Shown here: one piece after another, positions 1-64,000 of the stretch
Layout of the letters: each line of letters opens with the position of its first letter
Position numbering within the stretch: the first letter of the stretch is position 1
Source: Deltaproteobacteria bacterium
GTDB taxonomy: Bacteria > Myxococcota > Myxococcia > Myxococcales > JAHFDP01
Length of the DNA stretch: 64,000 nucleotides
NCBI GenBank assembly: GCA_023248955.1
Contig: JAHFDP010000003.1
Span: forward strand, 1-64,000
Direction: 5' to 3'
Notes under the pieces: model-generated
Database searches by the model: none
The model's input: only the letters and a program-made list of their open reading frames with translations
Told to the model about the DNA's origin: nothing
Translations under genes and position numbers: made by a program

Positions 1-465
1 ATCGTTGTGCGGATAGACCAACGTCCGCGCTCGCGAGAGACGGCAGCCGTCGATTAGCGACGCGTGGTTTCGCTCATCGGAAAAAATCGCATCGTCTTCG
101 CCGACCAGTGCCCCGAGGCTTCCGCTGTTGACCGAATATCCGTTGTTGAAGAGCCGCACGGCTTCGGTGTGCTGAAATTCGGCGAGCGCGGTTTCCAGCG
201 CATGGTGCGGCGTGAAGTCTCCGGCGACGAGGCGTGACGCCCCCGCGCCAACGCCAAAGCGATCGATTGCTTCGCGTGCAGCGCGCGCGATCCGCGGATC
301 GTTCGCCAGACCGAGATAGTCGTTGGACGAAAAATTGGTCAGCCGTTCGTTGCCGATCTGAACGACCGCACCTTGCGGCGAAGCGAGCGGCTCCAACTCC
401 CGGCGCAAGCCGCTCGCCGTCAGCGCGGCGAGATCCGCCGCGGCCCACGCGGTAGCGATGCTCAT
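1..465 (-). CDS. bioF: 8-amino-7-oxononanoate synthase (N-terminal part)
   Basis: Condenses pimeloyl-ACP/CoA with L-alanine in biotin synthesis (PLP enzyme, cytoplasm). The reading frame on the minus strand begins at ATG 465-463 and runs open off the left edge, giving 155 codons. It shows the family's N-terminal features: the FSSNDYLGL block, then [14 protein letters not shown] and, near the edge, the [11 protein letters not shown] block that precedes the PLP-binding part. The start overlaps the bioB stop as ATGA, so the two are probably translated together. The PLP-lysine region lies outside the window. Confidence 0.93.
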
Positions 466-1436
466 TGCCCCAGACGCGGCTCGAGCTTTCGCACACCCGC
501 CTGCTCGAGCAGCGCCATGTCCTCGGCGTATTGCGGGTTGTCGGTGGTGAGCAACTTGTCGCCGAAAAAGATCGAGTTGGCGCCGGCCATCATGCAGAGC
601 AGCTGCGCTTCGCGGTTCATCTGCATTCGCCCCGCGGAGAGTCGCACCATCGAGCGCGGCATCAACAGGCGCGCGGTGGCGATCATGCGCACCATGTCGA
701 TCGACTCGGTCGGCTTTTGCGTGGCGAGCGGCGTCCCCTCAACGCGTACCAGGCAGTTGATGGGGACCGACTCCGGATGCTCAGGCTGGTTGGCCAGCGT
801 TCGCAACATAGCGACGCGATCGGCCACGCGCTCGCCCATGCCGATGATGCCGCCCGAGCAGACCGAAATTCCAGCCGCGCGTACATTCGATAGCGTTTGT
901 ATTCGATCGTTATACACGCGGGTGGTGATGATCTCGCCGTAGAACTCGGGCGACGTATCGAGGTTGTGGTTGTAGGCGGTGAGCCCGGCTTCCTTGAGTC
1001 GCGCCGCTTGCGTTTCGCTGAGCATGCCCAACGTGCAGCAGGCCTCCATGCCCATCGCGCGCACGCCGCGCACCATCTCGAGCACGCTGTCGAATTGCGG
1101 TCCGTCTTTCACTTCGCGCCATGCGGCGCCCATGCAAAAACGCGTTGCGCCGGCCGCGCGCGCTTTTTGCGCTTCGCCGAGAACTTCCTCGGTCGCCATC
1201 AGTCGCTCGGCCTTGACGCCGGTCTGGTAGCGCGCGGCTTGCGGGCAGTAGGCGCAGTCCTCGGGGCAGCCGCCGGTCTTGATCGAAAGCAGCGAACAGA
1301 GTTGCACGGCGTTGTCGCCGAACGCGGCGCGGTGCACGGACTGCGCGCGGTAGACCAGATCGAGCAGCGGAAGATCGTGCAGCGCCAGCACTTCGGCTTG
1401 CGTCCAGTCGTGGCGGAGGATCACGTCTTGAGCCAT
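462..1436 (-). CDS. bioB: Biotin synthase (radical SAM)
   Basis: Inserts sulfur into dethiobiotin, the last step of biotin synthesis. The radical-SAM cluster motif CPEDCAYC is at residues 57-64 of a 324-aa protein, which is the usual BioB length, and the [12 protein letters not shown] segment is typical of the family. A longer frame opens at 1523, but ATG 1436 is preceded by a good ribosome site (GGGGAGAGG), and the protein aligns with BioB from there. It forms an operon with bioF downstream and is divergent from the MATE gene across about 70 bp. No biotin-repressor operator was recognised in that gap. Confidence 0.96.
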
Positions 1437-1507
1437 TCGTCCCTCTCCCCAGAAAGTGATTCGGGTAGCACGCGCGTGTAGCATGCAGCAAGGAGTCGAG
1501 AGCCCTC

Positions 1508-2899
1508 GTGTACGCCGCCACATCTATTTTTTCCGAGCTGCGAGCGCTAGCCCGCTTGGCGGCGCCAATCGCCACGGCGCAGGCGGGGCTCGCCTTGATG
1601 GGGCTTATCGACACGGCGGTCGTTGGTCATCTCGGTACTGGCCCGCTCGGCGCGGTGGGACTCGCCAACGGACTTTTTTTCGCCATCGCCGTTCTCGGCA
1701 TCGGCTTGGTGATGGGCTTCGATCCGCTGGTTTCGCAAGCCATCGGCGCCGGTGAAACGCAACATGCGCGCGAGCTCTTGTGGCAAGCCTTTTGGCTCGC
1801 GCTGCTGGCTGCCATCGCACTCGCCATTCCCGTCGCGCTGGCGCCGCAACTTTTGTCCATCGCGGGAATTGACGCATCGCTGATCGCCGATGCGCGCGCG
1901 TTCCTGCTGTTGCGTCTGCCGGGGTTGCTGCCGACCTTGGTCTTCGTGGCCCAGCGGGGCTACTTGCAGTCCGTTGGTCGCGTGACGCCGCTCGTAACGG
2001 TGACCGTGGTCGCGAACCTCTGCAATTTAGGACTTGATATTTTGTTGGTTTTCGGTGGCGCGAAGTTTCCCGCATGGACAGGGCCATTGCGTGGAATTCC
2101 CGCCCTGGGCGCGGCAGGGGCGGGACTGGCCACGAGCCTGTGCAACCTCATCCAGGTTGCGTTACTCGCCATCGCCGTACGTGGCGTGCCTGCTGCAGCA
2201 CCGTCGCGGAGACCGCGCTGGTCGATTCTGCGCCAAGCCTTTCGTGTCGGGTTTCCCTCGGGGTTGCAGCTCACCGCGGAAACGGGCGTCTTCGCACTGG
2301 TTGGTATTCTCGCCGGACGCCTTGGTCCCGAAAGTATCGCGGCGCATCAGGTGGCATTGTCGATCGCGAGCTTCACCTTTTGCGCCGCGGTTGGCGTGGG
2401 CAACGCCGGTTCGGTGCGCGTCGGTTGGGCCATCGGCGCGGGGAACAGCGCCGCTGCGCGGTTCTCGGGGCTCGTTGCGTTCGCCGGAAGCGCGGCATGC
2501 ATGGCGGCGTGCGGTCTCCTTTTTTGGTTAATGCCTCGCCCGATCGCGGCGCTCTTTTCCGATCGCCCAGAGGTGCTGGACGCCGCGGTTCCGCTGCTCG
2601 CCGTTGCGGCGGCGTTTCAAATTTCCGACGGCGTGCAGGCGGTCGGCGCGGGCGTCCTGCGCGGAACCGGCGACACGCGGTTCTCTTTTTTCGTCAACCT
2701 GGCTGGGCACTATTTGATCGGACTGCCCATTGCCATGTTTCTCGGCTTCACCTGCTCGCGTGGCGTCTGTGGCTTGTGGTGGGGGCTCTCCGCGGGGCTT
2801 ACCGTCGTTGCGGTGAGCCTGTTCGCGCGATTCTGGATTCTGTCCGCGCGGCCAATGGTGCGGTTGGAAACGGCGCCGAATACAAACGCTATCGGTTGA
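1508..2899 (+). CDS. MATE-family multidrug/Na+ antiporter
   Basis: Twelve-segment inner-membrane exporter of the MATE family (463 aa, normal length). The first helix region carries [14 protein letters not shown] and the repeat half carries [14 protein letters not shown], both typical of DinF/NorM-like MATE proteins. Start is GTG 1508 with AGGAG at 1491-1495, a rather long 12-nt spacing. The last codons (NTNAIG-stop) lie in a 16-bp sequence repeated directly 21 bp further on, so the stop codon falls inside a small tandem duplication. Substrate cannot be told from sequence. Confidence 0.9.
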
Positions 2900-2916
2900 A
2901 ATACAAACGCTATCGG
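2880..2916. repeat. Tandem direct repeat, 21-bp period
   Basis: ATACAAACGCTATCGG occurs at 2880-2895 and again, identical, at 2901-2916. The first copy codes the end of the MATE protein and the second is intergenic, between two convergent genes. Near-copies exist at 63498-63534 (two imperfect units, also 21 bp apart, inside a permease gene) and one inverted unit lies near 888-902 inside bioB. Confidence 0.7.
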
Positions 2917-2955
2917 TGCGACCGAGCGGCGTTGGTGGTCCTGCACGAATTGCGG

Positions 2956-4059
2956 CTACTGCCCGGGGTACGCCACCACCGAGGCATCCGTGAAGTTCAC
3001 CGCGGAAAAGTCGTAGTCGCTGCTGTTGCTGGACACGGATGGCACCGGCCCGAACAACGAGACATCGCAAGCCGCCGCGCCGGATGTATCTGCCGCGTCG
3101 CTACCGTGCACCGTAGCGCCCGCCGAATCCTCCAACTTCATCATCCAGTACCCCTCCGCACTCGCGTCCGCCTTGTCGATCGACGAGCAGGTCACGCCGA
3201 TGAATTTGTTGCCGGCCGTAATCTGTCCACCGGTGGCCAGCGCATCGGTTCGTCCGATTCGCCCATTGGCGGAGGCCGCCCAGCGAGCGACGATCTGCAC
3301 GGTGGCGAGCTGATGCGTTGGGTTGGCGGGGCACAGCAGGTCCATCGTCTTCTCGAACTTGAAGCTGCCGCCGGCGCCCTTGGTACGCGCGAAGACGTAA
3401 TTGCCATTGCGCGGTGCCGCTGACTTGTCGCTATCTGGAACGAAGTTGGTGAGCGTGATTTGGATCTTTTTCTTGAGGCTGTTCACCTCGAAGATCTCAG
3501 CGATTTGGCCCTTCGCTTTTTCGTTCGTCACCACCGTGCCCAGCGCGGTGAGGTCGAGGTTGATCGTTCCGTTCCCCGCGTGTGTTTGGCCGGCAATGCG
3601 CGTGAATGTTCCGGAAGCGAATTGAACGAACGAGGTGTCCGCGGCCGTGGCTGCTTTTACGTCGAACTCCAACGTGAACTGATCACCGCTCTTCGTGAGA
3701 ACAGCTTTGTAGGTGAGGTTGTTGGTGGTGCGGACCCACGTGTGCGAGTTCGTGGTCGTCGCGTCCGGACGTTTATCGACAAAGCGATCGAGCCGCGCAA
3801 AGACCTTGAGGACGTGGTGGTTGAGCATCTTGATCGCTTCGCGCGTGCGCTGAAAAAGATGCGGATGGCAATCGTTGGCCCCGAGGGCTTGTGTGTCGAC
3901 AGTGTCGCTCGTGTCCATGTCGAGCGCCATTGTCTCGGATGTCGGTGCGGCATCGGCGTATTCATCGCCGGAGGTGGTGCTGCTTGTCGTGCCGCCGCCA
4001 CAAGCGCCGAACAGAAGTGCGCCGGTGGCCAGTGTTGCGAAAGTGGATTTCGTTTTCAT
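2956..4059 (-). CDS. Secreted lipoprotein of unknown function
   Basis: 367-aa protein with a lipoprotein signal peptide: basic MKTK start, hydrophobic stretch and lipobox LFGAC with the lipidated Cys near residue 20, followed by a Gly/Thr/Ser-rich linker. The rest is probably beta-rich and extracytoplasmic; I recognise no catalytic motif. ATG 4059 is chosen over an upstream in-frame ATG (4098) because it gives a clean signal peptide and has AGGAGA 7 nt upstream. Such lipoproteins are frequent in myxobacteria. It converges on the MATE gene. Confidence 0.8.
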   Translation of the reverse strand: MKTKSTFATLATGALLFGACGGGTTSSTTSGDEYADAAPTSETMALDMDTSDTVDTQALGANDCHPHLFQRTREAIKMLNHHVLKVFARLDRFVDKRPDATTTNSHTWVRTTNNLTYKAVLTKSGDQFTLEFDVKAATAADTSFVQFASGTFTRIAGQTHAGNGTINLDLTALGTVVTNEKAKGQIAEIFEVNSLKKKIQITLTNFVPDSDKSAAPRNGNYVFARTKGAGGSFKFEKTMDLLCPANPTHQLATVQIVARWAASANGRIGRTDALATGGQITAGNKFIGVTCSSIDKADASAEGYWMMKLEDSAGATVHGSDAADTSGAAACDVSLFGPVPSVSSNSSDYDFSAVNFTDASVVAYPGQ

Positions 4060-4143
4060 GAAGTTTCTCCTCTGGGGGTTGCAGCGAAAGTTAGACACTC
4101 CGCTGTGGTTCGCATCTTTAACTACGGGCGAGCGCGCGAAGCG

Positions 4144-5583
4144 TTACCAGCCGACGGGGCGGTAATCTTTGTAAAAATTTCCGAAGGCGTGCTCACCGGA
4201 ATTGATTCCCGAAAAAACCGGATCGAGAATTCGCGCGGCGCCGTCGACGGCGTCGAGCGGCGGTTCGAAATTGTGCACGCGCTGCTTGCGCGCCACGTGG
4301 TGCATCGGGTCTTCATCCGTGATCCAACCGGTGTCGACACTGTTCATGAAGATGCCGTTCTGCGCGTAGTCCGCGGCGCTGGTGCGCGTGAGCATGTTGA
4401 GCGCGGCCTTGGCCATGTTGGTGTGCGGATGTTTGTCGGTCTTGGTGTTGCGCGCGAATTGCGCTTCCATCGCGGAGACGTTGACGATGTGCCGGTCACT
4501 TCGGGGAGATCGAAGCAGCGCGGGCTTCAGGCCTCTGCACAAAATGAATGGCGCGATGGCGTTCACCAGATGCACTTCAACGAGCTCGGGCGTGGGCACA
4601 TCGGCGAGCGTCAATCGCCAGCTGTTCATCGGGCGCAGATCGATCTGCTGGCCGTCGCTGTCCACTGCGCCGAGCGGAAAGTGCGCATCTCGCGCAGAGA
4701 CTTGTCGCCACAAGGCAAGCTCATCGGGCTTCGCGGGATCCGCGAGCGTGTGCGTCCACGCGGCGTGCGCGCCAAGCAACGATTGCAGGGGTGCGGGAAG
4801 TTGGGACGTGGCGGTCGTTTCGATGGCGCGCAGGTGCTCGTAGAAATCGGCTGGTCGCCGCACGGTCTGCGCGGCGTTGTTGATGAGGATGTCGAGGTGC
4901 GTTTCCGTCTCGCTGACCTGCTGCGCGAATTTTTCCACCGAGGGAAGGTGGCGCAGATCGAGGCCGTGCACTTGCAAGCGGTGACGCCACGTTTCGAAGT
5001 CCGGTTCGCCTGCGAATCGTCGCGCGGCGTCGTGCGGAAATCGAGTCGTGGCGATCACGCGCGCGCCGGCGCGAAGCAGCATGAGTGAAACGTGCAAGCC
5101 AATCTTGATGCGTGCGCCGGTAACGAGAGCCACGCGGCCCTCGAGCGGAGCGGTCTGCGAACGTTTCTTGAAATTCAGCGCGGCGCACGGCGGACACATC
5201 GAATCGTAGAAAAAATGCACCTCGTCGAAGGCGGCTTTGCAGATGTAGCAGTCGCGCGGCTCGATCAGTTTGCGCTTTGGCGCGGAGGGCTCGGGAAGCG
5301 CTGGCAGCGAGTTGCGGCGCCCGGAGCGCAGCGCGGTGGTGGCAATCACGGCGGCATCGTGGGCCTTTTGCTCTTGCCGATTCGCGCGCCGCAAAGCCTT
5401 CGCCAAGCGAACTTGGTCCACCCGCTCCGGGCGCGAAACCAGCCCAGCCGCGATCAGCAACGCGCGGCGCGTGTCGGGATCGAGCGGCGCAATCAGCGCG
5501 CGATCAGCCGCGATCGCTTCCAGCATTTCGATGCTGGCTTTGACCAGCACGGCATCGAGCGGTTTTTTGTTCGCTTCCGTCAC
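4144..5583 (-). CDS. SDR-family protein with N-terminal zinc-finger-like extension
   Basis: 479-aa protein. Residues 1-110 are helical and charged; C112/C115 and C130/C133 form a CxxC-x14-CxxC zinc-binding pattern; a Rossmann SDR domain follows (TGARIKIG nucleotide motif at 155-162, NNAAQ near 235-239, Ser370). The usual catalytic Tyr of YxxxK is a Thr: the site reads TNMAK (T388, K392), followed by AALNMLTRTSA. It therefore either uses another acid/base or is not a classical dehydrogenase. Start GTG 5583 has no strong ribosome site. Substrate unknown. Confidence 0.8.
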   Translation of the reverse strand: MTEANKKPLDAVLVKASIEMLEAIAADRALIAPLDPDTRRALLIAAGLVSRPERVDQVRLAKALRRANRQEQKAHDAAVIATTALRSGRRNSLPALPEPSAPKRKLIEPRDCYICKAAFDEVHFFYDSMCPPCAALNFKKRSQTAPLEGRVALVTGARIKIGLHVSLMLLRAGARVIATTRFPHDAARRFAGEPDFETWRHRLQVHGLDLRHLPSVEKFAQQVSETETHLDILINNAAQTVRRPADFYEHLRAIETTATSQLPAPLQSLLGAHAAWTHTLADPAKPDELALWRQVSARDAHFPLGAVDSDGQQIDLRPMNSWRLTLADVPTPELVEVHLVNAIAPFILCRGLKPALLRSPRSDRHIVNVSAMEAQFARNTKTDKHPHTNMAKAALNMLTRTSAADYAQNGIFMNSVDTGWITDEDPMHHVARKQRVHNFEPPLDAVDGAARILDPVFSGINSGEHAFGNFYKDYRPVGW

Positions 5584-5607
5584 ACCGCGAATTTAACAGC
5601 GCAATGG

Positions 5608-6231
5608 TCAGATCAAATTGAGCAACTGAGAAAGTGTTTCGATTCGGTCATCGCCGTCCTGCTTCAGACCGACGAAGCGAACGCCTGCTCCCTGAGACGC
5701 CATGCGATCGAAACGAGAGTCGCCGATCATGATGGCGCGGTTCGCCGGCACGTCCAATTGGGCGAGTGCGTGCAAAACGAGATCGGGCGCTGGCTTCGCG
5801 TTCGCGACTTGATCGGCGCAAGCGACCACCGGGAAAGCCGCGTCCAGCTTGGCTGCGCGCAAGATCTCGGCCGCCAACGGCGAGACGGTGTTGGTGACGA
5901 TGGCCACTTTCTTCTGGCGTGCGTGCAGTTCTGCGAGCAGCGGCGCGCTTTGGGGATCAACGCGAACGGCGCGCGTGTGATCGCGAAAATGCTCGATGTA
6001 GAAGGCGTCGAGCTCAGTGCGCGTGCACGTCAGACCGAAAGCGCGAATGTCCGCCGCGGTTCCTTGTCCGAAGGTCGGCGCAAACTCCTCGCGGGAAATG
6101 GCGCGTCCGCGAAAGCGGCGTCCGACTTCCTCGGCAAGAAGGAACCAGGCCTCGGAGCTGTGGACGAGGACGCCGTCGAGATCGAAGAGGATTGCGGCCG
6201 GCGATCGGGTGTCGTGAATCATGTGGCGCAT
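5608..6231 (-). CDS. HAD-superfamily phosphatase (phosphoglycolate phosphatase-like)
   Basis: 207-aa HAD hydrolase, subclass I cap type. Motif I is FDLDGVL near residue 18 (nucleophile Asp and second Asp), motif II is the IVTN Thr, and motif IV is IGDSRFD; the Lys of motif III is in NAKPAPD. Length and motifs fit the Gph/PGMB-like group; substrate is not deducible. The gene lies between the SDR gene and the DUF2723 gene on the same strand with gaps of 24 and 39 bp, so cotranscription is possible. ATG 6222 is an alternative start. Confidence 0.85.
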   Translation of the reverse strand: MRHMIHDTRSPAAILFDLDGVLVHSSEAWFLLAEEVGRRFRGRAISREEFAPTFGQGTAADIRAFGLTCTRTELDAFYIEHFRDHTRAVRVDPQSAPLLAELHARQKKVAIVTNTVSPLAAEILRAAKLDAAFPVVACADQVANAKPAPDLVLHALAQLDVPANRAIMIGDSRFDRMASQGAGVRFVGLKQDGDDRIETLSQLLNLI

Positions 6232-6270
6232 TGTTGTCGAAGCGTTCGCGGAGTCAAAACGCCTTAGGTC

Positions 6271-8538
6271 CTACCGTCGCTCGACGATCGGTGACGCCAG
6301 AAAACCGCGTAGGGCCTCGATTTGCCGCGACAGCGCGGGTTCGTTGTCAGGCGGGGCGACGGCGAGACGTAATTCGTAAACTTCGATCGCCTTCTTCCCG
6401 TAGACGCGGGCACGACGTTGAAGCGCGACATCGGTTCGCGCTTCGGCTTCGTCGGAGAGCGCCTTGAGGTGAGTCAACTCAAAAGGGCGTGTACGCACGG
6501 CGCGTTCGAGAAGATCCAGCGCTTCGCCACCGTGGCCGAGCTCGGGAACGTCTCGGTACAGACTTGATAAATTGATAAGTGAAGAAAAATGGGCGTTGTC
6601 GGCGGCGAGTGCGCGCAGGTAGAGCGTTTCCGCGCGGCGGTAGAGGACCAGCGCGTCTTGGCGGGTGCGGGATGACGCGGTCGAAACGAGATCCGCCGCG
6701 TTCTGAGCCCAGAGGTTGGCCAGCGTTGGCGGATCGGCGATTCGCTGCGCCAGCGCCAAGGCTTCTTCGGCGTCGTGCGTGCGTCCGGCCATTTCGCGCA
6801 AGAATGCGAGGCGGCCGAGGAATGGAACGTAACCGTGCAGCGTGTCTCGCTCGATCGATCGGGCCTCGAGGGGATCGTTCAGCGACCGCAAATCCATGCG
6901 TGCGAAAATCGCTTCTTCAGCGACGAGCTGATCGTCGAGTGAGGGCGTCTGAGCTTTTGGGAAGACGCGCGAGACGAGTCCCCACGGAACGGAAGCGTAC
7001 GTTGTTGCGTACGATGTGTCGGAACCCGGGTTGTAGAAAAAGACCGGACGACGATCGAGGTTGCGCCGCACCCATTCGATGTTCCACGAGGCGGGATCCG
7101 TGCCTACGTGCTTCACCATGTCGGGGGCGAAGTGAACGTCGGGCACCGCGCGGCGGAAGGCCGGCAGGTGCCACGCGAACGACAGCTTGTTGATGTCGAC
7201 GAGCGTGACGTCGGGTCGTTCGTGCAAGCAGAGCGTGCGGTAGTAGAGCGCGTTGTGAATCTGATCGCCGGCGGAAAAGAGCAGCGCGTAATCGGGAAGC
7301 GAAGCCAAAACGTTTTTTCCAAAATCGGCGGTGAACGTGTTTCCGCGTTGATTGACCGCGCTGGCGTTGCTGAGCGCGGCGGGTGTCAACATCAGCGCGA
7401 TGAGTCCTGGAGCAGCCCAGCGCTTGCGGGGAAGTCGATCGGCGATCCGTGCAAAACCAATTCCAGCGAGGAACGAAAAGCAGACATCGGGAAGCAGACG
7501 AAACCGATCGGCGACGCCGAGGTAGATGTCGAGCTGCGGCATGTTGACGCGCGCATAGAAGAGGGCGATCAACGCGAAGATGCCAGCGAAGATTCCGGTG
7601 AGCAGCGATCGCTTCCGAATCAGCGCGAATGCGCCGAGCAACATCAGCACCGGCGTGATCCAGAAAAAGTTTCGCGGCAGCTCGGCAAAGAGCCGCCGAA
7701 AATTATCGAACGAGCCAGGCCGCACCGATTCGCCGTGTGCCTCGACGAGATTTTGCACCGTCTCCTCGGGAACGAGGTGCGTGGAACCGTAGTCTTCGCG
7801 CGAGAGAAGTCGTTGGAGGCTGCCGAGATCGCGCGGATCGTCCCAGTTGAGAATGGGATTGGTGCGCGCGGCGATCGGCAAATAAGCGAGTGGCAGAAGG
7901 CCGAGTAGAAGCGCGGCGCTTGCGGCGTAGACCGTTCGTGATTTTGTCGCTGGGCTCCAGGTGCACTTTCGGGATTGCCAAGTGAGCGCGATGCAGACGG
8001 GTAGAGCGACGATCACGAGCGTGGTGTGGTGGGTGATGGTTCCGAGGCTGGCGAGAAAAAAGATCGCCGCGAAAAACGATCGCTGGGGTGGTTGTGATCG
8101 GTGGTGCGTCGCCAAACGCACCGCGAGCCAGAGGAGAATCGCTGCGAAAAGATTATTGAGCGGAAAAACTTCAGCCTGCAGTCCGTAGAGCCAAAACGTG
8201 CGCGAGGTTCCGAGTGCCAGTGCGGCGGCGATGCCGGCGGGGAGGTTTTCCGTGAAGGCGTGAACGGCAAGGAGGAGGACGCCGCAGGTGAGTGCTTGCA
8301 GCAGCGCGGAGAGTGCGTTGGCGCGCGCAGCGGGTTCGTTAAAAACCGGAACGCGTGTCGCCGCGGCGGTGAGCAACGTGAAGAGCGGATAGCCCGGCGG
8401 GTGCGCCACGCCTAACGAACAGCCGACAGCGACGAGCTCGCCGGAATCGCCGGGCGCGACCGAGGGCGCGAGCATGGCGAGGTAGATCGCGAAGAGTGCG
8501 GCGGAGACGAGCGCGGCGGCGGTGCGGGGAGGGGACAT
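6271..8538 (-). CDS. DUF2723 multi-pass membrane protein with C-terminal TPR-like tail
   Basis: 755-aa protein whose first half holds about ten hydrophobic segments and begins with the DUF2723 (TMEM260/protein O-mannosyltransferase-like) signature: APSVAPGDSGELVAVGCSLG then HPPGYPLFTLL, with the acidic GDSGE typical of the GT-C active-site loop. The C-terminal third is soluble and helical, with repeats resembling TPRs. Probably a GT-C glycosyltransferase acting on the periplasmic side; donor and acceptor unknown. Start ATG 8538 has AGGAAA upstream. The 5' end directly adjoins a G/C-rich palindromic repeat at 8555-8658. Confidence 0.8.
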   Translation of the reverse strand: MSPPRTAAALVSAALFAIYLAMLAPSVAPGDSGELVAVGCSLGVAHPPGYPLFTLLTAAATRVPVFNEPAARANALSALLQALTCGVLLLAVHAFTENLPAGIAAALALGTSRTFWLYGLQAEVFPLNNLFAAILLWLAVRLATHHRSQPPQRSFFAAIFFLASLGTITHHTTLVIVALPVCIALTWQSRKCTWSPATKSRTVYAASAALLLGLLPLAYLPIAARTNPILNWDDPRDLGSLQRLLSREDYGSTHLVPEETVQNLVEAHGESVRPGSFDNFRRLFAELPRNFFWITPVLMLLGAFALIRKRSLLTGIFAGIFALIALFYARVNMPQLDIYLGVADRFRLLPDVCFSFLAGIGFARIADRLPRKRWAAPGLIALMLTPAALSNASAVNQRGNTFTADFGKNVLASLPDYALLFSAGDQIHNALYYRTLCLHERPDVTLVDINKLSFAWHLPAFRRAVPDVHFAPDMVKHVGTDPASWNIEWVRRNLDRRPVFFYNPGSDTSYATTYASVPWGLVSRVFPKAQTPSLDDQLVAEEAIFARMDLRSLNDPLEARSIERDTLHGYVPFLGRLAFLREMAGRTHDAEEALALAQRIADPPTLANLWAQNAADLVSTASSRTRQDALVLYRRAETLYLRALAADNAHFSSLINLSSLYRDVPELGHGGEALDLLERAVRTRPFELTHLKALSDEAEARTDVALQRRARVYGKKAIEVYELRLAVAPPDNEPALSRQIEALRGFLASPIVERR

Positions 8539-8554
8539 GAGATTTCCTGTCCAA

Positions 8555-8658
8555 GAATTCCCCTCCCCCATGACGGAGGTGGGTCAGGGTGGGGGTGACG
8601 TTACCTTGGTTTCGGTCCCCCCACCCTAACCCTCCCCCGCGAGGGGGGAGGGGAATTC
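8555..8658. repeat. G/C-rich palindromic intergenic repeat, copy 1
   Basis: 104-bp imperfect palindrome with 15-bp terminal inverted repeats (GAATTCCCCTCCCCC at 8555-8569 and its complement at 8644-8658). The inner CCCACCCTAACCCTCCCCC core is shared with copy 2 near 23717-23803. The stop codon and last 18 codons of rhlE lie within it. Confidence 0.85.
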
Positions 8659-9809
8659 TTTTTCGTCGTCGCGGCGCGCGCCAGCTCCGCGATGAAGACA
8701 GCCGAGTCACGCGGAATCGGCGATCGCTTGATGTTGTTGCGCGTGAGCCGCTCGATGCCTTTGAGCAGCGGCAACTCTTCCGCGGCGACGAAGCTGGTGG
8801 CGCGACCGCTCGCCGAAGCGCGCGCGGTGCGGCCGATGCGATGGACGTAGTCTTCGGCCACATGCGGCAGATCGAAGTTCACCACGTGCCCGATGTCCGC
8901 CACATCGATTCCGCGCGCGGCGATGTCGGTGGCGACAAGCACGCGATACGAACCCGATTTGAAACCGTCGAGTGCTTGGCGCCGCTGTGCTTGCGAACGA
9001 TCCGCGTGAATGCGCGCGACCTTGTGACCACATCGCTCCAGCGATTTGGCGAGGCGATCCGCGCGGCGCTTGGTGCGCGTGAAGACCAGCGTGGAGTCGG
9101 CATCATTCTCGAGCAGCGCGAGGAGCAGCGCGGACTTTTCATTTTGCGTGGCGAGGAAAACCTGCTGGGTCGCGCGCGTCGCGGTGGTGCCGCTCGGTGT
9201 CACTTCCACGCGAACCGGATCGCGCAAATGCGTGCGCGCGAAGGCCGCTACTTCGCCGGCCATGGTGGCGGAGAAGAGCATGGTCTGCCGCGTCTTGGGC
9301 AGCTTCGCCAGAATGCGATCGAGCTGCGGCTTGAACCCCATGTCGAGCATGCGGTCGGCTTCGTCGAGCACGAGCACTTCGATGCCATCAACCCGCGCGG
9401 TGCCTTGTCCCATGTGGTCGATGAGCCGTCCCGGCGTGGCGATGATCACGGTGGGCCGCGCGCGCAATGCATTCAGCTGACCTCTCATGGAAATGCCGCC
9501 GATAATGGTGGCGCCGCGCACGCTGCGGCTGGCGCCGAAGCGCGCCAACTCTTCGCCGATCTGCAACGCAAGCTCGCGCGTCGGGGCGAGCACCAGCGCG
9601 CGTGTTCCGAACTTTCCGGCGAGCCTTTCGACGATCGGAAGCACGAAGGCGGCAGTCTTGCCGGTGCCGGTGGCCGCGCAGCCGATGACGTCTTTTCCCT
9701 GAAGCGCGGGCGGAATCGCTTTGGCTTGAATCGGAGTAGGCGTGATGTAGCCGGCGTCCGACACGGCTTTGAGCGCGTGTTGGGAAAGTCCGAGGTCAGA
9801 AAACTTCAT
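8601..9809 (-). CDS. rhlE: DEAD-box ATP-dependent RNA helicase, RhlE type
   Basis: 402-aa RNA helicase. In order: Q motif region (TPTPIQ, residues 23-28), Walker A ATGTGKT (46-52), PTREL, TPGR, DEAD (149-152), SAT, then the helicase C domain with ARGIDV and HRIGR. Probably in ribosome assembly or cold RNA metabolism. The C-terminal 18 residues ([14 protein letters not shown]...) are encoded by the palindromic repeat, so the native end has apparently been replaced or extended. Start ATG 9809 overlaps the stop of the upstream 147-aa gene (ATGA), implying coupled translation. Confidence 0.92.
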   Translation of the reverse strand: MKFSDLGLSQHALKAVSDAGYITPTPIQAKAIPPALQGKDVIGCAATGTGKTAAFVLPIVERLAGKFGTRALVLAPTRELALQIGEELARFGASRSVRGATIIGGISMRGQLNALRARPTVIIATPGRLIDHMGQGTARVDGIEVLVLDEADRMLDMGFKPQLDRILAKLPKTRQTMLFSATMAGEVAAFARTHLRDPVRVEVTPSGTTATRATQQVFLATQNEKSALLLALLENDADSTLVFTRTKRRADRLAKSLERCGHKVARIHADRSQAQRRQALDGFKSGSYRVLVATDIAARGIDVADIGHVVNFDLPHVAEDYVHRIGRTARASASGRATSFVAAEELPLLKGIERLTRNNIKRSPIPRDSAVFIAELARAATTKKNSPPPSRGRVRVGGPKPR

Positions 9810-10249
9810 TGGCGAAGCAGCTCCTTGACGAGATGAACAGCGAGCGCGTGCAAACCCGCGTCGTACATGGCGCGGCCCTTTTCGCTCGACAGCGTGTTCC
9901 AAAGCGTTTCGGGCGCGAGACCGATTTCGAGGTTGACGCGCACCAGCACCGCGGAGAGCGCGGGTGTTGCAGCAGCCGGTTTCACGCGACCGCGCCGCGC
10001 TTGGACCGATTTAGAAAGTTTGTCGAGCAGCGCATCGCCGTCCGTCCGCGGCCCTTGTGCTTCGTGCAGCGCCAGCTCGAGCGATTCGTAGAGCTCGTTC
10101 TGCAACTCGGCGCTCTCCAGCGCTCGGGTCAGACGTTCATGCGCATCTTCATCGTCGACGTTGAGCGCGGTCGCGTACGTCGGGCAGAGCAGTGTGGCCA
10201 GATCGGCCCGCGTGACGATGTGAGAGAGCCGCTTGGAAAAGGAAGTCAA
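9806..10249 (-). CDS. Conserved hypothetical, cotranscribed with rhlE
   Basis: 147-aa, probably soluble and mainly helical protein that I do not recognise. It starts at TTG 10249 and ends in a 4-bp overlap with the rhlE start. The middle is Glu-rich (SAELQNELYESLELALHEAQ) and there are no Cys-based or nucleotide-binding motifs apart from one Cys near residue 22. The arrangement suggests a function connected with the helicase, but this rests on position only. Confidence 0.6.
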   Translation of the reverse strand: MTSFSKRLSHIVTRADLATLLCPTYATALNVDDEDAHERLTRALESAELQNELYESLELALHEAQGPRTDGDALLDKLSKSVQARRGRVKPAAATPALSAVLVRVNLEIGLAPETLWNTLSSEKGRAMYDAGLHALAVHLVKELLRQ

Positions 10250-10252
10250 GCA

Positions 10253-10339
10253 CTACTTGTAACCCGCGTGGCGCGGTTTAGCGACCTGCTCCGACTCGGG
10301 CGGCGGCACTTTGTCCTGATTTGGATGAAGGTGCAGCAT
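10253..10339 (-). CDS. Possible 28-aa leader/small protein
   Basis: A short frame from ATG 10339 to TAG 10253-10255 with a GAGGAG ribosome site 9 nt upstream. It encodes MLHLHPNQDKVPPPESEQVA and eight further, basic residues. Its stop is 3 bp before the TTG start of the 147-aa gene, so it would be the first gene of the rhlE transcript, on the strand opposite the glmL leader. It could be a leader peptide, a small protein or chance. Confidence 0.3.
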   Translation of the reverse strand: MLHLHPNQDKVPPPESEQVAKPRHAGYK

Positions 10340-10402
10340 CAGGTTCGGCTCCTCGGCAACTTCGCTTGACGCCCTCTCGCACCAAGGCCTAGCGTCCGCG
10401 CC

Positions 10403-12256
10403 ATGTCTGACCATGCGGCGTCCGCGCCGACGCGCGATTTTTCGTCCATTCGATCCATTCTCGCCACCGACTGCGGATCGACCACCACCAAGGCGATCCT
10501 GATCGAAAAAAATGACGCCGGCGAATTTCGCTTGGTCACGCGCGGCGAGGCGCCCACCACCGTTGAAGCGCCGTTCGAAGACGTCACGCGCGGCGTGCTG
10601 AACGCCATCGCCGAAGTCGAAGAACTCCGCGGGCGAAAATTTCTCTCGGGCGAAAAAATGATCACGCCGCAAATCGGTGAGGTCGGCGCCGACATCTACA
10701 TTTCCACCAGCTCGGCGGGTGGCGGTTTGCAGATGGTTGTCACCGGTGTGGTGAAGAGCATGTCCGCCGAGAGTGCCGCGCGCGCATCGTTGTCAGCGGG
10801 CGCCATTGTGATGGACACGCTTGCCTCGAATGACGAGCGACTGGCGCACGAAAAGATCGAACGCATCCGCCAGTTGCGGCCGGACATGATTCTTCTCTCG
10901 GGGGGCGTGGATGGCGGCACCGTGTCTCACGTGGTGGCGCTTGCGGAGTTGCTCTCGGCGGCCAATCCGAAGCCGCGGCTCGGCATCGGATTTAATTTGC
11001 CGGTCATCTACGCGGGCAACAAAGAAGCTGCCGGCGAAGTGCAGAAAATTCTCGCCGACAAAGTGAGTTTGCAAACGGTGCCCAACTTGCGGCCGGTGTT
11101 GGAGCAGGAAAATCTCGGCCCCGCGCGCGATGCCATTCACGATCTTTTTCTCGAGCACGTGATGCAGCAGGCGCCCGGTTACAAAAAATTAATTTCCTGG
11201 ACCGATGCGCCGATCATGCCCACGCCCGGCGCGGTGGGGCTCATCATTCAGAGCATCGCCAAGCGGCAAAACATTTCGGTGGTGGGCGTCGACATCGGCG
11301 GCGCGACGACGGACGTTTTTAGTGTGTTCGGTGCGCGGAAGAGTTTCAACCGCACGGTCTCGGCCAATCTGGGCATGAGCTATTCAGTATCGAACGTGCT
11401 GGCCGAAGCGGGTCTCGACAACATTCTGCGCTGGGTTCCGTTCGACATCGATCAGGCTGAGCTGCGCAACCGCATCGGCAACAAAATGATTCGGCCGACC
11501 ACGATTCCGCAGGGCTTTCGGGAGCTGCAAATCGAGCAGGCCATCAGCCGCGAAGCGTTGCGGCTGGCGTTTGTGCAGCACAAAGCCTTCGCGGTTTCGC
11601 TCAAGGGCGTGCAGAAGGAGCGCACGATTTCCGATGCCTTTGCGCAGAGCGCTTCCGACACGCTCGTGAACATGATGGAGCTGTCGATGATCGTTGGGTC
11701 GGGTGGCGTCTTGTCGCACGCGCCGCGGCGATCGCAGTCGATGATGATGCTCATCGATGCGTTTGCGCCGGAGGGCGTGACGGAGCTGGTGGTCGATTCG
11801 ATTTTCATGATGCCGCACCTCGGTGTGCTTTCGACGGTGCACGAAGCGGCGGCAACCGAAGTGTTCGACAAGGATTGTCTGATTCGTCTCGGCACCTGCC
11901 TGGCGCCGGTGCTCGCCAAGGGGAAAGAAAAAGTTGGCGAAGAAATTCTGCGCGCGTCGCTGACGTTGCCGGACGGTACGCGCAAAGACGTGGCGCTCAA
12001 GGTCGGCGAGGTGCTGCTCGTGGAAGTGCCGTACGTGGAGGGAAAAAAGACGCGCGCGATTCTGACGCCAAGTAAACGCTACGACGTCGGCAATGGCGCG
12101 GGTGTGCCGGTGGAGACCGAGATGAACGGTGGCGTGACGGGAATCGTGTTCGATGGCCGCGGCCGTCCGCTGGTGATGCCGAGCGAAGCCGGAGAGCGGG
12201 TGCGGCGACTCACCGCGTGGAATGCGGCGCTGAACGTTTACGGAGAGGCGCGCTAA
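10403..12256 (+). CDS. GlmL/MutL-family ASKHA protein (glutamate mutase accessory family)
   Basis: 617-aa member of the MutL/GlmL family known beside B12-dependent glutamate mutase. Two actin-like ATPase phosphate loops are visible: ATDCGSTTTKAILIE at the N-terminus and VVGVDIGGATTDVFSVFG in the middle, with GSGGVLSHAP later. Such proteins are thought to act as chaperones or reactivases, but the biochemical role is unsettled. No cobalamin mutase subunit (DxHxxG) is seen in this window, so it is an orphan here. Its stop overlaps the next gene's start (TAATG), so the pair is coupled. Confidence 0.85.
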   Translation: MSDHAASAPTRDFSSIRSILATDCGSTTTKAILIEKNDAGEFRLVTRGEAPTTVEAPFEDVTRGVLNAIAEVEELRGRKFLSGEKMITPQIGEVGADIYISTSSAGGGLQMVVTGVVKSMSAESAARASLSAGAIVMDTLASNDERLAHEKIERIRQLRPDMILLSGGVDGGTVSHVVALAELLSAANPKPRLGIGFNLPVIYAGNKEAAGEVQKILADKVSLQTVPNLRPVLEQENLGPARDAIHDLFLEHVMQQAPGYKKLISWTDAPIMPTPGAVGLIIQSIAKRQNISVVGVDIGGATTDVFSVFGARKSFNRTVSANLGMSYSVSNVLAEAGLDNILRWVPFDIDQAELRNRIGNKMIRPTTIPQGFRELQIEQAISREALRLAFVQHKAFAVSLKGVQKERTISDAFAQSASDTLVNMMELSMIVGSGGVLSHAPRRSQSMMMLIDAFAPEGVTELVVDSIFMMPHLGVLSTVHEAAATEVFDKDCLIRLGTCLAPVLAKGKEKVGEEILRASLTLPDGTRKDVALKVGEVLLVEVPYVEGKKTRAILTPSKRYDVGNGAGVPVETEMNGGVTGIVFDGRGRPLVMPSEAGERVRRLTAWNAALNVYGEAR

Positions 12257-13377
12257 TGGCCAACGTCTATACGCCGGGTTTGAAAGTCACTGCGCGGACC
12301 GTGGTGAAGAAGACGCGGCGCTTGCCGATCTTTGGTCAGGTGCTCGTGAAAGTGGGCCAGCGCGTTGGCGCTACCGATATCGTCGCGCGCACCGATCTGC
12401 CCGGAAAAGTTTATCCCGCGAACATCGCCAACGCGCTGGGTGTCATGCCGGATGAAGTGCCGACGGCGATGATGAAAAAGCCGAGCGATGCGATCACCAA
12501 GGGCGAAGTGATCGCCGAAACGAAAGGCATGTTCGGTTTTTTCAAAGGCCAGTATCAGGCGCCGATCGACGGCACCGTCGACAACATCTCGCACATCACC
12601 GGGCAAGTGATGCTGCGCGAGAACCCGATTCCCGTCACGGTGCAGGCCTACGTCGACGGTACGGTGGCTGAAATTCTCGAGCGCGAAGGCGTGGTCGTGC
12701 AGACCGTCGCGACGTTCGTGCAGGGAATTTTCGGACTGTCCGGCGAAGCGCACGGACCGCTGCGTCGCATCGCTGAGCGTCCCGACGCCATCGTTGCGGA
12801 ATCGGCCATCGACGAATCGTGCCGCGGCAAAGTGCTCATCGCCGGATCGTTCGCGCCACTTTCACTCTTGAAAAAAGCGATCGCGGTCGGCGCCAGAGGA
12901 CTCGTGGTCGGCGGCTTTGACTACAACGACATCAAAGAGCTGCTCGGAAAAGACCTTGGCGTGGCGATTACCGGCGGCGAGAAGCTCGGTACTACGCTTG
13001 TAGTAACCGAGGGCTTCGGCCGCATCGCCATGGCGCAGCGCACGTTCGATTTGCTCGCACAAAACGAAGGACGCATCGCTTCGATCAACGGCGCCACGCA
13101 AATTCGCGCGGGCGTGATTCGGCCGGAGATCATTGTGCCGCTGGAGGGCGTGAGCGCGGAGGGGCATCACGAAGCGCCACTGGTCGGACTGGAAGTCGGC
13201 GCGCCAGTGCGCTGCATTCGCTTTCCTTATTTCGGAAAGCTTGGCCGCGTGACGGCACTACCGTCCGAGCTCGCGAAGATGGAATCGGAGACGATGGTGC
13301 GTGTGATGGAAGTGACGTTCGATGAGGGCGGAAAAGCGATTGTGCCGCGCGCGAATGTGGAAGCCATCGAGGGTTAG
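12256..13377 (+). CDS. Conserved uncharacterised partner of GlmL, barrel-sandwich-like
   Basis: 373 aa; starts at ATG 12256, one base into the glmL stop. The N-terminal part (residues about 20-150) has the alternating beta pattern of lipoyl/barrel-sandwich domains (GQVLVKVGQRV, DLPGKVYPAN, APIDGTVDNISHITGQV), then FVQGIFGLSGEAHGPLRRI and a Gly/Val-rich alpha/beta region (GKVLIAGSFAPLSLLKKAIA, ARGLVVGGFDY). There is no lipoylation Lys context, Cys pair or known catalytic motif. I recall this kind of protein next to GlmL homologues in other phyla, but its function is not established. Confidence 0.75.
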   Translation: MANVYTPGLKVTARTVVKKTRRLPIFGQVLVKVGQRVGATDIVARTDLPGKVYPANIANALGVMPDEVPTAMMKKPSDAITKGEVIAETKGMFGFFKGQYQAPIDGTVDNISHITGQVMLRENPIPVTVQAYVDGTVAEILEREGVVVQTVATFVQGIFGLSGEAHGPLRRIAERPDAIVAESAIDESCRGKVLIAGSFAPLSLLKKAIAVGARGLVVGGFDYNDIKELLGKDLGVAITGGEKLGTTLVVTEGFGRIAMAQRTFDLLAQNEGRIASINGATQIRAGVIRPEIIVPLEGVSAEGHHEAPLVGLEVGAPVRCIRFPYFGKLGRVTALPSELAKMESETMVRVMEVTFDEGGKAIVPRANVEAIEG

Positions 13378-13389
13378 CCAACCCAGACG

Positions 13390-13423
13390 AAAAAAGGGCC
13401 CCGGAATCGCTTCCGAGGCCCTT
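13390..13423 (-). terminator. Intrinsic terminator of the cold-shock gene
   Basis: Inverted repeat with arms 13394-13406 and 13411-13423 (AAGGGCC / GGCCCTT outer, CGGAA / TTCCG inner, one mismatch, TCGC loop). In the minus direction the stem is followed by a run of U (complement of A at 13390-13395), so it should terminate csp transcripts. It may also slow readthrough from the convergent glmL operon. Confidence 0.85.
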
Positions 13424-13447
13424 CGGATTTTCGGTAGGTTCGCCTGT

Positions 13448-13651
13448 CTAAGCCTTACGCACGTTTGCCGCCTGCGGACCTTTGGGACCTTCGGTCACCT
13501 CATATTCGACCTTCTGGCCCTCTGCGAGGCTGCGGAAGCCCTGCTCCTGGATGGCAGTGTGGTGGACAAATACGTCCTTGCCGCCGCCGTCCGGGGTAAT
13601 GAATCCGTAGCCCTTCGCATCGTTGAACCACTTCACGGTTCCTGTCGCCAT
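13448..13651 (-). CDS. Cold-shock domain protein
   Basis: 67-aa CspA-type OB-fold RNA chaperone. RNP1 (KGYGFI) and RNP2 (VFVHH) are intact, and the start [18 protein letters not shown] is typical. ATG 13651 is preceded by AAGGAAGAA. It is monocistronic, with its own terminator at 13390-13423. Sequence alone cannot say whether it is cold-induced or constitutive. Confidence 0.95.
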
Positions 13652-13751
13652 TTCAACTTCTTCCTTTCGCAAGCGGCCGCGTAATGCGACCAGTACAGCA
13701 CCTAATTGTCAAAGCTAACGTGGGTCGGGCCGTGAATCAAGGCGCGGCGGG

Positions 13752-14084
13752 TCATTTGACGAGTGCCGGGGCGAGGGCCGCTCGCACGTCGTCCTGCATC
13801 ATCAGGAGCTCGAGCTCCTCGGGGGCCAGGCGCGACACACGCACGGAGCGGATGCCGGGGATCCGAACGGTGACTTCAACCTCGCCGTTCGGGAGCCATT
13901 GCGCCTCCACGCGAATGGTGCCTTTGCGGTGGAGCAGGTCGGCTTCGAGCGATCGCAAACGCTGATCGATGCGCAGCGCGCGGCGCGTTTCCGGATATTG
14001 GAAAGTATGGAAATGGCGATTGCGCGAGAGTGGACGACCCTCGGCGCGCATGCGGCCCACGACGCGATAGACGAAGTCGCGCAT
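13752..14084 (-). CDS. Hypothetical protein
   Basis: 110-aa basic protein with a Val/Arg-rich second half (EVEVTVRIPGIRSVRVSRLA) that looks like a small alpha+beta fold. No family recognised. ATG 14084 is the only good start. It is divergent from the TPR protein gene (43 bp between starts). Confidence 0.6.
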   Translation of the reverse strand: MRDFVYRVVGRMRAEGRPLSRNRHFHTFQYPETRRALRIDQRLRSLEADLLHRKGTIRVEAQWLPNGEVEVTVRIPGIRSVRVSRLAPEELELLMMQDDVRAALAPALVK

Positions 14085-14127
14085 CTGGGCAGTTTAATGC
14101 AGCTTCGGGTTTTGCCATAATCGATTC

Positions 14128-14847
14128 ATGCGGGCCTTTGCTTTGGCGTTTGGACTGCTCGCGGCCGTGCCTACGCGTGCGTCGGAATCGAGCGCGGTGG
14201 CAAAAGCACTGGTGGCGCAGGCGCGCGCGCATTTCGAGGCGGGCCAATTTGAGCTTGCCGCCAGCGAATATGAGGCGGTGTATGCGCAGAGACCGGTCGC
14301 GGGGCTGCTCTTCAATATGGCGCAGTGTTACCGATTGGCCGCGTTGCCGGAGAAGGCCGCGAAAAATTACGAGGCGTTTTTGCGCGCGGAGCCCAATGCG
14401 GCGAATGTGGAAGAGGTACGGCGATACTTAGTGGATGCGCGCGCCGCGGTTGAGAAAAGACCAGCTGAGGTTGCGGCGGTGGTGGTCGAAGCGCCAGCGA
14501 CAAATTTTGTCCCGTCGCCAGCTGCTCCAGCGCCCGCCGCTGCGGTGGCATCTCCACTCGACGAGCCGATCATGGTCGTCGTACCAGCGCGAGCGGGTCG
14601 AGCACATCGGTTGGTCGGAGGCGCGATGACGCTGACCGGTGCTGCGTTGTTGGGTCTTGCCGCTTACGAGTTTGTGTCGGCCAATGCTGCGATTAAGGCC
14701 GCGGGGGCGAACGAGTCGGTTTCCGGATTGGCGCAAACGAATCGAAACGTCGCGAAAGAGGCGCAGCGAAATGGGTGGATCGCTGGAGTGGGAGCAGTGG
14801 CGCTCATCGGTGGCGGCGGGTTCGTGCTGTTGGGGATGACGTTTTAG
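14128..14847 (+). CDS. Exported TPR protein with C-terminal membrane segments
   Basis: 239 aa: signal peptide (cleavage near ARASES), about two TPR-like units (residues 25-105, including LFNMAQCYRLAALPEKAAKNYEA), a Pro/Ala-rich linker and two hydrophobic segments near the C-terminus (ALLGLAAYEF and AVALIGGGGFVLLGMTF). This architecture is common in Myxococcota cell-envelope proteins of unknown role. The stop overlaps by four bases the stop of the convergent rhomboid gene. Confidence 0.7.
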   Translation: MRAFALAFGLLAAVPTRASESSAVAKALVAQARAHFEAGQFELAASEYEAVYAQRPVAGLLFNMAQCYRLAALPEKAAKNYEAFLRAEPNAANVEEVRRYLVDARAAVEKRPAEVAAVVVEAPATNFVPSPAAPAPAAAVASPLDEPIMVVVPARAGRAHRLVGGAMTLTGAALLGLAAYEFVSANAAIKAAGANESVSGLAQTNRNVAKEAQRNGWIAGVGAVALIGGGGFVLLGMTF

Positions 14848-15593
14848 GTATGCACACGCATAGCCGCTAGCAGCAGCGCGACCACCGTCGCCATCGCCGG
14901 AATCAGCACCACTATTTTCATCGCTCCCGGCATGCGATCGCCGCGCGCTTCGATCGGAAAAACTAGGCCCAGCGCGGCTCCGCACAGCATGCCGCCAAGA
15001 TGTCCCCAGTTGTCGATGCGCGGATTGGAAAGTCCGTAAGCGACGTTGATGCCGATGGTGAGCGCGGCGCTCTGCATCACGCGGCCGAAAAGTTGGCGCG
15101 GGACTTCGCTGCGCAGGCGCCAAAAGGCGGCCGGCATCGCCGCGAAGCAGCCGAAGATTGCACCCGAGGCGCCGACCGACATCTGGCCGCCGAGGCGCGC
15201 GGAGAGCGCAAATCCGGCGAGGCCGCTGGCGGCATAGAGTCCTGCAAAGGCGGCGCGGCCGAAGGCCTTTTCCACGAACGGGCCGACGGCGTAGAGCGAG
15301 TACATGTTGAGCGCGATGTGCGCCAGGCCGCCGTGGAGAAACATCGCTGCGCCCAGCCGCCACAACTCGCGCGGATAGAGCTTGGGCATGCTGGCGCCGA
15401 GTGAGAAGAGCACGCGTCCGTCGTCGGCGCCGCCCAGCGCCATTTCTGCCGCAAAGGCCGCCACGCAGAGCGCGATGATCACATAGGTGATCTGCACCTT
15501 CGCGGTCTGCATGTGCAACGCGAAGCGCTGGTAACGATCCGCCGGCGAAAGCTCGGCGGGTACGTCACGCCATCCGGTGTGATCGGTTGTCAT
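14844..15593 (-). CDS. Rhomboid-family intramembrane serine protease
   Basis: 249-aa integral membrane protease with six to seven hydrophobic segments. The catalytic dyad is present: Ser143 in GASGAIFG and His198 in NWGHLGG; the H-x9-N loop motif is HGGLAHIALNMYSLY. ATG 15593 overlaps the stop of the M16 peptidase (ATGA), putting histidine kinase, M16 peptidase and rhomboid in one coupled run. Substrates unknown. Confidence 0.92.
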   Translation of the reverse strand: MTTDHTGWRDVPAELSPADRYQRFALHMQTAKVQITYVIIALCVAAFAAEMALGGADDGRVLFSLGASMPKLYPRELWRLGAAMFLHGGLAHIALNMYSLYAVGPFVEKAFGRAAFAGLYAASGLAGFALSARLGGQMSVGASGAIFGCFAAMPAAFWRLRSEVPRQLFGRVMQSAALTIGINVAYGLSNPRIDNWGHLGGMLCGAALGLVFPIEARGDRMPGAMKIVVLIPAMATVVALLLAAMRVHT

Positions 15594-16894
15594 ACAGGCA
15601 GATCGCTGGCTCGCTCGGCCAGGTCCCGCGCGGCTTTGCGCAGTTTGGCGTCCAGCTTCCCAACGCAGACGCACAACAGTTGCGATCGCCGAAACGTCGC
15701 TGCGGCGGCCGCGCGCACTTCCTCCGCCGTCACGCGTTCGATGCGGGCCAGGCGCTCTTCGAAACTTTCCGGCGGGCGAAACAGCTCCGTTCCGCCGAAC
15801 CAGCCGGCCATGTCGCCGGCGGAATCGAGCGAAAACTCCAGCCCCATGCGGTAACGCGCCTTCACGCGCGCGACTTCGTCTTCGGGTGGCGTGGTGTGCG
15901 CAAGCTCGCCAATCACGCGCAAAAGTTGTTCGAGCAGCGCGGGCACTTTGGGCGGCGCGGTGGCGGCATCGAGTTCGAACAGCGCGGCGTCGTCGAACGT
16001 ATCGAGGCCGCCGTGCACGCTGTACGCGAGGCCGCGACGATCGACGATCTCCACTTGCAAGCGCGAGGAGAGACCGTCGTCGAGGAGCCGCCGCGCAATG
16101 AGCGTCGCGGGAAAAGTGGGATCGGTTTCCACCACCGAGGGAAAACTTAGCCGCACCTCGACTTGGCTCTCGTCGTGGCGCACGTGGAGAAAACGTGGAC
16201 CGAGCGGCGGCGCCGGAGGGGGTATCACCTTTTGCAACGCGCCGCCCTGTAGCAGTCCCGCAAAGTCCCGCTGAGCGAGACGCAACACGTCGTCTCGCCG
16301 AACTGGACCTGCGGCGGCGAGTACCATGTTCGACGCGCGGTAGATTCGCTCGTGATGTGCGCGCAGCTGTTCGGTGGTTAGCGCGCTCACGCTCTCGCGC
16401 GTGCCGCCAATCTTGAAGCCTAGAGGATGGTCGCCAAACGTGGCGCGTTTGGACAGGTTGTCGACGTCGATGTCGCGGCCTTCGTCGTCCACTTCGTCGA
16501 GAATCTCCTCGAGGATCACTTCGCGCTCGAGATGAATTTCCTTCAAGAGCGGCCGCGACAACACATCGCCGAGCACACAGGTGCCCACCTCCAAACGCTG
16601 CGGGTGAAGCGGCGTGTAGTAGTAGCCGTGATCGCGCGTGGTCACGCCGTTGAGCGAACCGCCGGCGTCTTCCACCAGCGCGTTCATGGCGCGGCCGTCG
16701 GGGTAGCCCTGCGATCCGCGAAAATACATGTGCTCGAGAAAGTGGGAGATGCCGTTGTTGCTGACCGTCTCGTAACGGCTGCCCGCGCGCACATAGAGTG
16801 CGAGCACCGCGGAATGCAGATGCGGCACTTCCACGGTGACCACGCGCAGGCCGTTGTCGAGGACGTCGCGAAAAGCGCTGAAGGATGGGATCAT
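15590..16894 (-). CDS. M16 (insulinase/PqqL-type) zinc metalloprotease
   Basis: 434-aa single-unit M16 peptidase. The inverted zinc motif HFLEH is at residues 51-55, with the third ligand Glu near 130 in EREVILEEILDE, so this is the catalytically competent type. The C-terminal half is the usual non-catalytic M16 domain. No signal peptide. Start ATG 16894 overlaps the kinase stop (ATGA), and its stop overlaps the rhomboid start. Confidence 0.92.
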   Translation of the reverse strand: MIPSFSAFRDVLDNGLRVVTVEVPHLHSAVLALYVRAGSRYETVSNNGISHFLEHMYFRGSQGYPDGRAMNALVEDAGGSLNGVTTRDHGYYYTPLHPQRLEVGTCVLGDVLSRPLLKEIHLEREVILEEILDEVDDEGRDIDVDNLSKRATFGDHPLGFKIGGTRESVSALTTEQLRAHHERIYRASNMVLAAAGPVRRDDVLRLAQRDFAGLLQGGALQKVIPPPAPPLGPRFLHVRHDESQVEVRLSFPSVVETDPTFPATLIARRLLDDGLSSRLQVEIVDRRGLAYSVHGGLDTFDDAALFELDAATAPPKVPALLEQLLRVIGELAHTTPPEDEVARVKARYRMGLEFSLDSAGDMAGWFGGTELFRPPESFEERLARIERVTAEEVRAAAAATFRRSQLLCVCVGKLDAKLRKAARDLAERASDLPV

Positions 16895-18423
16895 ACGGAG
16901 GCGGGAAGCCGTATCACGAAAACCGTTCCCTTGCCGGGCTCGCTTTCCACCTGCGCCGCGCCGCCGTGCTCTTGCAAAATCTGTTGGGTGAGCGCGAGAC
17001 CCAAGCCGGTGCCGCGTTCCTTGGTGGTGAAGAAAGGTTCGAAGAGTTTATCGCGAAGCGCGGCGTCGATGCCAACGCCGGTGTCGGCGATCGCGACGAT
17101 GGCCGCGCCTCCTTCGCTGCGCGTGGTGATCGTCAGCGTGCCTCCCGCGGACATGGCTTCGCGCGCGTTGCGGATGAGGTTCACGAAGGCTTGGCGAAGT
17201 TGCGCGGCATCTCCGGAAACGCGCGGTGGCGACTCGAACACGCGCTGTACTTCGATGCGCGCGGTAGCGAGCTCCTCGGCGTGAAAGTCGAGCAGGTCGC
17301 CGAGAAGATCGTTTAGCTCGACCGGCGCAAGTTGCGGTTTCGGCATGCGTGCGAAACGCAAATACTGTTCGGTGATTTCGGTGAGACGATCGACTTCTTG
17401 CGAGATGGCGGTGAGCAAGGTTGTCGCGCTGCGATCCCCGGACGCGAGCGCATCAGCCATGAGCTCGGCGTTGAGGCCGATCGATGAAAGCGGATTTCGA
17501 ATTTCGTGCGCCACCTGCGCGGCCATGCGTCCCACCGTGGCCAGCCGCTCGGATCGCAACAGCGCTTCGCCTTGCGCTTTGAGCCGCGCTTCGCGTTCGC
17601 GCAAACTCTCGGCCATCGCTTTGAACTCGCGCGTGAGCGTTGCCACTTCGTCGCCCTCGGCGCGCGCATCGGGAAGGATGCCCGCGAACTCGCCGCGCGA
17701 AACGCCGCGGGCTGCTTCGGTGAGCGCGCGAATCGGCGCGAGCAAGCGTTGTGACGCGGCGGTGGCCAGGAGTCCAACCAGAATCGCAAAGAGCGAAAGC
17801 GCCACCGTGGCCAACGCGGTGCGCCGCTCCTTGGCTTCGGCGTCGGCCACACCGTGATCGATGCGATCGCCCAGCGCCGACACCAGCTGGGCCATCTCGC
17901 GATCGACGCGCAGCTCGACGCGTTTCAATTTGCGGACCACGTCGTTTCCGCTCAGCACGATGCCGGTTTCCAGCGCGGTGTAGAGCTGTTCGGCGGCAGC
18001 GTCGTACTGATCGAATCGTTCGGCGATCGAGTTGAGCCGCGCTTCGATGTCGTCGAGCGCTTCGCGATCGCTCTCGTCGGCGGCACCGCGCGCGGTGGCC
18101 ACCAGCTTGCGCGCGGCGGCGATCTTGTCGCGCACTTGGCGCGCGAAATAGACGCGGGCAAGTTGCACCAGCGCACGCCGACTGTGCGGATCGCGTTCTT
18201 CCATCAGCCGATCGCGCTCGAGCTCGCGCTCTTTTTGAAACGTCTCCAACCGCGCGGCGACTTGGGCCAAGGGGAAATAGCCGGTCGAGAGCAGTCCGAG
18301 GCGACGGCCAATGGCGCGCATCTGCACCACGCCATAGATGGAAACCGCGCCGAAAGTGATCAGCACCACTGCGAAGCTGAGGAACACTTTCGTGGCCACG
18401 GAGAGTGGCGCGCGGCGTTGCAT
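16891..18423 (-). CDS. Sensor histidine kinase (HAMP-HisKA-HATPase)
   Basis: 510-aa membrane sensor: TM1 about 12-32, a long helical periplasmic region rich in charged residues, TM2 about 203-223, HAMP about 225-275, phosphoacceptor His306 in VAHEIRNPLSSIG, and an ATPase domain with N box, DTGVGID and GTGLGLAL. No response regulator lies beside it, so it is orphan here; the coupled M16 and rhomboid peptidases suggest an envelope-related output, which is inference. ATG 18423 is preferred to upstream in-frame starts because TM1 then begins the protein. Confidence 0.9.
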   Translation of the reverse strand: MQRRAPLSVATKVFLSFAVVLITFGAVSIYGVVQMRAIGRRLGLLSTGYFPLAQVAARLETFQKERELERDRLMEERDPHSRRALVQLARVYFARQVRDKIAAARKLVATARGAADESDREALDDIEARLNSIAERFDQYDAAAEQLYTALETGIVLSGNDVVRKLKRVELRVDREMAQLVSALGDRIDHGVADAEAKERRTALATVALSLFAILVGLLATAASQRLLAPIRALTEAARGVSRGEFAGILPDARAEGDEVATLTREFKAMAESLREREARLKAQGEALLRSERLATVGRMAAQVAHEIRNPLSSIGLNAELMADALASGDRSATTLLTAISQEVDRLTEITEQYLRFARMPKPQLAPVELNDLLGDLLDFHAEELATARIEVQRVFESPPRVSGDAAQLRQAFVNLIRNAREAMSAGGTLTITTRSEGGAAIVAIADTGVGIDAALRDKLFEPFFTTKERGTGLGLALTQQILQEHGGAAQVESEPGKGTVFVIRLPASV

Positions 18424-18493
18424 CACGAATGTATACAACCGATCAGCGGCCGATCGTCGCCCTCCAGACAGTTGGAGAGGGAACGTGGAGTGA

Positions 18494-18534
18494 GGTTGCA
18501 CCGATCGTCTATCGAATTGGTGCAGTGGTGCACC
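18494..18534. promoter_or_regulatory. Inverted repeat in the divergent kinase/lipoprotein gap
   Basis: GGTGCA (18519-18524) and TGCACC (18529-18534) form a perfect 6-bp dyad with a 4-bp spacer; a related half site, GGTTGCACC, lies just upstream (18494-18502). It sits in the 170-bp divergent gap and could be an operator. No binding factor is implied by the sequence. Confidence 0.35.
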
Positions 18535-18593
18535 AGATTTCGGCGAAATGAGCGCTAGCGAAGGTGGCACGGACGTTGCTCTGCTTTCGACGC

Positions 18594-19871
18594 ATGCAAC
18601 CGAAAAAACGTCTTCTGTTTGTTGTCTGTACAACGCTTGGCGTCGTTGCTTGCGGGAAAAATGCGCCGCAGATCCGCTCCACCTCCGCGTCGGAAACGGT
18701 CGGCGTGGACGATCCGCTGGATGGTTTTTGGCCGGATGCCTCGCGCTATCTCGCCGACAACATCAGCGCCGCGGATGTCGGAAAAACGTTTGGCGTCGAC
18801 GACGCGCATATTCCCTATGCGGACAGCGCGTGGCGTTTCGACGCCGGTGGAATCGACCAGCGTTGGAACGACGGCGCTGATTCGGCGTTGGCAAAGTACA
18901 TGGCGGCGGTCGATCCGTCCGAGGCCGACGCGGCTGCGCAGTGGGAGCGGCAGAACCACGGCGTCGATGCTCAAACCGATTCCACGACGCGCGCTCGTTT
19001 CGATCACGCGCTGGGTTGGGCCGGCGCGGCAATGAACGGCGCGCCCGTTGTGCATGCTATCGATCTTCGGCTTAACGAAACCGGTGCATGGGAAGCGTGC
19101 GGAGAAGAGGCTTCAGGCTGCACGCACTTCGAGGTGGGTGACATCAACGCGCTCTTGGCCGAAGTTTTTCTAGACGCTCGAGGTTCGTATCTCGGTCAAG
19201 TTTGCAATCGCCCGCCCAGTGCGATTGCGCGCGATTCCTACGGACGCGTTGCGAGCGATGATGCCGAGTCACGCATCTATCGCGGTTGCCAGGGCATCAA
19301 CCCTGGTGCGCTTGTCATTGCGCTGGGCGAAAGCATGAAGAGAAACGCACAGGCCGTTGGTATCTCGCCGCAGAGCGCAGATTCCACCGCCACGACATGG
19401 AGACCGGCCTATCGCACCACCGTCTACGGTTACGAGGCGCTCACCGAATGGCAGGCCGGCAGGTTGATGCGCGGATTCCCTAAGAACGAGCTGATTCCGG
19501 CGCCCTACGAATGGAATTCGACCGCGCGCGGTTTTGTGCGCCTTGATCTCGGCATTACGTACGTCGAAGCGTTGGATGCGCCGATCCGTGATTTTGTCAA
19601 TGGTTCAAGCGTTGCTAAAGAGTTGCGCGTGGCGGCGATTCTCGAGTTGGACCGAGCGCCGAGCGATGCGAACGCCAAGATTATTGGCGGCGAATATATT
19701 GAAGATGCGACAGTGGGCGCGAGCCGAACCGCGGTGACGTCGACGATCTTGACGATCGCGGCACCGCCGAACCGCGAGAATCGGCCGACGACGCTGCGAG
19801 GCGGCATCTGGGCGAACCCCTATGTCTCGCCGCGCGAAGTGCTGGCTCTGGCGAAGCTCGCAGCTGAGTAG
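18594..19871 (+). CDS. Lipoprotein, possibly related to transglutaminase-elicitor proteins
   Basis: 425-aa lipoprotein: MQPKKRLLFVV signal and lipobox GVVAC. The order of the segments HFEVGDINALLAEVFLDARG, RDSYGRVAS, GCQGINPGALVIALGES resembles what I recall of the transglutaminase-elicitor family (PF16683), but where that family has a Cys-His-Trp active-site segment this protein reads DHALGWAGAAMN without Cys. So if related it is probably not an active transglutaminase. The assignment is tentative. A 143-bp dispersed repeat begins 22 bp after the stop. Confidence 0.6.
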   Translation: MQPKKRLLFVVCTTLGVVACGKNAPQIRSTSASETVGVDDPLDGFWPDASRYLADNISAADVGKTFGVDDAHIPYADSAWRFDAGGIDQRWNDGADSALAKYMAAVDPSEADAAAQWERQNHGVDAQTDSTTRARFDHALGWAGAAMNGAPVVHAIDLRLNETGAWEACGEEASGCTHFEVGDINALLAEVFLDARGSYLGQVCNRPPSAIARDSYGRVASDDAESRIYRGCQGINPGALVIALGESMKRNAQAVGISPQSADSTATTWRPAYRTTVYGYEALTEWQAGRLMRGFPKNELIPAPYEWNSTARGFVRLDLGITYVEALDAPIRDFVNGSSVAKELRVAAILELDRAPSDANAKIIGGEYIEDATVGASRTAVTSTILTIAAPPNRENRPTTLRGGIWANPYVSPREVLALAKLAAE

Positions 19872-19893
19872 CAAGATCCTTTTGCGTTGTGCG

Positions 19894-20036
19894 GGATTGT
19901 GAGGAGCACCGAGTGAATCGCGGTCGATAGTCGATTTTCGAGGTCGGGCTCGTAGTCGCGGATGTGGACGGCTATCGACGGTCGACAGTCGTCCGCGTCC
20001 GGTCGTCCGCGAGAATCGACGATCGACAAATCGATC
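19894..20036 (+). repeat. Dispersed structured repeat A, copy 1
   Basis: 143-bp sequence nearly identical to 50327-50475. It has complementary arms (19923-19940 against 20010-20027, 16 of 18 positions) and many GTCGA/TCGAC steps, so RNA or single-stranded DNA could fold into a long hairpin. Both copies follow the 3' end of a plus-strand gene (22 and 19 bp after the stop) in the same orientation. No credible protein is encoded. Confidence 0.85.
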
Positions 20037-20730
20037 TTGAACGATCGTCAATGACGCCAAATATCGCACCGGCGTTTGGGACGAAAACCGACCGGCTTGC
20101 TGGGGAAGGGGCTGAAGAGCTGTCGATTAATCGGCAGCTCTTTAGCTCGACGCGCAATCATGCGCGCGGCGGCGGGTGGGGTGAGCCCGGGGTCCGATCG
20201 AGCGCTTCCAGCGCCACCACTCGGGCCGACGGCGCTTCCAACATGCGCCGTACATGCGCCGATTCACTCGGCGCAGAGGGGCGGGCAGCGGCCCGACCTT
20301 TCAACGGGTGTGCCCAGCATGGGCATGGATAGGAGGCGAAAGTCCTCTGGGGGAGCAGGTCGTAGCGACCCCGAGCAAATCGCAAGGCGGCAAGCCGGTG
20401 AGAGCCGGTCCGACCGCGAGGTCGGCGCTGAAAGAAGCGATAGCGAAATCGCGAGTCGACGAACAGAAACTGGATATGAGGCGATGCCAACCAGGGCGAG
20501 CGGGCCTGTATCCGCGAAGCTCTCACGACCAAAGGGAAGCAGCGTAGATCCAGCGATTGCGCGAGGAAATCCATGACCCTTACCTGGGGAGATCTCGCCT
20601 GACGTCCGAAAGGGCGACGCCGAGTGGCGGAGCGAGAAGTCAGCAGAGGCCGTAGTAGCGCAGGGCACCGACCCAAGGAGGCGGCAACCGGGAGCGCGAA
20701 GGGCTGAACGGAAAGGAGAGCGAGTCGAAC

Positions 20731-22104
20731 GTGAATCTCGGAAAGGACAGGCGCCAGAAGACCGCGCAAGCGGAGCTCCCGCTCAAGCCGAGGGGTGAAG
20801 CCCTGACGCAAGAGCGAAGCGGCGAATCCAGACCGGCGAGAGACGGAAACGAGCGCTCAGGAAGCGACCACCTGATGGAAAGGGTGGTCGAGCGAGGCAA
20901 TCTCACTGCGGCGTTGAAGCGAGTGAGGCAGAACAAGGGCAGTCCGGGTGTGGACGGGATGACCGTCGACGAGTTGCCGAAGCACCTGGCCGAGAACTGG
21001 ATAAAACTTCGAGAGCAGTTGCTCGCGGGGACGTACCAGCCGGGGCCGGTGCGGAAAGTGGAGATACCGAAGAGCGGAGGCGGAACCCGACAATTGGGGA
21101 TTCCGTCGGTGCTCGACCGGCTTCTCCAGCAGAGCATCTTGCAAGTCCTGCAACCGATGTTCGACGGGAGTTTCTCGGAGCACAGCTACGGATTCCGACC
21201 TGGACGCAACGCGCACCAAGCGGTGTGCGAAGCGCAGCGGTACATCCAGGGAGGGAAACGGGTGGTGGTGGACGTGGACTTGGAGAAATTTTTCGACCGC
21301 GTCAATCACGATGTGCTGATGGGGAGACTCGCGAAGCGCATCACGGACAAGCGGATGTTGGGACTGATTCGCCGCTATCTCGAAGCCGGCATCATGGCGA
21401 ACGGGGTGGTGACGGAGCGGTACGAAGGAACGCCGCAAGGCGGACCGTTGTCACCGCTTTTGGCGAACGTGCTTCTCGATGAAGTGGATAAGGAGTTGGA
21501 GAGACGCGGGCATTTCTTCGTGCGCTATGCGGACGACCTGAATGTGTACGTCGGGTCCAAGCGGGCGGGCGAAGAGGCCATGCAGACGCTTGTGCGTTTG
21601 TACGAACGACTTCGGCTGCGAATCAACGAGGCGAAGAGCGCGGTGGCGCGGCCGCAAGACCGGAAATTTCTCGGCTACAGCTTTTGGATAGCCGCGGAAG
21701 GAAAGGTCAAACGGCGCGTCGCGCCAAAGGCCCTTGAGGTGATGAAGCAGCGGGTCCGAGAAATCACCAACCGAAACGGTGGCCAAAGCATGCGGACGGT
21801 GTTTGCTAAACTGCGCAGCTATCTGCTGGGGTGGAAGCAGTATTTCCGCCTTGCCGAGACGCCGCGTAAATTCAGCGACCTGGACAAGTGGATACGCCAT
21901 CGGCTGCGGATGGTGCAGCTCAAACAGTGGAAGCGTGGAACGACCATCTACCGCGAGATAATGCGACTCGGCGCGAACGAGTCCGTAGCTCGTCAGGTGG
22001 CCGGAAACTCGCGACGCTGGTGCAGAAATTCTCGGATGCTGCTCAACACTGCTCTGCCCAAGAACTACTACGACCGCGAAGGAGTGCCGAGACTTGCCGC
22101 ATAA
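20731..22104 (+). CDS. Group II intron reverse transcriptase/maturase
   Basis: 457-aa intron-encoded protein: RT domain with GIPSVLDRLLQQ, FRPGRNAHQAV, DVDLEKFFDRVNHDVLM, GTPQGGPLSPLLANVLLDE and catalytic YADD (266-269), then the maturase (X/GIIM) region with LRSYLLGWKQYF and IRHRLRMVQLKQWKR. There is no HNH endonuclease domain at the C-terminus, as expected of class C elements. GTG 20731 is the likely start. The frame is intact and the active site complete, so the intron may be mobile. Confidence 0.95.
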   Translation: MNLGKDRRQKTAQAELPLKPRGEALTQERSGESRPARDGNERSGSDHLMERVVERGNLTAALKRVRQNKGSPGVDGMTVDELPKHLAENWIKLREQLLAGTYQPGPVRKVEIPKSGGGTRQLGIPSVLDRLLQQSILQVLQPMFDGSFSEHSYGFRPGRNAHQAVCEAQRYIQGGKRVVVDVDLEKFFDRVNHDVLMGRLAKRITDKRMLGLIRRYLEAGIMANGVVTERYEGTPQGGPLSPLLANVLLDEVDKELERRGHFFVRYADDLNVYVGSKRAGEEAMQTLVRLYERLRLRINEAKSAVARPQDRKFLGYSFWIAAEGKVKRRVAPKALEVMKQRVREITNRNGGQSMRTVFAKLRSYLLGWKQYFRLAETPRKFSDLDKWIRHRLRMVQLKQWKRGTTIYREIMRLGANESVARQVAGNSRRWCRNSRMLLNTALPKNYYDREGVPRLAA

Positions 22105-22118
22105 AACCTCAACTTTCC

Positions 22119-22193
22119 GAACCGCCGGATGCGGACCCGCATGTCCGGTGGTGTGGCAGGGGACTGACGGGACGATTTCCCGTCAGCCCCTAT
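22119..22193 (+). ncRNA. Group II intron domains V and VI
   Basis: Domain V: a stem of ACCGCCGGA with TCCGGTGGT, a two-base bulge and a short TGCG/CGCA tip (about 22120-22152); the CGC in the lower stem fits the catalytic triad of class C introns. Domain VI: AGGGG-A-CTGACGGG paired with CCCGTCAG-CCCCT, ending at 22193. The only unpaired A I see in domain VI is on the 5' strand, so a standard branch point is not obvious. Confidence 0.8.
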
Positions 22194-22311
22194 GCCGATC
22201 AAGAGTTGTCGATGGCAATTAATCGACAACTCTTGAGTGACTTCCGATATGACGTGAAAAGTCACACATCCGGTCGCTCGAAAGATAGGAATTGTCCCGC
22301 AGCCGAACTCG

Positions 22312-23769
22312 CTATTTCGAGCGTACGTACAATTCTGCAGTTTCGTCCGTACTAACGAGTCTCCATCCGGGCGCATTGCGCAGGAGCCCGTGGCCGCTGA
22401 ACGCGTCGGGAAACGCGGTTGTCAGTGCCCAGCTTGCGTTCCAGCGATCGAGGTAGGCGCGGAACGCGGCGGGTGATGCTTGCGCGGCTGCGAGCTCCTC
22501 CCAGAAAGCACGCGGAAAAGCGCGCGGGCGGCTGTCCTGAAAGTCGCCGACCTCGGGCAGTGTCCAAGCGACGTAGCCGCCGAATCGATAAGCGGTGAAA
22601 CCGCGGCCGTCGAGATGGAGTTGCTTCATTTCCGTGATTGCATCGACGGGAAGTTGCGAATTCTCCCACGTCGCTCCGAGAAACGCGCCGAGCGAAGTCA
22701 GCGGAACGCGCGACGCGGCCATCAGGAGAAGACACGCACCGAGCGCGGAGGTGCCCGTAACGAGTGCGCGCATGCGCGAATCGAGCGGCCGAATGCGATC
22801 GAAAAGAATCGCGATCGGCACGATCCCCACGATGGCCGCGTCGGCGCCGAAGCGTCGTCCGAGGAGAAGTGCCGCGGCGGAGAAAACCGCGGCGGAGAGC
22901 AGCCAGCGTCGCGCTTCGGGGAGCGCGGCCGCGGCGCCGAGCGCGAGAAGCGCCAGCACCACGATATTTGGTTCGTCCCGCAAAGTTGGCCGCGCGTATT
23001 CCTGAATCGGTGCGTATTCGCTGAGCGAAAGATGTGCCAAGAGATCGCGGACGTTGAGATCGAATCCCGGAGTGGCCAGTGTGGCCGCGGCGCAGAGCGT
23101 GATCAGCAGCGCCAGTTGCTGCCGATCGCGGCGTGCGAAATCAGCGCGGCCTGTTACTGCAGGTAGCAGTATGAGCGCGAGAAGTCCTACACCGAACGGC
23201 GCGCTCTGATGCGCATTGGCCCAGACTGTGACGGCGATTGGGAGAAGCCACAGCGGCCGCGCTGATCGCTGTTCGATCGCCGCCGTCGCACGTTCGAGCG
23301 TGAAAGCGAGCAGCGCATATTCGACAAGGTGCGGGCGCGGAACGACGCGCGTCCACAGCACGGCGAAGGCGAGCAGCGCTGCCGCTCGAGCGGAAAATCT
23401 CGAAGCGCCGGCGTGCTCTGCGGCGCGCGCACTGAGCACGAGCGTGGTTGCCGTCAGCGCGAACGTAAAAAGTTGAATGCCGAAAACACCGAGCGCGCGA
23501 TCACATCCGTAGAGTGCGAGCTCGAAGAGCCACGAGGTCGGATACCAGGGGAAATCGCGCGCGGTCCAGGCCAACGCGTTGGTATGGGGGAAACGACCCT
23601 GCGCAACGAGGCGGCCCAGCGCGAGAAGCCAGCCTGCGTCCATGTCCGACAGGCGCTGAAAGGCGAAGAGCGCCGCGAAGCCGAAGGCGACGGCGAGGAG
23701 CCAGGCGCCGTTTTTACTTCCCCTTGACGGGGGAGGGTCAGCGTGAGGGGAGCACGTTACTCCCCCCAC
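22312..23769 (-). CDS. Multi-pass membrane protein (possible GT-C-like)
   Basis: About 485 aa with ten or more hydrophobic segments and motifs loosely like GT-C glycosyltransferases (DMDAGWLLALGRLV, TSWLFELALYG, PRPHLVEYALLAF), then a short soluble C-terminus. Family not certain. The N-terminus lies in palindromic repeat copy 2; the nearest usable start is GTG 23769, one base after the gcvP stop, which would couple it to the gcv operon, but no good ribosome site is present and the true start is uncertain. Confidence 0.65.
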   Translation of the reverse strand: MGGVTCSPHADPPPSRGSKNGAWLLAVAFGFAALFAFQRLSDMDAGWLLALGRLVAQGRFPHTNALAWTARDFPWYPTSWLFELALYGCDRALGVFGIQLFTFALTATTLVLSARAAEHAGASRFSARAAALLAFAVLWTRVVPRPHLVEYALLAFTLERATAAIEQRSARPLWLLPIAVTVWANAHQSAPFGVGLLALILLPAVTGRADFARRDRQQLALLITLCAAATLATPGFDLNVRDLLAHLSLSEYAPIQEYARPTLRDEPNIVVLALLALGAAAALPEARRWLLSAAVFSAAALLLGRRFGADAAIVGIVPIAILFDRIRPLDSRMRALVTGTSALGACLLLMAASRVPLTSLGAFLGATWENSQLPVDAITEMKQLHLDGRGFTAYRFGGYVAWTLPEVGDFQDSRPRAFPRAFWEELAAAQASPAAFRAYLDRWNASWALTTAFPDAFSGHGLLRNAPGWRLVSTDETAELYVRSK

Positions 23770-23770
23770 C

Positions 23771-26688
<2,918 letters not shown>

Positions 26689-26689
<1 letters not shown>

Positions 26690-27081
26690 TAGTGCGCCTG
26701 CTCCGCCAGGTATTTCTCGTACGCCGGCGCGTCGAGCAGCTCTCCAGCTTCCTTCGCTTCGCTCATCTCGATCTGCACCATCCAACCGTCTTCATACGGA
26801 TCGCTGTTGATCGCGTCCGGCGCATCCACGAGCTCCTGGTTGATCTCCACCACTTTTCCGCTGACCGGCGCGAAGAGCTCGCTGACGGCTTTGGTGCTTT
26901 CCACCACGCCGAACGCATCGCCCTTTTTCACGACCGTGCCCACTTTCGGCAACTCGAGGAACACCACGTCGCCGAGCTGATCCTGCGCAAACGTGGTGAT
27001 GCCCACCACGCAGACGCGGCCCTCGAGGCGGGCCCACTCGTGATCCTTGGTGTACTTCAACTCGGCGGGAAGATTGGACAT
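26689..27081 (-). CDS. gcvH: Glycine cleavage system H protein
   Basis: 130-aa lipoyl carrier. The lipoylation site is Lys64 in ESTKAVSE; the N-terminus ([12 protein letters not shown]) and C-terminus ([14 protein letters not shown]) are typical. It is 10 bp after gcvT, and its TAG overlaps the gcvP GTG. It carries the aminomethyl group between GcvP and GcvT. Confidence 0.97.
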
Positions 27082-27091
27082 GGTGCCTCCG

Positions 27092-28168
27092 TTACGGTTC
27101 GCGGGTGAGAAACGGCGTTGGAACGACGACAGCGTCGATGGGCTTGCCCCGAATCTCCACTTGAAATTCGGTGTCTGGCTCGGCCAGCGCGTTCGGGAGA
27201 TAGGCCAGGCCGATCGGTTCCTTCAACGTCGGGCTGAACGTGCCGCTGGTGACTTCTCCTACGCGTACGTTGCCTTGCAAGACCGGGTAGCCATGGCGCG
27301 CGATGCCGCGTCCGGTGAGCTTGAATCCCGCGAGCTTGCGCTTGAGTCCCGCGGTCTTTTGCGCCACCAGCGCGCGTTTGCCGACGAAGTCGGGTTTATC
27401 GAGTTTCACGATCCATCCGAGGCCCGCCTCCAGCGGCGTCACGCGATCGTCCATGTCGTTGCCATAGAGGCGGTAGGCCATCTCCAGCCGCAAGCTGTCG
27501 CGCGCGCCGAGGCCGCAGGGCAAAATGCCATAGGGGCGGCCGCGCGTGAGCAAGAGGTCCCACAATTTTGGCGCGTTGTCGGGTCGGCAGAAGAGCTCGA
27601 ATCCGTCCTCGCCGGTGTAGCCCGTGCGGGCCACGATACATGGGATCCCATGTATTTTGCCTTCCGCGAAACGGTAGGTGCCGATGCCCGCCACGTCGCT
27701 GTCGGCAAGCGATCCCACCAGCTCCGCCGCGAGCGGTCCCTGCACGGCAATCTGCGCCCAGTCGTCCGATTCCTGCCTGCACTTGGCGCGTGCCGAAAAA
27801 GCGGCGAAGTCTTTTTGGCGTCCGCTGGCGTTGACGCAGACCAGAAGGCGGGTGGCGGAGAAGCGGTAGACGACGATGTCGTCGATGATGCCGCCATCGT
27901 CGTTGAGCAACGCGCTGTACTGCGCCTGACCGTTTTCGCACCGCGCGAGATCGTTGGTGACGAGAAGGTTGAGCGTCTCCAGCGCGCCGGGGCCTTCGAA
28001 AATAATCTCGCCCATGTGTGACACGTCGAAGATGCCGACGCGGCTGCGCACCGCTTCGTGCTCTTCGATGACGCCGCTGTACTGCACCGGCATTTGCCAC
28101 CCGGCGAAGTCCACCATGCGTCCGCCGAGCGCGACGTGGGATTCGTAGAGCGGGGTTTTGTCTCCCAT
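27092..28168 (-). CDS. gcvT: Aminomethyltransferase, glycine cleavage T protein
   Basis: 358 aa, normal length. Transfers the methylene unit from aminomethyl-GcvH to tetrahydrofolate and releases ammonia. Characteristic segments are [30 protein letters not shown] and [16 protein letters not shown]. The start overlaps the folD stop (TAATG). Inside the gene is a 20-bp perfect palindrome around ATGGGATCCCAT (27636-27655), silent with respect to protein function. Confidence 0.97.
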
Positions 28169-29025
28169 TAATTCTCCGTTTGCCCGCGTGCCAGTTCGAG
28201 CGTGTTGGCGAGCAGCATGGCCACAGTCATCGGTCCGACACCGCCGGGGACCGGGGTAATGCAGCTCGCGCGCTCGGCGGCCGCGGCGAATTCCACGTCA
28301 CCGAGCAGTTTTCCAGAGGCGAGGCGATTCATCCCCACATCGATAACCGCCGCGCCCGGTTTGATCCACGCGCCCTTGACCAACTCCGCGCGTCCCACGG
28401 CGGCAACGACCACATCGGCGCTTGCCACCACGGTTGCGAGGTCCCGCGTTTTCGAGTGCGCGATGGTGACCGTGCAATCCCGTTCGAGCAGCAGCACGGC
28501 CATGGGCTTGCCGACGATGTTCGAGCGGCCGAGCACCACCGCATGCGCGCCCGCAAGCTTGACGCCGGCGTGATCGAGGAGCCGCATGACGCCGGCGGGT
28601 GTGCAAGGCCGCGGTCCAGGCAATCCCGCGAGCAGTCGCCCCTGACTCGGCGGAAGCAATCCATCAGCGTCTTTTTCCGTCGCTACCGCTGCCAACGCTG
28701 CGTTGGTGTCGAGGTGCTTTGGCAGCGGCAACTGCACCAGAATCCCGTGCACCGCGCGGTCCGCATTGAGCGCGCGAAGTCGCGCCACCAGCTCGGCCTG
28801 CGTGGTGCTGGTCGGCATGACGTGCTCCCACGAGAGGATCCCCGCTTCCGCGCAGGCCTTGATCTTGTTGCGCACGTAAATGGCGCTGGCGGGATCGTCG
28901 CCGACGCGCATCGCGGCAAGGCCAGGCGTGATGCCGCGTTCTTTTTGCAGCGCGCGTACACCTGCCGCAACTTCCGCCCGCACTTGCGCCGCGAGTGCTT
29001 TGCCGTCGATGAGGGTGGCCGACAT
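28168..29025 (-). CDS. folD: Methylenetetrahydrofolate dehydrogenase/cyclohydrolase
   Basis: 285-aa bifunctional FolD. Tyr50 and Lys54 (SAIYVRNK) are the catalytic pair; [10 protein letters not shown] and the Rossmann GRSNIVGKP motif are intact, as is the [10 protein letters not shown] signature. As first gene of folD-gcvT-gcvH-gcvP it would turn the methylene-THF made by glycine cleavage into formyl-THF. I looked for a glycine riboswitch in the leader and saw none. Confidence 0.97.
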
Positions 29026-29257
29026 GGCGGTGGTTTATACCAGGCTCCCGGCGTCGGGCTACGGCGCAGTTGTTCGCCGCGCAACAGGAGAACGCAGGGC
29101 TTGCGGTGGCGTCTCGAGCTACTGGTGCGACGGGCATGGAATCTTTGCGCAGGTTTCGCCGCTTACTCCCGCTCCGATCGACGCGGCCGGCTTTGAAGTT
29201 CGTGTCGAATCGGAAGGGCGTGTGCGCGATCTGTTCGTGTCGCCGATGGTGCCGTGA
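29024..29257 (+). CDS. Possible small protein divergent from folD
   Basis: A 77-codon plus-strand frame from ATG 29024 (overlapping the folD start codon) to TGA 29255-29257, ending [17 protein letters not shown]. Composition is protein-like, but there is no clear ribosome site, and the region also has to hold the folD promoter. A GTG a few codons in is an alternative start. This 302-bp gap (29026-29327) otherwise holds only the antitoxin operator. Confidence 0.25.
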
Positions 29258-29265
29258 CGAGAATA

Positions 29266-29308
29266 TTGTATATCACTTATGTATACATTCGTGTATGCTA
29301 CATATCAA
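29266..29308 (+). promoter_or_regulatory. AT-rich operator/promoter of the tacAT-like pair
   Basis: A notably AT-rich island in high-GC DNA with repeated TGTATA/TATACA elements (TTGTATATCACTTATGTATA, then CATTCGTGTATGCTACATAT). The spacing suggests several half sites for a ribbon-helix-helix antitoxin. It ends 12 bp before the GGAGGGGAG ribosome site of the antitoxin. Confidence 0.55.
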
Positions 29309-29327
29309 TTCCGGAGGGGAGCCAAGG

Positions 29328-29660
29328 ATGGAACATGCAAAAAGTGACGAACCCGTTTCAAAAGGACGTGGGGCCTTCGGCAAAATGAGCAGAAGATCTC
29401 TGGCTGTGTCCCTCAATATTCGCGCCAAGGTGCAGCAGCGAAACCTGATTGACCAGGCTGCTGCCCGCCTTGGCCGAAGCCGGTCCGAGTTCATGCTCGA
29501 AGCTGCGTGCCAGAGGGCGGAGGACGTGCTGCTTGATCAGGCGTTTTTCACGGTCGAGGCCAGCACATTCACCCAACTCCAAAAATTGCTTGTCCGACCA
29601 TTGCCGCCGACGGACAGGCTACGTCGACTGATCAAGGCCAAGGCTCCTTGGGAAAAATGA
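29328..29660 (+). CDS. DUF1778 (TacA-type) antitoxin
   Basis: 110 aa: an unusual basic N-terminal extension, then a ribbon-helix-helix/DUF1778 domain (RSLAVSLNIRAKVQQRNLID..., RSRSEFMLEAAC) and the C-terminal helix that wraps the toxin. Start ATG 29328 has GGAGG upstream; its stop overlaps the toxin start (ATGA). Expected to bind the operator upstream with its toxin and repress the pair. Confidence 0.88.
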   Translation: MEHAKSDEPVSKGRGAFGKMSRRSLAVSLNIRAKVQQRNLIDQAAARLGRSRSEFMLEAACQRAEDVLLDQAFFTVEASTFTQLQKLLVRPLPPTDRLRRLIKAKAPWEK

Positions 29661-30166
29661 ACGTGCTTGACCTCTCGCCACCGGTTCCCATTGAAGCGTG
29701 GCACGAGCTAACGGGTTTCGAAAGCGGAGAGCCGTCGCTCGACGATTGGCTCAAACGGCGTGGTTTAAAGAACCAGGTTTCAGGCGCCTCCCGTTGTTTT
29801 GTGCTTTGCTCGGGTCCCGTTGTCGTCGGTTACTACACGCTCTCGGCTGGGGCGATCAGCCATGGTGCTGCTCCCAGGGCGATGCGGCGAAACATGCCCA
29901 ATCCGCTGCCGGTCCTTTTGCTCGGACGTTTGGCAATCGACCATCGCCACCAAAACCGGGGTCTTGGCAAAGCCCTCCTGCGTGACGCCATGCTGCGTGC
30001 GGTCGCCGTGGCTGCGGACGCAGGTGTTTTCGCCATTCTGCTGCATGCGATCTCTGATCCGGCCAAACGTTTCTATTTGTCGCGCGGCTTCGTGGAATCG
30101 CCGTTGCAGCCCATGACGTTAATGATGACGCTCGAAACTGTGCGGACCATTCTGACCGGCGGATAA
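29657..30166 (+). CDS. GNAT-family (TacT-type) toxin
   Basis: 169-aa GCN5-like acetyltransferase of the kind that acetylates the amino group of charged tRNA. The N-terminal FESGEPSLDDWLKRRG, the acetyl-CoA loop HRHQNRGLGKALLRDA and the C-terminal KRFYLSRGF with Tyr are typical of TacT/AtaT toxins. Overlaps the antitoxin by four bases. Confidence 0.9.
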   Translation: MNVLDLSPPVPIEAWHELTGFESGEPSLDDWLKRRGLKNQVSGASRCFVLCSGPVVVGYYTLSAGAISHGAAPRAMRRNMPNPLPVLLLGRLAIDHRHQNRGLGKALLRDAMLRAVAVAADAGVFAILLHAISDPAKRFYLSRGFVESPLQPMTLMMTLETVRTILTGG

Positions 30167-30239
30167 GACCGAATGACGGGACGTTTAGCGTTGGAGCGAG
30201 GCGCTTGACGTGCAGTCATTTTGCCTGCACTCTTTTGAT

Positions 30240-30470
30240 ATGGCGAAAACCCTGACGCTTCGTGAGGTACCCGAAACGACCGTCAAGGCGATCCGCGAGC
30301 GTGCTCGCCGCAATCATCGCTCGATGCAAAAAGAAATTCTGGCGGTGCTGAACGGCACTGTTCTCGATCGTGCCTCGTTAGAGCAGCAGCTCTCTGCGTT
30401 GCGCGTTCGTCTCGGCGTGCGGATGAAGATAGCGGACATCGATGATGCGATCGCAGAAGGGCGTCCCTGA
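30240..30470 (+). CDS. FitA/VapB-type antitoxin (Arc-like ribbon-helix-helix)
   Basis: 76 aa. MAKTLTLREVPETTVKAIRE forms the beta strand and first helix of an Arc/FitA ribbon-helix-helix, followed by RRNHRSMQKEILAVL; the C-terminal part would bind the PIN toxin. Its TGA overlaps the toxin's start (CTGA). Confidence 0.85.
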   Translation: MAKTLTLREVPETTVKAIRERARRNHRSMQKEILAVLNGTVLDRASLEQQLSALRVRLGVRMKIADIDDAIAEGRP

Positions 30471-30874
30471 AGTTTGTCGTCGACACCGATGTTATCGCCG
30501 CAAGCCTGCTCGGCGAACCGGCCACCGGAAAAGTGGCCTCGCGTCTTCTCGCTGCGCGCCACGAGCTGCACGCGCCGGCCCACTGGAAGGCGGAGCTGGG
30601 CAATGTCGTTTGGAAGGCGGTTCGGATGGGAACGCTCGCGCCGGAGCAGACCGTCGACGTTTTTGATCTTGCCGAAACGTTGCCCATCGTTTCGGTGGAC
30701 GTGATGGAGCTCTGGCGTGGTGCCACCATGCGAGCGATCCACGCCGGGCATCCTGCCTACGATGTGTTTTTCGTGGAGCTGGCCATTCGATTGCGGACGG
30801 TGGTGGCGAGCTTTGACGGAAAATTGCGCCGACGATTTCCGGAGTATGTGAAGCGGCCGGAAGATATTGGGTAA
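30467..30874 (+). CDS. PIN-domain toxin (VapC/FitB type), probable CTG start
   Basis: 135 aa. The PIN acidic residues are in FVVDTDVIAASLL (first Asp), KAELGN (Glu), AYDVFFVELA (Asp/Glu) and ASFDGK (Asp). The family's usual MKFVVDTDV beginning is encoded as CTG AAG TTT GTC. In this frame a stop lies at 30443-30445 and no ATG, GTG or TTG comes before the PIN core, so CTG 30467, which overlaps the antitoxin stop just as ATGA would, is the best start. The next usable start (GTG 30533) would delete the first catalytic Asp. Confidence 0.85.
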   Translation: MKFVVDTDVIAASLLGEPATGKVASRLLAARHELHAPAHWKAELGNVVWKAVRMGTLAPEQTVDVFDLAETLPIVSVDVMELWRGATMRAIHAGHPAYDVFFVELAIRLRTVVASFDGKLRRRFPEYVKRPEDIG

Positions 30875-30897
30875 TATCGGTCCGGTGCCTTATTTTT

Positions 30898-31062
30898 CTA
30901 CGCGCGGGCCGACTGCGCCGCTTGTCGCCTTCGTAGCTCTCCAACGGCCGCCAGAATCGAAGCCGTCAAATCGACGTTGGGGATAGGAGGCGCGATCTCC
31001 GCGAGAAGTCGCGCTACCTGCGCGTGCCGTCGGCGTATGACATTGTGATCAGGCCGTCCCAT
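30898..31062 (-). CDS. Possible 54-aa protein downstream of the ECF sigma gene
   Basis: Frame from ATG 31062 to TAG 30898-30900, 37 bp after the sigma-factor stop on the same strand. It encodes a basic, helical small protein (RRRHAQVARLLAEIAPPIPN, later TASILAAVGELRRRQ). The ribosome site is weak. Position behind a sigma gene recalls an anti-sigma factor, but it is too short for a known type and has no HxxxCxxC zinc motif or membrane segment. Confidence 0.35.
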   Translation of the reverse strand: MGRPDHNVIRRRHAQVARLLAEIAPPIPNVDLTASILAAVGELRRRQAAQSARA

Positions 31063-31099
31063 TCCCGTTCTACGGACGAGTGTGATGACGGTTACAACG

Positions 31100-31768
31100 T
31101 CACAAATCGACCGCGTCGAGCGACGCCAGCGCGCCGTCCACGTTGCGTAGTTGCTCGAGCAACATCGTGCGGCCGCGAACCACGCGCACCTTCAGCGCGC
31201 CAACCGTGTCGCCGGTCATTTCCGAAATCGCTTCGTAAGAGAGATCTTCGAGGTGTCGCAGCACCAACGCTTCGCGGTACTTCGCCGGCAACAGATCGAG
31301 CGCCGTGTTGAGCGCTTGGCGTAGCTCGGTTCGCGCCATCGCACCGTCCGGCGATTCGCGCACTTCGGTGGGAAGCGGCCCCGGATCGAGTCCGTACGTG
31401 CTCTCGCCGTGCGGTTTGGATCGCAGACGATCGCGGCAGGCGTTGAGCGCGATTCGGTAAATCCACGTCGAGAATTTGTGGCGCGAGTCGAAGCTCGAAA
31501 GATGAAGATAAGCGCGCAAAAACGCCTCTTGCGTCAGCTCGTCGGCGTCGGCGGTGTTGCCGCACATGCGCAAGCACAAGCTAAAAAGTCCGCGTTGGTA
31601 GCGCTCGACGAGCTGGGCATACGCAGCGCTATCGCCGGCGCGAACGGCTTGCAGCACCCGTTCTTCAGCGGCGTCCGCATCGAGGGGAACCAGGCGCGGT
31701 GCGGCGCGCCGCGAAGGAGATTGGAGCCGACGGGAGGGTGACGATTGTTGAGCGAGGGCAGCGGTCAT
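31100..31768 (-). CDS. ECF-family RNA polymerase sigma factor
   Basis: 222 aa with sigma-2 (AYAQLVERYQRGLFSLCLRM, DELTQEAFLRAYLHL, KFSTWIYRIALN) and sigma-4 (LLPAKYREALVLRHLEDLSY, EISEMTGDTVGALKVRVVRG-like order) regions. ATG 31768 with AAAGG upstream is preferred to TTG 31798. No membrane anti-sigma factor adjoins it. Confidence 0.92.
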   Translation of the reverse strand: MTAALAQQSSPSRRLQSPSRRAAPRLVPLDADAAEERVLQAVRAGDSAAYAQLVERYQRGLFSLCLRMCGNTADADELTQEAFLRAYLHLSSFDSRHKFSTWIYRIALNACRDRLRSKPHGESTYGLDPGPLPTEVRESPDGAMARTELRQALNTALDLLPAKYREALVLRHLEDLSYEAISEMTGDTVGALKVRVVRGRTMLLEQLRNVDGALASLDAVDL

Positions 31769-31881
31769 GCCATCTAGCCTTTGCACGCCCGAGGCCAACT
31801 GAGATATTCGGGGATTTCAAAGGGATTTTGGCGAAACGGTGGTGATGTGGATCACGAACGAAGCGTGGAGGAGTGACAGCG

Positions 31882-32664
31882 ATGGCAGACTTTGCACTGA
31901 TTTTGGGAGCGTCCAGCGGATTCGGCGCGGCCATTGGAGAGGCGCTGGCGAAGAGTGGTTACGACATCGCGGGCGTTCATCTCGATCGACGCGGAACGCA
32001 ATCCGCCGTCGACGAATCGATGGCGGCGATTCGTGCGGCTGGCCGCGAGCCGCTTTTTTTCAACACCAACGCCGCGGGCGACGAGGAGCGCAAAGCCGTG
32101 CTGGACGCGCTCGCCACGCGCTGCGCCTCGAGCGGTAGCAAGGTTCGCGTGCTGGTCCACTCGCTCGCGTTCGGCACGTTGAAACCGCTGGTGGCCGAAA
32201 CGGGTGACAGCGTCACGCGCAAGCAGCTCGAGATGACGCTCGACGTGATGGCCAACAGCCTCGTCTATTGGGCGCAGGACGTGGTGGCGCGTGGGTTGAT
32301 GGCGGACGGCGGCCGCATTTTCGCCATGACCAGCTCCGGCGGAACGCGCGTGCTTCCGCAATACGGTCCGGTGTCCGCGGCCAAAGCGGCGTTGGAGAGC
32401 CACTGCCGGCAGCTCGCGCTGGAGCTGGCCCCGCGCGGGATCGCGGTGAATGCGATTCGGGCTGGCGTCACCGACACCGCAGCGCTGCGCAAGATTCCGG
32501 GAGCGGAACGGCTCATTTCCGAAGCCACCGCGCGCAATCCTTACCACCGCCTGACCACACCGGGGGACGTCGGCCGCTGTGTGGCGCTGCTCTGCGATCC
32601 GCGCAGCGCGTGGATGACGGGAAATACACTGGGTGTCGATGGCGGCGAAGACATAGTGGGGTAG
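31882..32664 (+). CDS. Enoyl-ACP reductase-like SDR (FabL/FabI type)
   Basis: 260 aa. It shows the divergent SDR active site Y-x6-K (Tyr161, Lys168) seen in FabI/FabL rather than YxxxK, and the C-terminal half (DTAALRKIPGAERLI..., MTGNTLGVDGG) is close in pattern to FabL. It probably reduces trans-2-enoyl-ACP with NAD(P)H in fatty-acid synthesis. Start ATG 31882 follows GGAGGAG with 8-nt spacing. No other fab gene is nearby. Confidence 0.8.
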   Translation: MADFALILGASSGFGAAIGEALAKSGYDIAGVHLDRRGTQSAVDESMAAIRAAGREPLFFNTNAAGDEERKAVLDALATRCASSGSKVRVLVHSLAFGTLKPLVAETGDSVTRKQLEMTLDVMANSLVYWAQDVVARGLMADGGRIFAMTSSGGTRVLPQYGPVSAAKAALESHCRQLALELAPRGIAVNAIRAGVTDTAALRKIPGAERLISEATARNPYHRLTTPGDVGRCVALLCDPRSAWMTGNTLGVDGGEDIVG

Positions 32665-32691
32665 GTGTTTAAGCCCTCTGTCGTGAACATC

Positions 32692-33723
32692 TTACTCCCA
32701 CCGCCATGACCCGATCGGCGCGGGTGGCGGCGGAATGTCCTCCTCGCGCGTGCGGCCCAGCCCCAACTCTTCGGCGGCGCGCGCGCACACTTTCACGAGC
32801 TCCGCGTCGCGCCAGCCCTTGCGCGCTTCGCCGAGCATGAACTCCACCGCGCCCTGACGCGTGCGCGCGCGGTGGTAGGGACGGTCTGTTGTGATGGCGT
32901 CAAAAATGTCGGCCAATTGGAGGATCTGCGCGGAGAGCGGAAAGGCGTCGCCGCGCAGTCCGTCGGGATAGCCCGAGCCATCGAGCCGCTCATGGTGCGA
33001 CCGAATCATTGGACAGAGATCACGAATGCTGCGCAGCGGTTCGCAGATTCGTTCACCGATGATGGGATGCTTGTTCATCACGATGCGCTCTTTGGCGGTA
33101 AGCACGCCGCGCTTGTTGAGCAGCGCGTTGGGGATTCCGATCTTGCCGATGTCGTGCAGCACGCCGCCTTTTGCGAGCGCGTCCTGGGCGTCGGCGTCGA
33201 GTCCCGCGTGGCGTCCGATGAGCGCCGAAAGTTGGCCTACGCGCTCGGTGTGACCCTCGGTGTAGACGTCCTTCGCTTCCACGGCGTTGGCCAGGGCGTA
33301 GATGACTTGCGTGGCATCATCGAGGCGCGAAAGTTGCGCGCGCACGCGAAGGTGCGAGCGCACGCGGCTTTGCAATTCGCGCGCGAACGGCGCTCCGCTT
33401 CCCGACATCGCGTCGTCTGCGCCAGCATCCAAGGCAGTGGCGCGCGCGGCGGCGTTGTCCTCGGTGATGGCGAGGAGCGGCACCAGACGCAGCGCTGGAA
33501 TGGATTTGAAATGGACGCAGAGTGCAAGCCCCATTCGCGGATCGCCGCGCAGATCGACGAGCGTCAAATCCGCCTTCAGCGCCTCGGCGCCAGCGGCCGC
33601 GTTGATCGCCACGGGAATCGATTCGGCATCGATCGCCGCCAATGCCGTGGCGATTTCCGTGCGCGCGGAGTCGGGCGCGGCGATGACGAGATGGGTCGTT
33701 GACAAGCGATGAAATCGTAACAT
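32692..33723 (-). CDS. HD-GYP domain protein with receiver-like N-terminus
   Basis: 343 aa. Residues 1-130 look like a degenerate receiver domain; the rest is HD-GYP with VLHDIGKIGIP, HPIIGERI, SHHERLDGSGYPDGL and ADIFDAITTDRPYH. It is likely a cyclic-di-GMP phosphodiesterase. The intact GYP and metal-binding His/Asp suggest activity. It is divergent from ridA with 20 bp between starts. Confidence 0.9.
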   Translation of the reverse strand: MLRFHRLSTTHLVIAAPDSARTEIATALAAIDAESIPVAINAAAGAEALKADLTLVDLRGDPRMGLALCVHFKSIPALRLVPLLAITEDNAAARATALDAGADDAMSGSGAPFARELQSRVRSHLRVRAQLSRLDDATQVIYALANAVEAKDVYTEGHTERVGQLSALIGRHAGLDADAQDALAKGGVLHDIGKIGIPNALLNKRGVLTAKERIVMNKHPIIGERICEPLRSIRDLCPMIRSHHERLDGSGYPDGLRGDAFPLSAQILQLADIFDAITTDRPYHRARTRQGAVEFMLGEARKGWRDAELVKVCARAAEELGLGRTREEDIPPPPAPIGSWRWE

Positions 33724-33743
33724 CGTTCTGGTAGGAGACCGTC

Positions 33744-34130
33744 ATGCCCAACACCGCCATCGCCACGCCAAATGCCCCCGCCGCCATCGGTCCCTATTCG
33801 CAAGCCATTGCGGTCTCGGCGCAGCGGCTTCTTTTTTGTTCGGGACAGATTCCGCTCGACCCGAAAACTGGCGCGCTGCTCGACGGCGACATCGCCGCGC
33901 AGACCGAACGCGTGTTGGACAACATCGCGGCCGTGCTGTCCGCGGGCGGAATGGAATTTTCCGACGTGGTGAAGACGACGATCTTTCTCGCCGATCTGGC
34001 CGATTTCGCGCGTGTAAATGAAGTCTATGCGCGGTGGTTTACGAAGGCGCCGCCAGCGCGATCGACGGTGCAGGCCGCGGCGTTGCCCAAGGGTGCGCGT
34101 GTGGAGATCGAAGCGATCGCAGCGAAGTAG
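33744..34130 (+). CDS. ridA: RidA-family enamine/imine deaminase
   Basis: 128 aa, usual length. Hydrolyses reactive 2-aminoacrylate and related enamines. Conserved segments: AIGPYSQAI, LLFCSGQIPLDP, VVKTTIFLADLADFARVN and the substrate-carboxylate Arg in PPARSTVQ. ATG 33744 follows GGAG. Confidence 0.93.
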   Translation: MPNTAIATPNAPAAIGPYSQAIAVSAQRLLFCSGQIPLDPKTGALLDGDIAAQTERVLDNIAAVLSAGGMEFSDVVKTTIFLADLADFARVNEVYARWFTKAPPARSTVQAAALPKGARVEIEAIAAK

Positions 34131-34146
34131 CGTGCGAAAAAAAAGG

Positions 34147-34614
34147 TTAATGCAACAGCTCGCCCTCGAATTCGTCGCCGTCTTTAATTGACTGCCGGCC
34201 CGCGAATCCGGTCTCTAGGTTGTGCCATTGCGAGACACGTTTTTCGCCAAATCGCCAACACAAGCAGACCGTTTTTCCGCGCAGCTTCGAGCGAAAATCG
34301 ACCAGCCCGTCGACGGCTTTGATCTCCAGCCCCAGCTGCGCCAGGTCTTCCAGGAGCGCGCGAAGCTCGCCAAGCCGCGCGCGCAAATCGCCTTGAAGTT
34401 TCTGCACGCGTTCCGGCGCCTGCTCATCCACCACCAAGCTGTCCGCGGCGCTGGCGAGCTCCGCGGGATGTCCGAGTTGCGCCAGCTCCTTGGCGATGGG
34501 CTCCATGCGCCGCTGCAACACCCGCGCGCGATCGAACGTCGCCGAGAGCCGTGGCACCAGCGCGTTCGCTTCGGAGAGCGAAAAATGACGAATGGCGACG
34601 AATCGTGGCTGCAT
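34147..34614 (-). CDS. DUF2203 family protein
   Basis: 155 aa. N-terminal FSLSEANALVPRLSATFDRA, a helical middle and C-terminal KAVDGLVDFRSKLRGKTVCLCWRFGE, WHNLETGFAGRQ are typical of DUF2203, a small uncharacterised family in which a loop near the end is strongly conserved. Begins 8 bp after the stop of the lysine-2,3-aminomutase gene, so it is in that transcript. Confidence 0.85.
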   Translation of the reverse strand: MQPRFVAIRHFSLSEANALVPRLSATFDRARVLQRRMEPIAKELAQLGHPAELASAADSLVVDEQAPERVQKLQGDLRARLGELRALLEDLAQLGLEIKAVDGLVDFRSKLRGKTVCLCWRFGEKRVSQWHNLETGFAGRQSIKDGDEFEGELLH

Positions 34615-34622
34615 TACATTGT

Positions 34623-35858
34623 CTACGGTTCGTAATACTTGAAGGTTTTGCCGGCGTAGTTGCGCAGCACCAGCTCTTTGCCGTCGTGCGACACCACGTA
34701 GTTCGGCGAGAGCGGAATTTTCCCGCCGCCGCCGGGCGCGTCGCAGACGTAGTGCGGTACCGCGAGCCCGCTGGTCCAGCCGCGCAGCTTCTCGATGATG
34801 TCGAGCCCCGTCGCGATCGGCGTGCGAAAATGGCTGATGCCCTGCGAAAGATCGCACTGGTAAATGTAGTAGGGCCGCACGCGCATCAGGAGCAGCTTGT
34901 GGTTGAGATCCTTGACCAGCTTTGGGTCATCATTCACGCCCTTGAGCAGCACCATCTGGTTGCCGATCACGCAGCCCGCGTCCGCGAGCTTGCGGCACGC
35001 TTCGTAGGCTTCGGCGGTGCACTCCTTGGGATGGTTGAAGTGCGTGTTGACGAAGACCGGATGGTGGTGGCTCACCATGTAGGCGAAGTCGTCGGTGACG
35101 CGCTGCGGGAGCGTCACCAGGTTGCGCGTGCCGAGCCGGAAAATCTCCACGTGCGGAATCGCGCGCAGGCGGCCGAGGATGTAGTCGAGCCGGTCGTCGG
35201 AGAGCGTCAGCGGGTCGCCACCGGAGATGACGATGTCGCGCACCTCGGGATGCGCCGCAATATATTCAAGCGATTGTTCGAGCTGGTCCTTCGCGGCCGC
35301 GGTGGTGGGGTCCGACACTTTGCGCTTGCGCGTGCAGTGGCGGCAGTACACGGGACAGTTGTGGGTTGTGTAGAAGAGCACGCGATCGGGATAGCGATGC
35401 GTGATGCCTGGCACCGGCATGTCGCGCTCTTCCGCGAGCGGATCTTCCAAGTCGGTCTTCAGAATATTTAGCTCGCCGCCCTTGGGCACCGACTGCAAAC
35501 GAATCGGGCAATCGGGATCCTCGCGATCCATCAGGTTCGCGTAGTAGGGCGTGATGCCGACGTGAAACATCTCGTGCGATTTGGTGTAGGCGTCGCGCTC
35601 GTCCTGCGTGACGTTGAGCACCTTCTCCATGCCGGCAAGGTTGGTGATGCGCTCGCGCTGCTGCCAACGCCAATCGTTCCATTTCGCGTCGGGTACATCG
35701 GACCACGGACCCTTCGACGTCGGCGGAAATCGGTTCAAGATGTGCGGCCGAATCGGACGGCGCGGAACTTTTTCTTGCGACGTGGTCGACGCGGAGATGG
35801 GCTCCAGGGCGGGTTCGGTGAGTTCGCTCGAGCCGTTCGGAACGATGGGCAGGGCCAT
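34623..35858 (-). CDS. Lysine 2,3-aminomutase family radical SAM enzyme (copy 1)
   Basis: 411 aa. SAM cluster Cys at 168, 172 and 175 (CPVYCRHC), RYPDRVLFYTTHN before it, and the PLP Lys in PGGGGK near the C-terminus. Length and the C-terminal extension fit lysine 2,3-aminomutase (KamA/AblA) rather than EpmB, which is shorter. It would turn L-lysine into L-beta-lysine, in lysine breakdown or beta-lysine osmolyte synthesis; the acetyltransferase AblB is not nearby. ATG 35858 has GGAGA upstream. Divergent from copy 2. Confidence 0.9.
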   Translation of the reverse strand: MALPIVPNGSSELTEPALEPISASTTSQEKVPRRPIRPHILNRFPPTSKGPWSDVPDAKWNDWRWQQRERITNLAGMEKVLNVTQDERDAYTKSHEMFHVGITPYYANLMDREDPDCPIRLQSVPKGGELNILKTDLEDPLAEERDMPVPGITHRYPDRVLFYTTHNCPVYCRHCTRKRKVSDPTTAAAKDQLEQSLEYIAAHPEVRDIVISGGDPLTLSDDRLDYILGRLRAIPHVEIFRLGTRNLVTLPQRVTDDFAYMVSHHHPVFVNTHFNHPKECTAEAYEACRKLADAGCVIGNQMVLLKGVNDDPKLVKDLNHKLLLMRVRPYYIYQCDLSQGISHFRTPIATGLDIIEKLRGWTSGLAVPHYVCDAPGGGGKIPLSPNYVVSHDGKELVLRNYAGKTFKYYEP

Positions 35859-35951
35859 GGTGTCTCCGTCAGAGTGCCGTCGAATGGACGACATTAACAT
35901 GGTGCCCCTTTCGGCAAGGAAACACGCCGACTAGGATTGCGCGCCTCACGC

Positions 35952-37193
35952 ATGCCGTCCATCGCTCCACAATACGGAAACTGGCGCGCCTCTTTCCCCG
36001 AGGCGACCGAATCCGACTGGCTTGATTGGCGTTGGCAGCAGCGGCACCTCCTCCGGACCGAAGCGGATCTCGCGCGCATGGTTGCGCTCACCGATGACGA
36101 GCGCGCCGGCATTCGCGAAACGGCCGCGCGGTTCCGGCTCGGGATCACGCCCTACTATGCAAGTCTGATGGACGCCGCGTCGCCGTTTTGTCCGGTGCGT
36201 ATGCAGGCGATCCCGGTGCGCGCCGAAGCCCGTGTTAGCGAAGGCGAGTTGCGCGATCCGTTGGGCGAGGACCTCCACCGTCCCACCGCGGCCATCGTGC
36301 ACAAATATCCCGACCGCGTGCTTTTCTTGGCGCTTGATCAGTGCCCCGTTTATTGTCGTCACTGCACGCGGCGGCGCATCACGCACGGCGACGAAGGTGC
36401 GCTGGGGCGTGACGCCATCGCGGACGCGCTCGGTTATGTGCGGGCGCACCACGAAGTGCGCGACGTGCTCATCTCGGGTGGCGATCCGCTGGTGCTCACC
36501 GATGCGCGGCTCGGCGAAATTCTGGCGGCGCTTCGTGCCATCCCGCACGTCGAGATTATCCGCATTGGTACGCGCGCGCCGGTGGTGTTGCCGATGCGTG
36601 TCACCGCCGAGCTGTGCGTGCTGCTTCGCAAACATGCGCCGGTTTTCATGGTTACTCATTTCAATCACCCGAAGGAGCTGACGCCGGAAGCGACCGCCGC
36701 TTGCGAGCGTCTCGTGGACGCGGGCATTCCGGTGGAAAATCAGACGGTGCTGCTTCGTCGCGTGAACTCCCGTGCGCGGACGATTCGCGATCTCAACCAG
36801 CGGCTGCTGCGCCACCGCGTGCGGCCCTACTATTTGCACCAGGCCGACGTTGCCGAGGGTATCGAGCATTTGCGCACGCCGATTCGCGCGGGCCTCGAGA
36901 TCCTCGAGCAGCTGCGCGGCTGGACGAGTGGGCTGGCGGTGCCGCACCTGGCTGTCGATCTGCCGGGCGGCGGTGGCAAGGTGACGCTGCAACCGCACTA
37001 CGCGCTGGAGTTCGGTGAACGGTCGACGCTGTTCCGGTCTTACAAAGGTGATCGTATCGAATACCCCGAGCCCGTCGAAACCGATTGCGCTTGTCCGTAC
37101 GACGATGTGTATTACAAAAATGATCGGACCGATCACGCGGCGCCACCGCCGCGACGCGTGCGGTTTTCCGTCATGAAGGAGAGCTCTCCGTGA
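35952..37193 (+). CDS. Lysine 2,3-aminomutase family radical SAM enzyme (copy 2)
   Basis: 413 aa, clearly paralogous to the divergent gene: cluster Cys 131, 135, 138 (CPVYCRHC), VRPYYLHQADVAEGIEH and PLP Lys in PGGGGK. It lacks the first ~35 residues of copy 1 and has its own C-terminus with DCACPYDDVYY. Substrate may be lysine or another amino acid such as glutamate. ATG 35952 is chosen, with TTG 35937 possible. The stop overlaps the dedA start (GTGA). Confidence 0.88.
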   Translation: MPSIAPQYGNWRASFPEATESDWLDWRWQQRHLLRTEADLARMVALTDDERAGIRETAARFRLGITPYYASLMDAASPFCPVRMQAIPVRAEARVSEGELRDPLGEDLHRPTAAIVHKYPDRVLFLALDQCPVYCRHCTRRRITHGDEGALGRDAIADALGYVRAHHEVRDVLISGGDPLVLTDARLGEILAALRAIPHVEIIRIGTRAPVVLPMRVTAELCVLLRKHAPVFMVTHFNHPKELTPEATAACERLVDAGIPVENQTVLLRRVNSRARTIRDLNQRLLRHRVRPYYLHQADVAEGIEHLRTPIRAGLEILEQLRGWTSGLAVPHLAVDLPGGGGKVTLQPHYALEFGERSTLFRSYKGDRIEYPEPVETDCACPYDDVYYKNDRTDHAAPPPRRVRFSVMKESSP

Positions 37194-37816
37194 TCGCGCA
37201 AATCCTCGAGGCGCTGGGCGCCTTCATCATCGGCGTTATTTCGTCGCTCGGTTACGCCGGCGTGGCGCTCTTGATGGCCATCGAGAGCTGCTGCATTCCG
37301 TTGCCCAGCGAGCTCATCATGCCGTTCGCCGGGTCGCTCGTGGCGCGCGGAACCTTCACACTCTGGGGCGCGGGACTTGCCGGCGCGATCGGTTGCGTCG
37401 TGGGCAGCGTGCCCGCCTACTACCTCGGCATGTACGGTGGCCGGCCGCTGATCTTGCGCTACGGCCGTTACGTGTTGCTCTCCCCGCACGATCTCGATCT
37501 CGCCGATCGTGCCTTCGCACGCTTCGGCGAAGCGATCGTTTTTTTCGCGCGGCTCTTGCCCGTCATTCGCACCTTCATCGCGTTTCCCGCGGGTGTGGCG
37601 CGCATGCCGATGGGAAAATTTCTCGTCTATACGTTCGCGGGATCGCTGCCCTGGTGTCTCGGACTCGCTTACGTCGGACAGAAACTCGGCGAACATTGGG
37701 ACACGCTGCGGCCCTATTTCCATCGTGCGGATGCGGTGATTGGCGCGCTGATCGTGATCGGCGGAGTCTGGTGGGTGCGCCGCCACTTGAAGGCGATGCG
37801 CGAGGTTTCCGCTTAG
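37190..37816 (+). CDS. DedA-family membrane protein
   Basis: 208 aa with four or five membrane segments and the DedA signatures: AIESCCIPLPSELIMPFAG (Glu and Pro of the first re-entrant loop) and FFARLLPVIRTFIAFPAG with the two conserved Arg. DedA proteins are linked to lipid carrier flipping and membrane homeostasis. GTG 37190 overlaps the aminomutase stop. Confidence 0.92.
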   Translation: MIAQILEALGAFIIGVISSLGYAGVALLMAIESCCIPLPSELIMPFAGSLVARGTFTLWGAGLAGAIGCVVGSVPAYYLGMYGGRPLILRYGRYVLLSPHDLDLADRAFARFGEAIVFFARLLPVIRTFIAFPAGVARMPMGKFLVYTFAGSLPWCLGLAYVGQKLGEHWDTLRPYFHRADAVIGALIVIGGVWWVRRHLKAMREVSA

Positions 37817-37826
37817 AGGAGCGCGT

Positions 37827-38303
37827 ATGACAACCGAATCGATTCGTATTACCGCCACCATTCTCGCCGCGCCTCAGCGCATTTACGACGCCTGGCTCGA
37901 TGGCAAATCGCACAGCGCTTTCACCGGCGGCAAGGCCACGATCGAGCCTGGCATCGGCGGCCGTCACACCGCGTGGGACGGCTACATCGAGGGCGTTACG
38001 CTCCAACTCGTCCCCGGCAAGCGCATCGTGCAGTCGTGGCACACCTCGGAATTTCCGGCCGACGCCATCGATTCGCGGTTGGATATTTTGCTCGAGGAAG
38101 TTTCCGGCGGAACGAAGCTGACGCTCGTGCACTCGGAAATTCCCGCGGGGCAGGGCGCCAAATACAAGAGCGGGTGGCAGGAGCACTACTTCGCGCCGAT
38201 GAAAAAATATTTCGCGGCGAAGGCTGTCAAAAAGAAAGCGGCGCCGAAGAAGAAGTCCGCAGTTCGTGGCAAGGCTGCCGCGGCGAAGAAGCGCCGGAAA
38301 TAG
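37827..38303 (+). CDS. SRPBCC/AHSA1-domain protein with Lys-rich tail
   Basis: 158 aa. Residues 1-135 form an Aha1-C/SRPBCC fold (ILAAPQRIYDAWLDGKSHSA, PGKRIVQSWHTSEFP, GTKLTLVHSEIP, HYFAPMKKYF). The last 30 residues are a Lys/Ala tail typical of nucleic-acid-binding tails in myxobacteria. Ten bp after dedA, so in the same transcript. Ligand unknown. Confidence 0.85.
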   Translation: MTTESIRITATILAAPQRIYDAWLDGKSHSAFTGGKATIEPGIGGRHTAWDGYIEGVTLQLVPGKRIVQSWHTSEFPADAIDSRLDILLEEVSGGTKLTLVHSEIPAGQGAKYKSGWQEHYFAPMKKYFAAKAVKKKAAPKKKSAVRGKAAAAKKRRK

Positions 38304-38495
38304 CCGCAAACATACCCGTAAACGACCCGATACGTCCGAGCGCAAATCGGGGCAACCGTTCAGTCCGTCATGGCCGGGCTTGACCCGTTCCCTACAGCTC
38401 GCTCGAGCGTGTCGTTGAGGAGAACAAGGACGACTACTCTCGCTCGCTCCGGCGCGCGCAGGCCACGCTGAATCGAGAGAAACCGCGCGCGGCCC

Positions 38496-38894
38496 GTGGC
38501 ACGCATTCGATCGTCGACGCGGCTCAGTGGCCGCGAACAGATGGTGGATCTCTCACCGCGCGCCATCGCAATCGAGGATGCCAACGGCATGCCGCACCAG
38601 ATGACCGCGACGGGGCAGTTTACGTTTCTGACGAGTGGCCGTTGCCTGGTGGTCGTGAATGTCCACATCGACGGAAAGGTCTCGACTGGGAAACACGGGT
38701 GCAGTTACCGCATCGAGGGCGACCGTCTCACGCTCGGTGAGGAAGCGGGACTGGATCAGGGCGCCCGCAACGTTTTTCGCGTCTCGCAAGAGAGCGAGCG
38801 GCTGGTGCTGGAGGAGATTTACGAGGAGGCGCAGAGCGTGAAATTCGATCGCAGCGGGCATGAACGGGTGGTGTTGCAGCGGCGGACGGACTAG
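38496..38894 (+). CDS. Hypothetical protein
   Basis: 132 aa from GTG 38496 (ATG 38541 is a later choice). The pattern MTATGQFTFLTSGRC, KHGCSYRIEGDRLTL, LVLEEIYEEAQSVKFDRSG is that of a small beta-barrel such as a lipocalin-like domain, but there is no confident match and no signal peptide, so it may be a 5'-truncated gene. Its TAG is the first three bases of an 18-bp inverted repeat. The 190 bp before it hold no gene that I can see. Confidence 0.5.
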   Translation: MARIRSSTRLSGREQMVDLSPRAIAIEDANGMPHQMTATGQFTFLTSGRCLVVVNVHIDGKVSTGKHGCSYRIEGDRLTLGEEAGLDQGARNVFRVSQESERLVLEEIYEEAQSVKFDRSGHERVVLQRRTD

Positions 38895-39000
38895 ACAAAA
38901 TGGTTGGACTCGTCTCCCGCTGTGGCTCTACGCGCCTTGGCGAATTCCAAGTCGCGCAACCCACGTTACGCGTGAACTTCGGGTCCAACCATTTTGTCTA
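38892..39000. repeat. 18-bp perfect inverted repeat with 73-bp loop
   Basis: TAGACAAAATGGTTGGAC (38892-38909) and its exact reverse complement (38983-39000) fill the gap between two convergent stops. The inner 73 bp include a smaller palindrome (CTTGGCGAATTCCAAG). It could be a bidirectional transcription stop or a small transposon derivative with terminal inverted repeats starting TA. Confidence 0.8.
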
Positions 39001-39003
39001 ACG

Positions 39004-40023
39004 CTACGGCTCGCGCAAGCCACGTTGCACCATGAACGCAACGGCGGGCACCATGCGAACGGTTTCCACGCGCGTGCGCCGATGCGCGCGGGACCAGACG
39101 CGGACGACTTCGTCCACGAATCCCTGGCCCACGGCCTCGACGTTCTTGAAGTCTAGCGTCACGTGTTGAAATTTTTCGAGGCCATGCATCAAACGTTTTG
39201 CTTCCGAGCGAGAAACGAAACGCGTGCCGTATTCGAAGAGATGGACGCGGATCTTCGTCTTGCTGAATTCGAAATCGTCCGTGTAGGCGTCGAAAATTTC
39301 CTTCAGCGTTTTGCGCGGACGCAGTGCTACCTCAATCCGGGCGCGCGTTCCGGCGCGTGGCGGTGATGCGGCAACAGTTTGATCGTCGCGTACGTTGTCG
39401 ACTTTCCAGGTGAGTCCGTTGCTCTCGAGCTCGAAGGCATTGACGGCCTTCGAGGAGAAAAAAATTCCCTGACCCGTGTGCGCGTCGGGTTGTGTCGTTA
39501 CTTTTCCTTTGGTTAGCTGTTGGAGCGCGTCCAGGAGCGAGGCCAGACGAAAGGTTTTCCGCACGTTTTCGAAAGCACCAACCCCCCAATCGATGATTTC
39601 AAAGACGATCAGGTTGGGGTGTTCATCGAGCCGAATTTCGACTTTCTCGGATCCAGAATGATCGATGGCGTTGTTGAGCAGCTCGCTGAACGCAAACACC
39701 ACCGTCTCTCTCGCGGCGCGTGAAGCAGCGGCAAGGTTTGGAATTGTCGTCTCGAGTTGGCGGAAGACCATGTCTTCGGAGAGGCCTTCGCGTGTGTAGA
39801 CGTGGCGCTTCGCTTTGCGGGTTGGCGTCGTCGCGTTCGTGTAGCGGGTGGACGGCCCGCGGCCTTCAACGACGAGGACACCGCTGCCGACGAGCGCGCG
39901 AAGTTGCTTGTGCGCCGCTTGGCGTGTGGAGCGTGCGTGCCGAGCGACCTCTTGACTGGTTGTCGATTCACTTTCCAAGAGGAGCCCGAGGATTACTTCG
40001 CGGATGGGCTGCCTTTTTTTCAT
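39004..40023 (-). CDS. HTH + GHKL ATPase + DUF4325 (STAS-like) regulator
   Basis: 339 aa. Residues 1-65 are a winged-helix DNA-binding domain (SQEVARHARSTRQAAHKQLRALVGSGVL); about 85-230 a histidine-kinase-type ATPase with N box ELLNNAIDHS (114-123) and DWGVG (145-149) but no phosphoacceptor domain; about 255-335 the STAS-like DUF4325 (SRSEAKRLMHGLEKFQHVTL, then DFKNVEAVGQGFVDEVVRVW). The set recalls an anti-sigma-factor ATPase and STAS antagonist merged with a DNA-binding head. ATG 40023 is downstream of three phased repeats, likely its own operator. Confidence 0.85.
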   Translation of the reverse strand: MKKRQPIREVILGLLLESESTTSQEVARHARSTRQAAHKQLRALVGSGVLVVEGRGPSTRYTNATTPTRKAKRHVYTREGLSEDMVFRQLETTIPNLAAASRAARETVVFAFSELLNNAIDHSGSEKVEIRLDEHPNLIVFEIIDWGVGAFENVRKTFRLASLLDALQQLTKGKVTTQPDAHTGQGIFFSSKAVNAFELESNGLTWKVDNVRDDQTVAASPPRAGTRARIEVALRPRKTLKEIFDAYTDDFEFSKTKIRVHLFEYGTRFVSRSEAKRLMHGLEKFQHVTLDFKNVEAVGQGFVDEVVRVWSRAHRRTRVETVRMVPAVAFMVQRGLREP

Positions 40024-40030
40024 TCCTTTA

Positions 40031-40060
40031 TTGTAAACTAATCGTAAACTTATTGTAACC
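40031..40060. promoter_or_regulatory. Three 11-bp phased direct repeats (TTGTAAAC-like)
   Basis: TTGTAAAC (40031), TCGTAAAC (40042) and TTGTAACC (40053) are spaced by exactly 11 bp in an AT-rich patch 8 bp upstream of the DUF4325 gene, 66 bp from phoB. The one-turn phasing is what a repeated DNA-binding domain would read; autoregulation is the simplest idea. Confidence 0.6.
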
Positions 40061-40125
40061 CTTAGCGAAACAGGCCCGCGCGTTTGCGCCATTTGGGGTT
40101 GGCGGCTTCATGGTAATTTCCCTTC

Positions 40126-40824
40126 GTGAGCACCATCCTCGTCATCGAAGACGAAGCCGATCTCGCGCGGCTGCTTGACTACAACCTCCAGCAAGCGGGC
40201 TTGCGTGCCGTGCTCGCCAACACCGGCGCAGCAGGTCTCGCGCAAGCGGCGCGCGAAAAACCCGATCTGGTCATACTTGACATTATGTTGCCTGACACCT
40301 CCGGACTGGAGGTGTGCCGCGCGCTTCGCAGCCGCACGTTAACCAAGGACGTTCCGATTCTGATGCTCACCGCGAAGGGCGAGGAGATCGATCGCGTGCT
40401 CGGATTCGAATTGGGCGCCGACGACTATGTGGTGAAGCCCTTCAGCATGCGCGAGCTGGTGCTGCGCGTGCGGGCGCTGCTCGGGCGAAGCGTGCGCGCC
40501 ACGCCGGCCGCGGAAACCGGGCCGCTCAAACTTGGCTGCATCGAGGTCGATCGCACCGCGCACCGCGTGGTGATCGACGGCCGCGAAGTGACACTCACGG
40601 CGCTGGAATTTCGTCTGCTTACTACGCTCATGGAACGCGCCGGTCGCGTGCTCTCGCGCGATCAGCTCCTCGAAGACGTGTGGGACATCACCGCCGATGT
40701 GGAGACACGAACCGTCGACACGCACGTCAAGCGACTGCGCGAAAAGCTTGGGGCCGCGCGCGACTATTTGGAGACGTTGCGCGGCGTTGGCTACCGCATG
40801 CGCGATCCGGCGGGTTCCGCTTAA
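40126..40824 (+). CDS. phoB: PhoB-family response regulator
   Basis: 232 aa: receiver with phospho-acceptor Asp52 (LVILDIMLP), Thr and Lys (LTAKGEE, VVKPF), and an OmpR/PhoB winged helix (LTALEFRLLTTLMERAGRVL, VDTHVKRLREKLG). Placed at the head of a phosphate locus and coupled to phoR, so it most likely binds the Pho box upstream of the porin-pst operon. GTG 40126 start. Confidence 0.92.
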   Translation: MSTILVIEDEADLARLLDYNLQQAGLRAVLANTGAAGLAQAAREKPDLVILDIMLPDTSGLEVCRALRSRTLTKDVPILMLTAKGEEIDRVLGFELGADDYVVKPFSMRELVLRVRALLGRSVRATPAAETGPLKLGCIEVDRTAHRVVIDGREVTLTALEFRLLTTLMERAGRVLSRDQLLEDVWDITADVETRTVDTHVKRLREKLGAARDYLETLRGVGYRMRDPAGSA

Positions 40825-41906
40825 TGGGGTTTGTCTTTGGGCGCGTCGAAGCCGCGCGTGCCGCCGAGGCGCAGCGCGATTTGCAAGCGCGAGCCGATCG
40901 CTCGGAAGCGCGCGCGGCCGCCGTGGAAGCGCAGCTCGCAGGACTGCTCGATGCGCTTCCCGACGGCGTGGCCATGGTGACCATCACTGGTCATGTCACC
41001 CGCGCCAACGCGCGAATGGCCTCGCTCCTCGGCACCGCGCCGAAGGATCGTCTCTTCGTGGAGTTGGCGCGCGATCCCGCGTTGGCCGAGGCGATGGCCC
41101 GTGCGCTGAGCGGGAATGCCACGAGCCTCGAGCTCGATCTGCGCCATCGTTTGGTAGCCATGACGTTGGCGCCGTTGCCAGGGGCGGGTGCGGTTGTTTC
41201 AGCGCGTGATGTGACGGAGGTGCGGCGCATCGAAGCAGCGCGGCGCGATTTCGTCAGCAATGCTTCGCACGAGCTGCGCACGCCGGTGAGCGCCATCGCA
41301 GGTGCTGCTGAGACACTCTTGTCGGGCGCGCTGTCGGACACCGTCACGGCGCAGGGATTCGTGGAGATGATCGCGCGTCACGCCGAACGGCTGGCGCGTT
41401 TGACGGGCGATCTGCTCGATCTCTCGCGGCTGGAATCGGGCGCGGCGAACCTTGAGCGCGAGTCGCTCGACGCCGCGGCGCTGGCGCGGTCGGTGCTGGA
41501 GCTGGTTCGGCACCGCGCCGAATCGGGGGGGGTGGCGCTTGCGATCGAAGCACCAGCCGTCGTGGAGGTGAGCGCCGATCGCCGCCGCCTGGAGCAGGTT
41601 CTGGTGAACTTGCTTGATAACGCTATTAAATATACTCCCTCCAATGGACGTGTTAACGTTCGCGTGATTCGGTCGGGTGAGCGTGGCGCGCGGGTGGAAG
41701 TCGCCGACACCGGCCACGGCATCGAGCCGCACCAGTTGGAACGGATCTTCGAGCGCTTCTACCGCGTCGATTCCGGCCGCTCGCGTGACGCCGGTGGGAC
41801 GGGGCTTGGGTTGGCACTGGTCAAGCATCTGGTGCAAGCGCACGGTGGTGAGGTGGGCGCCGCGTCGTCGTCGGCGGGCTCGACGTTCTGGTTCACGGTT
41901 CCTTAA
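40824..41906 (+). CDS. phoR: PhoR-family histidine kinase lacking membrane segments
   Basis: 360 aa: short coiled coil (residues 8-40), PAS-like sensor (40-130), HisKA with His149 (SNASHELRTPVSAI) and a complete ATPase domain (NLLDNAIKYTP, DTGHGIEPHQLERIFERFYRV, GGTGLGLALVKHLV). Normal PhoR has N-terminal transmembrane helices; here none is evident, so it should be cytoplasmic or peripheral. The start overlaps phoB (TAATG). Confidence 0.9.
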   Translation: MGFVFGRVEAARAAEAQRDLQARADRSEARAAAVEAQLAGLLDALPDGVAMVTITGHVTRANARMASLLGTAPKDRLFVELARDPALAEAMARALSGNATSLELDLRHRLVAMTLAPLPGAGAVVSARDVTEVRRIEAARRDFVSNASHELRTPVSAIAGAAETLLSGALSDTVTAQGFVEMIARHAERLARLTGDLLDLSRLESGAANLERESLDAAALARSVLELVRHRAESGGVALAIEAPAVVEVSADRRRLEQVLVNLLDNAIKYTPSNGRVNVRVIRSGERGARVEVADTGHGIEPHQLERIFERFYRVDSGRSRDAGGTGLGLALVKHLVQAHGGEVGAASSSAGSTFWFTVP

Positions 41907-41934
41907 TCCTTACTTAAATCTGCGCCCGGCCTGA

Positions 41935-42105
41935 TGGGTAAAACCGCGCTGGCGATCGAGGTTCGTCCGTCGGCACGCGGCGGAGCTTGGGCGCGAAGCT
42001 CAATTGCGCGAGATGGTGCTGCGCGACTGGCTCCTGCGTCGCGATGACGGATATTTGCTGGCTCCTAAGCTTTCGGTGCAGCGGGTGTCGGATCCATCAG
42101 CTTGA
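41935..42105 (+). pseudogene. Open remnant frame, unknown protein
   Basis: After phoR an open stretch without a proper start encodes a protein-like sequence ending LRDWLLRRDDGYLLAPKLSV and nine more residues before TGA 42103. It looks like the C-terminal scrap of a gene, at the edge of the insert that separates phoR from the porin-pst operon. It may also be chance. Confidence 0.25.
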
Positions 42106-42106
42106 C

Positions 42107-42134
42107 GATATGTACATTTGTGCATACAATTAAA
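42107..42134 (+). promoter_or_regulatory. AT-rich operator of brnTA
   Basis: TATGTACATTTGTGCATACA is an imperfect palindrome (TGTACA/TGCATACA) just before the brnT start; BrnA is a ribbon-helix-helix repressor that usually binds such a site. Little room is left for a ribosome site, so brnT may be leaderless or poorly translated. Confidence 0.5.
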
Positions 42135-42135
42135 C

Positions 42136-42411
42136 GTGGAATTCGAATGGGATCAGAGGAAGGCGGAGACGAATCAAAGCAAGCACCGGGTTGATTTCGC
42201 GGATGCGGTTATGGTGCTTTCCGATGAGCACGCCCTGACGATTCTTGACGATCATGGTGATGAAGATCGGTTTGTCACGTTAGGTAGAGATTCTTTGGGG
42301 CGGCTTCTGGTCGTTGTTTATTGCTGGCGCGATGTGAACATCCGCCTCATTTCGGCGCGAAAAGCGACACCGCGTGAGCGGCACCGGTACGAGGAGAAAA
42401 ATGAAACGTGA
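42136..42411 (+). CDS. brnT: BrnT-family ribonuclease toxin
   Basis: 91 aa from GTG 42136. The order EFEWDQRKAETNQSKHRVDF, FVTLGRDSLGRLLVVVYCWR, IRLISARKATPRERHRYEE is diagnostic of BrnT (RelE-fold RNase); the Lys/His and Arg residues thought catalytic are present. The toxin gene comes first, as usual in brnTA, and overlaps brnA by 11 bp. Confidence 0.93.
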   Translation: MEFEWDQRKAETNQSKHRVDFADAVMVLSDEHALTILDDHGDEDRFVTLGRDSLGRLLVVVYCWRDVNIRLISARKATPRERHRYEEKNET

Positions 42412-42658
42412 ATATGACTTCGGCAAGGCCACGCGCGGCGCGGTCGTTCGGGGGCCGCGGGGAAAAACGCGGATTACCATTCGGCTGGATGATGACGTGC
42501 TCGACTGGTTTCGCGCCCAGGTGCATGCGATGGGCGGAGGGAACTATCAGACGCTTATGAATGCGGCGCTTGGTGAGTACATCGCGAATCGGAAACAGCC
42601 GATCGAGCGAATCCTTCGGCGCGTTCTCCGCGAGGAATTGCGGCGCATGGCCAGCTAG
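42401..42658 (+). CDS. brnA: BrnA-family antitoxin
   Basis: 85 aa. MKREYDFGKATRGAVVRGPR is the toxin-wrapping N-terminus and KTRITIRLDDDVLDWFRAQV the ribbon-helix-helix, ending in helices with NYQTLMNAALGEYI. Represses brnTA and neutralises BrnT. ATG 42401 lies within brnT. Confidence 0.93.
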   Translation: MKREYDFGKATRGAVVRGPRGKTRITIRLDDDVLDWFRAQVHAMGGGNYQTLMNAALGEYIANRKQPIERILRRVLREELRRMAS

Positions 42659-42671
42659 CCGCGCCCGACTT

Positions 42672-43451
42672 CTAGGACACAACGTGGTGCCAGAAAAAAT
42701 AGATGAGGCTCTCCGTTACAGGTAAAAGTAAAGCAAGCCCGAAGATGAGGCCAGCCTCCCAATATAAGACTTTGAATACCTTTGCTGCTTTGTTGCGAAG
42801 AGCGCCCCGCAGGATCCGAAAAAAATTCTCGTTGACGCGAGACAGGTCTGTTTCCCGAACGATGTCGATTGAAAACCGTACCGTGTCCGGGTCTAGCCCA
42901 AAAGTGTCGCCCGTACGACCAACCGCGTAGGCGCCAATCGCGCCAAGGCCGGCAGTGACAACCCACTTCCCTAAATTGAGCGTGATGTAGTTGACCGCTC
43001 CCGCTTTTCTTTCTTCGAACCAGCTGTCGGATGCGGGTCGATAATAAAGGCTTCGTAGGACACGTTGGGTAGCATCGTCGAGCGAAAAATCTCGAGCGGC
43101 TCCCCAATCTACTTTGTTGCTAAGCCATTCCTTAATGGTTGGGAGATCCGCGCGCACAAGCGGCACCATCGCCTCAGCAATCCATGTATCAGTGCGCGTT
43201 TCAGCGGCGAGAAGACCTCCGACGGCGCTCCCTCCGAGAACGAACACCGCCAACAAGTAGGGGTAGACGAGTTTTGCGAGCAGGTTCCAGGTTCGAGGCT
43301 TTCGCCTGAATACTTGATGTCGACGGAGAAGGACGAAGGCCGGCATAGACAAGCATAGCCCATAGAGTCCTCCCCTCAATGCTCCGCTCCCCAATACGGC
43401 AACGAGGCTCAATACGACATCCCATGCGGGACGAAGGTTCGCTGCGGTCAT
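42672..43451 (-). CDS. Membrane protein of unknown function, lower GC
   Basis: 259 aa with about five hydrophobic segments: near 10-40, 60-85 and, after a soluble middle (residues 90-150), two or three at the C-terminus. No family recognised. Base composition of the gene and its 5' flank is visibly lower in GC than its neighbours, suggesting recent transfer, together with brnTA. ATG 43451 is used; TTG 43469 is possible. The 158 bp upstream (to the M23 gene) hold nothing that I recognise. Confidence 0.65.
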   Translation of the reverse strand: MTAANLRPAWDVVLSLVAVLGSGALRGGLYGLCLSMPAFVLLRRHQVFRRKPRTWNLLAKLVYPYLLAVFVLGGSAVGGLLAAETRTDTWIAEAMVPLVRADLPTIKEWLSNKVDWGAARDFSLDDATQRVLRSLYYRPASDSWFEERKAGAVNYITLNLGKWVVTAGLGAIGAYAVGRTGDTFGLDPDTVRFSIDIVRETDLSRVNENFFRILRGALRNKAAKVFKVLYWEAGLIFGLALLLPVTESLIYFFWHHVVS

Positions 43452-43627
43452 GGGCAGGATAAAGCTCAAGTTAGGGATTCACACGCCTAGCAACTCTGTT
43501 GGACGTCACGCAATCTTACAGGGTCTTACTCAAGCTTATTTGCTTGAACACTTCGCCAGTCCGAGAGCCGACAAATCAGAACGGAGCCCAACACAGCTTC
43601 CTTTTGCGCCTTGTATGATTCGTCACC

Positions 43628-44485
43628 ATGTCCCATCACCGACTCCAATCAATCACGCTGATCGCGATGGCCATGGCTGCTTGCACCCATCCTGCTTCCA
43701 CGCCACAGTCGGAGCCAGATGCCGGAGACGATGGCTGGGGCGCGAGCGAGGATGGAGACGGTGGCGACTGGGGTCCCACGACGACGCCCTCGCCGTGGAA
43801 CTACATCGCCGGCGCCGACTATGGCATTCGCTGGGACGACAATGGCGAGGGGCCCTTTCGCACCGATCGTGGCGGCGGGCTTCACGGCGGCGTTGATTTT
43901 CTGATGCCGCGTGGCACGCCGCTCTACGCCCCTTGCGATGGCAAGTATCTCGCCGGATACGACGACAACGGCTACGGGAACTGGACGCAAATCGTCTGTC
44001 CCGTTCCCGATCAAATTTCGCGCAATGATATTTTTTTCGCGTCGATCCTCTTCGGCCACTTGGATTCGAGCGCAATACTTGGTCACGGCCAGGTCAAAAA
44101 GGGACAGCTCATTGGGATGTCGGGGAAGAGCGGTAATGCCGCGGCCGCCATGATTAATCCCCATCTCCATTTCGAAATCGTGATTCACGACACCGAACAG
44201 GAAGCATTGAACGAGCTTCATTTAAAGGGAGACGAGACGGGGACCGGGCGGATTGCGCAATTCTTCATCGATCTGCGAGAGACGTGCCTGACGCCGACGG
44301 GCCTGGCCTCCAATCGAAAAATCGATCTCGGAAACCGTGTCGATCCCTTTGTGCTCTTGGCCTGTCTGACCAGCGACAAGCCCTCCATTCGGCGGCCGGA
44401 TTTTCAGGACCATTGGTACAAATGGAGCTCGGAATACCAGGCCAAGACATTCGATGTGAATGTCGGTCAACAGTTCGGTCCGTAA
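43628..44485 (+). CDS. M23-family peptidase-like lipoprotein
   Basis: 285 aa. Lipobox MAMAAC (Cys19), an acidic Asp/Gly linker, then a LytM/M23 domain with His86 and Asp90 (HGGVD) and HLHF (179-182), i.e. complete zinc ligands. The Cys/Asp-rich insertions suggest an extracytoplasmic enzyme acting on peptidoglycan or peptides. It precedes the Pho box by 22 bp but is upstream of it, so is not obviously in the Pho regulon. Confidence 0.85.
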   Translation: MSHHRLQSITLIAMAMAACTHPASTPQSEPDAGDDGWGASEDGDGGDWGPTTTPSPWNYIAGADYGIRWDDNGEGPFRTDRGGGLHGGVDFLMPRGTPLYAPCDGKYLAGYDDNGYGNWTQIVCPVPDQISRNDIFFASILFGHLDSSAILGHGQVKKGQLIGMSGKSGNAAAAMINPHLHFEIVIHDTEQEALNELHLKGDETGTGRIAQFFIDLRETCLTPTGLASNRKIDLGNRVDPFVLLACLTSDKPSIRRPDFQDHWYKWSSEYQAKTFDVNVGQQFGP

Positions 44486-44506
44486 TTACACAAGTCCACT
44501 TTTCGC

Positions 44507-44524
44507 CTGTCACGACAATGTCAC
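44507..44524 (+). promoter_or_regulatory. Pho box
   Basis: CTGTCAC-GACA-ATGTCAC: two 7-bp PhoB half sites with the standard 4-bp spacer, matching consensus CTGTCAT-N4-CTGTCAT at most positions. It lies 106 bp before the porin gene and is the obvious PhoB target for the porin-pst operon. Confidence 0.8.
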
Positions 44525-44599
44525 TTGGGCGCCCCGAAGGTGCCATGTGACCAGTCTAACTTCTCGAATGCCTGGATCGGACCGGTTTCGCTCTGGGTG

Positions 44600-44613
44600 A
44601 AGTTTTAAAACTT
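44600..44613. promoter_or_regulatory. Perfect 14-bp palindrome before the porin gene
   Basis: AAGTTTTAAAACTT, between the promoter area and the GGAGAG ribosome site. It lies in the 5' leader, so could be an operator or an AT-rich translation enhancer. Role unknown. Confidence 0.35.
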
Positions 44614-44629
44614 TTCGTGGAGAGAAAAC

Positions 44630-45988
44630 ATGTCGCCAACAACCCGTAGCAGCCTTGCTCTGATTGCCGCCGTCAGCCTTGCGCCGCTGGCCGCGCGTGC
44701 CGATGAGCCCGCAGGAGCGTCCGCAGCGCCGGCGCCGGCCGCCGAGGAAAAGCCACTCGCAGGTTACGCAGGAAGCGAGCAGTTTTTCCTTCGTTCCGCC
44801 GACGACAACTTCGTCCTGATTCCCTCGGGCCGCATGCAGTTCGACGGTTTCTACTTCCCGACGCCGACCGCCACCACGCCCAAGAGCGATCTCTTCGTCA
44901 AGCGTGCACGCGCGGAAGTCGCCGGCACGTTCATGAAGAAATTCGACTTCATGCTCGCGGGTGATTTCGCCGGGAGCTCCCTGCCGGCCTACACCGACGA
45001 TTGGGTGAACGTCGCGCTCGACCCGCTCTTCAATATCCAGATCGGTCAGTACGACATTCCGTTTACGAATGAGAACCGCACCTCGGACAAGTACCTCGAT
45101 TTCCAGGAGCGTTCGATCGCGGTTCGCGCGCTCGGCATTCCCGAGAACAAGGGCCAGGGCATCATGGCCTGGGCGCTCGCGAAGGACAAAGCTTGGCACT
45201 ACAGCGTGATGGTGTTCGATGGCGACGGTCAGCAGACGCGCAACAAGGACAGTGCGTTTGACTGGGCGGGCCGCGCGTTCGTGCAACCGTTCAAGCTCAT
45301 GGGCTACGAGGGTCCCGGCGATCGTTTTCAGATCGGCGCGTCTGGTTACACGGGCTTTCACCACAAGACGGGTCTTGACGGCGCGAAGTGGAGCACCCAG
45401 GGCGGCTTCACTTTCTTGAACGCCAACGGATCGGTTACCGATTCCGCGAAGGCCAAGCACGCGGTGCAGCTTGCGGGTGAAGGCCGCGACGAGCGCCACG
45501 CCTTGGAAGTCTCCGTTCCGTTCGGAGATCTCGAGCTGCAGGCCGAGTTCGTCGGCGTCGAAAAAGACATCGCCGAAATTTCAGATGGCAAGGGTACCGG
45601 CAGCAACGGTCGCTACTCGGCGAAGGGGCTCTATGTCGAAGTCGGTTACTGGCTTTTCGGTGGCCGCGGCGTGATCGGTCCCAACGGTGTTCAAGCTCCC
45701 GCGCACTTGAATCTTTCCAAGGCCGCCCCGACTGAATGTGCACTCGAGGTGGTGGCCAAAGTGGAGAGCGCGCAGGCCGACATCAGCTTGAAGGGGTCTT
45801 CGTTGACCACCATCCCGGGCCACTACGAGGTCAACGCCTTTCAGATCGGCCTCAACTACTGGGCCACCAAGCACCTGCGCCTCTCGGGGGACTACGCGTT
45901 TTACAATTTCGGCGGACAGTCGACGACGCCCGACAAGGGTGTGACGCAAGAGAACGAACTGCTCTTCCGCGCCGCCGTAGCCTTGTAA
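44630..45988 (+). CDS. Phosphate-selective porin O/P family
   Basis: 452-aa outer-membrane beta-barrel with a signal peptide (cleavage after AARADE). Features of Porin_O_P: LIPSGRMQFDGFYF, KRARAEVAGTFMKKFDFMLAGDFAG, QIGQYDIPFTNENRTSDKYLDFQERS, and a C-terminal strand ending in a hydrophobic residue (FRAAVAL). As first gene after the Pho box it would admit phosphate under starvation for PstS. Confidence 0.9.
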   Translation: MSPTTRSSLALIAAVSLAPLAARADEPAGASAAPAPAAEEKPLAGYAGSEQFFLRSADDNFVLIPSGRMQFDGFYFPTPTATTPKSDLFVKRARAEVAGTFMKKFDFMLAGDFAGSSLPAYTDDWVNVALDPLFNIQIGQYDIPFTNENRTSDKYLDFQERSIAVRALGIPENKGQGIMAWALAKDKAWHYSVMVFDGDGQQTRNKDSAFDWAGRAFVQPFKLMGYEGPGDRFQIGASGYTGFHHKTGLDGAKWSTQGGFTFLNANGSVTDSAKAKHAVQLAGEGRDERHALEVSVPFGDLELQAEFVGVEKDIAEISDGKGTGSNGRYSAKGLYVEVGYWLFGGRGVIGPNGVQAPAHLNLSKAAPTECALEVVAKVESAQADISLKGSSLTTIPGHYEVNAFQIGLNYWATKHLRLSGDYAFYNFGGQSTTPDKGVTQENELLFRAAVAL

Positions 45989-46019
45989 TGCAACGTATTA
46001 CAACTCCATGGGATCCCAT

Positions 46020-47048
46020 ATGATTCGCAAAGTCACCACGCTCGCTGCTTTTCTCGTTGCCGCACCCGCCCTCGCTGCGTTGCTTGTCAACGGTGCCGGC
46101 GCCACGTTCCCGTTCCCGCTCTATTCGAAATGGTTCTCCGCCTACAACAAGCTAAACCCCGAGATGCAGTTCAACTATCAGAGCATCGGTTCGGGTGGCG
46201 GTATTCAGCAGATCACCGCGGGCACGGTGGACTTCGGCGCGTCGGATGCGCCGATGAGCGACGCCGAGTTGTTGAAGGCGCCGGATCTTCTCCACATCCC
46301 GACGGCGATGGGCGCCGTGGTGGTGACCTGGAATCTACCGAGCGTCAAAGCACTGAAGCTGACGCCGGACGTGCTCGCCGACGTGTTCCTTGGTCAAGTG
46401 ACCAAATGGAATGACGCGCGCATCGCCAAGGAAAATCCCGGCGTGACGTTGCCTGATCAGTCCATCGCGGTGGTGCACCGATCGGATGGATCGGGCACCA
46501 CTGCGATTTTCACGGACTACTTGGCCAAAGTGTCGCCGGCGTGGAAGACCGCGGTGGGCGCGGGCAAGAGCGTGAAGTGGCCGGCTGGCCTTGGCGCCAA
46601 GGGTAACGAAGGTGTGACTGGGCAGATCAAGCAAATCCCCGGCGCGATCGGTTACGTCGAGCTCGTGTATGCGCAGGAGAACAAGCTGCCGTCCGCGGCG
46701 CTGAAGAACCGCGCGGGGAAGTTCGTGGAGCCGACCATCGCCAGCACCTCCGCAGCGGCGGTGGGCGCCCAGATTCCGGCGGACATGCGCGTTTCCCTCA
46801 CCGATGCGCCGGGTGCGGAGGCCTATCCCATTGCGTCGCTCACTTATCTGCTCGTGCACAAAAATCAGACCGACGCGGCCAAAGGGAAGGCGCTGGTAGA
46901 ATTTCTCTGGTGGGCGATTCACGACGGACAAAAGCTCGCGGCGCCGCTCTACTATGCGCCGCTTCCGGCTCCGGTCGTGACGCGGGACGAAGCGTTGGTG
47001 AAGTCGATCACAGTGGAAGGCAAGCCGGTTTCGCTTGGCCGCGGCTAA
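46020..47048 (+). CDS. pstS: Periplasmic phosphate-binding protein PstS
   Basis: 342 aa, Sec signal peptide, then VNGAGATFPFPLYSKWF, the phosphate-binding GSGGGIQQI and DFGASDAPM and HRSDGSGTTAIFTDYL. Delivers phosphate to PstCA. Either ATG 46008 or ATG 46020 could start it; the latter gives the normal signal sequence. The 5' end holds CCATGGGATCCCATATG (46006-46022), a palindrome-rich string whose inner ATGGGATCCCAT also occurs in gcvT. Confidence 0.94.
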   Translation: MIRKVTTLAAFLVAAPALAALLVNGAGATFPFPLYSKWFSAYNKLNPEMQFNYQSIGSGGGIQQITAGTVDFGASDAPMSDAELLKAPDLLHIPTAMGAVVVTWNLPSVKALKLTPDVLADVFLGQVTKWNDARIAKENPGVTLPDQSIAVVHRSDGSGTTAIFTDYLAKVSPAWKTAVGAGKSVKWPAGLGAKGNEGVTGQIKQIPGAIGYVELVYAQENKLPSAALKNRAGKFVEPTIASTSAAAVGAQIPADMRVSLTDAPGAEAYPIASLTYLLVHKNQTDAAKGKALVEFLWWAIHDGQKLAAPLYYAPLPAPVVTRDEALVKSITVEGKPVSLGRG

Positions 47049-48021
47049 CTCCAGCACGAGCGAATCCATTCCCGTAACGCCGGCGGCCCCTGGTGGTCGC
47101 CGTGCGTTTTCGGGGGATCGTGTCTACGCGGGTGCGCTGGCCGCCGCGGGGATTGCAATCTTGCTCGTCGCGCTTTTGATCGCGGCCACCACCGCCAACA
47201 CCGCGCGCCCAGCGCTGGCGCGTGCGGGCTTGTGGGGCTTCATCACCGGCCGTGATTGGAATCCGGTCGAGGACATCTACGGCGCGCTGCCGTTTATTTG
47301 GGGCACCCTCGTCACCAGCGTCGTGGCCATCGTGCTGGCCGTTCCCGTGGCCGTCGCGTTCGCCATTTTCCTGGTGGAGTTCGCGCCGTCCCGTTCGCGA
47401 TCGCTGCTTCGTTTCGTCATGGAGCTTCTCGCGAGCATTCCGAGTGTTGTGTATGGATTATGGGGATTGTTTGTGTTGGTGCCGCTTTTGCGCGAACACG
47501 TCGAACCCGCACTGGGTCGATTTTCATTTCTGCCACTTTTTCGTGGAGCCCCACTTGGCGTGGGCACTCTCGCCGCGGGAGTGCTGCTCGCCATCATGAT
47601 TCTCCCCACCATCGCGTCGGTCAGCGTCGAAGTCCTGCGCACCGTGCCGTCGACGCTTCGCGAAGGCGCGCTGGCGCTGGGCGCGACGCGCTGGGAAGCC
47701 GTGCGCATCGCGGCGCTCCCCTACGGGCGTGCCGGCATCTTCGGCGCCGCGCTCTTGGGACTCGGGCGGGCGCTAGGCGAAACGATGGCGGCCACCATGG
47801 TGATCGGCAACTCGCCGGAAATTTCCGCGTCGCTGTTCGCGCCCGGCTATTCGCTGCCCAGCATCATCGCCAACGAATTTTCGGAAGCCACTAGCGCCTT
47901 GCACATCGGCGCACTCGCCGCGCTTGGGCTCATCCTCTTCGTGGTTGCGCTGATACTCAATATCGCCGCTCGACTTCTGGTGCGCGCGGTTGTTGGCAAA
48001 TTCGAGAGAAGCTCGTCATGA
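47035..48021 (+). CDS. pstC: Phosphate ABC transporter permease PstC
   Basis: 328 aa, about six membrane segments, with the permease signature [20 protein letters not shown] and [20 protein letters not shown] 47035 start overlaps the end of pstS by 14 bp. Its stop overlaps pstA (ATGA). Confidence 0.95.
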
Positions 48022-48866
48022 CCACGCCCGGCCGCCGCTGGCGCGCTTTCAAGAATGGCTTCGCCATCACGCTTTGCGGCGTCGCCGTTTTGGTGGCGTT
48101 GGCGCCGCTGTTGTCGGTCTTGTGGTTGGTGGTGAAAAACGGCGCGCCCGCGCTGGGCCTCGATTTCCTCACCAAACTTCCGGCTCCGGTGGGCGAGTCG
48201 GGTGGTGGCGTAGGCAACGCCATTTTGGGGACGCTGGCCATCGTTTCGCTGGCGTGTGCGATCGGACTTCCGATCGGAATCGGTGCCGGCGTTTTTTTGG
48301 CGGAGCGCGGCGACGGAAAATTCGGCGGCGCGGTTCGCTTCACCGCGGAAGTGCTCTCGGGCGTTCCGAGTATCGTGGTCGGAATCGTGGCGTACGGTCT
48401 CGTGGTGTTGCCGATGAAGAGGTTCTCCGCGCTCGCGGGCGCGGTAGCGTTGGCGCTGCTCATGGTGCCGCCGCTCGCGCGATCCACGGAAGAGCTCGTG
48501 CGTCTGGTTCCGCGCGCACTTCGCGAAGGCGCGCTGGCGCTCGGCGTGCCGGCGTGGAAGACGAGCCTCTTCATCGTTCTGCGCACTGCGCGGCCTGGGC
48601 TCATCACCGCGGCGCTGCTGGCCATCGGACGCGCCGCTGGCGAAACCGCGCCGCTTCTTTTCACCGCGCTCAACAACCAGTATTGGAACGTGCGCCCCGA
48701 TCAACCGACCGCTTCGCTAACCGTGCAAATTTTCAACTATGCGATAAGCCCCTACGAAGAGTGGCGACAAAAAGCGTGGGCCTGTGCCTTGACGCTGCTC
48801 TTGCTCATCGGCTTCTTGTCGCTGGGTGCGCGTTTCTTGGCCCGCTCGCCCGGAGAAGCGCGATGA
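48018..48866 (+). CDS. pstA: Phosphate ABC transporter permease PstA
   Basis: 282 aa, about six membrane segments. Typical PstA segments: [50 protein letters not shown] and [21 protein letters not shown] overlaps on both sides tie it to pstC and pstB. Confidence 0.95.
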
Positions 48867-49621
48867 CCGCTGCTCCCAAAATTCGGATCGAAAAACTCAA
48901 CGCCTACTTCGGGGCCCACCGCGCGGTGCGTGACGTGGAGCTCGATATTCCCGCGCTCGGTGTGGTCGCGGTGATCGGTCCGTCCGGCTGCGGAAAATCG
49001 ACGTTCGTGCGTTGTCTCAACCGCATGCACGAGCTCTTGCCCGGCGCGCGCGCGGAGGGCCGCGTGCTCATCGATGGCCAAGAAGTTTACGGCCCGGGCG
49101 TCGATCCGGTGCAGCTGCGCCGCCGCGTCGGCATGGTTTTTCAGCGGCCGAATCCATTTCCAGCGATGTCGATCTTCGACAACGTGGCGGCGGGTCTGGT
49201 GCTCAATCGCTTGCCCGGCGATCGCGCGGCCATCGTGGAAAAAAGTCTTCGCCAAGCGGCGCTGTGGGACGAAGTGAAAGATCGCTTGAAAGAAAATCCG
49301 ACGCGACTCTCGGGCGGGCAGCAGCAGCGTCTGTGCATCGCCCGCGCGCTCGCCGTCGAACCGGAAGTGCTGCTGCTCGACGAGCCGGCCAGCGCGCTCG
49401 ATCCCATCGCCACCGCAAAAATCGAAGAGCTGATCCACGAACTGCGCGAGCGCTATACAATCGTGATCGTGACGCACAACATGCAGCAGGCGGCGCGCGT
49501 GTCGGATCGAACGGCGTTTTTTTACATGGGCGAGTTGATTGAATACGACACCACCGAACATATCTTCACCAATCCATCGATTAAGCAGACGGAGGATTAC
49601 GTGACCGGACGGTTCGGATAA
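48863..49621 (+). CDS. pstB: Phosphate ABC transporter ATPase PstB
   Basis: 252 aa. Walker [10 protein letters not shown] (39-47), [18 protein letters not shown] signature LSGGQQQRL, Walker [14 protein letters not shown], His switch [13 protein letters not shown]. Start overlaps the pstA stop (ATGA); stop overlaps the phoU start (TAATG). Confidence 0.97.
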
Positions 49622-50307
49622 TGGAATCCACGCGCGCGCATACCGATCGCGTTTACGAGAGCGAGCTGGTCCAACTTCGGCAGCGGTTGTTGCAAATGGC
49701 CGGACACGTCGAGCGGGCGCTTTCGCGTGCGGTGGACGCGCTGGTGCGCCGCGATGCGGAGTTGGCCAGAAATGTCATTTCCGACGACCGCGAAGTGAAC
49801 CGCATGGAGATCGAAGTCGACGAGCTGTGCCGGCGCTTGCTGGCGCTGCGGCAGCCGGCGGCGAGTGACTTGCGGCTCATCACGACGGCGCTGAAGATCG
49901 TCGTCGACATCGAGCGCATGGGCGATTTGGCGGTAAACCTTTCGCAGCGCGTGATCGAGCTGGGCGACGCGCCGCATCTGCGGCCTTACGTTGATCTGCC
50001 CAAGCTGGCCGACTTGGCGCTCGAGCAGCTGAAGTTGGCGCTCGATGCCTTCGTGAACGCGGACGCCGATCGCGCCGAAGCCGCGCTGAAGAAGGACGAC
50101 GTGGTCGACGCGTTTTATTTTCGCGTCCTGAACGAGACGGTGGCGTTCATGATGGAAGACACGCGGCACATCCGCAGCGGGATGTCGCTGATGCTGGTGG
50201 CGAAGTATCTGGAGCGATTTGCGGACCACGCCATGAACGTGGCGGAGATGGTGATTTATATGGTGCGCGGCACGGATGTCCGCCATCCGCATTCTCGGGC
50301 ACCGTAA
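49621..50307 (+). CDS. phoU: Phosphate signalling protein PhoU
   Basis: 228 aa, two three-helix PhoU repeats with the metal-binding E/DxxxD motifs (DREVNRMEIEVDE, DIERMGDLAVN, KDDVVDAFYF, LERFADHAMNVAEMVIYM). It links Pst transport to PhoR and represses the regulon when phosphate is ample. Last gene of the operon; repeat A copy 2 starts 20 bp after. Confidence 0.96.
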   Translation: MESTRAHTDRVYESELVQLRQRLLQMAGHVERALSRAVDALVRRDAELARNVISDDREVNRMEIEVDELCRRLLALRQPAASDLRLITTALKIVVDIERMGDLAVNLSQRVIELGDAPHLRPYVDLPKLADLALEQLKLALDAFVNADADRAEAALKKDDVVDAFYFRVLNETVAFMMEDTRHIRSGMSLMLVAKYLERFADHAMNVAEMVIYMVRGTDVRHPHSRAP

Positions 50308-50326
50308 CTCGCGGGGGTTCACGACA

Positions 50327-50475
50327 GGATTGTGAGGAGCACCGAGTGAATCGCGGTCGATAGTCGATTTTCGAGGTCGGGCTCGTAGTCGCGGACGTGG
50401 ACGTGGACGGCCATCGAGGGTGGACAGTCGTCCGCGTCCGGTCGTCCGCGAGAATCGACGATCGACAAATCGATC
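50327..50475 (+). repeat. Dispersed structured repeat A, copy 2
   Basis: 149 bp nearly identical to 19894-20036, the main difference being one extra GTGGAC hexamer (two in a row instead of one) in the centre. Same orientation and same position relative to the upstream gene (after phoU). Immediately after it comes GCGGCTGGATCAC (50483-50495), a 13-base match to the 3' end of bacterial 16S rRNA. Confidence 0.85.
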
Positions 50476-50588
50476 AGGAGCGGCTGGATCACTTCTTCAC
50501 AACGATGTCGTGCGCCGGGTCGAAGCCGAGGGGCGTTCGACCCTGCGATCTGCGGTATAATTCGGCGTTGCTCCCTTTCGGAGGTCGA

Positions 50589-52397
50589 ATGCCACGAGCT
50601 GTCGTGCTGATCTCCGTCGTCCTGTTCGCTGGCTGCCGATCGTCCGATCTCAAACCAGTCAAATCCTGCATCCGCACGACGCTCGCGGAGATCGACTTCG
50701 GCGACACGCCGATCGGAACGACCGCCACCCACACTTTCGTCATCTCGGCCTGCGATCGCCAAGGGCTTAGGATTAGCAATATGCTCGTCGCCGGTGCGAA
50801 CGCGGCTCTCTTCGCCGTCCTCGGAGAGCGTAGCTTCTCCTTGGACGCCAGCGACGATCGAAAACGAGAGGTCAGCTACACGCCCAACGAGCTCGGCAGC
50901 CACGCGGCAACTCTGGAGATCGACAGCGACGCCGACAACAGCCCTACCTTGATTTTGGTGCTCTCCGGGCGCGGCGTCGATCCCTGTGCCGCGATCGTGT
51001 GCAACAAGCCTCCCGCGCCGGTTTGCGACGGAACAGCCCTCGTCAGCAGCGACCCCACCGGAACCTGCGGCGCCGGACAATGCACCTACACGACGCGCAG
51101 CGCCGCTTGCCCCACGGCAGGCCCCAACGCCACAGCCCATTGCGTCGGTATTGCATGCGGATTCGTTTGTAATACGGGCTTCGTCGACTGCGCGCACGAC
51201 ATCGCGCAGGGATGCGTCGACACGAGCAGCGACATCAACAACTGTGGCAAATGCGGAACGATCTGCGACCCCGGCGCCGTTTGTGCGTTGGGCAAATGCG
51301 AGGCGAGCAAGCAGTCCGCCATCACCGTTGGCGAAGGGCACGCTTGCGCGCTGACCACGACCGGCGGCGTCAAGTGCTGGGGCAACAACGACGCTGGCGA
51401 GCTGGGCGACAACACCTTCACACGGAGGCTGGCGCCGGTGGACGTCGTGGGACTCTCCTCCGGCGTGATTGCAGTATCAGCGGGAACGGATTTCACCTGC
51501 GCGCTCACCGAGGCTGGTGCCATCAAATGCTGGGGCTCCAACGACAGCGCCAGACTGGGAATCGGGATCTCGGGCGGATCCGCAAATCCAGATAGTTACG
51601 CCACGCCGATGGACGTGGTCGGTCTCACGACGCCAGCGATCGCTCTCTCCGCGGGAGCCGACCATTCTTGCGCGGTCCTGAGCACAGGCGGCGCTGTGTG
51701 CTGGGGTCAACCCACGAGCGGAGACCTGGGCGACGGGAGCGAATCGAATGGCGTGCACACGACACCCACGGATGTCGTGGGTCTCTTGCCCGGCGCCGTG
51801 GCCATTGCCGCGGGTCTCGTCCACAGCTGCGCGCTTGTTCGCGGCGGAGGCGTGCAGTGCTGGGGCAGCGGAAACACCGGCGTCCTCGGAACCGGTCCGG
51901 CGGGCGGCAGCCGCTATCCAGCCAATGTGATCGGGCTCTCCTCGGGCGTCCGCGCGCTGAGCGCTGGGTCGGAGCACAATTGCGCGATTACCAAAACGGC
52001 TGGCGTCCAGTGCTGGGGCTTCAACATCCACGGCCAGATCGGCGACGGCACGACCACCGACCGCCGCCTGCCCACCGATGTCGCCGGTCTCACGACGGGA
52101 ATGAAAGCCATCGCTGGAGGACGTCAGCACAGCTGCGCGGTCAGCAGCGTGGGCGGCGTCAAATGCTGGGGCAGTAACTACGCGGGCAATCTTGGCGACA
52201 ACACCACGATCGACGCCACGACGTTCGTGGACGTCGTCGGGCTCAGCGCGGGCGTCGCGGCCATCGCCGCCGGAGGAAGAACGACTTGCGCTCTGATGAC
52301 GGACGGCACCATCAAATGCTGGGGCCGCAACAACTCGGGCGAGGTCGGCGACAACAGCGGAATCGATCGCGCTACGCCCGTGGACGTGAAGTTCTAG
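50589..52397 (+). CDS. RCC1-repeat lipoprotein
   Basis: 602 aa. Lipobox LFAGC near residue 17; a choice-of-anchor/ASH-like beta domain (residues 30-130, EIDFGDTPIGTTATHTFVIS); a Cys-rich part (CVDTSSDINNCGKCGTIC) common in myxobacterial surface proteins; then seven RCC1 repeats of the form GxxHxCAL...GGxxCWGxNxxGxLGDN, i.e. a complete seven-bladed propeller. Probably a surface adhesin or binding protein; ligand unknown. ATG 50589 follows GGAGG. Confidence 0.88.
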   Translation: MPRAVVLISVVLFAGCRSSDLKPVKSCIRTTLAEIDFGDTPIGTTATHTFVISACDRQGLRISNMLVAGANAALFAVLGERSFSLDASDDRKREVSYTPNELGSHAATLEIDSDADNSPTLILVLSGRGVDPCAAIVCNKPPAPVCDGTALVSSDPTGTCGAGQCTYTTRSAACPTAGPNATAHCVGIACGFVCNTGFVDCAHDIAQGCVDTSSDINNCGKCGTICDPGAVCALGKCEASKQSAITVGEGHACALTTTGGVKCWGNNDAGELGDNTFTRRLAPVDVVGLSSGVIAVSAGTDFTCALTEAGAIKCWGSNDSARLGIGISGGSANPDSYATPMDVVGLTTPAIALSAGADHSCAVLSTGGAVCWGQPTSGDLGDGSESNGVHTTPTDVVGLLPGAVAIAAGLVHSCALVRGGGVQCWGSGNTGVLGTGPAGGSRYPANVIGLSSGVRALSAGSEHNCAITKTAGVQCWGFNIHGQIGDGTTTDRRLPTDVAGLTTGMKAIAGGRQHSCAVSSVGGVKCWGSNYAGNLGDNTTIDATTFVDVVGLSAGVAAIAAGGRTTCALMTDGTIKCWGRNNSGEVGDNSGIDRATPVDVKF

Positions 52398-52421
52398 CAG
52401 TTGGCTGCCGCGGTGAGATAT

Positions 52422-52447
52422 GGTCATGTTGCACCTCAAACATGTCC
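52422..52447 (+). promoter_or_regulatory. Operator of the Phd/PIN toxin-antitoxin pair
   Basis: GGTCATGTT (52422-52430) and AACATGTCC (52439-52447) form a 9-bp dyad with one mismatch and an 8-bp spacer, 17 bp before the antitoxin start; a typical site for Phd-type autoregulation. Confidence 0.6.
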
Positions 52448-52463
52448 AAGTTAGACTTATTGC

Positions 52464-52772
52464 GTGACCTGGAAAATCGCCGAGGCCAAGCAGCACCTCT
52501 CCGACGTCATTCGTCGCGCGTCGCATGAACCGCAGGTCATCTGCAACCGTGACCAGCCCGTGGCAGCGGTCATCGGCGCCGGCGAGCTTGCGCAGTTCAT
52601 GGCTTGGAAGACAACCCAGGCCAAGCCTCCATTGGCCCATGCGCTGGCGCGTCTGCAACGCCTCTGCGAAGAGAACGGCTATTCGCTGGACCTGCCGGCG
52701 CGGACCGATCGCGAAAATCCTGTTTTAAAGCGGAAGCCCCGTGCACCTCGTCGACACCAACGTCATCAGTGA
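52464..52772 (+). CDS. Phd/YefM-family antitoxin
   Basis: 102 aa from GTG 52464. N-terminal TWKIAEAKQHLSDVIRRA and ICNRDQPVAAVI are the Phd/YefM DNA-binding fold; the C-terminal half is the disordered, toxin-binding part. Overlaps the PIN toxin by 32 bp. Confidence 0.88.
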   Translation: MTWKIAEAKQHLSDVIRRASHEPQVICNRDQPVAAVIGAGELAQFMAWKTTQAKPPLAHALARLQRLCEENGYSLDLPARTDRENPVLKRKPRAPRRHQRHQ

Positions 52773-53130
52773 ATTTCTGCGCCCACGGCCTGCGCCCGCC
52801 GTCTTGAATTGGGCGCGCACGGTCGACAGGTTCGCGCTGAGCGTGGTCACAGTGGAAGAAGTTACCTACGGCCTCTCCGCCAAGCCCAATGCGCAGCTCG
52901 AACGCGGATTCGAGAATCTCGTTCGGGACTACTGCACCGTTCTTCCCGTTACTGACGCCATCGCGCGTCGATGCGGTGAGTTGCGCGGCCGTCTCAGCAA
53001 GAATGGCCGGACCCGAACGCAAGCGGACATGCTGATTGCCGCAACGGCAGCGGAGCATGACCTTGTGGTGGTGAGCCGCAAGGTCCGTGATTTCGAAGGA
53101 TGCGGTGTGCGGGTACTCAATCCTTTCTAG
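52741..53130 (+). CDS. PIN-domain ribonuclease toxin (VapC/FitB type)
   Basis: 129 aa from GTG 52741. All PIN acidic positions are visible: HLVDTNVISEFLR (Asp), VVTVEEVTYGL (Glu), RTQADMLIAATA (Asp), VVSRKVRDFEG (Asp). An RNase toxin, likely cleaving tRNA or rRNA. Paired here with a Phd rather than an RHH antitoxin. Confidence 0.9.
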   Translation: MHLVDTNVISEFLRPRPAPAVLNWARTVDRFALSVVTVEEVTYGLSAKPNAQLERGFENLVRDYCTVLPVTDAIARRCGELRGRLSKNGRTRTQADMLIAATAAEHDLVVVSRKVRDFEGCGVRVLNPF

Positions 53131-53416
53131 CAATCTTGCACCTCTGCGCCTACCTAAGAAGAAACTCGAACCCGTTTCCGACGTCGGGGACCGCCGAAGG
53201 CCGGTGAAAACTAAGCCGGAAATCCACAGTTGCCGTGGAACCGAGACGGTCGAGCGTGGCTCGGCTGCGAGGCGCGAACGAGGAGCCCCCGGAGGCGCAC
53301 TTTTCGGTGCGCTGAGGAGGCACCGGAGGAGCATCGAAGTAGACGGGCCGCGATCGGCCATCGCAGGTAACGGCAATTGTGGTTTTCCGGCTAAGCGCGC
53401 GCGATATACTCGGTGC
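53131..53416. other. 286-bp gap without a recognised gene
   Basis: GC-rich, with several open frames but none with convincing start or motif. It contains small self-complementary runs (for example GGAGGCGCACTTTTCGGTGC). The last 30 bases (AT-richer CGCGCGATATACTCGG) probably hold the promoter of the next gene pair. Confidence 0.5.
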
Positions 53417-53746
53417 ATGCGTGGATCGCTGCATCGGCTCGCCGAAGAGCGGAGCATCGCCTTTCATCGTGCGGTGGCGCAGCGATTGCGCGAGGATCCC
53501 TCGCTTCTCCAAGGCGCGCGCGAGCGCATCGTTGCGTGGAAAGCTTCGGGCACGCTCGCGGAACCCTACGCGCTCGCGTGGACGAAGCTGCTCGAAGGTT
53601 CCCTCGAATCGTTGCTGGCCTTTCTCGTGGATGAGGGCGAGGAGGCGCGGACGCTTCGCCAGGTGACGCCGTTCGCGGGCGTGATCGACCCGCGCGCCCG
53701 TTGGCAGATTTGGCGCGAAGTGCGCGCGGCCTGGGAAGCCCAGTGA
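53417..53746 (+). CDS. Partner protein of a nucleotidyltransferase (putative antitoxin)
   Basis: 109 aa, helical: SLHRLAEERSIAFHRAVAQR, later EPYALAWTKLLEGSLESLLA and LRQVTPFAGVIDPRARWQIW. I recall similar small proteins encoded just before DUF6036/MenT-like nucleotidyltransferases in other genomes. It has no obvious DNA-binding motif. Its stop overlaps the next start (GTGA). Confidence 0.7.
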   Translation: MRGSLHRLAEERSIAFHRAVAQRLREDPSLLQGARERIVAWKASGTLAEPYALAWTKLLEGSLESLLAFLVDEGEEARTLRQVTPFAGVIDPRARWQIWREVRAAWEAQ

Positions 53747-54264
53747 CCAGGCGCCAGCTTGAGCATCTCATTCGCGCTGCGGCCGAACTTGCGGATGACG
53801 ACGAGATCGTGGTGATCGGAAGCCAGTCCGTGCTTGGCCAATTTCCCGATGCGGCTGCGAGTCTCCTCGTTTCGATGGAGGCGGATCTCTTTCCCAAGAA
53901 CCATCCGGAGCGCTGGGATCTCGTGGATGGATCGATTGGCGAAGGCTCGCCGTTTCATCAAACGTTCGGCTACTACGCGCAGGGTGTCGGTGAGGAGACG
54001 GCGATTTTGCCGAAAGGTTGGAAGGCTCGTCTCGTTGCCGTTCGGACACCCAACACCCGTGGCGCGACTGGCTGGTGTCTCGAAATTCATGATCTCTTGA
54101 TCGCAAAGTTGATCGCCAATCGCCCCAAGGATCTCGATTTCGCACGCGCGGCAATAAAGAGCGGGATCGCACGTGAGTCGGTGCTGTACGAGCGGCTGGC
54201 GCAGACTCAACTTCTTCCGGAGCGCCGTGCGCAGGTGCAGGCTGCGCTCGTCGGCGTGATCTAA
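53743..54264 (+). CDS. DUF6036-like nucleotidyltransferase (putative toxin)
   Basis: 173 aa. VVIGSQSVLGQFP carries the GS-x10-type nucleotidyltransferase start (GSxS) and SMEADLFP the metal-binding Glu-x-Asp; EIHDLLIAKLIANRPKDLDF is the typical helical tail of AbiEii/DUF6036 enzymes. Likely transfers nucleotides to tRNA or protein, so a candidate toxin with the coupled upstream partner. GTG 53743. Confidence 0.75.
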   Translation: MTRRQLEHLIRAAAELADDDEIVVIGSQSVLGQFPDAAASLLVSMEADLFPKNHPERWDLVDGSIGEGSPFHQTFGYYAQGVGEETAILPKGWKARLVAVRTPNTRGATGWCLEIHDLLIAKLIANRPKDLDFARAAIKSGIARESVLYERLAQTQLLPERRAQVQAALVGVI

Positions 54265-55046
54265 AGCTGATCCAGATACGTCTCCGTCAGCAACTTCGTT
54301 CGTTGTCGCGGTACCATCCATCCCAGTGCGCCGCCGGTGATCGCGCGCGCCATCAGCGCCGTTCGCTCCACGCGCCCCATCGACGCCAGTGGTTTTTTGA
54401 GCAATCCGATCCGCGTCAATCGCAACTCCGCGGCGGCGATCAGCGCGTTCACGAATTCGGGCAAGTGCGCGAGCACCGCGGGTCCATCACCCGCGCGGCG
54501 TTCGAGTGCGCGGGCCAAGAGCTTCACGCCCGAGAGTGAAACGAGACACTGCCCGATCAACCCTGAACGCAGCGACGGATTTTTCTGTAACTCAAGCGCG
54601 GTGCGCCGCTCCCCAAAATCGACATGCCGTTCTTCCTGCACCGCGACCGCTTCGATGATCCGCACGATCTCCGGATCGTCGATGGTGTCCGCCAGCGCGT
54701 ACATCACCATGAGTACCAGACCTTCTCCGAGGGCCATTTCGAGTGCAACGTGCTCGGCGAAGCTGTCCGGCATCATTCCGGACGAGAGGTAACGCACGAC
54801 GGGATGCGCTTTTTGCGGTGCCGCGCCGAGTCGTGTGAGCACCTCGCGAAACGCGCGCACGTGTGAAAGTTCCTCAGTCGCTTGCCGTGCGAAAAACTGC
54901 GCCGCGTCGAGATCGGGCGCGCGGTAGAGCCAGTGGCCACACTGAATACCGGTGACTTCGCCATAGAGAAATTGGCTGAAAGCGAATGCCAGAAAGTCGC
55001 GGTTTTCGGACACGCGCAATGTTGTGCCGCGCCAATCGAAGGTCAT
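54261..55046 (-). CDS. Ferritin-like di-iron protein
   Basis: 261 aa, all-helical. Two ExxH ligand pairs (Glu59/His62 in EELSHVRAF and Glu138/His141 in EERHVDFG) plus additional Glu (GEVTG near 30, LGEGL near 108) give a di-iron site. Related in pattern to ferritin-like/MiaE-type oxygenases; no specific substrate implied. ATG 55046 (GTG 55067 possible). Its stop overlaps that of the convergent nucleotidyltransferase gene. Repeat B copy 2 is directly upstream. Confidence 0.8.
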   Translation of the reverse strand: MTFDWRGTTLRVSENRDFLAFAFSQFLYGEVTGIQCGHWLYRAPDLDAAQFFARQATEELSHVRAFREVLTRLGAAPQKAHPVVRYLSSGMMPDSFAEHVALEMALGEGLVLMVMYALADTIDDPEIVRIIEAVAVQEERHVDFGERRTALELQKNPSLRSGLIGQCLVSLSGVKLLARALERRAGDGPAVLAHLPEFVNALIAAAELRLTRIGLLKKPLASMGRVERTALMARAITGGALGWMVPRQRTKLLTETYLDQL

Positions 55047-55101
55047 TTCCGCGCGCGAGAGAAGCACGCCTTCACATTGGAGCTTCGACTGCGCCGTTTC
55101 A

Positions 55102-55331
55102 ACTCAAGAGTTGTCGATTAATTGCCATTGACAACTCTTGCCATTGAAGGGTCGGCCGCCCGCCCCTCTGCGCCGAGTGAATCGGCGCATGTACGGCGCT
55201 CGATGGAAGCGCCGTCGGCCCGAGTCGTGGCGCTGGAAGCGCTCGATCGGACCCCGGGCTCACCCCACCCGCCGCCGCGCTCAAGATTGCGCGTCGGACT
55301 GAAGAGCTGCCGATTAATCGACAGCTCTTCA
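55102..55331 (+). repeat. Dispersed palindromic repeat B, copy 2 (uninterrupted)
   Basis: 230 bp with a hairpin at each end (AAGAGTTGTCGATTAATTGC with ACAACTCTT; GAAGAGCTGCCGATTAATCG with ACAGCTCTTC). The inner ~150 bp are GC-rich and shared with the intron-split copy at 20113-22238 (opposite orientation). One end abuts the stop codon of the metallophosphoesterase gene. No ORF of note. Confidence 0.85.
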
Positions 55332-56504
55332 CGCCGCGGGGATTGGTTCCGAAGAGGACACCGGCTCTGCGGCGGGCACCAGCACCAACTCAGTGACCTC
55401 GGGCCGGGCGCCCAAGCGCATCGGCATCACCAGGCCCGCGCCGCGGCTGACGTAGAGGTAGCTCTCACCGATTTGATAGAGGCCAGCGACGTAACGGGTG
55501 ATGAGGCGCGCCAGCGAGAGCGCGCGGTGCAACCAGAAAATGCCGAACTGCCCGCCGTGCGTGTGGCCAGAGAGTGTCAGCGCCACGCCGGCGCGCGCGG
55601 CGGCCGGGAAGAAATTCGGGTTGTGCGCGAGGAGAACGGCGGGCACGCCGTCGGGACGGCCCTCTAGCGCGGCGCGTAAATCTTGGCCACCGAAAGTGAT
55701 GTCGTCGATGCCGCAGAGCCAAATTTTCTCGCCGCCCCGTTCTAACGCCACGCCCTGGTTGACGAGGAGCCGCACGCCCGCCGCGCGTAAATCCTCTGCC
55801 ACCCGTCCTGCGCCGGCGTAGTGATCATGGTTGCCGAGGCAGGCGAAGACGCCGAGCGGCGCGGGAATGGACGCCAATATTTCTCCGGCGCGCCGCGCGT
55901 GCTGCGCATCTCGATCGACGATGTCGCCGGTCACCACCACCGCATCGCCGTGGAGCCGCGCCGCGTGCCGCGCGATTCGTCGCAACCGCGCTTCGGAGAC
56001 AAATCCGCCGAGGTGAAGGTCGGAAAGCTGCACCAGCCGAAACCCGGAGAACACGCTTGGGAGTCCCTCGATCGGCACCTCCACGCGGGACGGTTGCATC
56101 CAGCGCTGGCCGATGAGCGCGCCGTAAAGAATGAGCGCAAAGGGGACGAGCGCCAGCCACCACGGCAGCGGGAGGCCGGCCACTTGCGCCAGCCGAAACA
56201 AGAGTCCCAGCGGCAGGTAGAGCAGCGAACCGATGCCGGCGACGGAAAAAGGAAGCAGCGCCAGTTCGCCCCACGGACCGCGAAGCATGCGCCGCTTGGC
56301 AACCACGAAGACGAGCGGAAGGTTGGCGGCGACGAAGAGAAACGGCAGGAGGTAGGCGGCCTGATCGAGGCCGACGGAGAAAAAGGCGCGCGTCAGATCG
56401 TGCAGTGCGAAGGCTTGGGGCGGCAACGCAATCGTGGTGAGCAATCCGACTAACCGGAGCCGGCGGCGAACGGATCCGAACGCTTGGCGTTGTCTCTTTG
56501 ACAT
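55329..56504 (-). CDS. Membrane-anchored metallophosphoesterase (YkuE/YaeI-like)
   Basis: 391 aa: three or four N-terminal hydrophobic segments (residues 15-125), then a calcineurin-like phosphoesterase with the full metal-site set SDLHLGG, TGDIVDRD, CLGNHDHY, LLAHNPNF and SGHTHGGQ. Possibly acts on UDP-diacylglucosamine or another lipid pyrophosphate, as some relatives do; not provable here. The TGA stop forms the first bases of repeat B. Confidence 0.88.
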   Translation of the reverse strand: MSKRQRQAFGSVRRRLRLVGLLTTIALPPQAFALHDLTRAFFSVGLDQAAYLLPFLFVAANLPLVFVVAKRRMLRGPWGELALLPFSVAGIGSLLYLPLGLLFRLAQVAGLPLPWWLALVPFALILYGALIGQRWMQPSRVEVPIEGLPSVFSGFRLVQLSDLHLGGFVSEARLRRIARHAARLHGDAVVVTGDIVDRDAQHARRAGEILASIPAPLGVFACLGNHDHYAGAGRVAEDLRAAGVRLLVNQGVALERGGEKIWLCGIDDITFGGQDLRAALEGRPDGVPAVLLAHNPNFFPAAARAGVALTLSGHTHGGQFGIFWLHRALSLARLITRYVAGLYQIGESYLYVSRGAGLVMPMRLGARPEVTELVLVPAAEPVSSSEPIPAA

Positions 56505-56625
56505 TCTTCCCGTTTCGACCGTTCAGAAAAGGCCCAAAGCGGCGCCGAAAAGCCCACCAGTGAGCAGCGTAACACCTTCGACGCACTGCTTCATCCCACA
56601 CTGTGATACAGTCCCGCGGTTTTTT

Positions 56626-56642
56626 AAAAGGAGTCTCCTATT
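56626..56642 (+). promoter_or_regulatory. Strong ribosome site placed before an ATT codon
   Basis: AAAAGGAG (56626-56633), then TCTCCT, then ATT (56640-56642). The 6-nt spacing is ideal. An in-frame TAA lies at 56625-56627 and no ATG, GTG or TTG occurs until 56679, which decides ATT as the probable start. Confidence 0.65.
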
Positions 56643-57899
56643 CTCCGCCTCGACCTTGATCGGGTCGCCGCATATCGAATGCGGCTGCATCGACTCGACC
56701 GCCCGCGCACCATTCCGCCGGCCGCGCTTTTCTCCGAAATTGGCATGATCCCGCCTGGCGCAACCGCGCTCCTGGCTTGGCGCGCACGCGATCCCGGTGC
56801 GACCTCGCAGGCGCTCGACGCCGCCATTCGCGATGGCAAGCTTGTCGAGGTCCGCAGCCTGCGTGCCGGAACGATGGTGGTGCCGCGACCGTTGACGGCC
56901 GCCGCGGTGCGCGGGGCATCGAAGAGCGTGATCGCCAAATTGCGCGGACCGCTCGCTGCACTGGGCGTCGACGAGGACGATCTCACGCACATGAAGCAGG
57001 TGGCGCTTCAGGCGTTGAACGAGGGCGAGGCCAGCTATGCCGACCTTCGCGAGACGTTGCCGCGTGGGTCGGTGAAAGAGTTTGCGATCGAAGCGCGCCC
57101 GAAGGTGAATGGTCTCCACTCCAACCTGAGTGCCGCATTGGCGTCGCTGGAGGAAGAGGCCGCCGTGGTGCGCAGCCGTGGTTCAGGCGATGCGGTGTTC
57201 AAGCTCTGGAAGCACGAGCTCCCCGACGTGAACGCCGACCTCGTTCCGCCGGAAATTGCGCGGCGCGAATTGGCGCGCCACTACCTGCGTGCGGCGGGTC
57301 CGGCCACCGTGAATGATTTTGCGAATTGGCTTGGCATCACGCCGCGCGAGGCGTCGTTGGCCATCGAAGCGCTCGGTGACGAGGTGGCGCAAATTCAGGT
57401 CGAGAAGATTAGCGAGACGTGTTTCTTGCTGGCCGAATCACTTTCGGGGCTCAAGTCGGCACGGCCCACGGGCGGGATTGCGCTCTTGCCGTACCGTGAT
57501 CCGCTCTTCGCGTTGGGGCCTGCCCTGCTTTCTGCGCTCACGCCACCTGCGTTGCACAAAGTCGTTTTCGCGGACGTTGGCTCCGCGCCACTCATTGTCG
57601 CCGACGGCCAGCCGCTCGGACGATGGCATTGGGAGCCGGAGCATGGCGTGGTGATGGATCCATTCAAGGGATCGTTGCCGCCGAAGTTTCGCGCGCCCGC
57701 GGAAGCACTTGCCGCGCAGTTGACGCAGTTCGTGCGCGGGCAAGTTGGCGATCCCGGCCGGCACTATTGGCCCGACAAGACGGCGAAGCCGGGGCGTTCA
57801 GAAAAGCCGAAGGTCGAGGCCAAGCCGAAGAAGACTACGGCGAAACGCGAAGCCAGGCGACCGGCCAAAGCGACGGCGCGCAAAGCCAAGAAGAAGTAG
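56640..57899 (+). CDS. Winged-helix protein of the YcaQ/AlkZ-like family, probable ATT start
   Basis: 419 aa if started at ATT 56640 (406 from ATG 56679). It has the HTH_42 family order: N-terminal LRLDLDRVAAYRMRLHRL with ATALLAWRARDP, two winged-helix units (ASYADLRETLPRGSV, AGPATVNDFANWLGITPREA), a beta-rich part (GIALLPYRDPLFALGPALL) and a Lys-rich tail. YcaQ/AlkZ members unhook DNA crosslinks; their QxQ-type catalytic motif is not apparent here, so glycosylase activity is uncertain. Confidence 0.8.
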   Translation: MLRLDLDRVAAYRMRLHRLDRPRTIPPAALFSEIGMIPPGATALLAWRARDPGATSQALDAAIRDGKLVEVRSLRAGTMVVPRPLTAAAVRGASKSVIAKLRGPLAALGVDEDDLTHMKQVALQALNEGEASYADLRETLPRGSVKEFAIEARPKVNGLHSNLSAALASLEEEAAVVRSRGSGDAVFKLWKHELPDVNADLVPPEIARRELARHYLRAAGPATVNDFANWLGITPREASLAIEALGDEVAQIQVEKISETCFLLAESLSGLKSARPTGGIALLPYRDPLFALGPALLSALTPPALHKVVFADVGSAPLIVADGQPLGRWHWEPEHGVVMDPFKGSLPPKFRAPAEALAAQLTQFVRGQVGDPGRHYWPDKTAKPGRSEKPKVEAKPKKTTAKREARRPAKATARKAKKK

Positions 57900-57905
57900 C
57901 GCGCG

Positions 57906-58280
57906 GTGGTCAACGCTTCTAAAGATCTGCTGGCGCAGTTGACGGAGTTCGTCGAGACCGCAGCTACTCCGCTCGCCAAGGTGACCAAACGGCGGATGTT
58001 TGGTTGCGATGGATTTTTCGCGGGCGGATCGATTTTTGGGCTCATCTGGAAAGCGGGGCGCATCGGCGTGCGGTTGCCGGATGCGGCGCTTTACGACGAG
58101 CTCATCGCGACGCGCGGCGCGGGTCCATGGATGGCGGGTGCGATGAAGATGTCGCACTGGGTGCTCGTGCCCGAGGCGTTTCACGATGACGACGCGGCAC
58201 TCGCGAAGTGGATTCGTAAAGCGCACGTGTTGGCGATGAGCGCGCCGGTGAAGAAGACGAAACCGAAAAAGAAGCGTTAG
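57906..58280 (+). CDS. TfoX N-terminal-domain protein
   Basis: 124 aa from GTG 57906: VTKRRMFGCDGFFAGGSIFG, IGVRLPDAALYDEL and VLVPEAFHDDDAALAKWI are typical of the TfoX-N domain. The TfoX C-terminal domain is absent, as in many small relatives whose role is unknown. Ends in a Lys tail. Six bp after the winged-helix gene, so cotranscribed. Confidence 0.88.
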   Translation: MVNASKDLLAQLTEFVETAATPLAKVTKRRMFGCDGFFAGGSIFGLIWKAGRIGVRLPDAALYDELIATRGAGPWMAGAMKMSHWVLVPEAFHDDDAALAKWIRKAHVLAMSAPVKKTKPKKKR

Positions 58281-58295
58281 CAACTGAAGACGGCC

Positions 58296-60563
58296 CTAAC
58301 GAAAAAAGTCGTCCGGCGGTGCCGTTTCCGACGGTCCGGCCATCTGCGTCGGCTCCGTTCCGGCGACGAAACTCTCCAGGCGCGCATTTGTATCGCCGTC
58401 GGCCGCGAGCAAGCCAGACTTGAAGTTCACTTTAAGTTGAACAACGCCCGGTGGCACCGCGAAGTCCTCCACCGGTTTTCCAGCCGTCGCCGCTTTCATG
58501 AAGGCAAGCCAAATCGGTCCAGCGGCGTGACCGCCCGTTTCGTAGGTGCCGAGCATCTGGTGATCGTCGAAGCCGACCCAGCTTCCTGCGCAAAGGCTCG
58601 GTGTGAATCCAACGAACCAGGCATCGCGATGCTCCGCGGCCGTGCCGGTTTTTCCGGCAGCGGGGCGACCCAGCTCGGCGAGGCGATGCGCGGTGCCGGC
58701 GGGATCGTCGATGACCGAGCGCAAGAGGTCCGTGGCGACAAAAGCCACCGCGGGCCGCACGGCGGGAGATGGATCGGTCGGCGACACGGTGTGATCTTCA
58801 AGCACTTGTCCGTCGCGGGCGATCACGCGGCGGATCAGCACGGGCGCGGCTTGCACGCCTTGCGCGGCCAGCGTTGCATAGGCATTGGTGAGCTCTAGCG
58901 GAACCACTTCGCCAGTGCCCAGCGCCGCCGTTGTATTCGAAGGTATGTCGCTTGTCATACCGAGCGCGGTGGCCATCAAACGCACGCGCGCGAGGCCCAG
59001 ATCCTGAAGCAGTTTCACCGCCACCGTGTTTTTAGATTCGGCCAGCGCGCGGCGCAGCGACATCGGTCCGTCGAATTCATCTTTCTCGAAATTCTGCGGC
59101 TTCCAGGTTTGCCCGGTGTCCGCATCGCGCACCAGCTCAGGCGAATCGTCGACGCGCGAAACGGGCGTGTACTTTCCGGAGTCGATGGCCGCCGTGTAGA
59201 GGATGGCCTTGAACGCGCTGCCCGGCTGGCGATGGGCCTGCGTGGCGCGGTTGAAAGCGCTCACCGTTGAGTCGTAGGCGCCGACCAGTGCCACCACGTC
59301 GCGCGTCTTCACATCGATGGCCACGAAAGCGCCCTGCACGCGCGGCTCCTGCTCGAGCGCCAGCGTGAGCGGCGAAAGCTTGATGACCCGCGCAAATACA
59401 TTGTCGTTCACATGCAATACATCGCGCGCGGTCTTCGGATGCGCGGTGGCACTCGCTGGATTGAACGGCCGTGCCCAAGTCAGAGTGGAAAAAGGCATCT
59501 CGCCGCTGGCCAGTGCGAGTCGAACTTCCGCCATGTTGTCAGTCACGCGCGTGACCGTGCCCGCGTAGATGTGCTCTAGCTCGAGTTTGGCCGGATGCTT
59601 GGCGTCCGGAAGGGGATGTGCGCCTCGCCAGCCCTGCCGTTTGTCGACGGCGCGCAGTCCCTCTTGAAGCGCGTGTTCGGCCGCGCGTTGCAGCGAAGGC
59701 ACCATGGCGATCTCGATGGTGAGACCGCCGGTCTCCACCAGCTCCGCACCATATTTCGCCACCACGGTCCGGCGAACATCTTCAATATAGGCGGCGCCGG
59801 TCGGTTCATCCGGCAAGGTGGAAAGTTGCAACGGTCGCGCAATCTCCGTCGCTGCCTGCGCCGCCGTGATGTAGCCGTTCTTGGCCATGCGACCAAGGAC
59901 GTAGGCTTGGCGCCTTTTGGCGGCCTCGGGATGGCGCCGCGGCGACAGGCGTTCCGGACTCTGCGGCAAACCGGCCAAAACCGACGCTTGCGCTAATGTC
60001 AAGTCGCGTGCGTGGACGCCAAAGTAGAAACGCGACGCCTCTTCGATGCCGTAGCGCGATTGGCCGAAATCGATCTGGTTCAAGTAGAGCCACAAGATGT
60101 CCTCTTTGGAGAGGCTCTTCTCGATGCGGTAGGCGAGCAGGATCTCCTTCATCTTGCGCGAGATGCGTTTCTCATTCGTGAGCAAGAGGGTGCGGACGAT
60201 CTGCTGCGTGATGGTGGACGCGCCCTGCGCCTTTTTGCCGCGCACGACGTCCACCACGGCCGCGCGCAGCATGCCGAGGAAGCTGACACCGCCGTGCTCG
60301 AAAAACGTCTTGTCCTCGGCGCTGATCATCGCCTTGACCATCACGTCGGGGATGTCGTTGAAGGCAACCACCGTGCGGCGCTCTCGGTAGTACTCGGCCA
60401 CCGTCGTGCCATCGGCCGCAATGACGCGCGTGGAGACGAGCGGTTGGTAGTCGTGCAGCGAATCGAACTTCGGCAGGTGAAAGGCGAAGTAGACGAACGC
60501 CCCAGAGACGCCCACCGCACCAACGATCGCGCAGAGAAGGAGGCCCGCGAGCACGCGCCGCAT
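58296..60563 (-). CDS. Class A penicillin-binding protein 1A
   Basis: 755-aa bifunctional peptidoglycan synthase: N-terminal membrane anchor (5-28), GT51 glycosyltransferase with catalytic Glu83 (SAEDKTFFEHGG), STITQQ, then an OB-like insert, and the transpeptidase with Ser449-x-x-Lys452 (GSAFK), SKN and KTGTA. All active residues are present. It is divergent from the pal-like gene (53 bp between starts). Confidence 0.94.
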   Translation of the reverse strand: MRRVLAGLLLCAIVGAVGVSGAFVYFAFHLPKFDSLHDYQPLVSTRVIAADGTTVAEYYRERRTVVAFNDIPDVMVKAMISAEDKTFFEHGGVSFLGMLRAAVVDVVRGKKAQGASTITQQIVRTLLLTNEKRISRKMKEILLAYRIEKSLSKEDILWLYLNQIDFGQSRYGIEEASRFYFGVHARDLTLAQASVLAGLPQSPERLSPRRHPEAAKRRQAYVLGRMAKNGYITAAQAATEIARPLQLSTLPDEPTGAAYIEDVRRTVVAKYGAELVETGGLTIEIAMVPSLQRAAEHALQEGLRAVDKRQGWRGAHPLPDAKHPAKLELEHIYAGTVTRVTDNMAEVRLALASGEMPFSTLTWARPFNPASATAHPKTARDVLHVNDNVFARVIKLSPLTLALEQEPRVQGAFVAIDVKTRDVVALVGAYDSTVSAFNRATQAHRQPGSAFKAILYTAAIDSGKYTPVSRVDDSPELVRDADTGQTWKPQNFEKDEFDGPMSLRRALAESKNTVAVKLLQDLGLARVRLMATALGMTSDIPSNTTAALGTGEVVPLELTNAYATLAAQGVQAAPVLIRRVIARDGQVLEDHTVSPTDPSPAVRPAVAFVATDLLRSVIDDPAGTAHRLAELGRPAAGKTGTAAEHRDAWFVGFTPSLCAGSWVGFDDHQMLGTYETGGHAAGPIWLAFMKAATAGKPVEDFAVPPGVVQLKVNFKSGLLAADGDTNARLESFVAGTEPTQMAGPSETAPPDDFFR

Positions 60564-60616
60564 GGCTCACCTCTACCATGGCCGCCAGCGCGATCCTCTG
60601 CTATAGGCGAACGCCC

Positions 60617-61336
60617 ATGCGTGTATTGATTATCGCCGCTCTCCTGCTTGCTGCCTGCAAGCCGCCGTATCCGCTCTGCAAGACCGATGCGCATTGCGCC
60701 GAGCACCACCAAGTTTGCGTGCAGGGCGAGTGCCGCCAATGCAACGCCGACGCGCAGTGCGGCGAGGGCCAGCGCTGCAAGGGAAATTTGTGCGGGCCGT
60801 TGCCGCAGTGCCAACTCGACGCCGAATGCCCCGCGGATCAACGTTGCCGTCAGGAGCGTTGCGGACCGGAGTGCATTGCCGATGCGGAGTGCTCGCCCGG
60901 GTTCTCTTGCACGAAGGGCCGCTGCGAAAAGCCGGGCGAGTTGCGCACGCTCGAGGAGGGCGTTGAGGACGCCACGTTGACGGCCTCGCACGTCGTGGCG
61001 GGTTGCCAGTTGCCGACGGTGCTTTTTTCGTTCGATGATTTTTCGCTCTCGCCTGAGGCGCGCAACGCGCTCGACGAGACCGTGGCGTGTCTGAAAAAGA
61101 AGGGCGTGACCAAGCTGCGTCTCGAGGGAAACACCGATGAACGCGGCACCGATGAGTACAATTTGGCGCTCGGTTTGCGGCGTGCGGACGCGGTTAAGAA
61201 ATATCTGGTCACGCTCGGATTTGATGGCGCGGGGCTGCGATCGATCACGTTCGGTAGCGTTCGGCCCATCGACCCGCACCACACGGAAGAAGCGTGGACG
61301 AAGAATCGGCGCGTCGCTCTGACCGAGTGGAAATAG
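60617..61336 (+). CDS. Pal-like OmpA-family lipoprotein with Cys-rich head
   Basis: 239 aa: lipobox LLAAC (Cys13), then about eighty residues with CxxDxxC repeats resembling Dickkopf-type/EGF-like myxobacterial domains, then an OmpA/Pal peptidoglycan-binding domain (VLFSFDDFSLSPEARNALDE, LEGNTDERGTDEYNLALGLR). The OmpA domain has the Asp and Arg that bind diaminopimelate. Pal normally has no such Cys-rich part. Followed after 9 bp by cpoB. Confidence 0.9.
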   Translation: MRVLIIAALLLAACKPPYPLCKTDAHCAEHHQVCVQGECRQCNADAQCGEGQRCKGNLCGPLPQCQLDAECPADQRCRQERCGPECIADAECSPGFSCTKGRCEKPGELRTLEEGVEDATLTASHVVAGCQLPTVLFSFDDFSLSPEARNALDETVACLKKKGVTKLRLEGNTDERGTDEYNLALGLRRADAVKKYLVTLGFDGAGLRSITFGSVRPIDPHHTEEAWTKNRRVALTEWK

Positions 61337-61345
61337 GGAGAAGTC

Positions 61346-62176
61346 GTGAAGCGGATTTGTGTTTCGATTTTCGTTTCGGCGCTCGTTGTCGCCTGTGTGA
61401 CCCAGGAAGAGGGTCAGCTGATGCGCCACGATCTGGATGAGCTCAAGGCCGACCGCGCGAAGTTGCAAGCGGAACAAGAGTCGGCGCTGAAACGGATCGA
61501 CGCCAAGATCGCGGAAGTGTCTAGCGCGCTAGACGATCTTAACCGTTCGGCGCGGCGCACGGGCGCGGATCTCGGGCTCGAAGTCGACAAGGCGAAGCAG
61601 GCGGTGGCCGAATTGCGGGGGCTGTTCGAGGAGACGCAGCACAAAATCGAAGCCAACGCGCAGTCGAGCGCCGCAACCACTGCATTGGTGCAATCGATGA
61701 GTACCGCCGCCGAAGCGCGCGAAAAGCGGCTCGCCGCGATCGAGAACGCGCTGCAAGCGGATCAACAAAAACGCGAGCGCCCGCCGGACAAAGATGCGTT
61801 CTATCAGCTTGCGTTGGCCAAACTGAATGGCGGTGATTTCGCCGGCGCGCGGGCCATGTTCGAGGAGTTCGCTAAGAAGTGGCCCGATGCTTCGTTGGTG
61901 CCGAACGCGCGTTACTGGATCGGCGAATCGCACTACGGCGAAAAGGATTACGCCAACGCCATTCTCGGATTTCAAAGCGTGGTGAAGGACTACCCGAAGG
62001 CGGACAAAGTTCCCGATGCGCTGCTCAAAATCGGGATGAGCTTCGCGGCGCTCAAACAGTGCAGGAACGCGGAGCCGTTTTTCGAGCAGGTGCTGCACGT
62101 GTATGGCGCGCGGTCGGTGGCGAAGACGGCCAAGGAAAAGCTTGCGGAGTGCAAACGCGGGCACGTCGGCGGATAG
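61346..62176 (+). CDS. cpoB: CpoB/YbgF-like TPR lipoprotein
   Basis: 276 aa from GTG 61346: lipobox LVVAC, a long coiled coil (residues 20-145) and a C-terminal TPR domain (FYQLALAKLNGGDFAGARAM, YWIGESHYGEKDYANAILGF). Adjacent to a Pal-like gene as in tol-pal clusters, where it links Tol-Pal to PBP1; PBP1A is the divergent neighbour. tolQRAB are not in the window. Other CpoB are periplasmic rather than lipidated. Confidence 0.88.
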   Translation: MKRICVSIFVSALVVACVTQEEGQLMRHDLDELKADRAKLQAEQESALKRIDAKIAEVSSALDDLNRSARRTGADLGLEVDKAKQAVAELRGLFEETQHKIEANAQSSAATTALVQSMSTAAEAREKRLAAIENALQADQQKRERPPDKDAFYQLALAKLNGGDFAGARAMFEEFAKKWPDASLVPNARYWIGESHYGEKDYANAILGFQSVVKDYPKADKVPDALLKIGMSFAALKQCRNAEPFFEQVLHVYGARSVAKTAKEKLAECKRGHVGG

Positions 62177-63046
62177 CTATCCCGTTGCTTTCGGTGTCCC
62201 GCGGCCTTCGACGGCACGCGGCGCGACACGCAGTCCCGGTTCTCGTGGGTGCGCGTCCGCAAATCCGATTTGCAGCTCGCGGTGCACGACATCGTAGACG
62301 CGCTTGTTGTGCAAGAAGCCGTGATGGGGCACGCCGCGCACATCGACATTGAGAATATGTGGTTGCCCATCTGATTCGAGCAGTGTCGAAGGAAACGTGG
62401 CGATCCGATCGTCTTTTGAATAGACGGAGACCAGTCGCACTTCCGACGGAAACGTCCCTTCTTTGAGACGCTGAATGAAGCGGCTCATCGGACGCATTTC
62501 ACCGAGCGACGGAAGGATTGGGCCGAGGCCCATTCCGAGATACGCAATGGGTGCGCCGTTGTGCGGCGTGCCGAGCGTGATCAGCGCGCAGCAGCGCTGG
62601 TGGCCGCCCAGCCGCTTGACGTAGTAGCGGCCGATCAGTCCGCCCTTGGAGTGGCCGACGATGGCCAGCGGTCCCATTTTTTCGAAGCGCTGGTAGAGCC
62701 GCTCGATTTTTTCGCGGACGTAGAGCGCGCGTTCTTCGATGGAGAGCGTGTTGAAAGTGCCGAGCAGTCCGCCGAGGTTGAGACTGAAGGGTGAGTAGCC
62801 GTCGCGGCGCAAACGGCGCTCGAGGATGGCCAGCGTGCGGCGCGTGGCGAGAAAGCCGGGGAGTAGAAGGACGGGGCGTTCGGCGTGCGCGAAGTCGGTC
62901 TGGCGGGCGACGTCGTTGCCGTGCATGTCGAACAACGTCGCGTACTGCGCGAGATCGCGATACGCGCTGCGTGCTCGGCGGACGAGCTTGGATGCTAAGC
63001 CCACGTGAGGATCGTAAACCCGGGGGGCGGGTGGGGGCAAATTCAT
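62177..63046 (-). CDS. Alpha/beta-hydrolase (esterase/lipase)
   Basis: 289 aa. Nucleophile Ser133 in GHSKGG, oxyanion region RPVLLLPGFLATRRTL, later Asp in VYSKDDRIATFPS and His in VPHHGFLHNKRVYD complete a triad; it resembles triacylglycerol lipases/PGAP1-like. No signal peptide. ATG 63046 overlaps the permease stop (ATGA). Converges on cpoB with no gap. Confidence 0.88.
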   Translation of the reverse strand: MNLPPPAPRVYDPHVGLASKLVRRARSAYRDLAQYATLFDMHGNDVARQTDFAHAERPVLLLPGFLATRRTLAILERRLRRDGYSPFSLNLGGLLGTFNTLSIEERALYVREKIERLYQRFEKMGPLAIVGHSKGGLIGRYYVKRLGGHQRCCALITLGTPHNGAPIAYLGMGLGPILPSLGEMRPMSRFIQRLKEGTFPSEVRLVSVYSKDDRIATFPSTLLESDGQPHILNVDVRGVPHHGFLHNKRVYDVVHRELQIGFADAHPREPGLRVAPRAVEGRGTPKATG

Positions 63047-63924
63047 GCTTCTTCGTACGGCACGCCATTCGCCGCGGGCGGCGTAGCGCGTCCGACGAAA
63101 CCGCCGAGCAAGAGCAGCGTAAGCACGTACGGCAGCGCCAGAAAAAATCCGGCGAGATGCAGATCGTTCGCATGCGTGGCCAACGAAAGCTGGCGCTGCA
63201 GCGCATCCGCAAAAGCGAAAAAAAGCGCGGCGGCAAAGGCGCCGAGCGGCGTCCACTTGCCAAAAACCATCGCCGCCAGCGCCATGAATCCGGCGCCCGC
63301 GGGCATGCGGTTTTCGAAGCGATCGAGAATGGAAAGCGACAGCGCCGATCCACCGAGTCCAGCCAGCGCGCCCGCGACGATCACGCACAGCGCGCGCAAG
63401 CGGAGCACCGAAATTCCGGCGGTGGCCGCGGCGCGCGGATGTTCACCGATTGCGCGGACACGAAGGCCGGTGACCGTGGCGGTCAAAAACCAGTGCAATA
63501 CAAACGGTATCACAAGCGATACAAATGCGATCGGCGTGTGCCCGGCCCAATGCGGCAGCGAAGGCGCAGCAGAGGGCATGGTAGCGGACGAACCGAACAG
63601 CGCTTCGAGGAGAAACGTGACCAAGCCAAGCGCGACGAGGTTCAGCGCCACGCCGCTGACCACCTGATCCGCGCGCCAGCGAAGCGAAGCGTAGGCATGG
63701 GCGGCGCCGGCGATCGCTCCAGCGAGAAGTCCGCAACCGAGGCCGAGCCAGGCGTTGCCAGTCCAGATCGCGCCAGCGGCGGCGAAGAAGGCGCCGAAGC
63801 GCATCATGCCCTCGAGGCCCAGGTTAATGACGCCGGCTTTTTCGGAGAGAACGCCGCCGAGCGCGGCGAGCACCAGCGGCGGCGCGAAGTCGATCACCGC
63901 GGAGAGAATTTCCGTGGCGATCAT
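63043..63924 (-). CDS. ABC transporter permease of the BMP/nucleoside type
   Basis: 293 aa, eight to ten membrane segments. LGGVLSEKAGVINLGLEGMM is the hallmark of BPD_transp_2 permeases that serve nucleoside (BMP-family) importers, later MPAGAGFMALAAMVFGKWTP. ATG 63924 overlaps the stop of the upstream permease. A tandem 21-bp-period near-copy of the 2880 repeat lies inside (63498-63534). Confidence 0.92.
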   Translation of the reverse strand: MIATEILSAVIDFAPPLVLAALGGVLSEKAGVINLGLEGMMRFGAFFAAAGAIWTGNAWLGLGCGLLAGAIAGAAHAYASLRWRADQVVSGVALNLVALGLVTFLLEALFGSSATMPSAAPSLPHWAGHTPIAFVSLVIPFVLHWFLTATVTGLRVRAIGEHPRAAATAGISVLRLRALCVIVAGALAGLGGSALSLSILDRFENRMPAGAGFMALAAMVFGKWTPLGAFAAALFFAFADALQRQLSLATHANDLHLAGFFLALPYVLTLLLLGGFVGRATPPAANGVPYEEA

Positions 63925-64000
63925 GTCGCACGCGCTCCGCGCAATTTTCGAAAGAGCGCTGCGAACAAGAGCGGCGCGGAGACCAGCCACACGCTGACGC
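63921..64000 (-). CDS. Upstream ABC permease, C-terminal end only
   Basis: The last 25 codons of a gene that enters from the right edge, ending TGA 63921-63923 in ATGA overlap with the next permease. The visible part, SVWLVSAPLLFAALFRKLRG, looks like a last membrane segment with basic tail, consistent with the partner permease of a nucleoside-type importer. Confidence 0.7.
   Translation of the reverse strand, partial: VSVWLVSAPLLFAALFRKLRGARAT

Follow-up and report, generated by a model that had tools for sequence, protein, structure and literature searches.

A group IIC intron of 1892 bp interrupts one copy of a dispersed, hairpin-rich repeat in the window, that is, the whole stretch of 64,000 nucleotides analysed here, and very probably a mobile intron was retro-inserted there a single time, with recognition of a hairpin of the repeat (H4), of an EBS1-IBS1 pairing and of an IBS3 contact. 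This reading is based on the boundaries of the intron, its intact reverse transcriptase (RT), the hairpin geometry, the covariation between EBS1 and IBS1, the presence of a single intron and about 19 empty copies of the repeat among the matches listed. The features concerned are the following.

20113-20307, plus strand: left part of the repeat (5' exon), H1-H4 with the optional module (copy alignment)
20113-20144, plus strand: H1, left terminal hairpin (TGAAGAGC...) (copy alignment, folding)
20185-20253, plus strand: optional module of about 69 bp, missing from short copies (copy alignment)
20255-20275, plus strand: H3, central hairpin TGCGCCGATTCACTCGGCGCA (covariation)
20276-20302, plus strand: H4, the hairpin that precedes the insertion point, its loop centred 19 nt upstream (covariation, hairpin-spacing test, folding)
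20304-20307, plus strand: IBS1 (ACGG) (exon-intron covariation)
20308-22199, plus strand: group IIC intron, 1892 bp, 5' GTGTGCCCAGCATG..., 3' ...CCCCTATGCCGAT (Rfam, conserved ends of relatives, gapless joined flanks)
20410-20577, plus strand: intron domain I core, RF02001 group-II-D1D4-3, 112.7 bits (Rfam search)
20506-20509, plus strand: EBS1 (CUGU), pairing with IBS1 ACGG through one G-U wobble (covariation over 52 distinct sites)
20731-22104, plus strand: intron-encoded RT/maturase, 457 aa, YADD at 21526-21537, start codon uncertain (ORF, profile matches)
22120-22199, plus strand: domains V and VI, with the A at 22192 as likely branch point (full-length RF00029 match; branch point by analogy)
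22200-22238, plus strand: right part of the repeat (3' exon), H5 terminal hairpin, first base C at the IBS3 position (empty-site alignment, folding)
55102-55331, minus strand: uninterrupted repeat copy, first triplet TGA being the stop codon of a metallophosphoesterase-like ORF (55329-56504)

Two copies of the repeat are present in the window, the intact one at 55102-55331 and a split one at 20113-22238. That the flanks of the intron together match the intact element had been proposed in the first-pass annotation, and the alignment bears this out: 20113-20307 and 22200-22238 correspond to the reverse complement of 55102-55331, with 93% identity over 182 nt and 97% over 39 nt, respectively. This gives a cleanly bounded pair of an empty and a filled site for a repeat-borne IIC intron. 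A second dispersed repeat (GGATTGTGAGGAGCACCGAGTGAATCGCGGTCGATAGTCG...) was detected at 19894-20043, directly upstream of the split element, and at 50327-50482, its copies being 99% alike over 77 nt.

The intron begins with GTGTGCCC at 20308, where the annotation had already placed it, and its 5' end agrees with those of its relatives, whose conserved ends are GTGYGCCC...CCGAT. The 3' end had been set at CCCCTAT (22193), but this position was rejected, as it leaves six unexplained bases (GCCGAT) found in no intact copy of the repeat and puts the branch-point A one base from the end. The end was assigned to 22199 because the model of domains V and VI (RF00029), the CCCCTAT[G/C]CCGAT motif of the relatives and the intact repeat copies all place it at GCCGAT. 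Thus, of the split proposed at 20307/22194, the left side was retained and the right side was moved to 22200 by the gapless empty-site alignment. With the end at 22199, the joined flanks read CTTTCAACGG^CAAGAGTTG, align without gaps to copies L005 and L006 and score higher against all six repeat copies tested. Almost all of the first two dozen relatives read have the motif at their 3' end; among those that differ are ACC and GGC variants and, in L058, GCCGTT, and the foot of domain VI is paired as GGC..GCC or GGG..CCC in the relatives. In L119 a second intron begins directly after the CCGAT of the first, forming a tandem pair of IIC introns at position 3955 of that locus. A bulged A at 22192, lying 7 nt ahead of the final base, is the likely branch point by analogy with the structure of the Eubacterium rectale IIC intron, in which the branch A is A632 and the last base U638 (PMC10190682).

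Assignment to class C was confirmed against the covariance models, with 112.7 bits for RF02001 and a full-length match of RF00029 to 22120-22199, the latter scoring 35.1 bits, slightly short of the gathering threshold of 40. The RT, noted early on as an intact YADD enzyme, is indeed encoded by an intact ORF that matched TIGR04416 (E=3e-124) and contains RVT_1 and GIIM domains, while domain searches of 20731-22104 found no endonuclease domain. Its best solved relatives are the GsI-IIC RT (5e-141) and 7uim/7uin (1e-98), the maturase of the E. rectale intron and a IIC enzyme like the GsI-IIC RT; LtrA was far behind (4e-39), and relatives on plasmids reached about 60% identity at best. Taken together, the ribozyme domains, the ends, the RT, the pairing and the hairpin place the predicted intron in group IIC (class C).

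Target recognition was analysed in 54 distinct sites, that of the window included, from which both intron ends could be extracted. In 53 of the 54, the intron is preceded by a stem of 8 or more pairs whose loop lies 16-24 nt upstream, compared to 402 of 1016 control positions, a high rate owing to the ease with which GC-rich DNA folds; the mean folding energies were -22.7 and -12.7 kcal/mol, respectively. At the site in the window, the centre of the H4 loop lies 19 nt upstream of the intron, so that stem and spacing agree with those of 52 other sites. The stem reported 12 bp before the intron was also found, as the 5-bp core of the hairpin (CGGGC AGCG GCCCG) ends 12 nt upstream. Folded as DNA, H4 has a 7-bp stem with one mismatch (z -1.4); it has no T-run and was not called by the terminator scan. 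H4 is therefore a weak target and a weak example of the IIC class, not a canonical terminator.

The four column pairs with the highest mutual information over 52 distinct sites joined exon positions -2, -1, -4 and -3 with intron positions 200, 199, 202 and 201, respectively, which means that exon -1 to -4 and intron 199-202 covary in antiparallel, adjacent order. Because of this covariation, intron 199-202 was identified as an EBS1 of 4 bp, the length also described in the published IIC structure (PMC10190682). The IBS1 of the window is ACGG, whereas that of most relatives is T-rich. The first base of the 3' exon was T or C in 46 of 49 sites, a preference consistent with a putative single IBS3 contact. 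These data provide a worked EBS1-IBS1 map for the clade that includes a target with a weak stem and lacking a T-run.

The choice of site by a hairpin is normal for this class, and it is established that IIC introns insert behind terminators and attC sites (PMC4424553; PMC8919778). The intron resembles the group IIC introns O.i.I1, B.h.I1, GsI-IIC and that of E. rectale in its RNA 5' and 3' ends, its RT without an endonuclease domain, its 4-nt EBS1, its 3' end in AU and its insertion after a hairpin (PMC4424553; PMC10190682; PMC8919778), but differs in that the hairpin is weak, without T-run and part of a dispersed repeat, and in that its IBS1 is not T-rich. Group IIC-attC introns (S.ma.I2 type) likewise target an imperfect inverted repeat that belongs to another mobile system (PMC4424553), but no integron context was recognised here and the five-hairpin repeat is unlike attC in appearance. 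Group II introns are also associated with palindromic repeats in Pseudomonas putida KT2440, where 2 of the 9 copies tabulated lie with REP palindromes (PMC1525189), though the repeat family is another one and in our case one intron occupies one site. Precedents exist both for terminators as IIC insertion sites and for REP palindromes as hosts of group II introns.

The boundaries, the RT and the geometry of H4 support the original view that a class C intron has been inserted behind one of the hairpins of a dispersed repeat. It had further been expected that the repeat has many copies and serves as a landing platform for such introns. The first expectation was correct, as about 20 full-length copies were found in the genome among the matches listed; the second was not supported, as one of these about 20 copies is occupied and none was found occupied in two other genomes. 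A survey of which copies carry introns, as had been advised, returned the split element as the only one among the about 20 listed, and thus no recurrence at the same position. The element model gave at least 20 uninterrupted matches. Two of these, terminal on contigs C51 and C29, have an unusual stretch in common and probably represent the same copy, leaving at least about 19 uninterrupted copies among the matches listed. Both the intron and its RT occur once in this genome, no further copy of either being found, and no RT match at E<=1e-60 was obtained in G043 and G057, the two other genomes that bear the repeat. The nearest intron (L040, 80% RT identity) is located behind an unrelated terminator, and its site was rejected as a repeat since that terminator occurs only once in its genome. 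Ordinary terminators precede almost all the other 53 sites. In other genomes of the order the introns of the clade are scattered (12 of 144), and the two with both ends readable (L137 and L141) are both behind unrelated terminators. Because there is one intron against about 19 empty copies listed, no close relative in G043 or G057, and an unrelated terminator at L040, the repeat is regarded as a permissive target that was hit once, and a dedicated platform is without support.

A true platform would imply an intron lineage specialised, through its EBS1 CUGU, on H4 and IBS1 and spreading through the copies of the repeat. Such an EBS1 is unusual among the relatives and fits the ACGG or ATGG of the repeat, and a fitting IBS1 was read by eye in at least six uninterrupted copies (L001, L002, L004, L006, L007 and L019), whose stem matches as well. 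However, EBS1 fits the resident site throughout the family, so a match of CUGU is expected, and the nearest relative has a different EBS1; with the single intron among so many uninterrupted copies and the lack of a close RT relative in the two other repeat-bearing genomes, this alternative is quite improbable. The same six sites, being near-identical and natural, would allow the minimal DNA hairpin for IIC introns to be tested.

It was also considered that the intron had entered a repeat copy elsewhere, and that this copy was later moved or converted to its present place. The patchy distribution and the many copies make the repeat itself look mobile, but no second intron-bearing copy was found and nothing indicates that the repeat can move while carrying an insert of 1.9 kb, so this route has little chance of being the right one. 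An assembly artefact that joined an intron contig to the repeat is hardly credible: the assembly is fragmented and metagenome-style, the 39-bp H5 common to the copies could in principle mislead the assembler, and another copy at contig ends (C51/C29) shows that the assembler breaks at such repeats, but at the junction IBS1, IBS3 and the stem spacing all fall where they are expected, the left join runs through 195 bp of repeat and the contig is 104 kb long.

In the preferred scenario of a single retro-insertion, the RNP would have recognised H4 as a DNA stem-loop, EBS1 (CUGU) would have paired with IBS1 (ACGG), with C at the IBS3 position, and reverse splicing would have taken place between 20307 and 22200. 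As in the mechanism published for IIC introns, the intron may have reverse-spliced into the structured DNA, with cDNA synthesis then primed at a replication fork, and by the same analogy it may be active at present. The repeat would have been hit as a supplier of a suitable stem and IBS1.

The repeat family is less ordinary than the intron and may deserve a study of its own. Its copies, of 160-230 bp, are arranged as H1, H2, GGGTGGGGTGA, the optional module of about 69 bp, H3, H4 and H5. RNAalifold supported 43 pairs, 15 of them with changes on both sides, most strongly in H5, whose subtypes differ in sequence but keep the pairing; H1 was misaligned between subtypes in the input and rests on its own palindromes. 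Two subtypes with different terminal hairpins around the same core are present in this genome, and a third in G043. Within the phylum, the repeat was found in 3 of 195 genomes (E<=1e-4). Neither copy of the window had a match in Rfam at the gathering score, and the psRNA14 and snoRNA matches at 20107-20174 were far below threshold and were treated as chance. Nothing was found in the literature on this repeat in Anaeromyxobacter.

In 21 of the 34 copies read, among them L003, L005, L006 and many of G043, the first TGA, read in its own frame, is the exact end of an ORF of 100 codons or more, compared to 21% of the TGA triplets in the flanks; L012, which starts with GGA and was placed in the third group, is also among the 34. 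This coincidence is an enrichment, not a proof, given that chance ORFs are common in GC-rich DNA and that the copies are related. The ORF at 55329-56504 is a clear case.

REP, BIME and REPIN elements are likewise dispersed hairpin repeats, some of them near stop codons (PMC12306157, PMC3733652), but the present repeat is longer, with five hairpins, a modular interior and no match that reaches the gathering score in Rfam. REP/REPIN elements are associated with a RAYT/Y1 transposase; a search of this genome with PF01797 gave no match, and a resident Y1 transposase was accordingly rejected as the mover of the repeat, while PF01797 matches are present in G043 and G057. Tentatively, the repeat could represent an undescribed modular and probably mobile family of five hairpins that settles exactly at stop codons, swaps terminal hairpins around a conserved core and doubles as a IIC target, a combination that we consider possible rather than probable.

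The inner module recurs in another repeat family (L026 and L027), and at the start of a contig (G000:C82:1-208) it appears in three spaced copies 69 bp apart. By eye, the H5 palindrome at the right end of L003 appears to continue for several bases in the adjoining target DNA (CTTCAAGTCAAGAG...CTCTTGACTTGAA). Elsewhere in the window, direct repeats with a spacing of 153 bp were observed at 51342-52387 within an ORF region, possibly encoding a repeat protein.

Follow-up and report, generated by a model that had tools for sequence, protein, structure and literature searches.

How might a protein use a GHKL ATPase and a STAS-like domain when both are joined, behind a DNA-binding head, in a single chain? 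Partner switching between such domains is understood as phosphotransfer between separate proteins, and the question is raised here by a 339-aa protein encoded in a stretch of 64,000 nucleotides (the window, meaning all of the DNA that was analysed; Table 1). A first-pass annotation, made from the sequence alone, had proposed that the protein could sense ATP or a ligand and switch its own DNA binding by intramolecular partner exchange, an idea that leans on a sound ATP site in homologues and on a head with a DNA-binding fold. Our preferred reading, to which we give a probability of about 0.55, is that the protein may be a one-component autorepressor, whose DNA binding would be set by a nucleotide-dependent contact between the GHKL and STAS-like domains in cis, without phosphotransfer.

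Table 1. Features of the locus, with positions in the window
Feature	Position	Strand	Basis
HTH-GHKL-STAS-like (DUF4325) gene, 339 aa; ATG at 40023, stop codon ends at 39004	39004..40023	-	ORF call, Pfam, AlphaFold2
Winged helix-turn-helix head (residues 6-66), with T-R-Q at 33-35 as its recognition-helix motif	39826..40008	-	sub-threshold Pfam HTH, structure matches to AntR/CadC/AspA, helix/operator table
SpoIIAB-like GHKL ATPase, residues 67-235	39319..39825	-	Pfam, SpoIIAB structure match, invariant residues
DUF4325 / STAS-like domain, residues 255-337 (Pfam match 274-323)	39013..39261	-	Pfam, STAS fold
G299-Q300-G301, where unfused DUF4325/STAS proteins have their phosphoacceptor Ser	39121..39129	-	alignment
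Predicted operator: three repeats GTTACAATAA / AGTTTACGATTA / AGTTTACAATAA in an 11-bp register, just before the start codon	40028..40060	-	sequence, arrays in relatives
Predicted promoter, -35 GTTACA / 18 nt / -10 TACAAT, covered by operator copies	40030..40059	-	sequence
Divergent neighbour, OmpR/PhoB-type response regulator (context only)	40126..40824	+	ORF, Pfam

Three domains in one chain

The winged helix, the SpoIIAB-like GHKL domain and DUF4325 are indeed joined in one chain, in the ORF where the first-pass annotation had placed them, as Pfam, the AlphaFold2 model and structure matches indicate. HATPase_c_2 covers residues 99-202 (E 3.1e-8, passing the Pfam cut-off) and DUF4325 (PF14213) residues 274-323 (E 1.7e-10, 40.9 bits against a cut-off of 23), while HTH models match residues 6-66 below their cut-offs (HTH_20, E 2.1e-4; SoFic-like_C, E 2.8e-5). 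The AlphaFold2 model, built on an alignment of 108 sequences, has a mean pLDDT of 94.9 and a pTM of 0.84. Within it, residues 5-66 resemble winged helices of the ArsR/CadC/AspA type (AntR, CadC and AspA, Z 9-10), and residues 67-235 superpose on SpoIIAB (1til) with Z 15.4 and 2.2 A over 134 residues. When DUF4325 was modelled by itself (pLDDT 84.8), its structure matches were nearly all STAS domains, the best being RsbS (6jhk, Z 8.1), RsfB (8ih8, 7.8) and SpoIIAA (1h4y, 7.6); the Foldseek matches were weaker (best probability 0.99 at E 0.03). Neither CapS (9Z71) nor VapS-VapC (9Z7O) was among the structure matches, but the structures compared run only to April 2026, and nothing follows from their absence. 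Judged by this model, DUF4325 is a STAS fold. The annotation had also described the HATPase as one without a phosphoacceptor His, and this too is borne out, since no HisKA-type domain appears among the Pfam matches of the protein up to E 10; the kinase encoded in its neighbourhood does show such a domain.

Not supported is the suggestion, implicit in the annotation, that the fusion is novel. In all, 108 aligned sequences, that of the window included, show this architecture, which is therefore not due to chance; the HTH-GHKL-DUF4325 fusion is a common, widely distributed single chain. The domains stand in this order in nearly all relatives, although the alignment of many actinobacterial members begins only at about residue 60-70, and the N-terminal start of the window protein falls at about the same residue as in relatives. 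No NCBIfam family covers the protein, PADLOC gave only weak matches to it (best E 1.1e-3), and PDB sequence searches returned no full-length relative of it and no match to an 85-aa piece of an unfused DUF4325 protein. Our literature search found no study of the fused architecture, and DUF4325 itself turned up in two papers, once in a table of each; in the part of one paper cited here, a DUF4325 'ATPase' is tabulated among the bacteria-like genes of the fungus Rhizophagus irregularis (PMC5982333). The Pfam entry PF14213 is the same C-terminal domain and stands as a domain of unknown function.

The GHKL domain carries its motifs in full (E114xxxN118, D145xG147xG149, K172GKxTT, H182xGxG186 and G225T226). 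Invariant in all 108 sequences are N118, H122, D145, G147, G149, H182, G184, G186, G225, S271, R272, R277, D291, Q300 and F302, and the catalytic E114 is Glu in 106. Because the ATP-site residues N118, D145, G147, G149, G184, G186 and G225 are among them, the ATP site is not degenerate in homologues. K172GKxTT and H182 are further conserved features, located in the lid. Alignment A2 left out nine loci that were duplicates or fragments (L019, L131, L129, L105, L120, L125, L022, L091 and L123).

Short repeats in the promoter of the gene

The repeats before the start codon of the window gene are TTtACrAT-like and overlie the predicted -35 and -10; AGTTTACRATWA is found in two copies in the window, against 0.05 expected. 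As only six bases separate the -10 from the ATG, the mRNA is likely to be leaderless. What is new here is that most members of the family have an array of short repeats in their own promoter. When upstream regions were compared by eye, short repeats preceded almost every relative. In 68 of 93 family promoters, though not in the other 25, a 9-mer occurs at least three times in the 110 bp before the gene. Among control promoters taken from these same loci the figure is 92 of 653, and among block shuffles 34 of 279. The same criterion picks out 11 of 12 later-fetched loci, with the statistic, which needs no predefined motif, having been devised after those 12 promoters had been seen. At least two copies of TTKACRA occur in 49 of 93 family promoters, the same ones on which the motif was defined, against 19 of 648 controls, and in only 4 of the 12 later-fetched promoters, the others carrying different repeats such as TCCTTTAAGAAA. 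Control promoters and neighbour genes were called by longest-ORF heuristics.

The spacing of the repeats corresponds to whole helix turns, so that the sites are helically phased: adjacent direct copies of TTKACRA lie 11 bp apart in 23 and 20-23 bp apart in 27 of 61 cases, and convergent copies peak at 32-34 bp (15/27). Moreover, the type of site goes with the type of recognition helix. In the [ST]RQ class, two or more copies of TTKACRAT are found in 22 of 46 promoters and of TTKWCAACT in 2 of 46; for the R[ATV]Y-type class these numbers are 0 and 14 of 23. The [PA]AT class has GAGGTGAT in 3/3 and the L[NT]T class has at least two copies of AGTTAA in 3/4. Helix class changes only about three times on the tree. 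Once corrected for phylogeny, a test of the link between helix and operator therefore has no power (median p = 1 with 2-3 independent pairs), and kinship alone could explain the association. With its winged-helix fold and these recurrent sites, the head looks like the DNA-binding domain that the annotation took it for, and it appears to bind the repeated sites in its own promoter.

The sense of this regulation would most likely be repression rather than activation, as the predicted operator copies cover the -35 and -10 and as TTKWCR itself serves as the -35 hexamer ahead of a spaced -10 in 25 of 93 family promoters, against 7 of 465 shuffles.

A solitary gene with a patchy distribution

Relatives are scattered. 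Within the phylum of the window, a match at E <= 1e-10 is present in 8 of 195 genomes, among them the one the window comes from, and an alignment-based scan of the genome collection found at least 492 encoding stretches, of which 80 loci were kept. These fall in Patescibacteria, Omnitrophota, Actinomycetota, Chloroflexota, Planctomycetota, Thermodesulfobacteriota, Pseudomonadota and other phyla, with Microbacterium and Agromyces among the genera, and alignment-based scanning further gave 29 viral or proviral contigs. Scans of genome and viral contigs with a single protein recovered zero relatives where the alignment-based scans succeeded, and tblastn, run with two queries on each set, gave no match in plasmids (72,556 records) or phages (50,697 records). 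On the tree, phylum labels change 34 times, with a minimum of 28; the patchy pattern is compatible with horizontal transfer without proving it, as MAGs are involved.

No conserved gene partner recurs among up to 8 flanking genes per locus. The largest cluster of flanking genes covers 6 loci (ABC transporters by eye), and among 132 immediate neighbours of 80-700 aa no family was matched by more than 2. Of 82 next downstream genes, 45 share the strand of the family gene and 20 do so at a distance of no more than 50 bp, so co-transcription is possible in a minority. Proviral contigs carry the gene singly, amid late genes, in places that by eye are moron-like, with tail-like genes around it at two loci (L106, L112) and terminase-like genes beside it at two others (L124, L126). 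The overall picture, as far as sequence can draw it, is of a solitary, probably self-regulating gene, usually an orphan. Being solitary, patchily distributed and carried on proviruses, it is a candidate for a stress or defence function of the sort that surveys based on gene neighbourhood would overlook.

Another possibility is that the protein is a GHL-type ATP-operated clamp and itself the effector, the gene being a solitary one for defence or exclusion, with the HTH only silencing it until it is needed. An orphan gene with its own promoter in moron-like proviral places would suit such a role, as would the extra conserved K172GKxTT and H182 in the lid. In addition, phrog_3364 is matched by 3 of 8 members and the Ren-like exclusion family phrog_142 by 2, although the latter match may stem from the HTH alone. 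Against this, no nuclease, toxin or membrane part was recognised in the protein, and we consider the idea doubtful.

Some neighbours deserve mention in their own right. Fic-like proteins are encoded near two relatives (L038, 1146-2195(-); L079, 4700-5785), and SoFic is the PADLOC match of 2 of the 132 immediate neighbours. The Fic-like protein of L038 has a C-terminal winged helix of the same kind, and its start is preceded by paired TTTACAAT sites, a hint that the combination of HTH and operator could be a transferable autoregulatory module. At L069, the start of a second ORF (10455-10610) resembles the family HTH (48% over 60 aa); it has a TTGACAAT pair of its own nearby and is separated from the full gene by 4.5 kb. 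In the window, two divergent radical-SAM ORFs (34623-35900(-) and 35937-37193(+)) share a CPVYCRHCTR motif and are lysine 2,3-aminomutase-like by eye.

Direct repeats in the flanks

Strong direct repeats between the 400-bp flanks were found by z-score in 18 of 100 relatives and 11 of 418 control genes, with the repeat-rich locus L021 supplying 1 of the relatives and 4 of the 11 controls; by raw score the numbers are 16/100 and 7/418. Inverted flank repeats are not comparably enriched (5/100 against 13/418). Some of the direct repeats are operator copies (L030, L052, L066), others are the C-terminal end of the neighbouring gene, present on both sides (L095, L098, L054), and at L063 the repeat is the end of the family gene itself. 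The unit measures about 1.1-1.3 kb. Such duplications look like the trace of a cassette insertion or a tandem duplication. L092 is also among the loci with flanking direct repeats, and the window gene has no flanking direct repeat of this kind.

It is tempting to speculate on a widespread single-gene element that moves horizontally, whose protein would be both its own repressor and its own ATP-driven output: a GHKL kinase fused to its STAS partner, its phospho-site erased, and turned into a nucleotide clamp. The gene would travel on a cassette of about 1.1-1.3 kb, with copies of the ends of adjacent genes left as direct duplications at its flanks. We offer this tentatively and think it unlikely.

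Two further repeats were seen. At L185 (G261:C72), positions 2255-2488 and 3404-3637 form a 234-bp direct repeat (96.6%) of the 3' end of the family gene, and between the full gene copy and the repeated 3' end lies a toxin-like ORF (DUF4258-like by eye). In the window, a 109-bp MITE-like element (38892-39000) with 21-bp terminal inverted repeats (TAGACAAAATGGTTGGAC...) abuts the stop codon of the gene, and its arms have 12 matches on eight contigs of the window genome.

Sites beyond the own locus

In 35 whole genomes taken together there are 91 paired sites, against 23 for the reversed control pattern. The gene's own locus accounts for 46 of the 91 and its own promoter for 38, in 19 of the 35 loci; the own loci make up 0.37 Mb of about 113 Mb and yet take half of all pairs. 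The 45 pairs outside the own locus still exceed the 23 control pairs, so a small regulon is possible. They are what would favour a regulator of a distant regulon, for which autoregulation is incidental. We find this distinctly unlikely, given the concentration of pairs in the own loci and the window genome, which has just 3 pairs, one of them its own and one of the other two inside an ORF.

Loss of the phosphoacceptor position

The annotation had suggested looking for a conserved Ser/Thr in the STAS-like domain, and here the family departs from its kin. At position 301, the phosphoacceptor position, the fused proteins have Gly in 61, Ala in 44 and Ser in 3 of 108 sequences, whereas unfused DUF4325 proteins have Ser immediately before the conserved F/W in 13 of 16, the remaining 3 having Ala there and Ser one or two residues earlier. 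The 16 were counted after eight rows had been dropped: L161, L178, L187, L190, L192 and L193 are short ORFs that show the fused-type motif and are probably fragments, L146 is unclear, and in L147 the motif is unreadable; L183 is the same place as L188. With Gly or Ala in 105 of 108, partner exchange driven by phosphorylation at that site is unsupported. The idea of intramolecular exchange thus survives in part: its phospho-Ser form falls away, and switching controlled by nucleotide or ligand would be the best reading.

One could argue that phosphorylation has only moved, with the GHKL domain modifying its own STAS-like domain elsewhere, likeliest at S271 or S273, and so controlling DNA binding. 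The catalytic Glu/Asn are retained, and the two serines (SRS motif) are kept in 108/108 and 107/108. However, the SpoIIAA/CapS-type acceptor opens the helix after the central strand, which is position 301, while S271-S273 stand at the start of a different helix (272-279 in the AlphaFold2 model), which makes such a switch quite improbable.

Even less probable, in our view, is a kinase acting in trans, with a CapS/VapS-like STAS protein encoded at another place in the genome as its substrate. The SpoIIAB/RsbW fold and the unfused GHKL/DUF4325 pairs of the same phylum speak for it; the lack of a recurrent neighbour, among up to 8 flanking genes per locus and 132 immediate neighbours, speaks against it, and so does the window genome, in which a PF14213 search, covering the DUF4325 family alone among STAS families, returned a single DUF4325, the match at 39052-39204 in the fused gene itself.

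Finally, it is highly improbable that the window repeats are boxes of the divergent PhoB/OmpR-type regulator, which starts 102 bp away: Pho boxes are 11-bp repeats, a period common to both, but similar arrays occur in relatives for which no recurrent neighbour of this type was found, and we rank this reading low for that reason.

A proposed one-component switch

Returning to the autorepressor, we propose that the winged helix would bind the short sites that are arrayed over its own promoter in phase with the helix of the DNA, that the GHKL domain, with its intact site, probably binds ATP, and that the C-terminal STAS-like domain would serve as its built-in partner. Because the phospho-Ser became Gly or Ala, we infer that GHKL and STAS form a non-phosphorylatable complex, like that of SpoIIAB with the Ser58-to-Ala form of SpoIIAA (1TID). 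The nucleotide state, or a ligand in the groove between GHKL and STAS, and not phosphotransfer, would then change oligomerisation and free the operator, and the first effect of this release would be increased synthesis of the protein itself. By analogy with CapK, our guess for the trigger would be ssDNA or DNA damage, and the boldest guess for the final output is an effector role of the protein itself.

A family that extends from Patescibacteria to Myxococcota and that has kept the ATP site while dropping the phospho-Ser offers a natural way to find out what nucleotide binding can achieve by itself. Moreover, the sites listed by motif and helix class are immediate DNA targets for binding or reporter assays.

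Relation to known systems

Unfused DUF4325 proteins lie beside separate GHKL-like ORFs at L143, L144, L145, L175, L176, L186, L189 and L194, with the GHKL parts of L186 and L194 identified by motif only, with no Pfam match. At L145, DUF4325 is followed by an HTH, which is the CapS layout; GHKL and DUF4325 followed by a PIN ORF, the VapKSC layout, are seen at L189 (PF01850, 1.2e-11) and, by eye and with no Pfam match, at L191. These layouts tie DUF4325 to the STAS domains of CapS and VapS by architecture. Two other arrangements were noted. On one contig (L191; 365-1199 and 4176-5225), about 3 kb separates a VapS-like DUF4325 ORF, which comes with an ORF that by eye is PIN-like, from a gene of the fused family. 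At L186, L188, L194, L176 and L148, a DUF4325 ORF with an SSFLEE-type motif has a putative membrane ORF downstream; at L186, L194 and L176 this DUF4325 ORF sits behind a GHKL-motif ORF, possibly as another CapKS/VapKS-like system.

The nearest published system, as far as the portion of the literature drawn on here goes, is CapK/CapS (EMBO J 2026, PMC13373217; the statements that follow refer to part of that paper, in which the name DUF4325 is not used). The two share a GHKL kinase-type domain, a STAS domain and a winged HTH that represses, or in our case would repress, its own promoter, and CapK too has HTH, STAS and GHKL in one chain. CapK is an ssDNA-activated kinase, with ssDNA predicted to bind between its STAS and GHKL. 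It acts on Ser54 in the STAS of a second protein, the separate repressor CapS, a DNA-binding autorepressor under the control of the GHKL kinase, which once phosphorylated leaves its own promoter (PMC13373217). The order of domains differs (HTH-STAS-GHKL in CapK, HTH-GHKL-STAS in the window protein), and deleting the HTH of CapK had no effect that was seen, whereas the HTH of the window family has predicted sites of its own. Likewise, capS follows capK in 443 of 443 cases (PMC13373217), while the window family appears to lack a second protein, with no recurrent neighbour and one DUF4325 in the window genome. CapS itself is a STAS-wHTH protein with a conserved phospho-Ser; the window protein has its winged helix at the N-terminus and has lost the phospho-Ser.

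VapKSC, in the part of the same paper cited here, is similar in its GHKL/STAS pair but consists of three genes, releases a PIN toxin and has a STAS that keeps a phosphorylatable Ser/Thr (PMC13373217). SpoIIAB-SpoIIAA and RsbW-RsbV share with the window protein the fold of both domains and the ExxxN and DxGxG motifs; they differ in being separate proteins with a sigma-factor output, phospho-Ser58 and no HTH, and where their partner STAS offers a phosphoacceptor Ser, the cis STAS has G or A. Sensor histidine kinases have a HisKA-type phosphoacceptor domain, which the window protein does without. Finally, ArsR/MarR-like autorepressors combine a winged HTH with sites over their own promoter, as the window protein is predicted to do, and what would set the window protein apart from them is its sensor, a GHKL ATPase together with a STAS-like domain.
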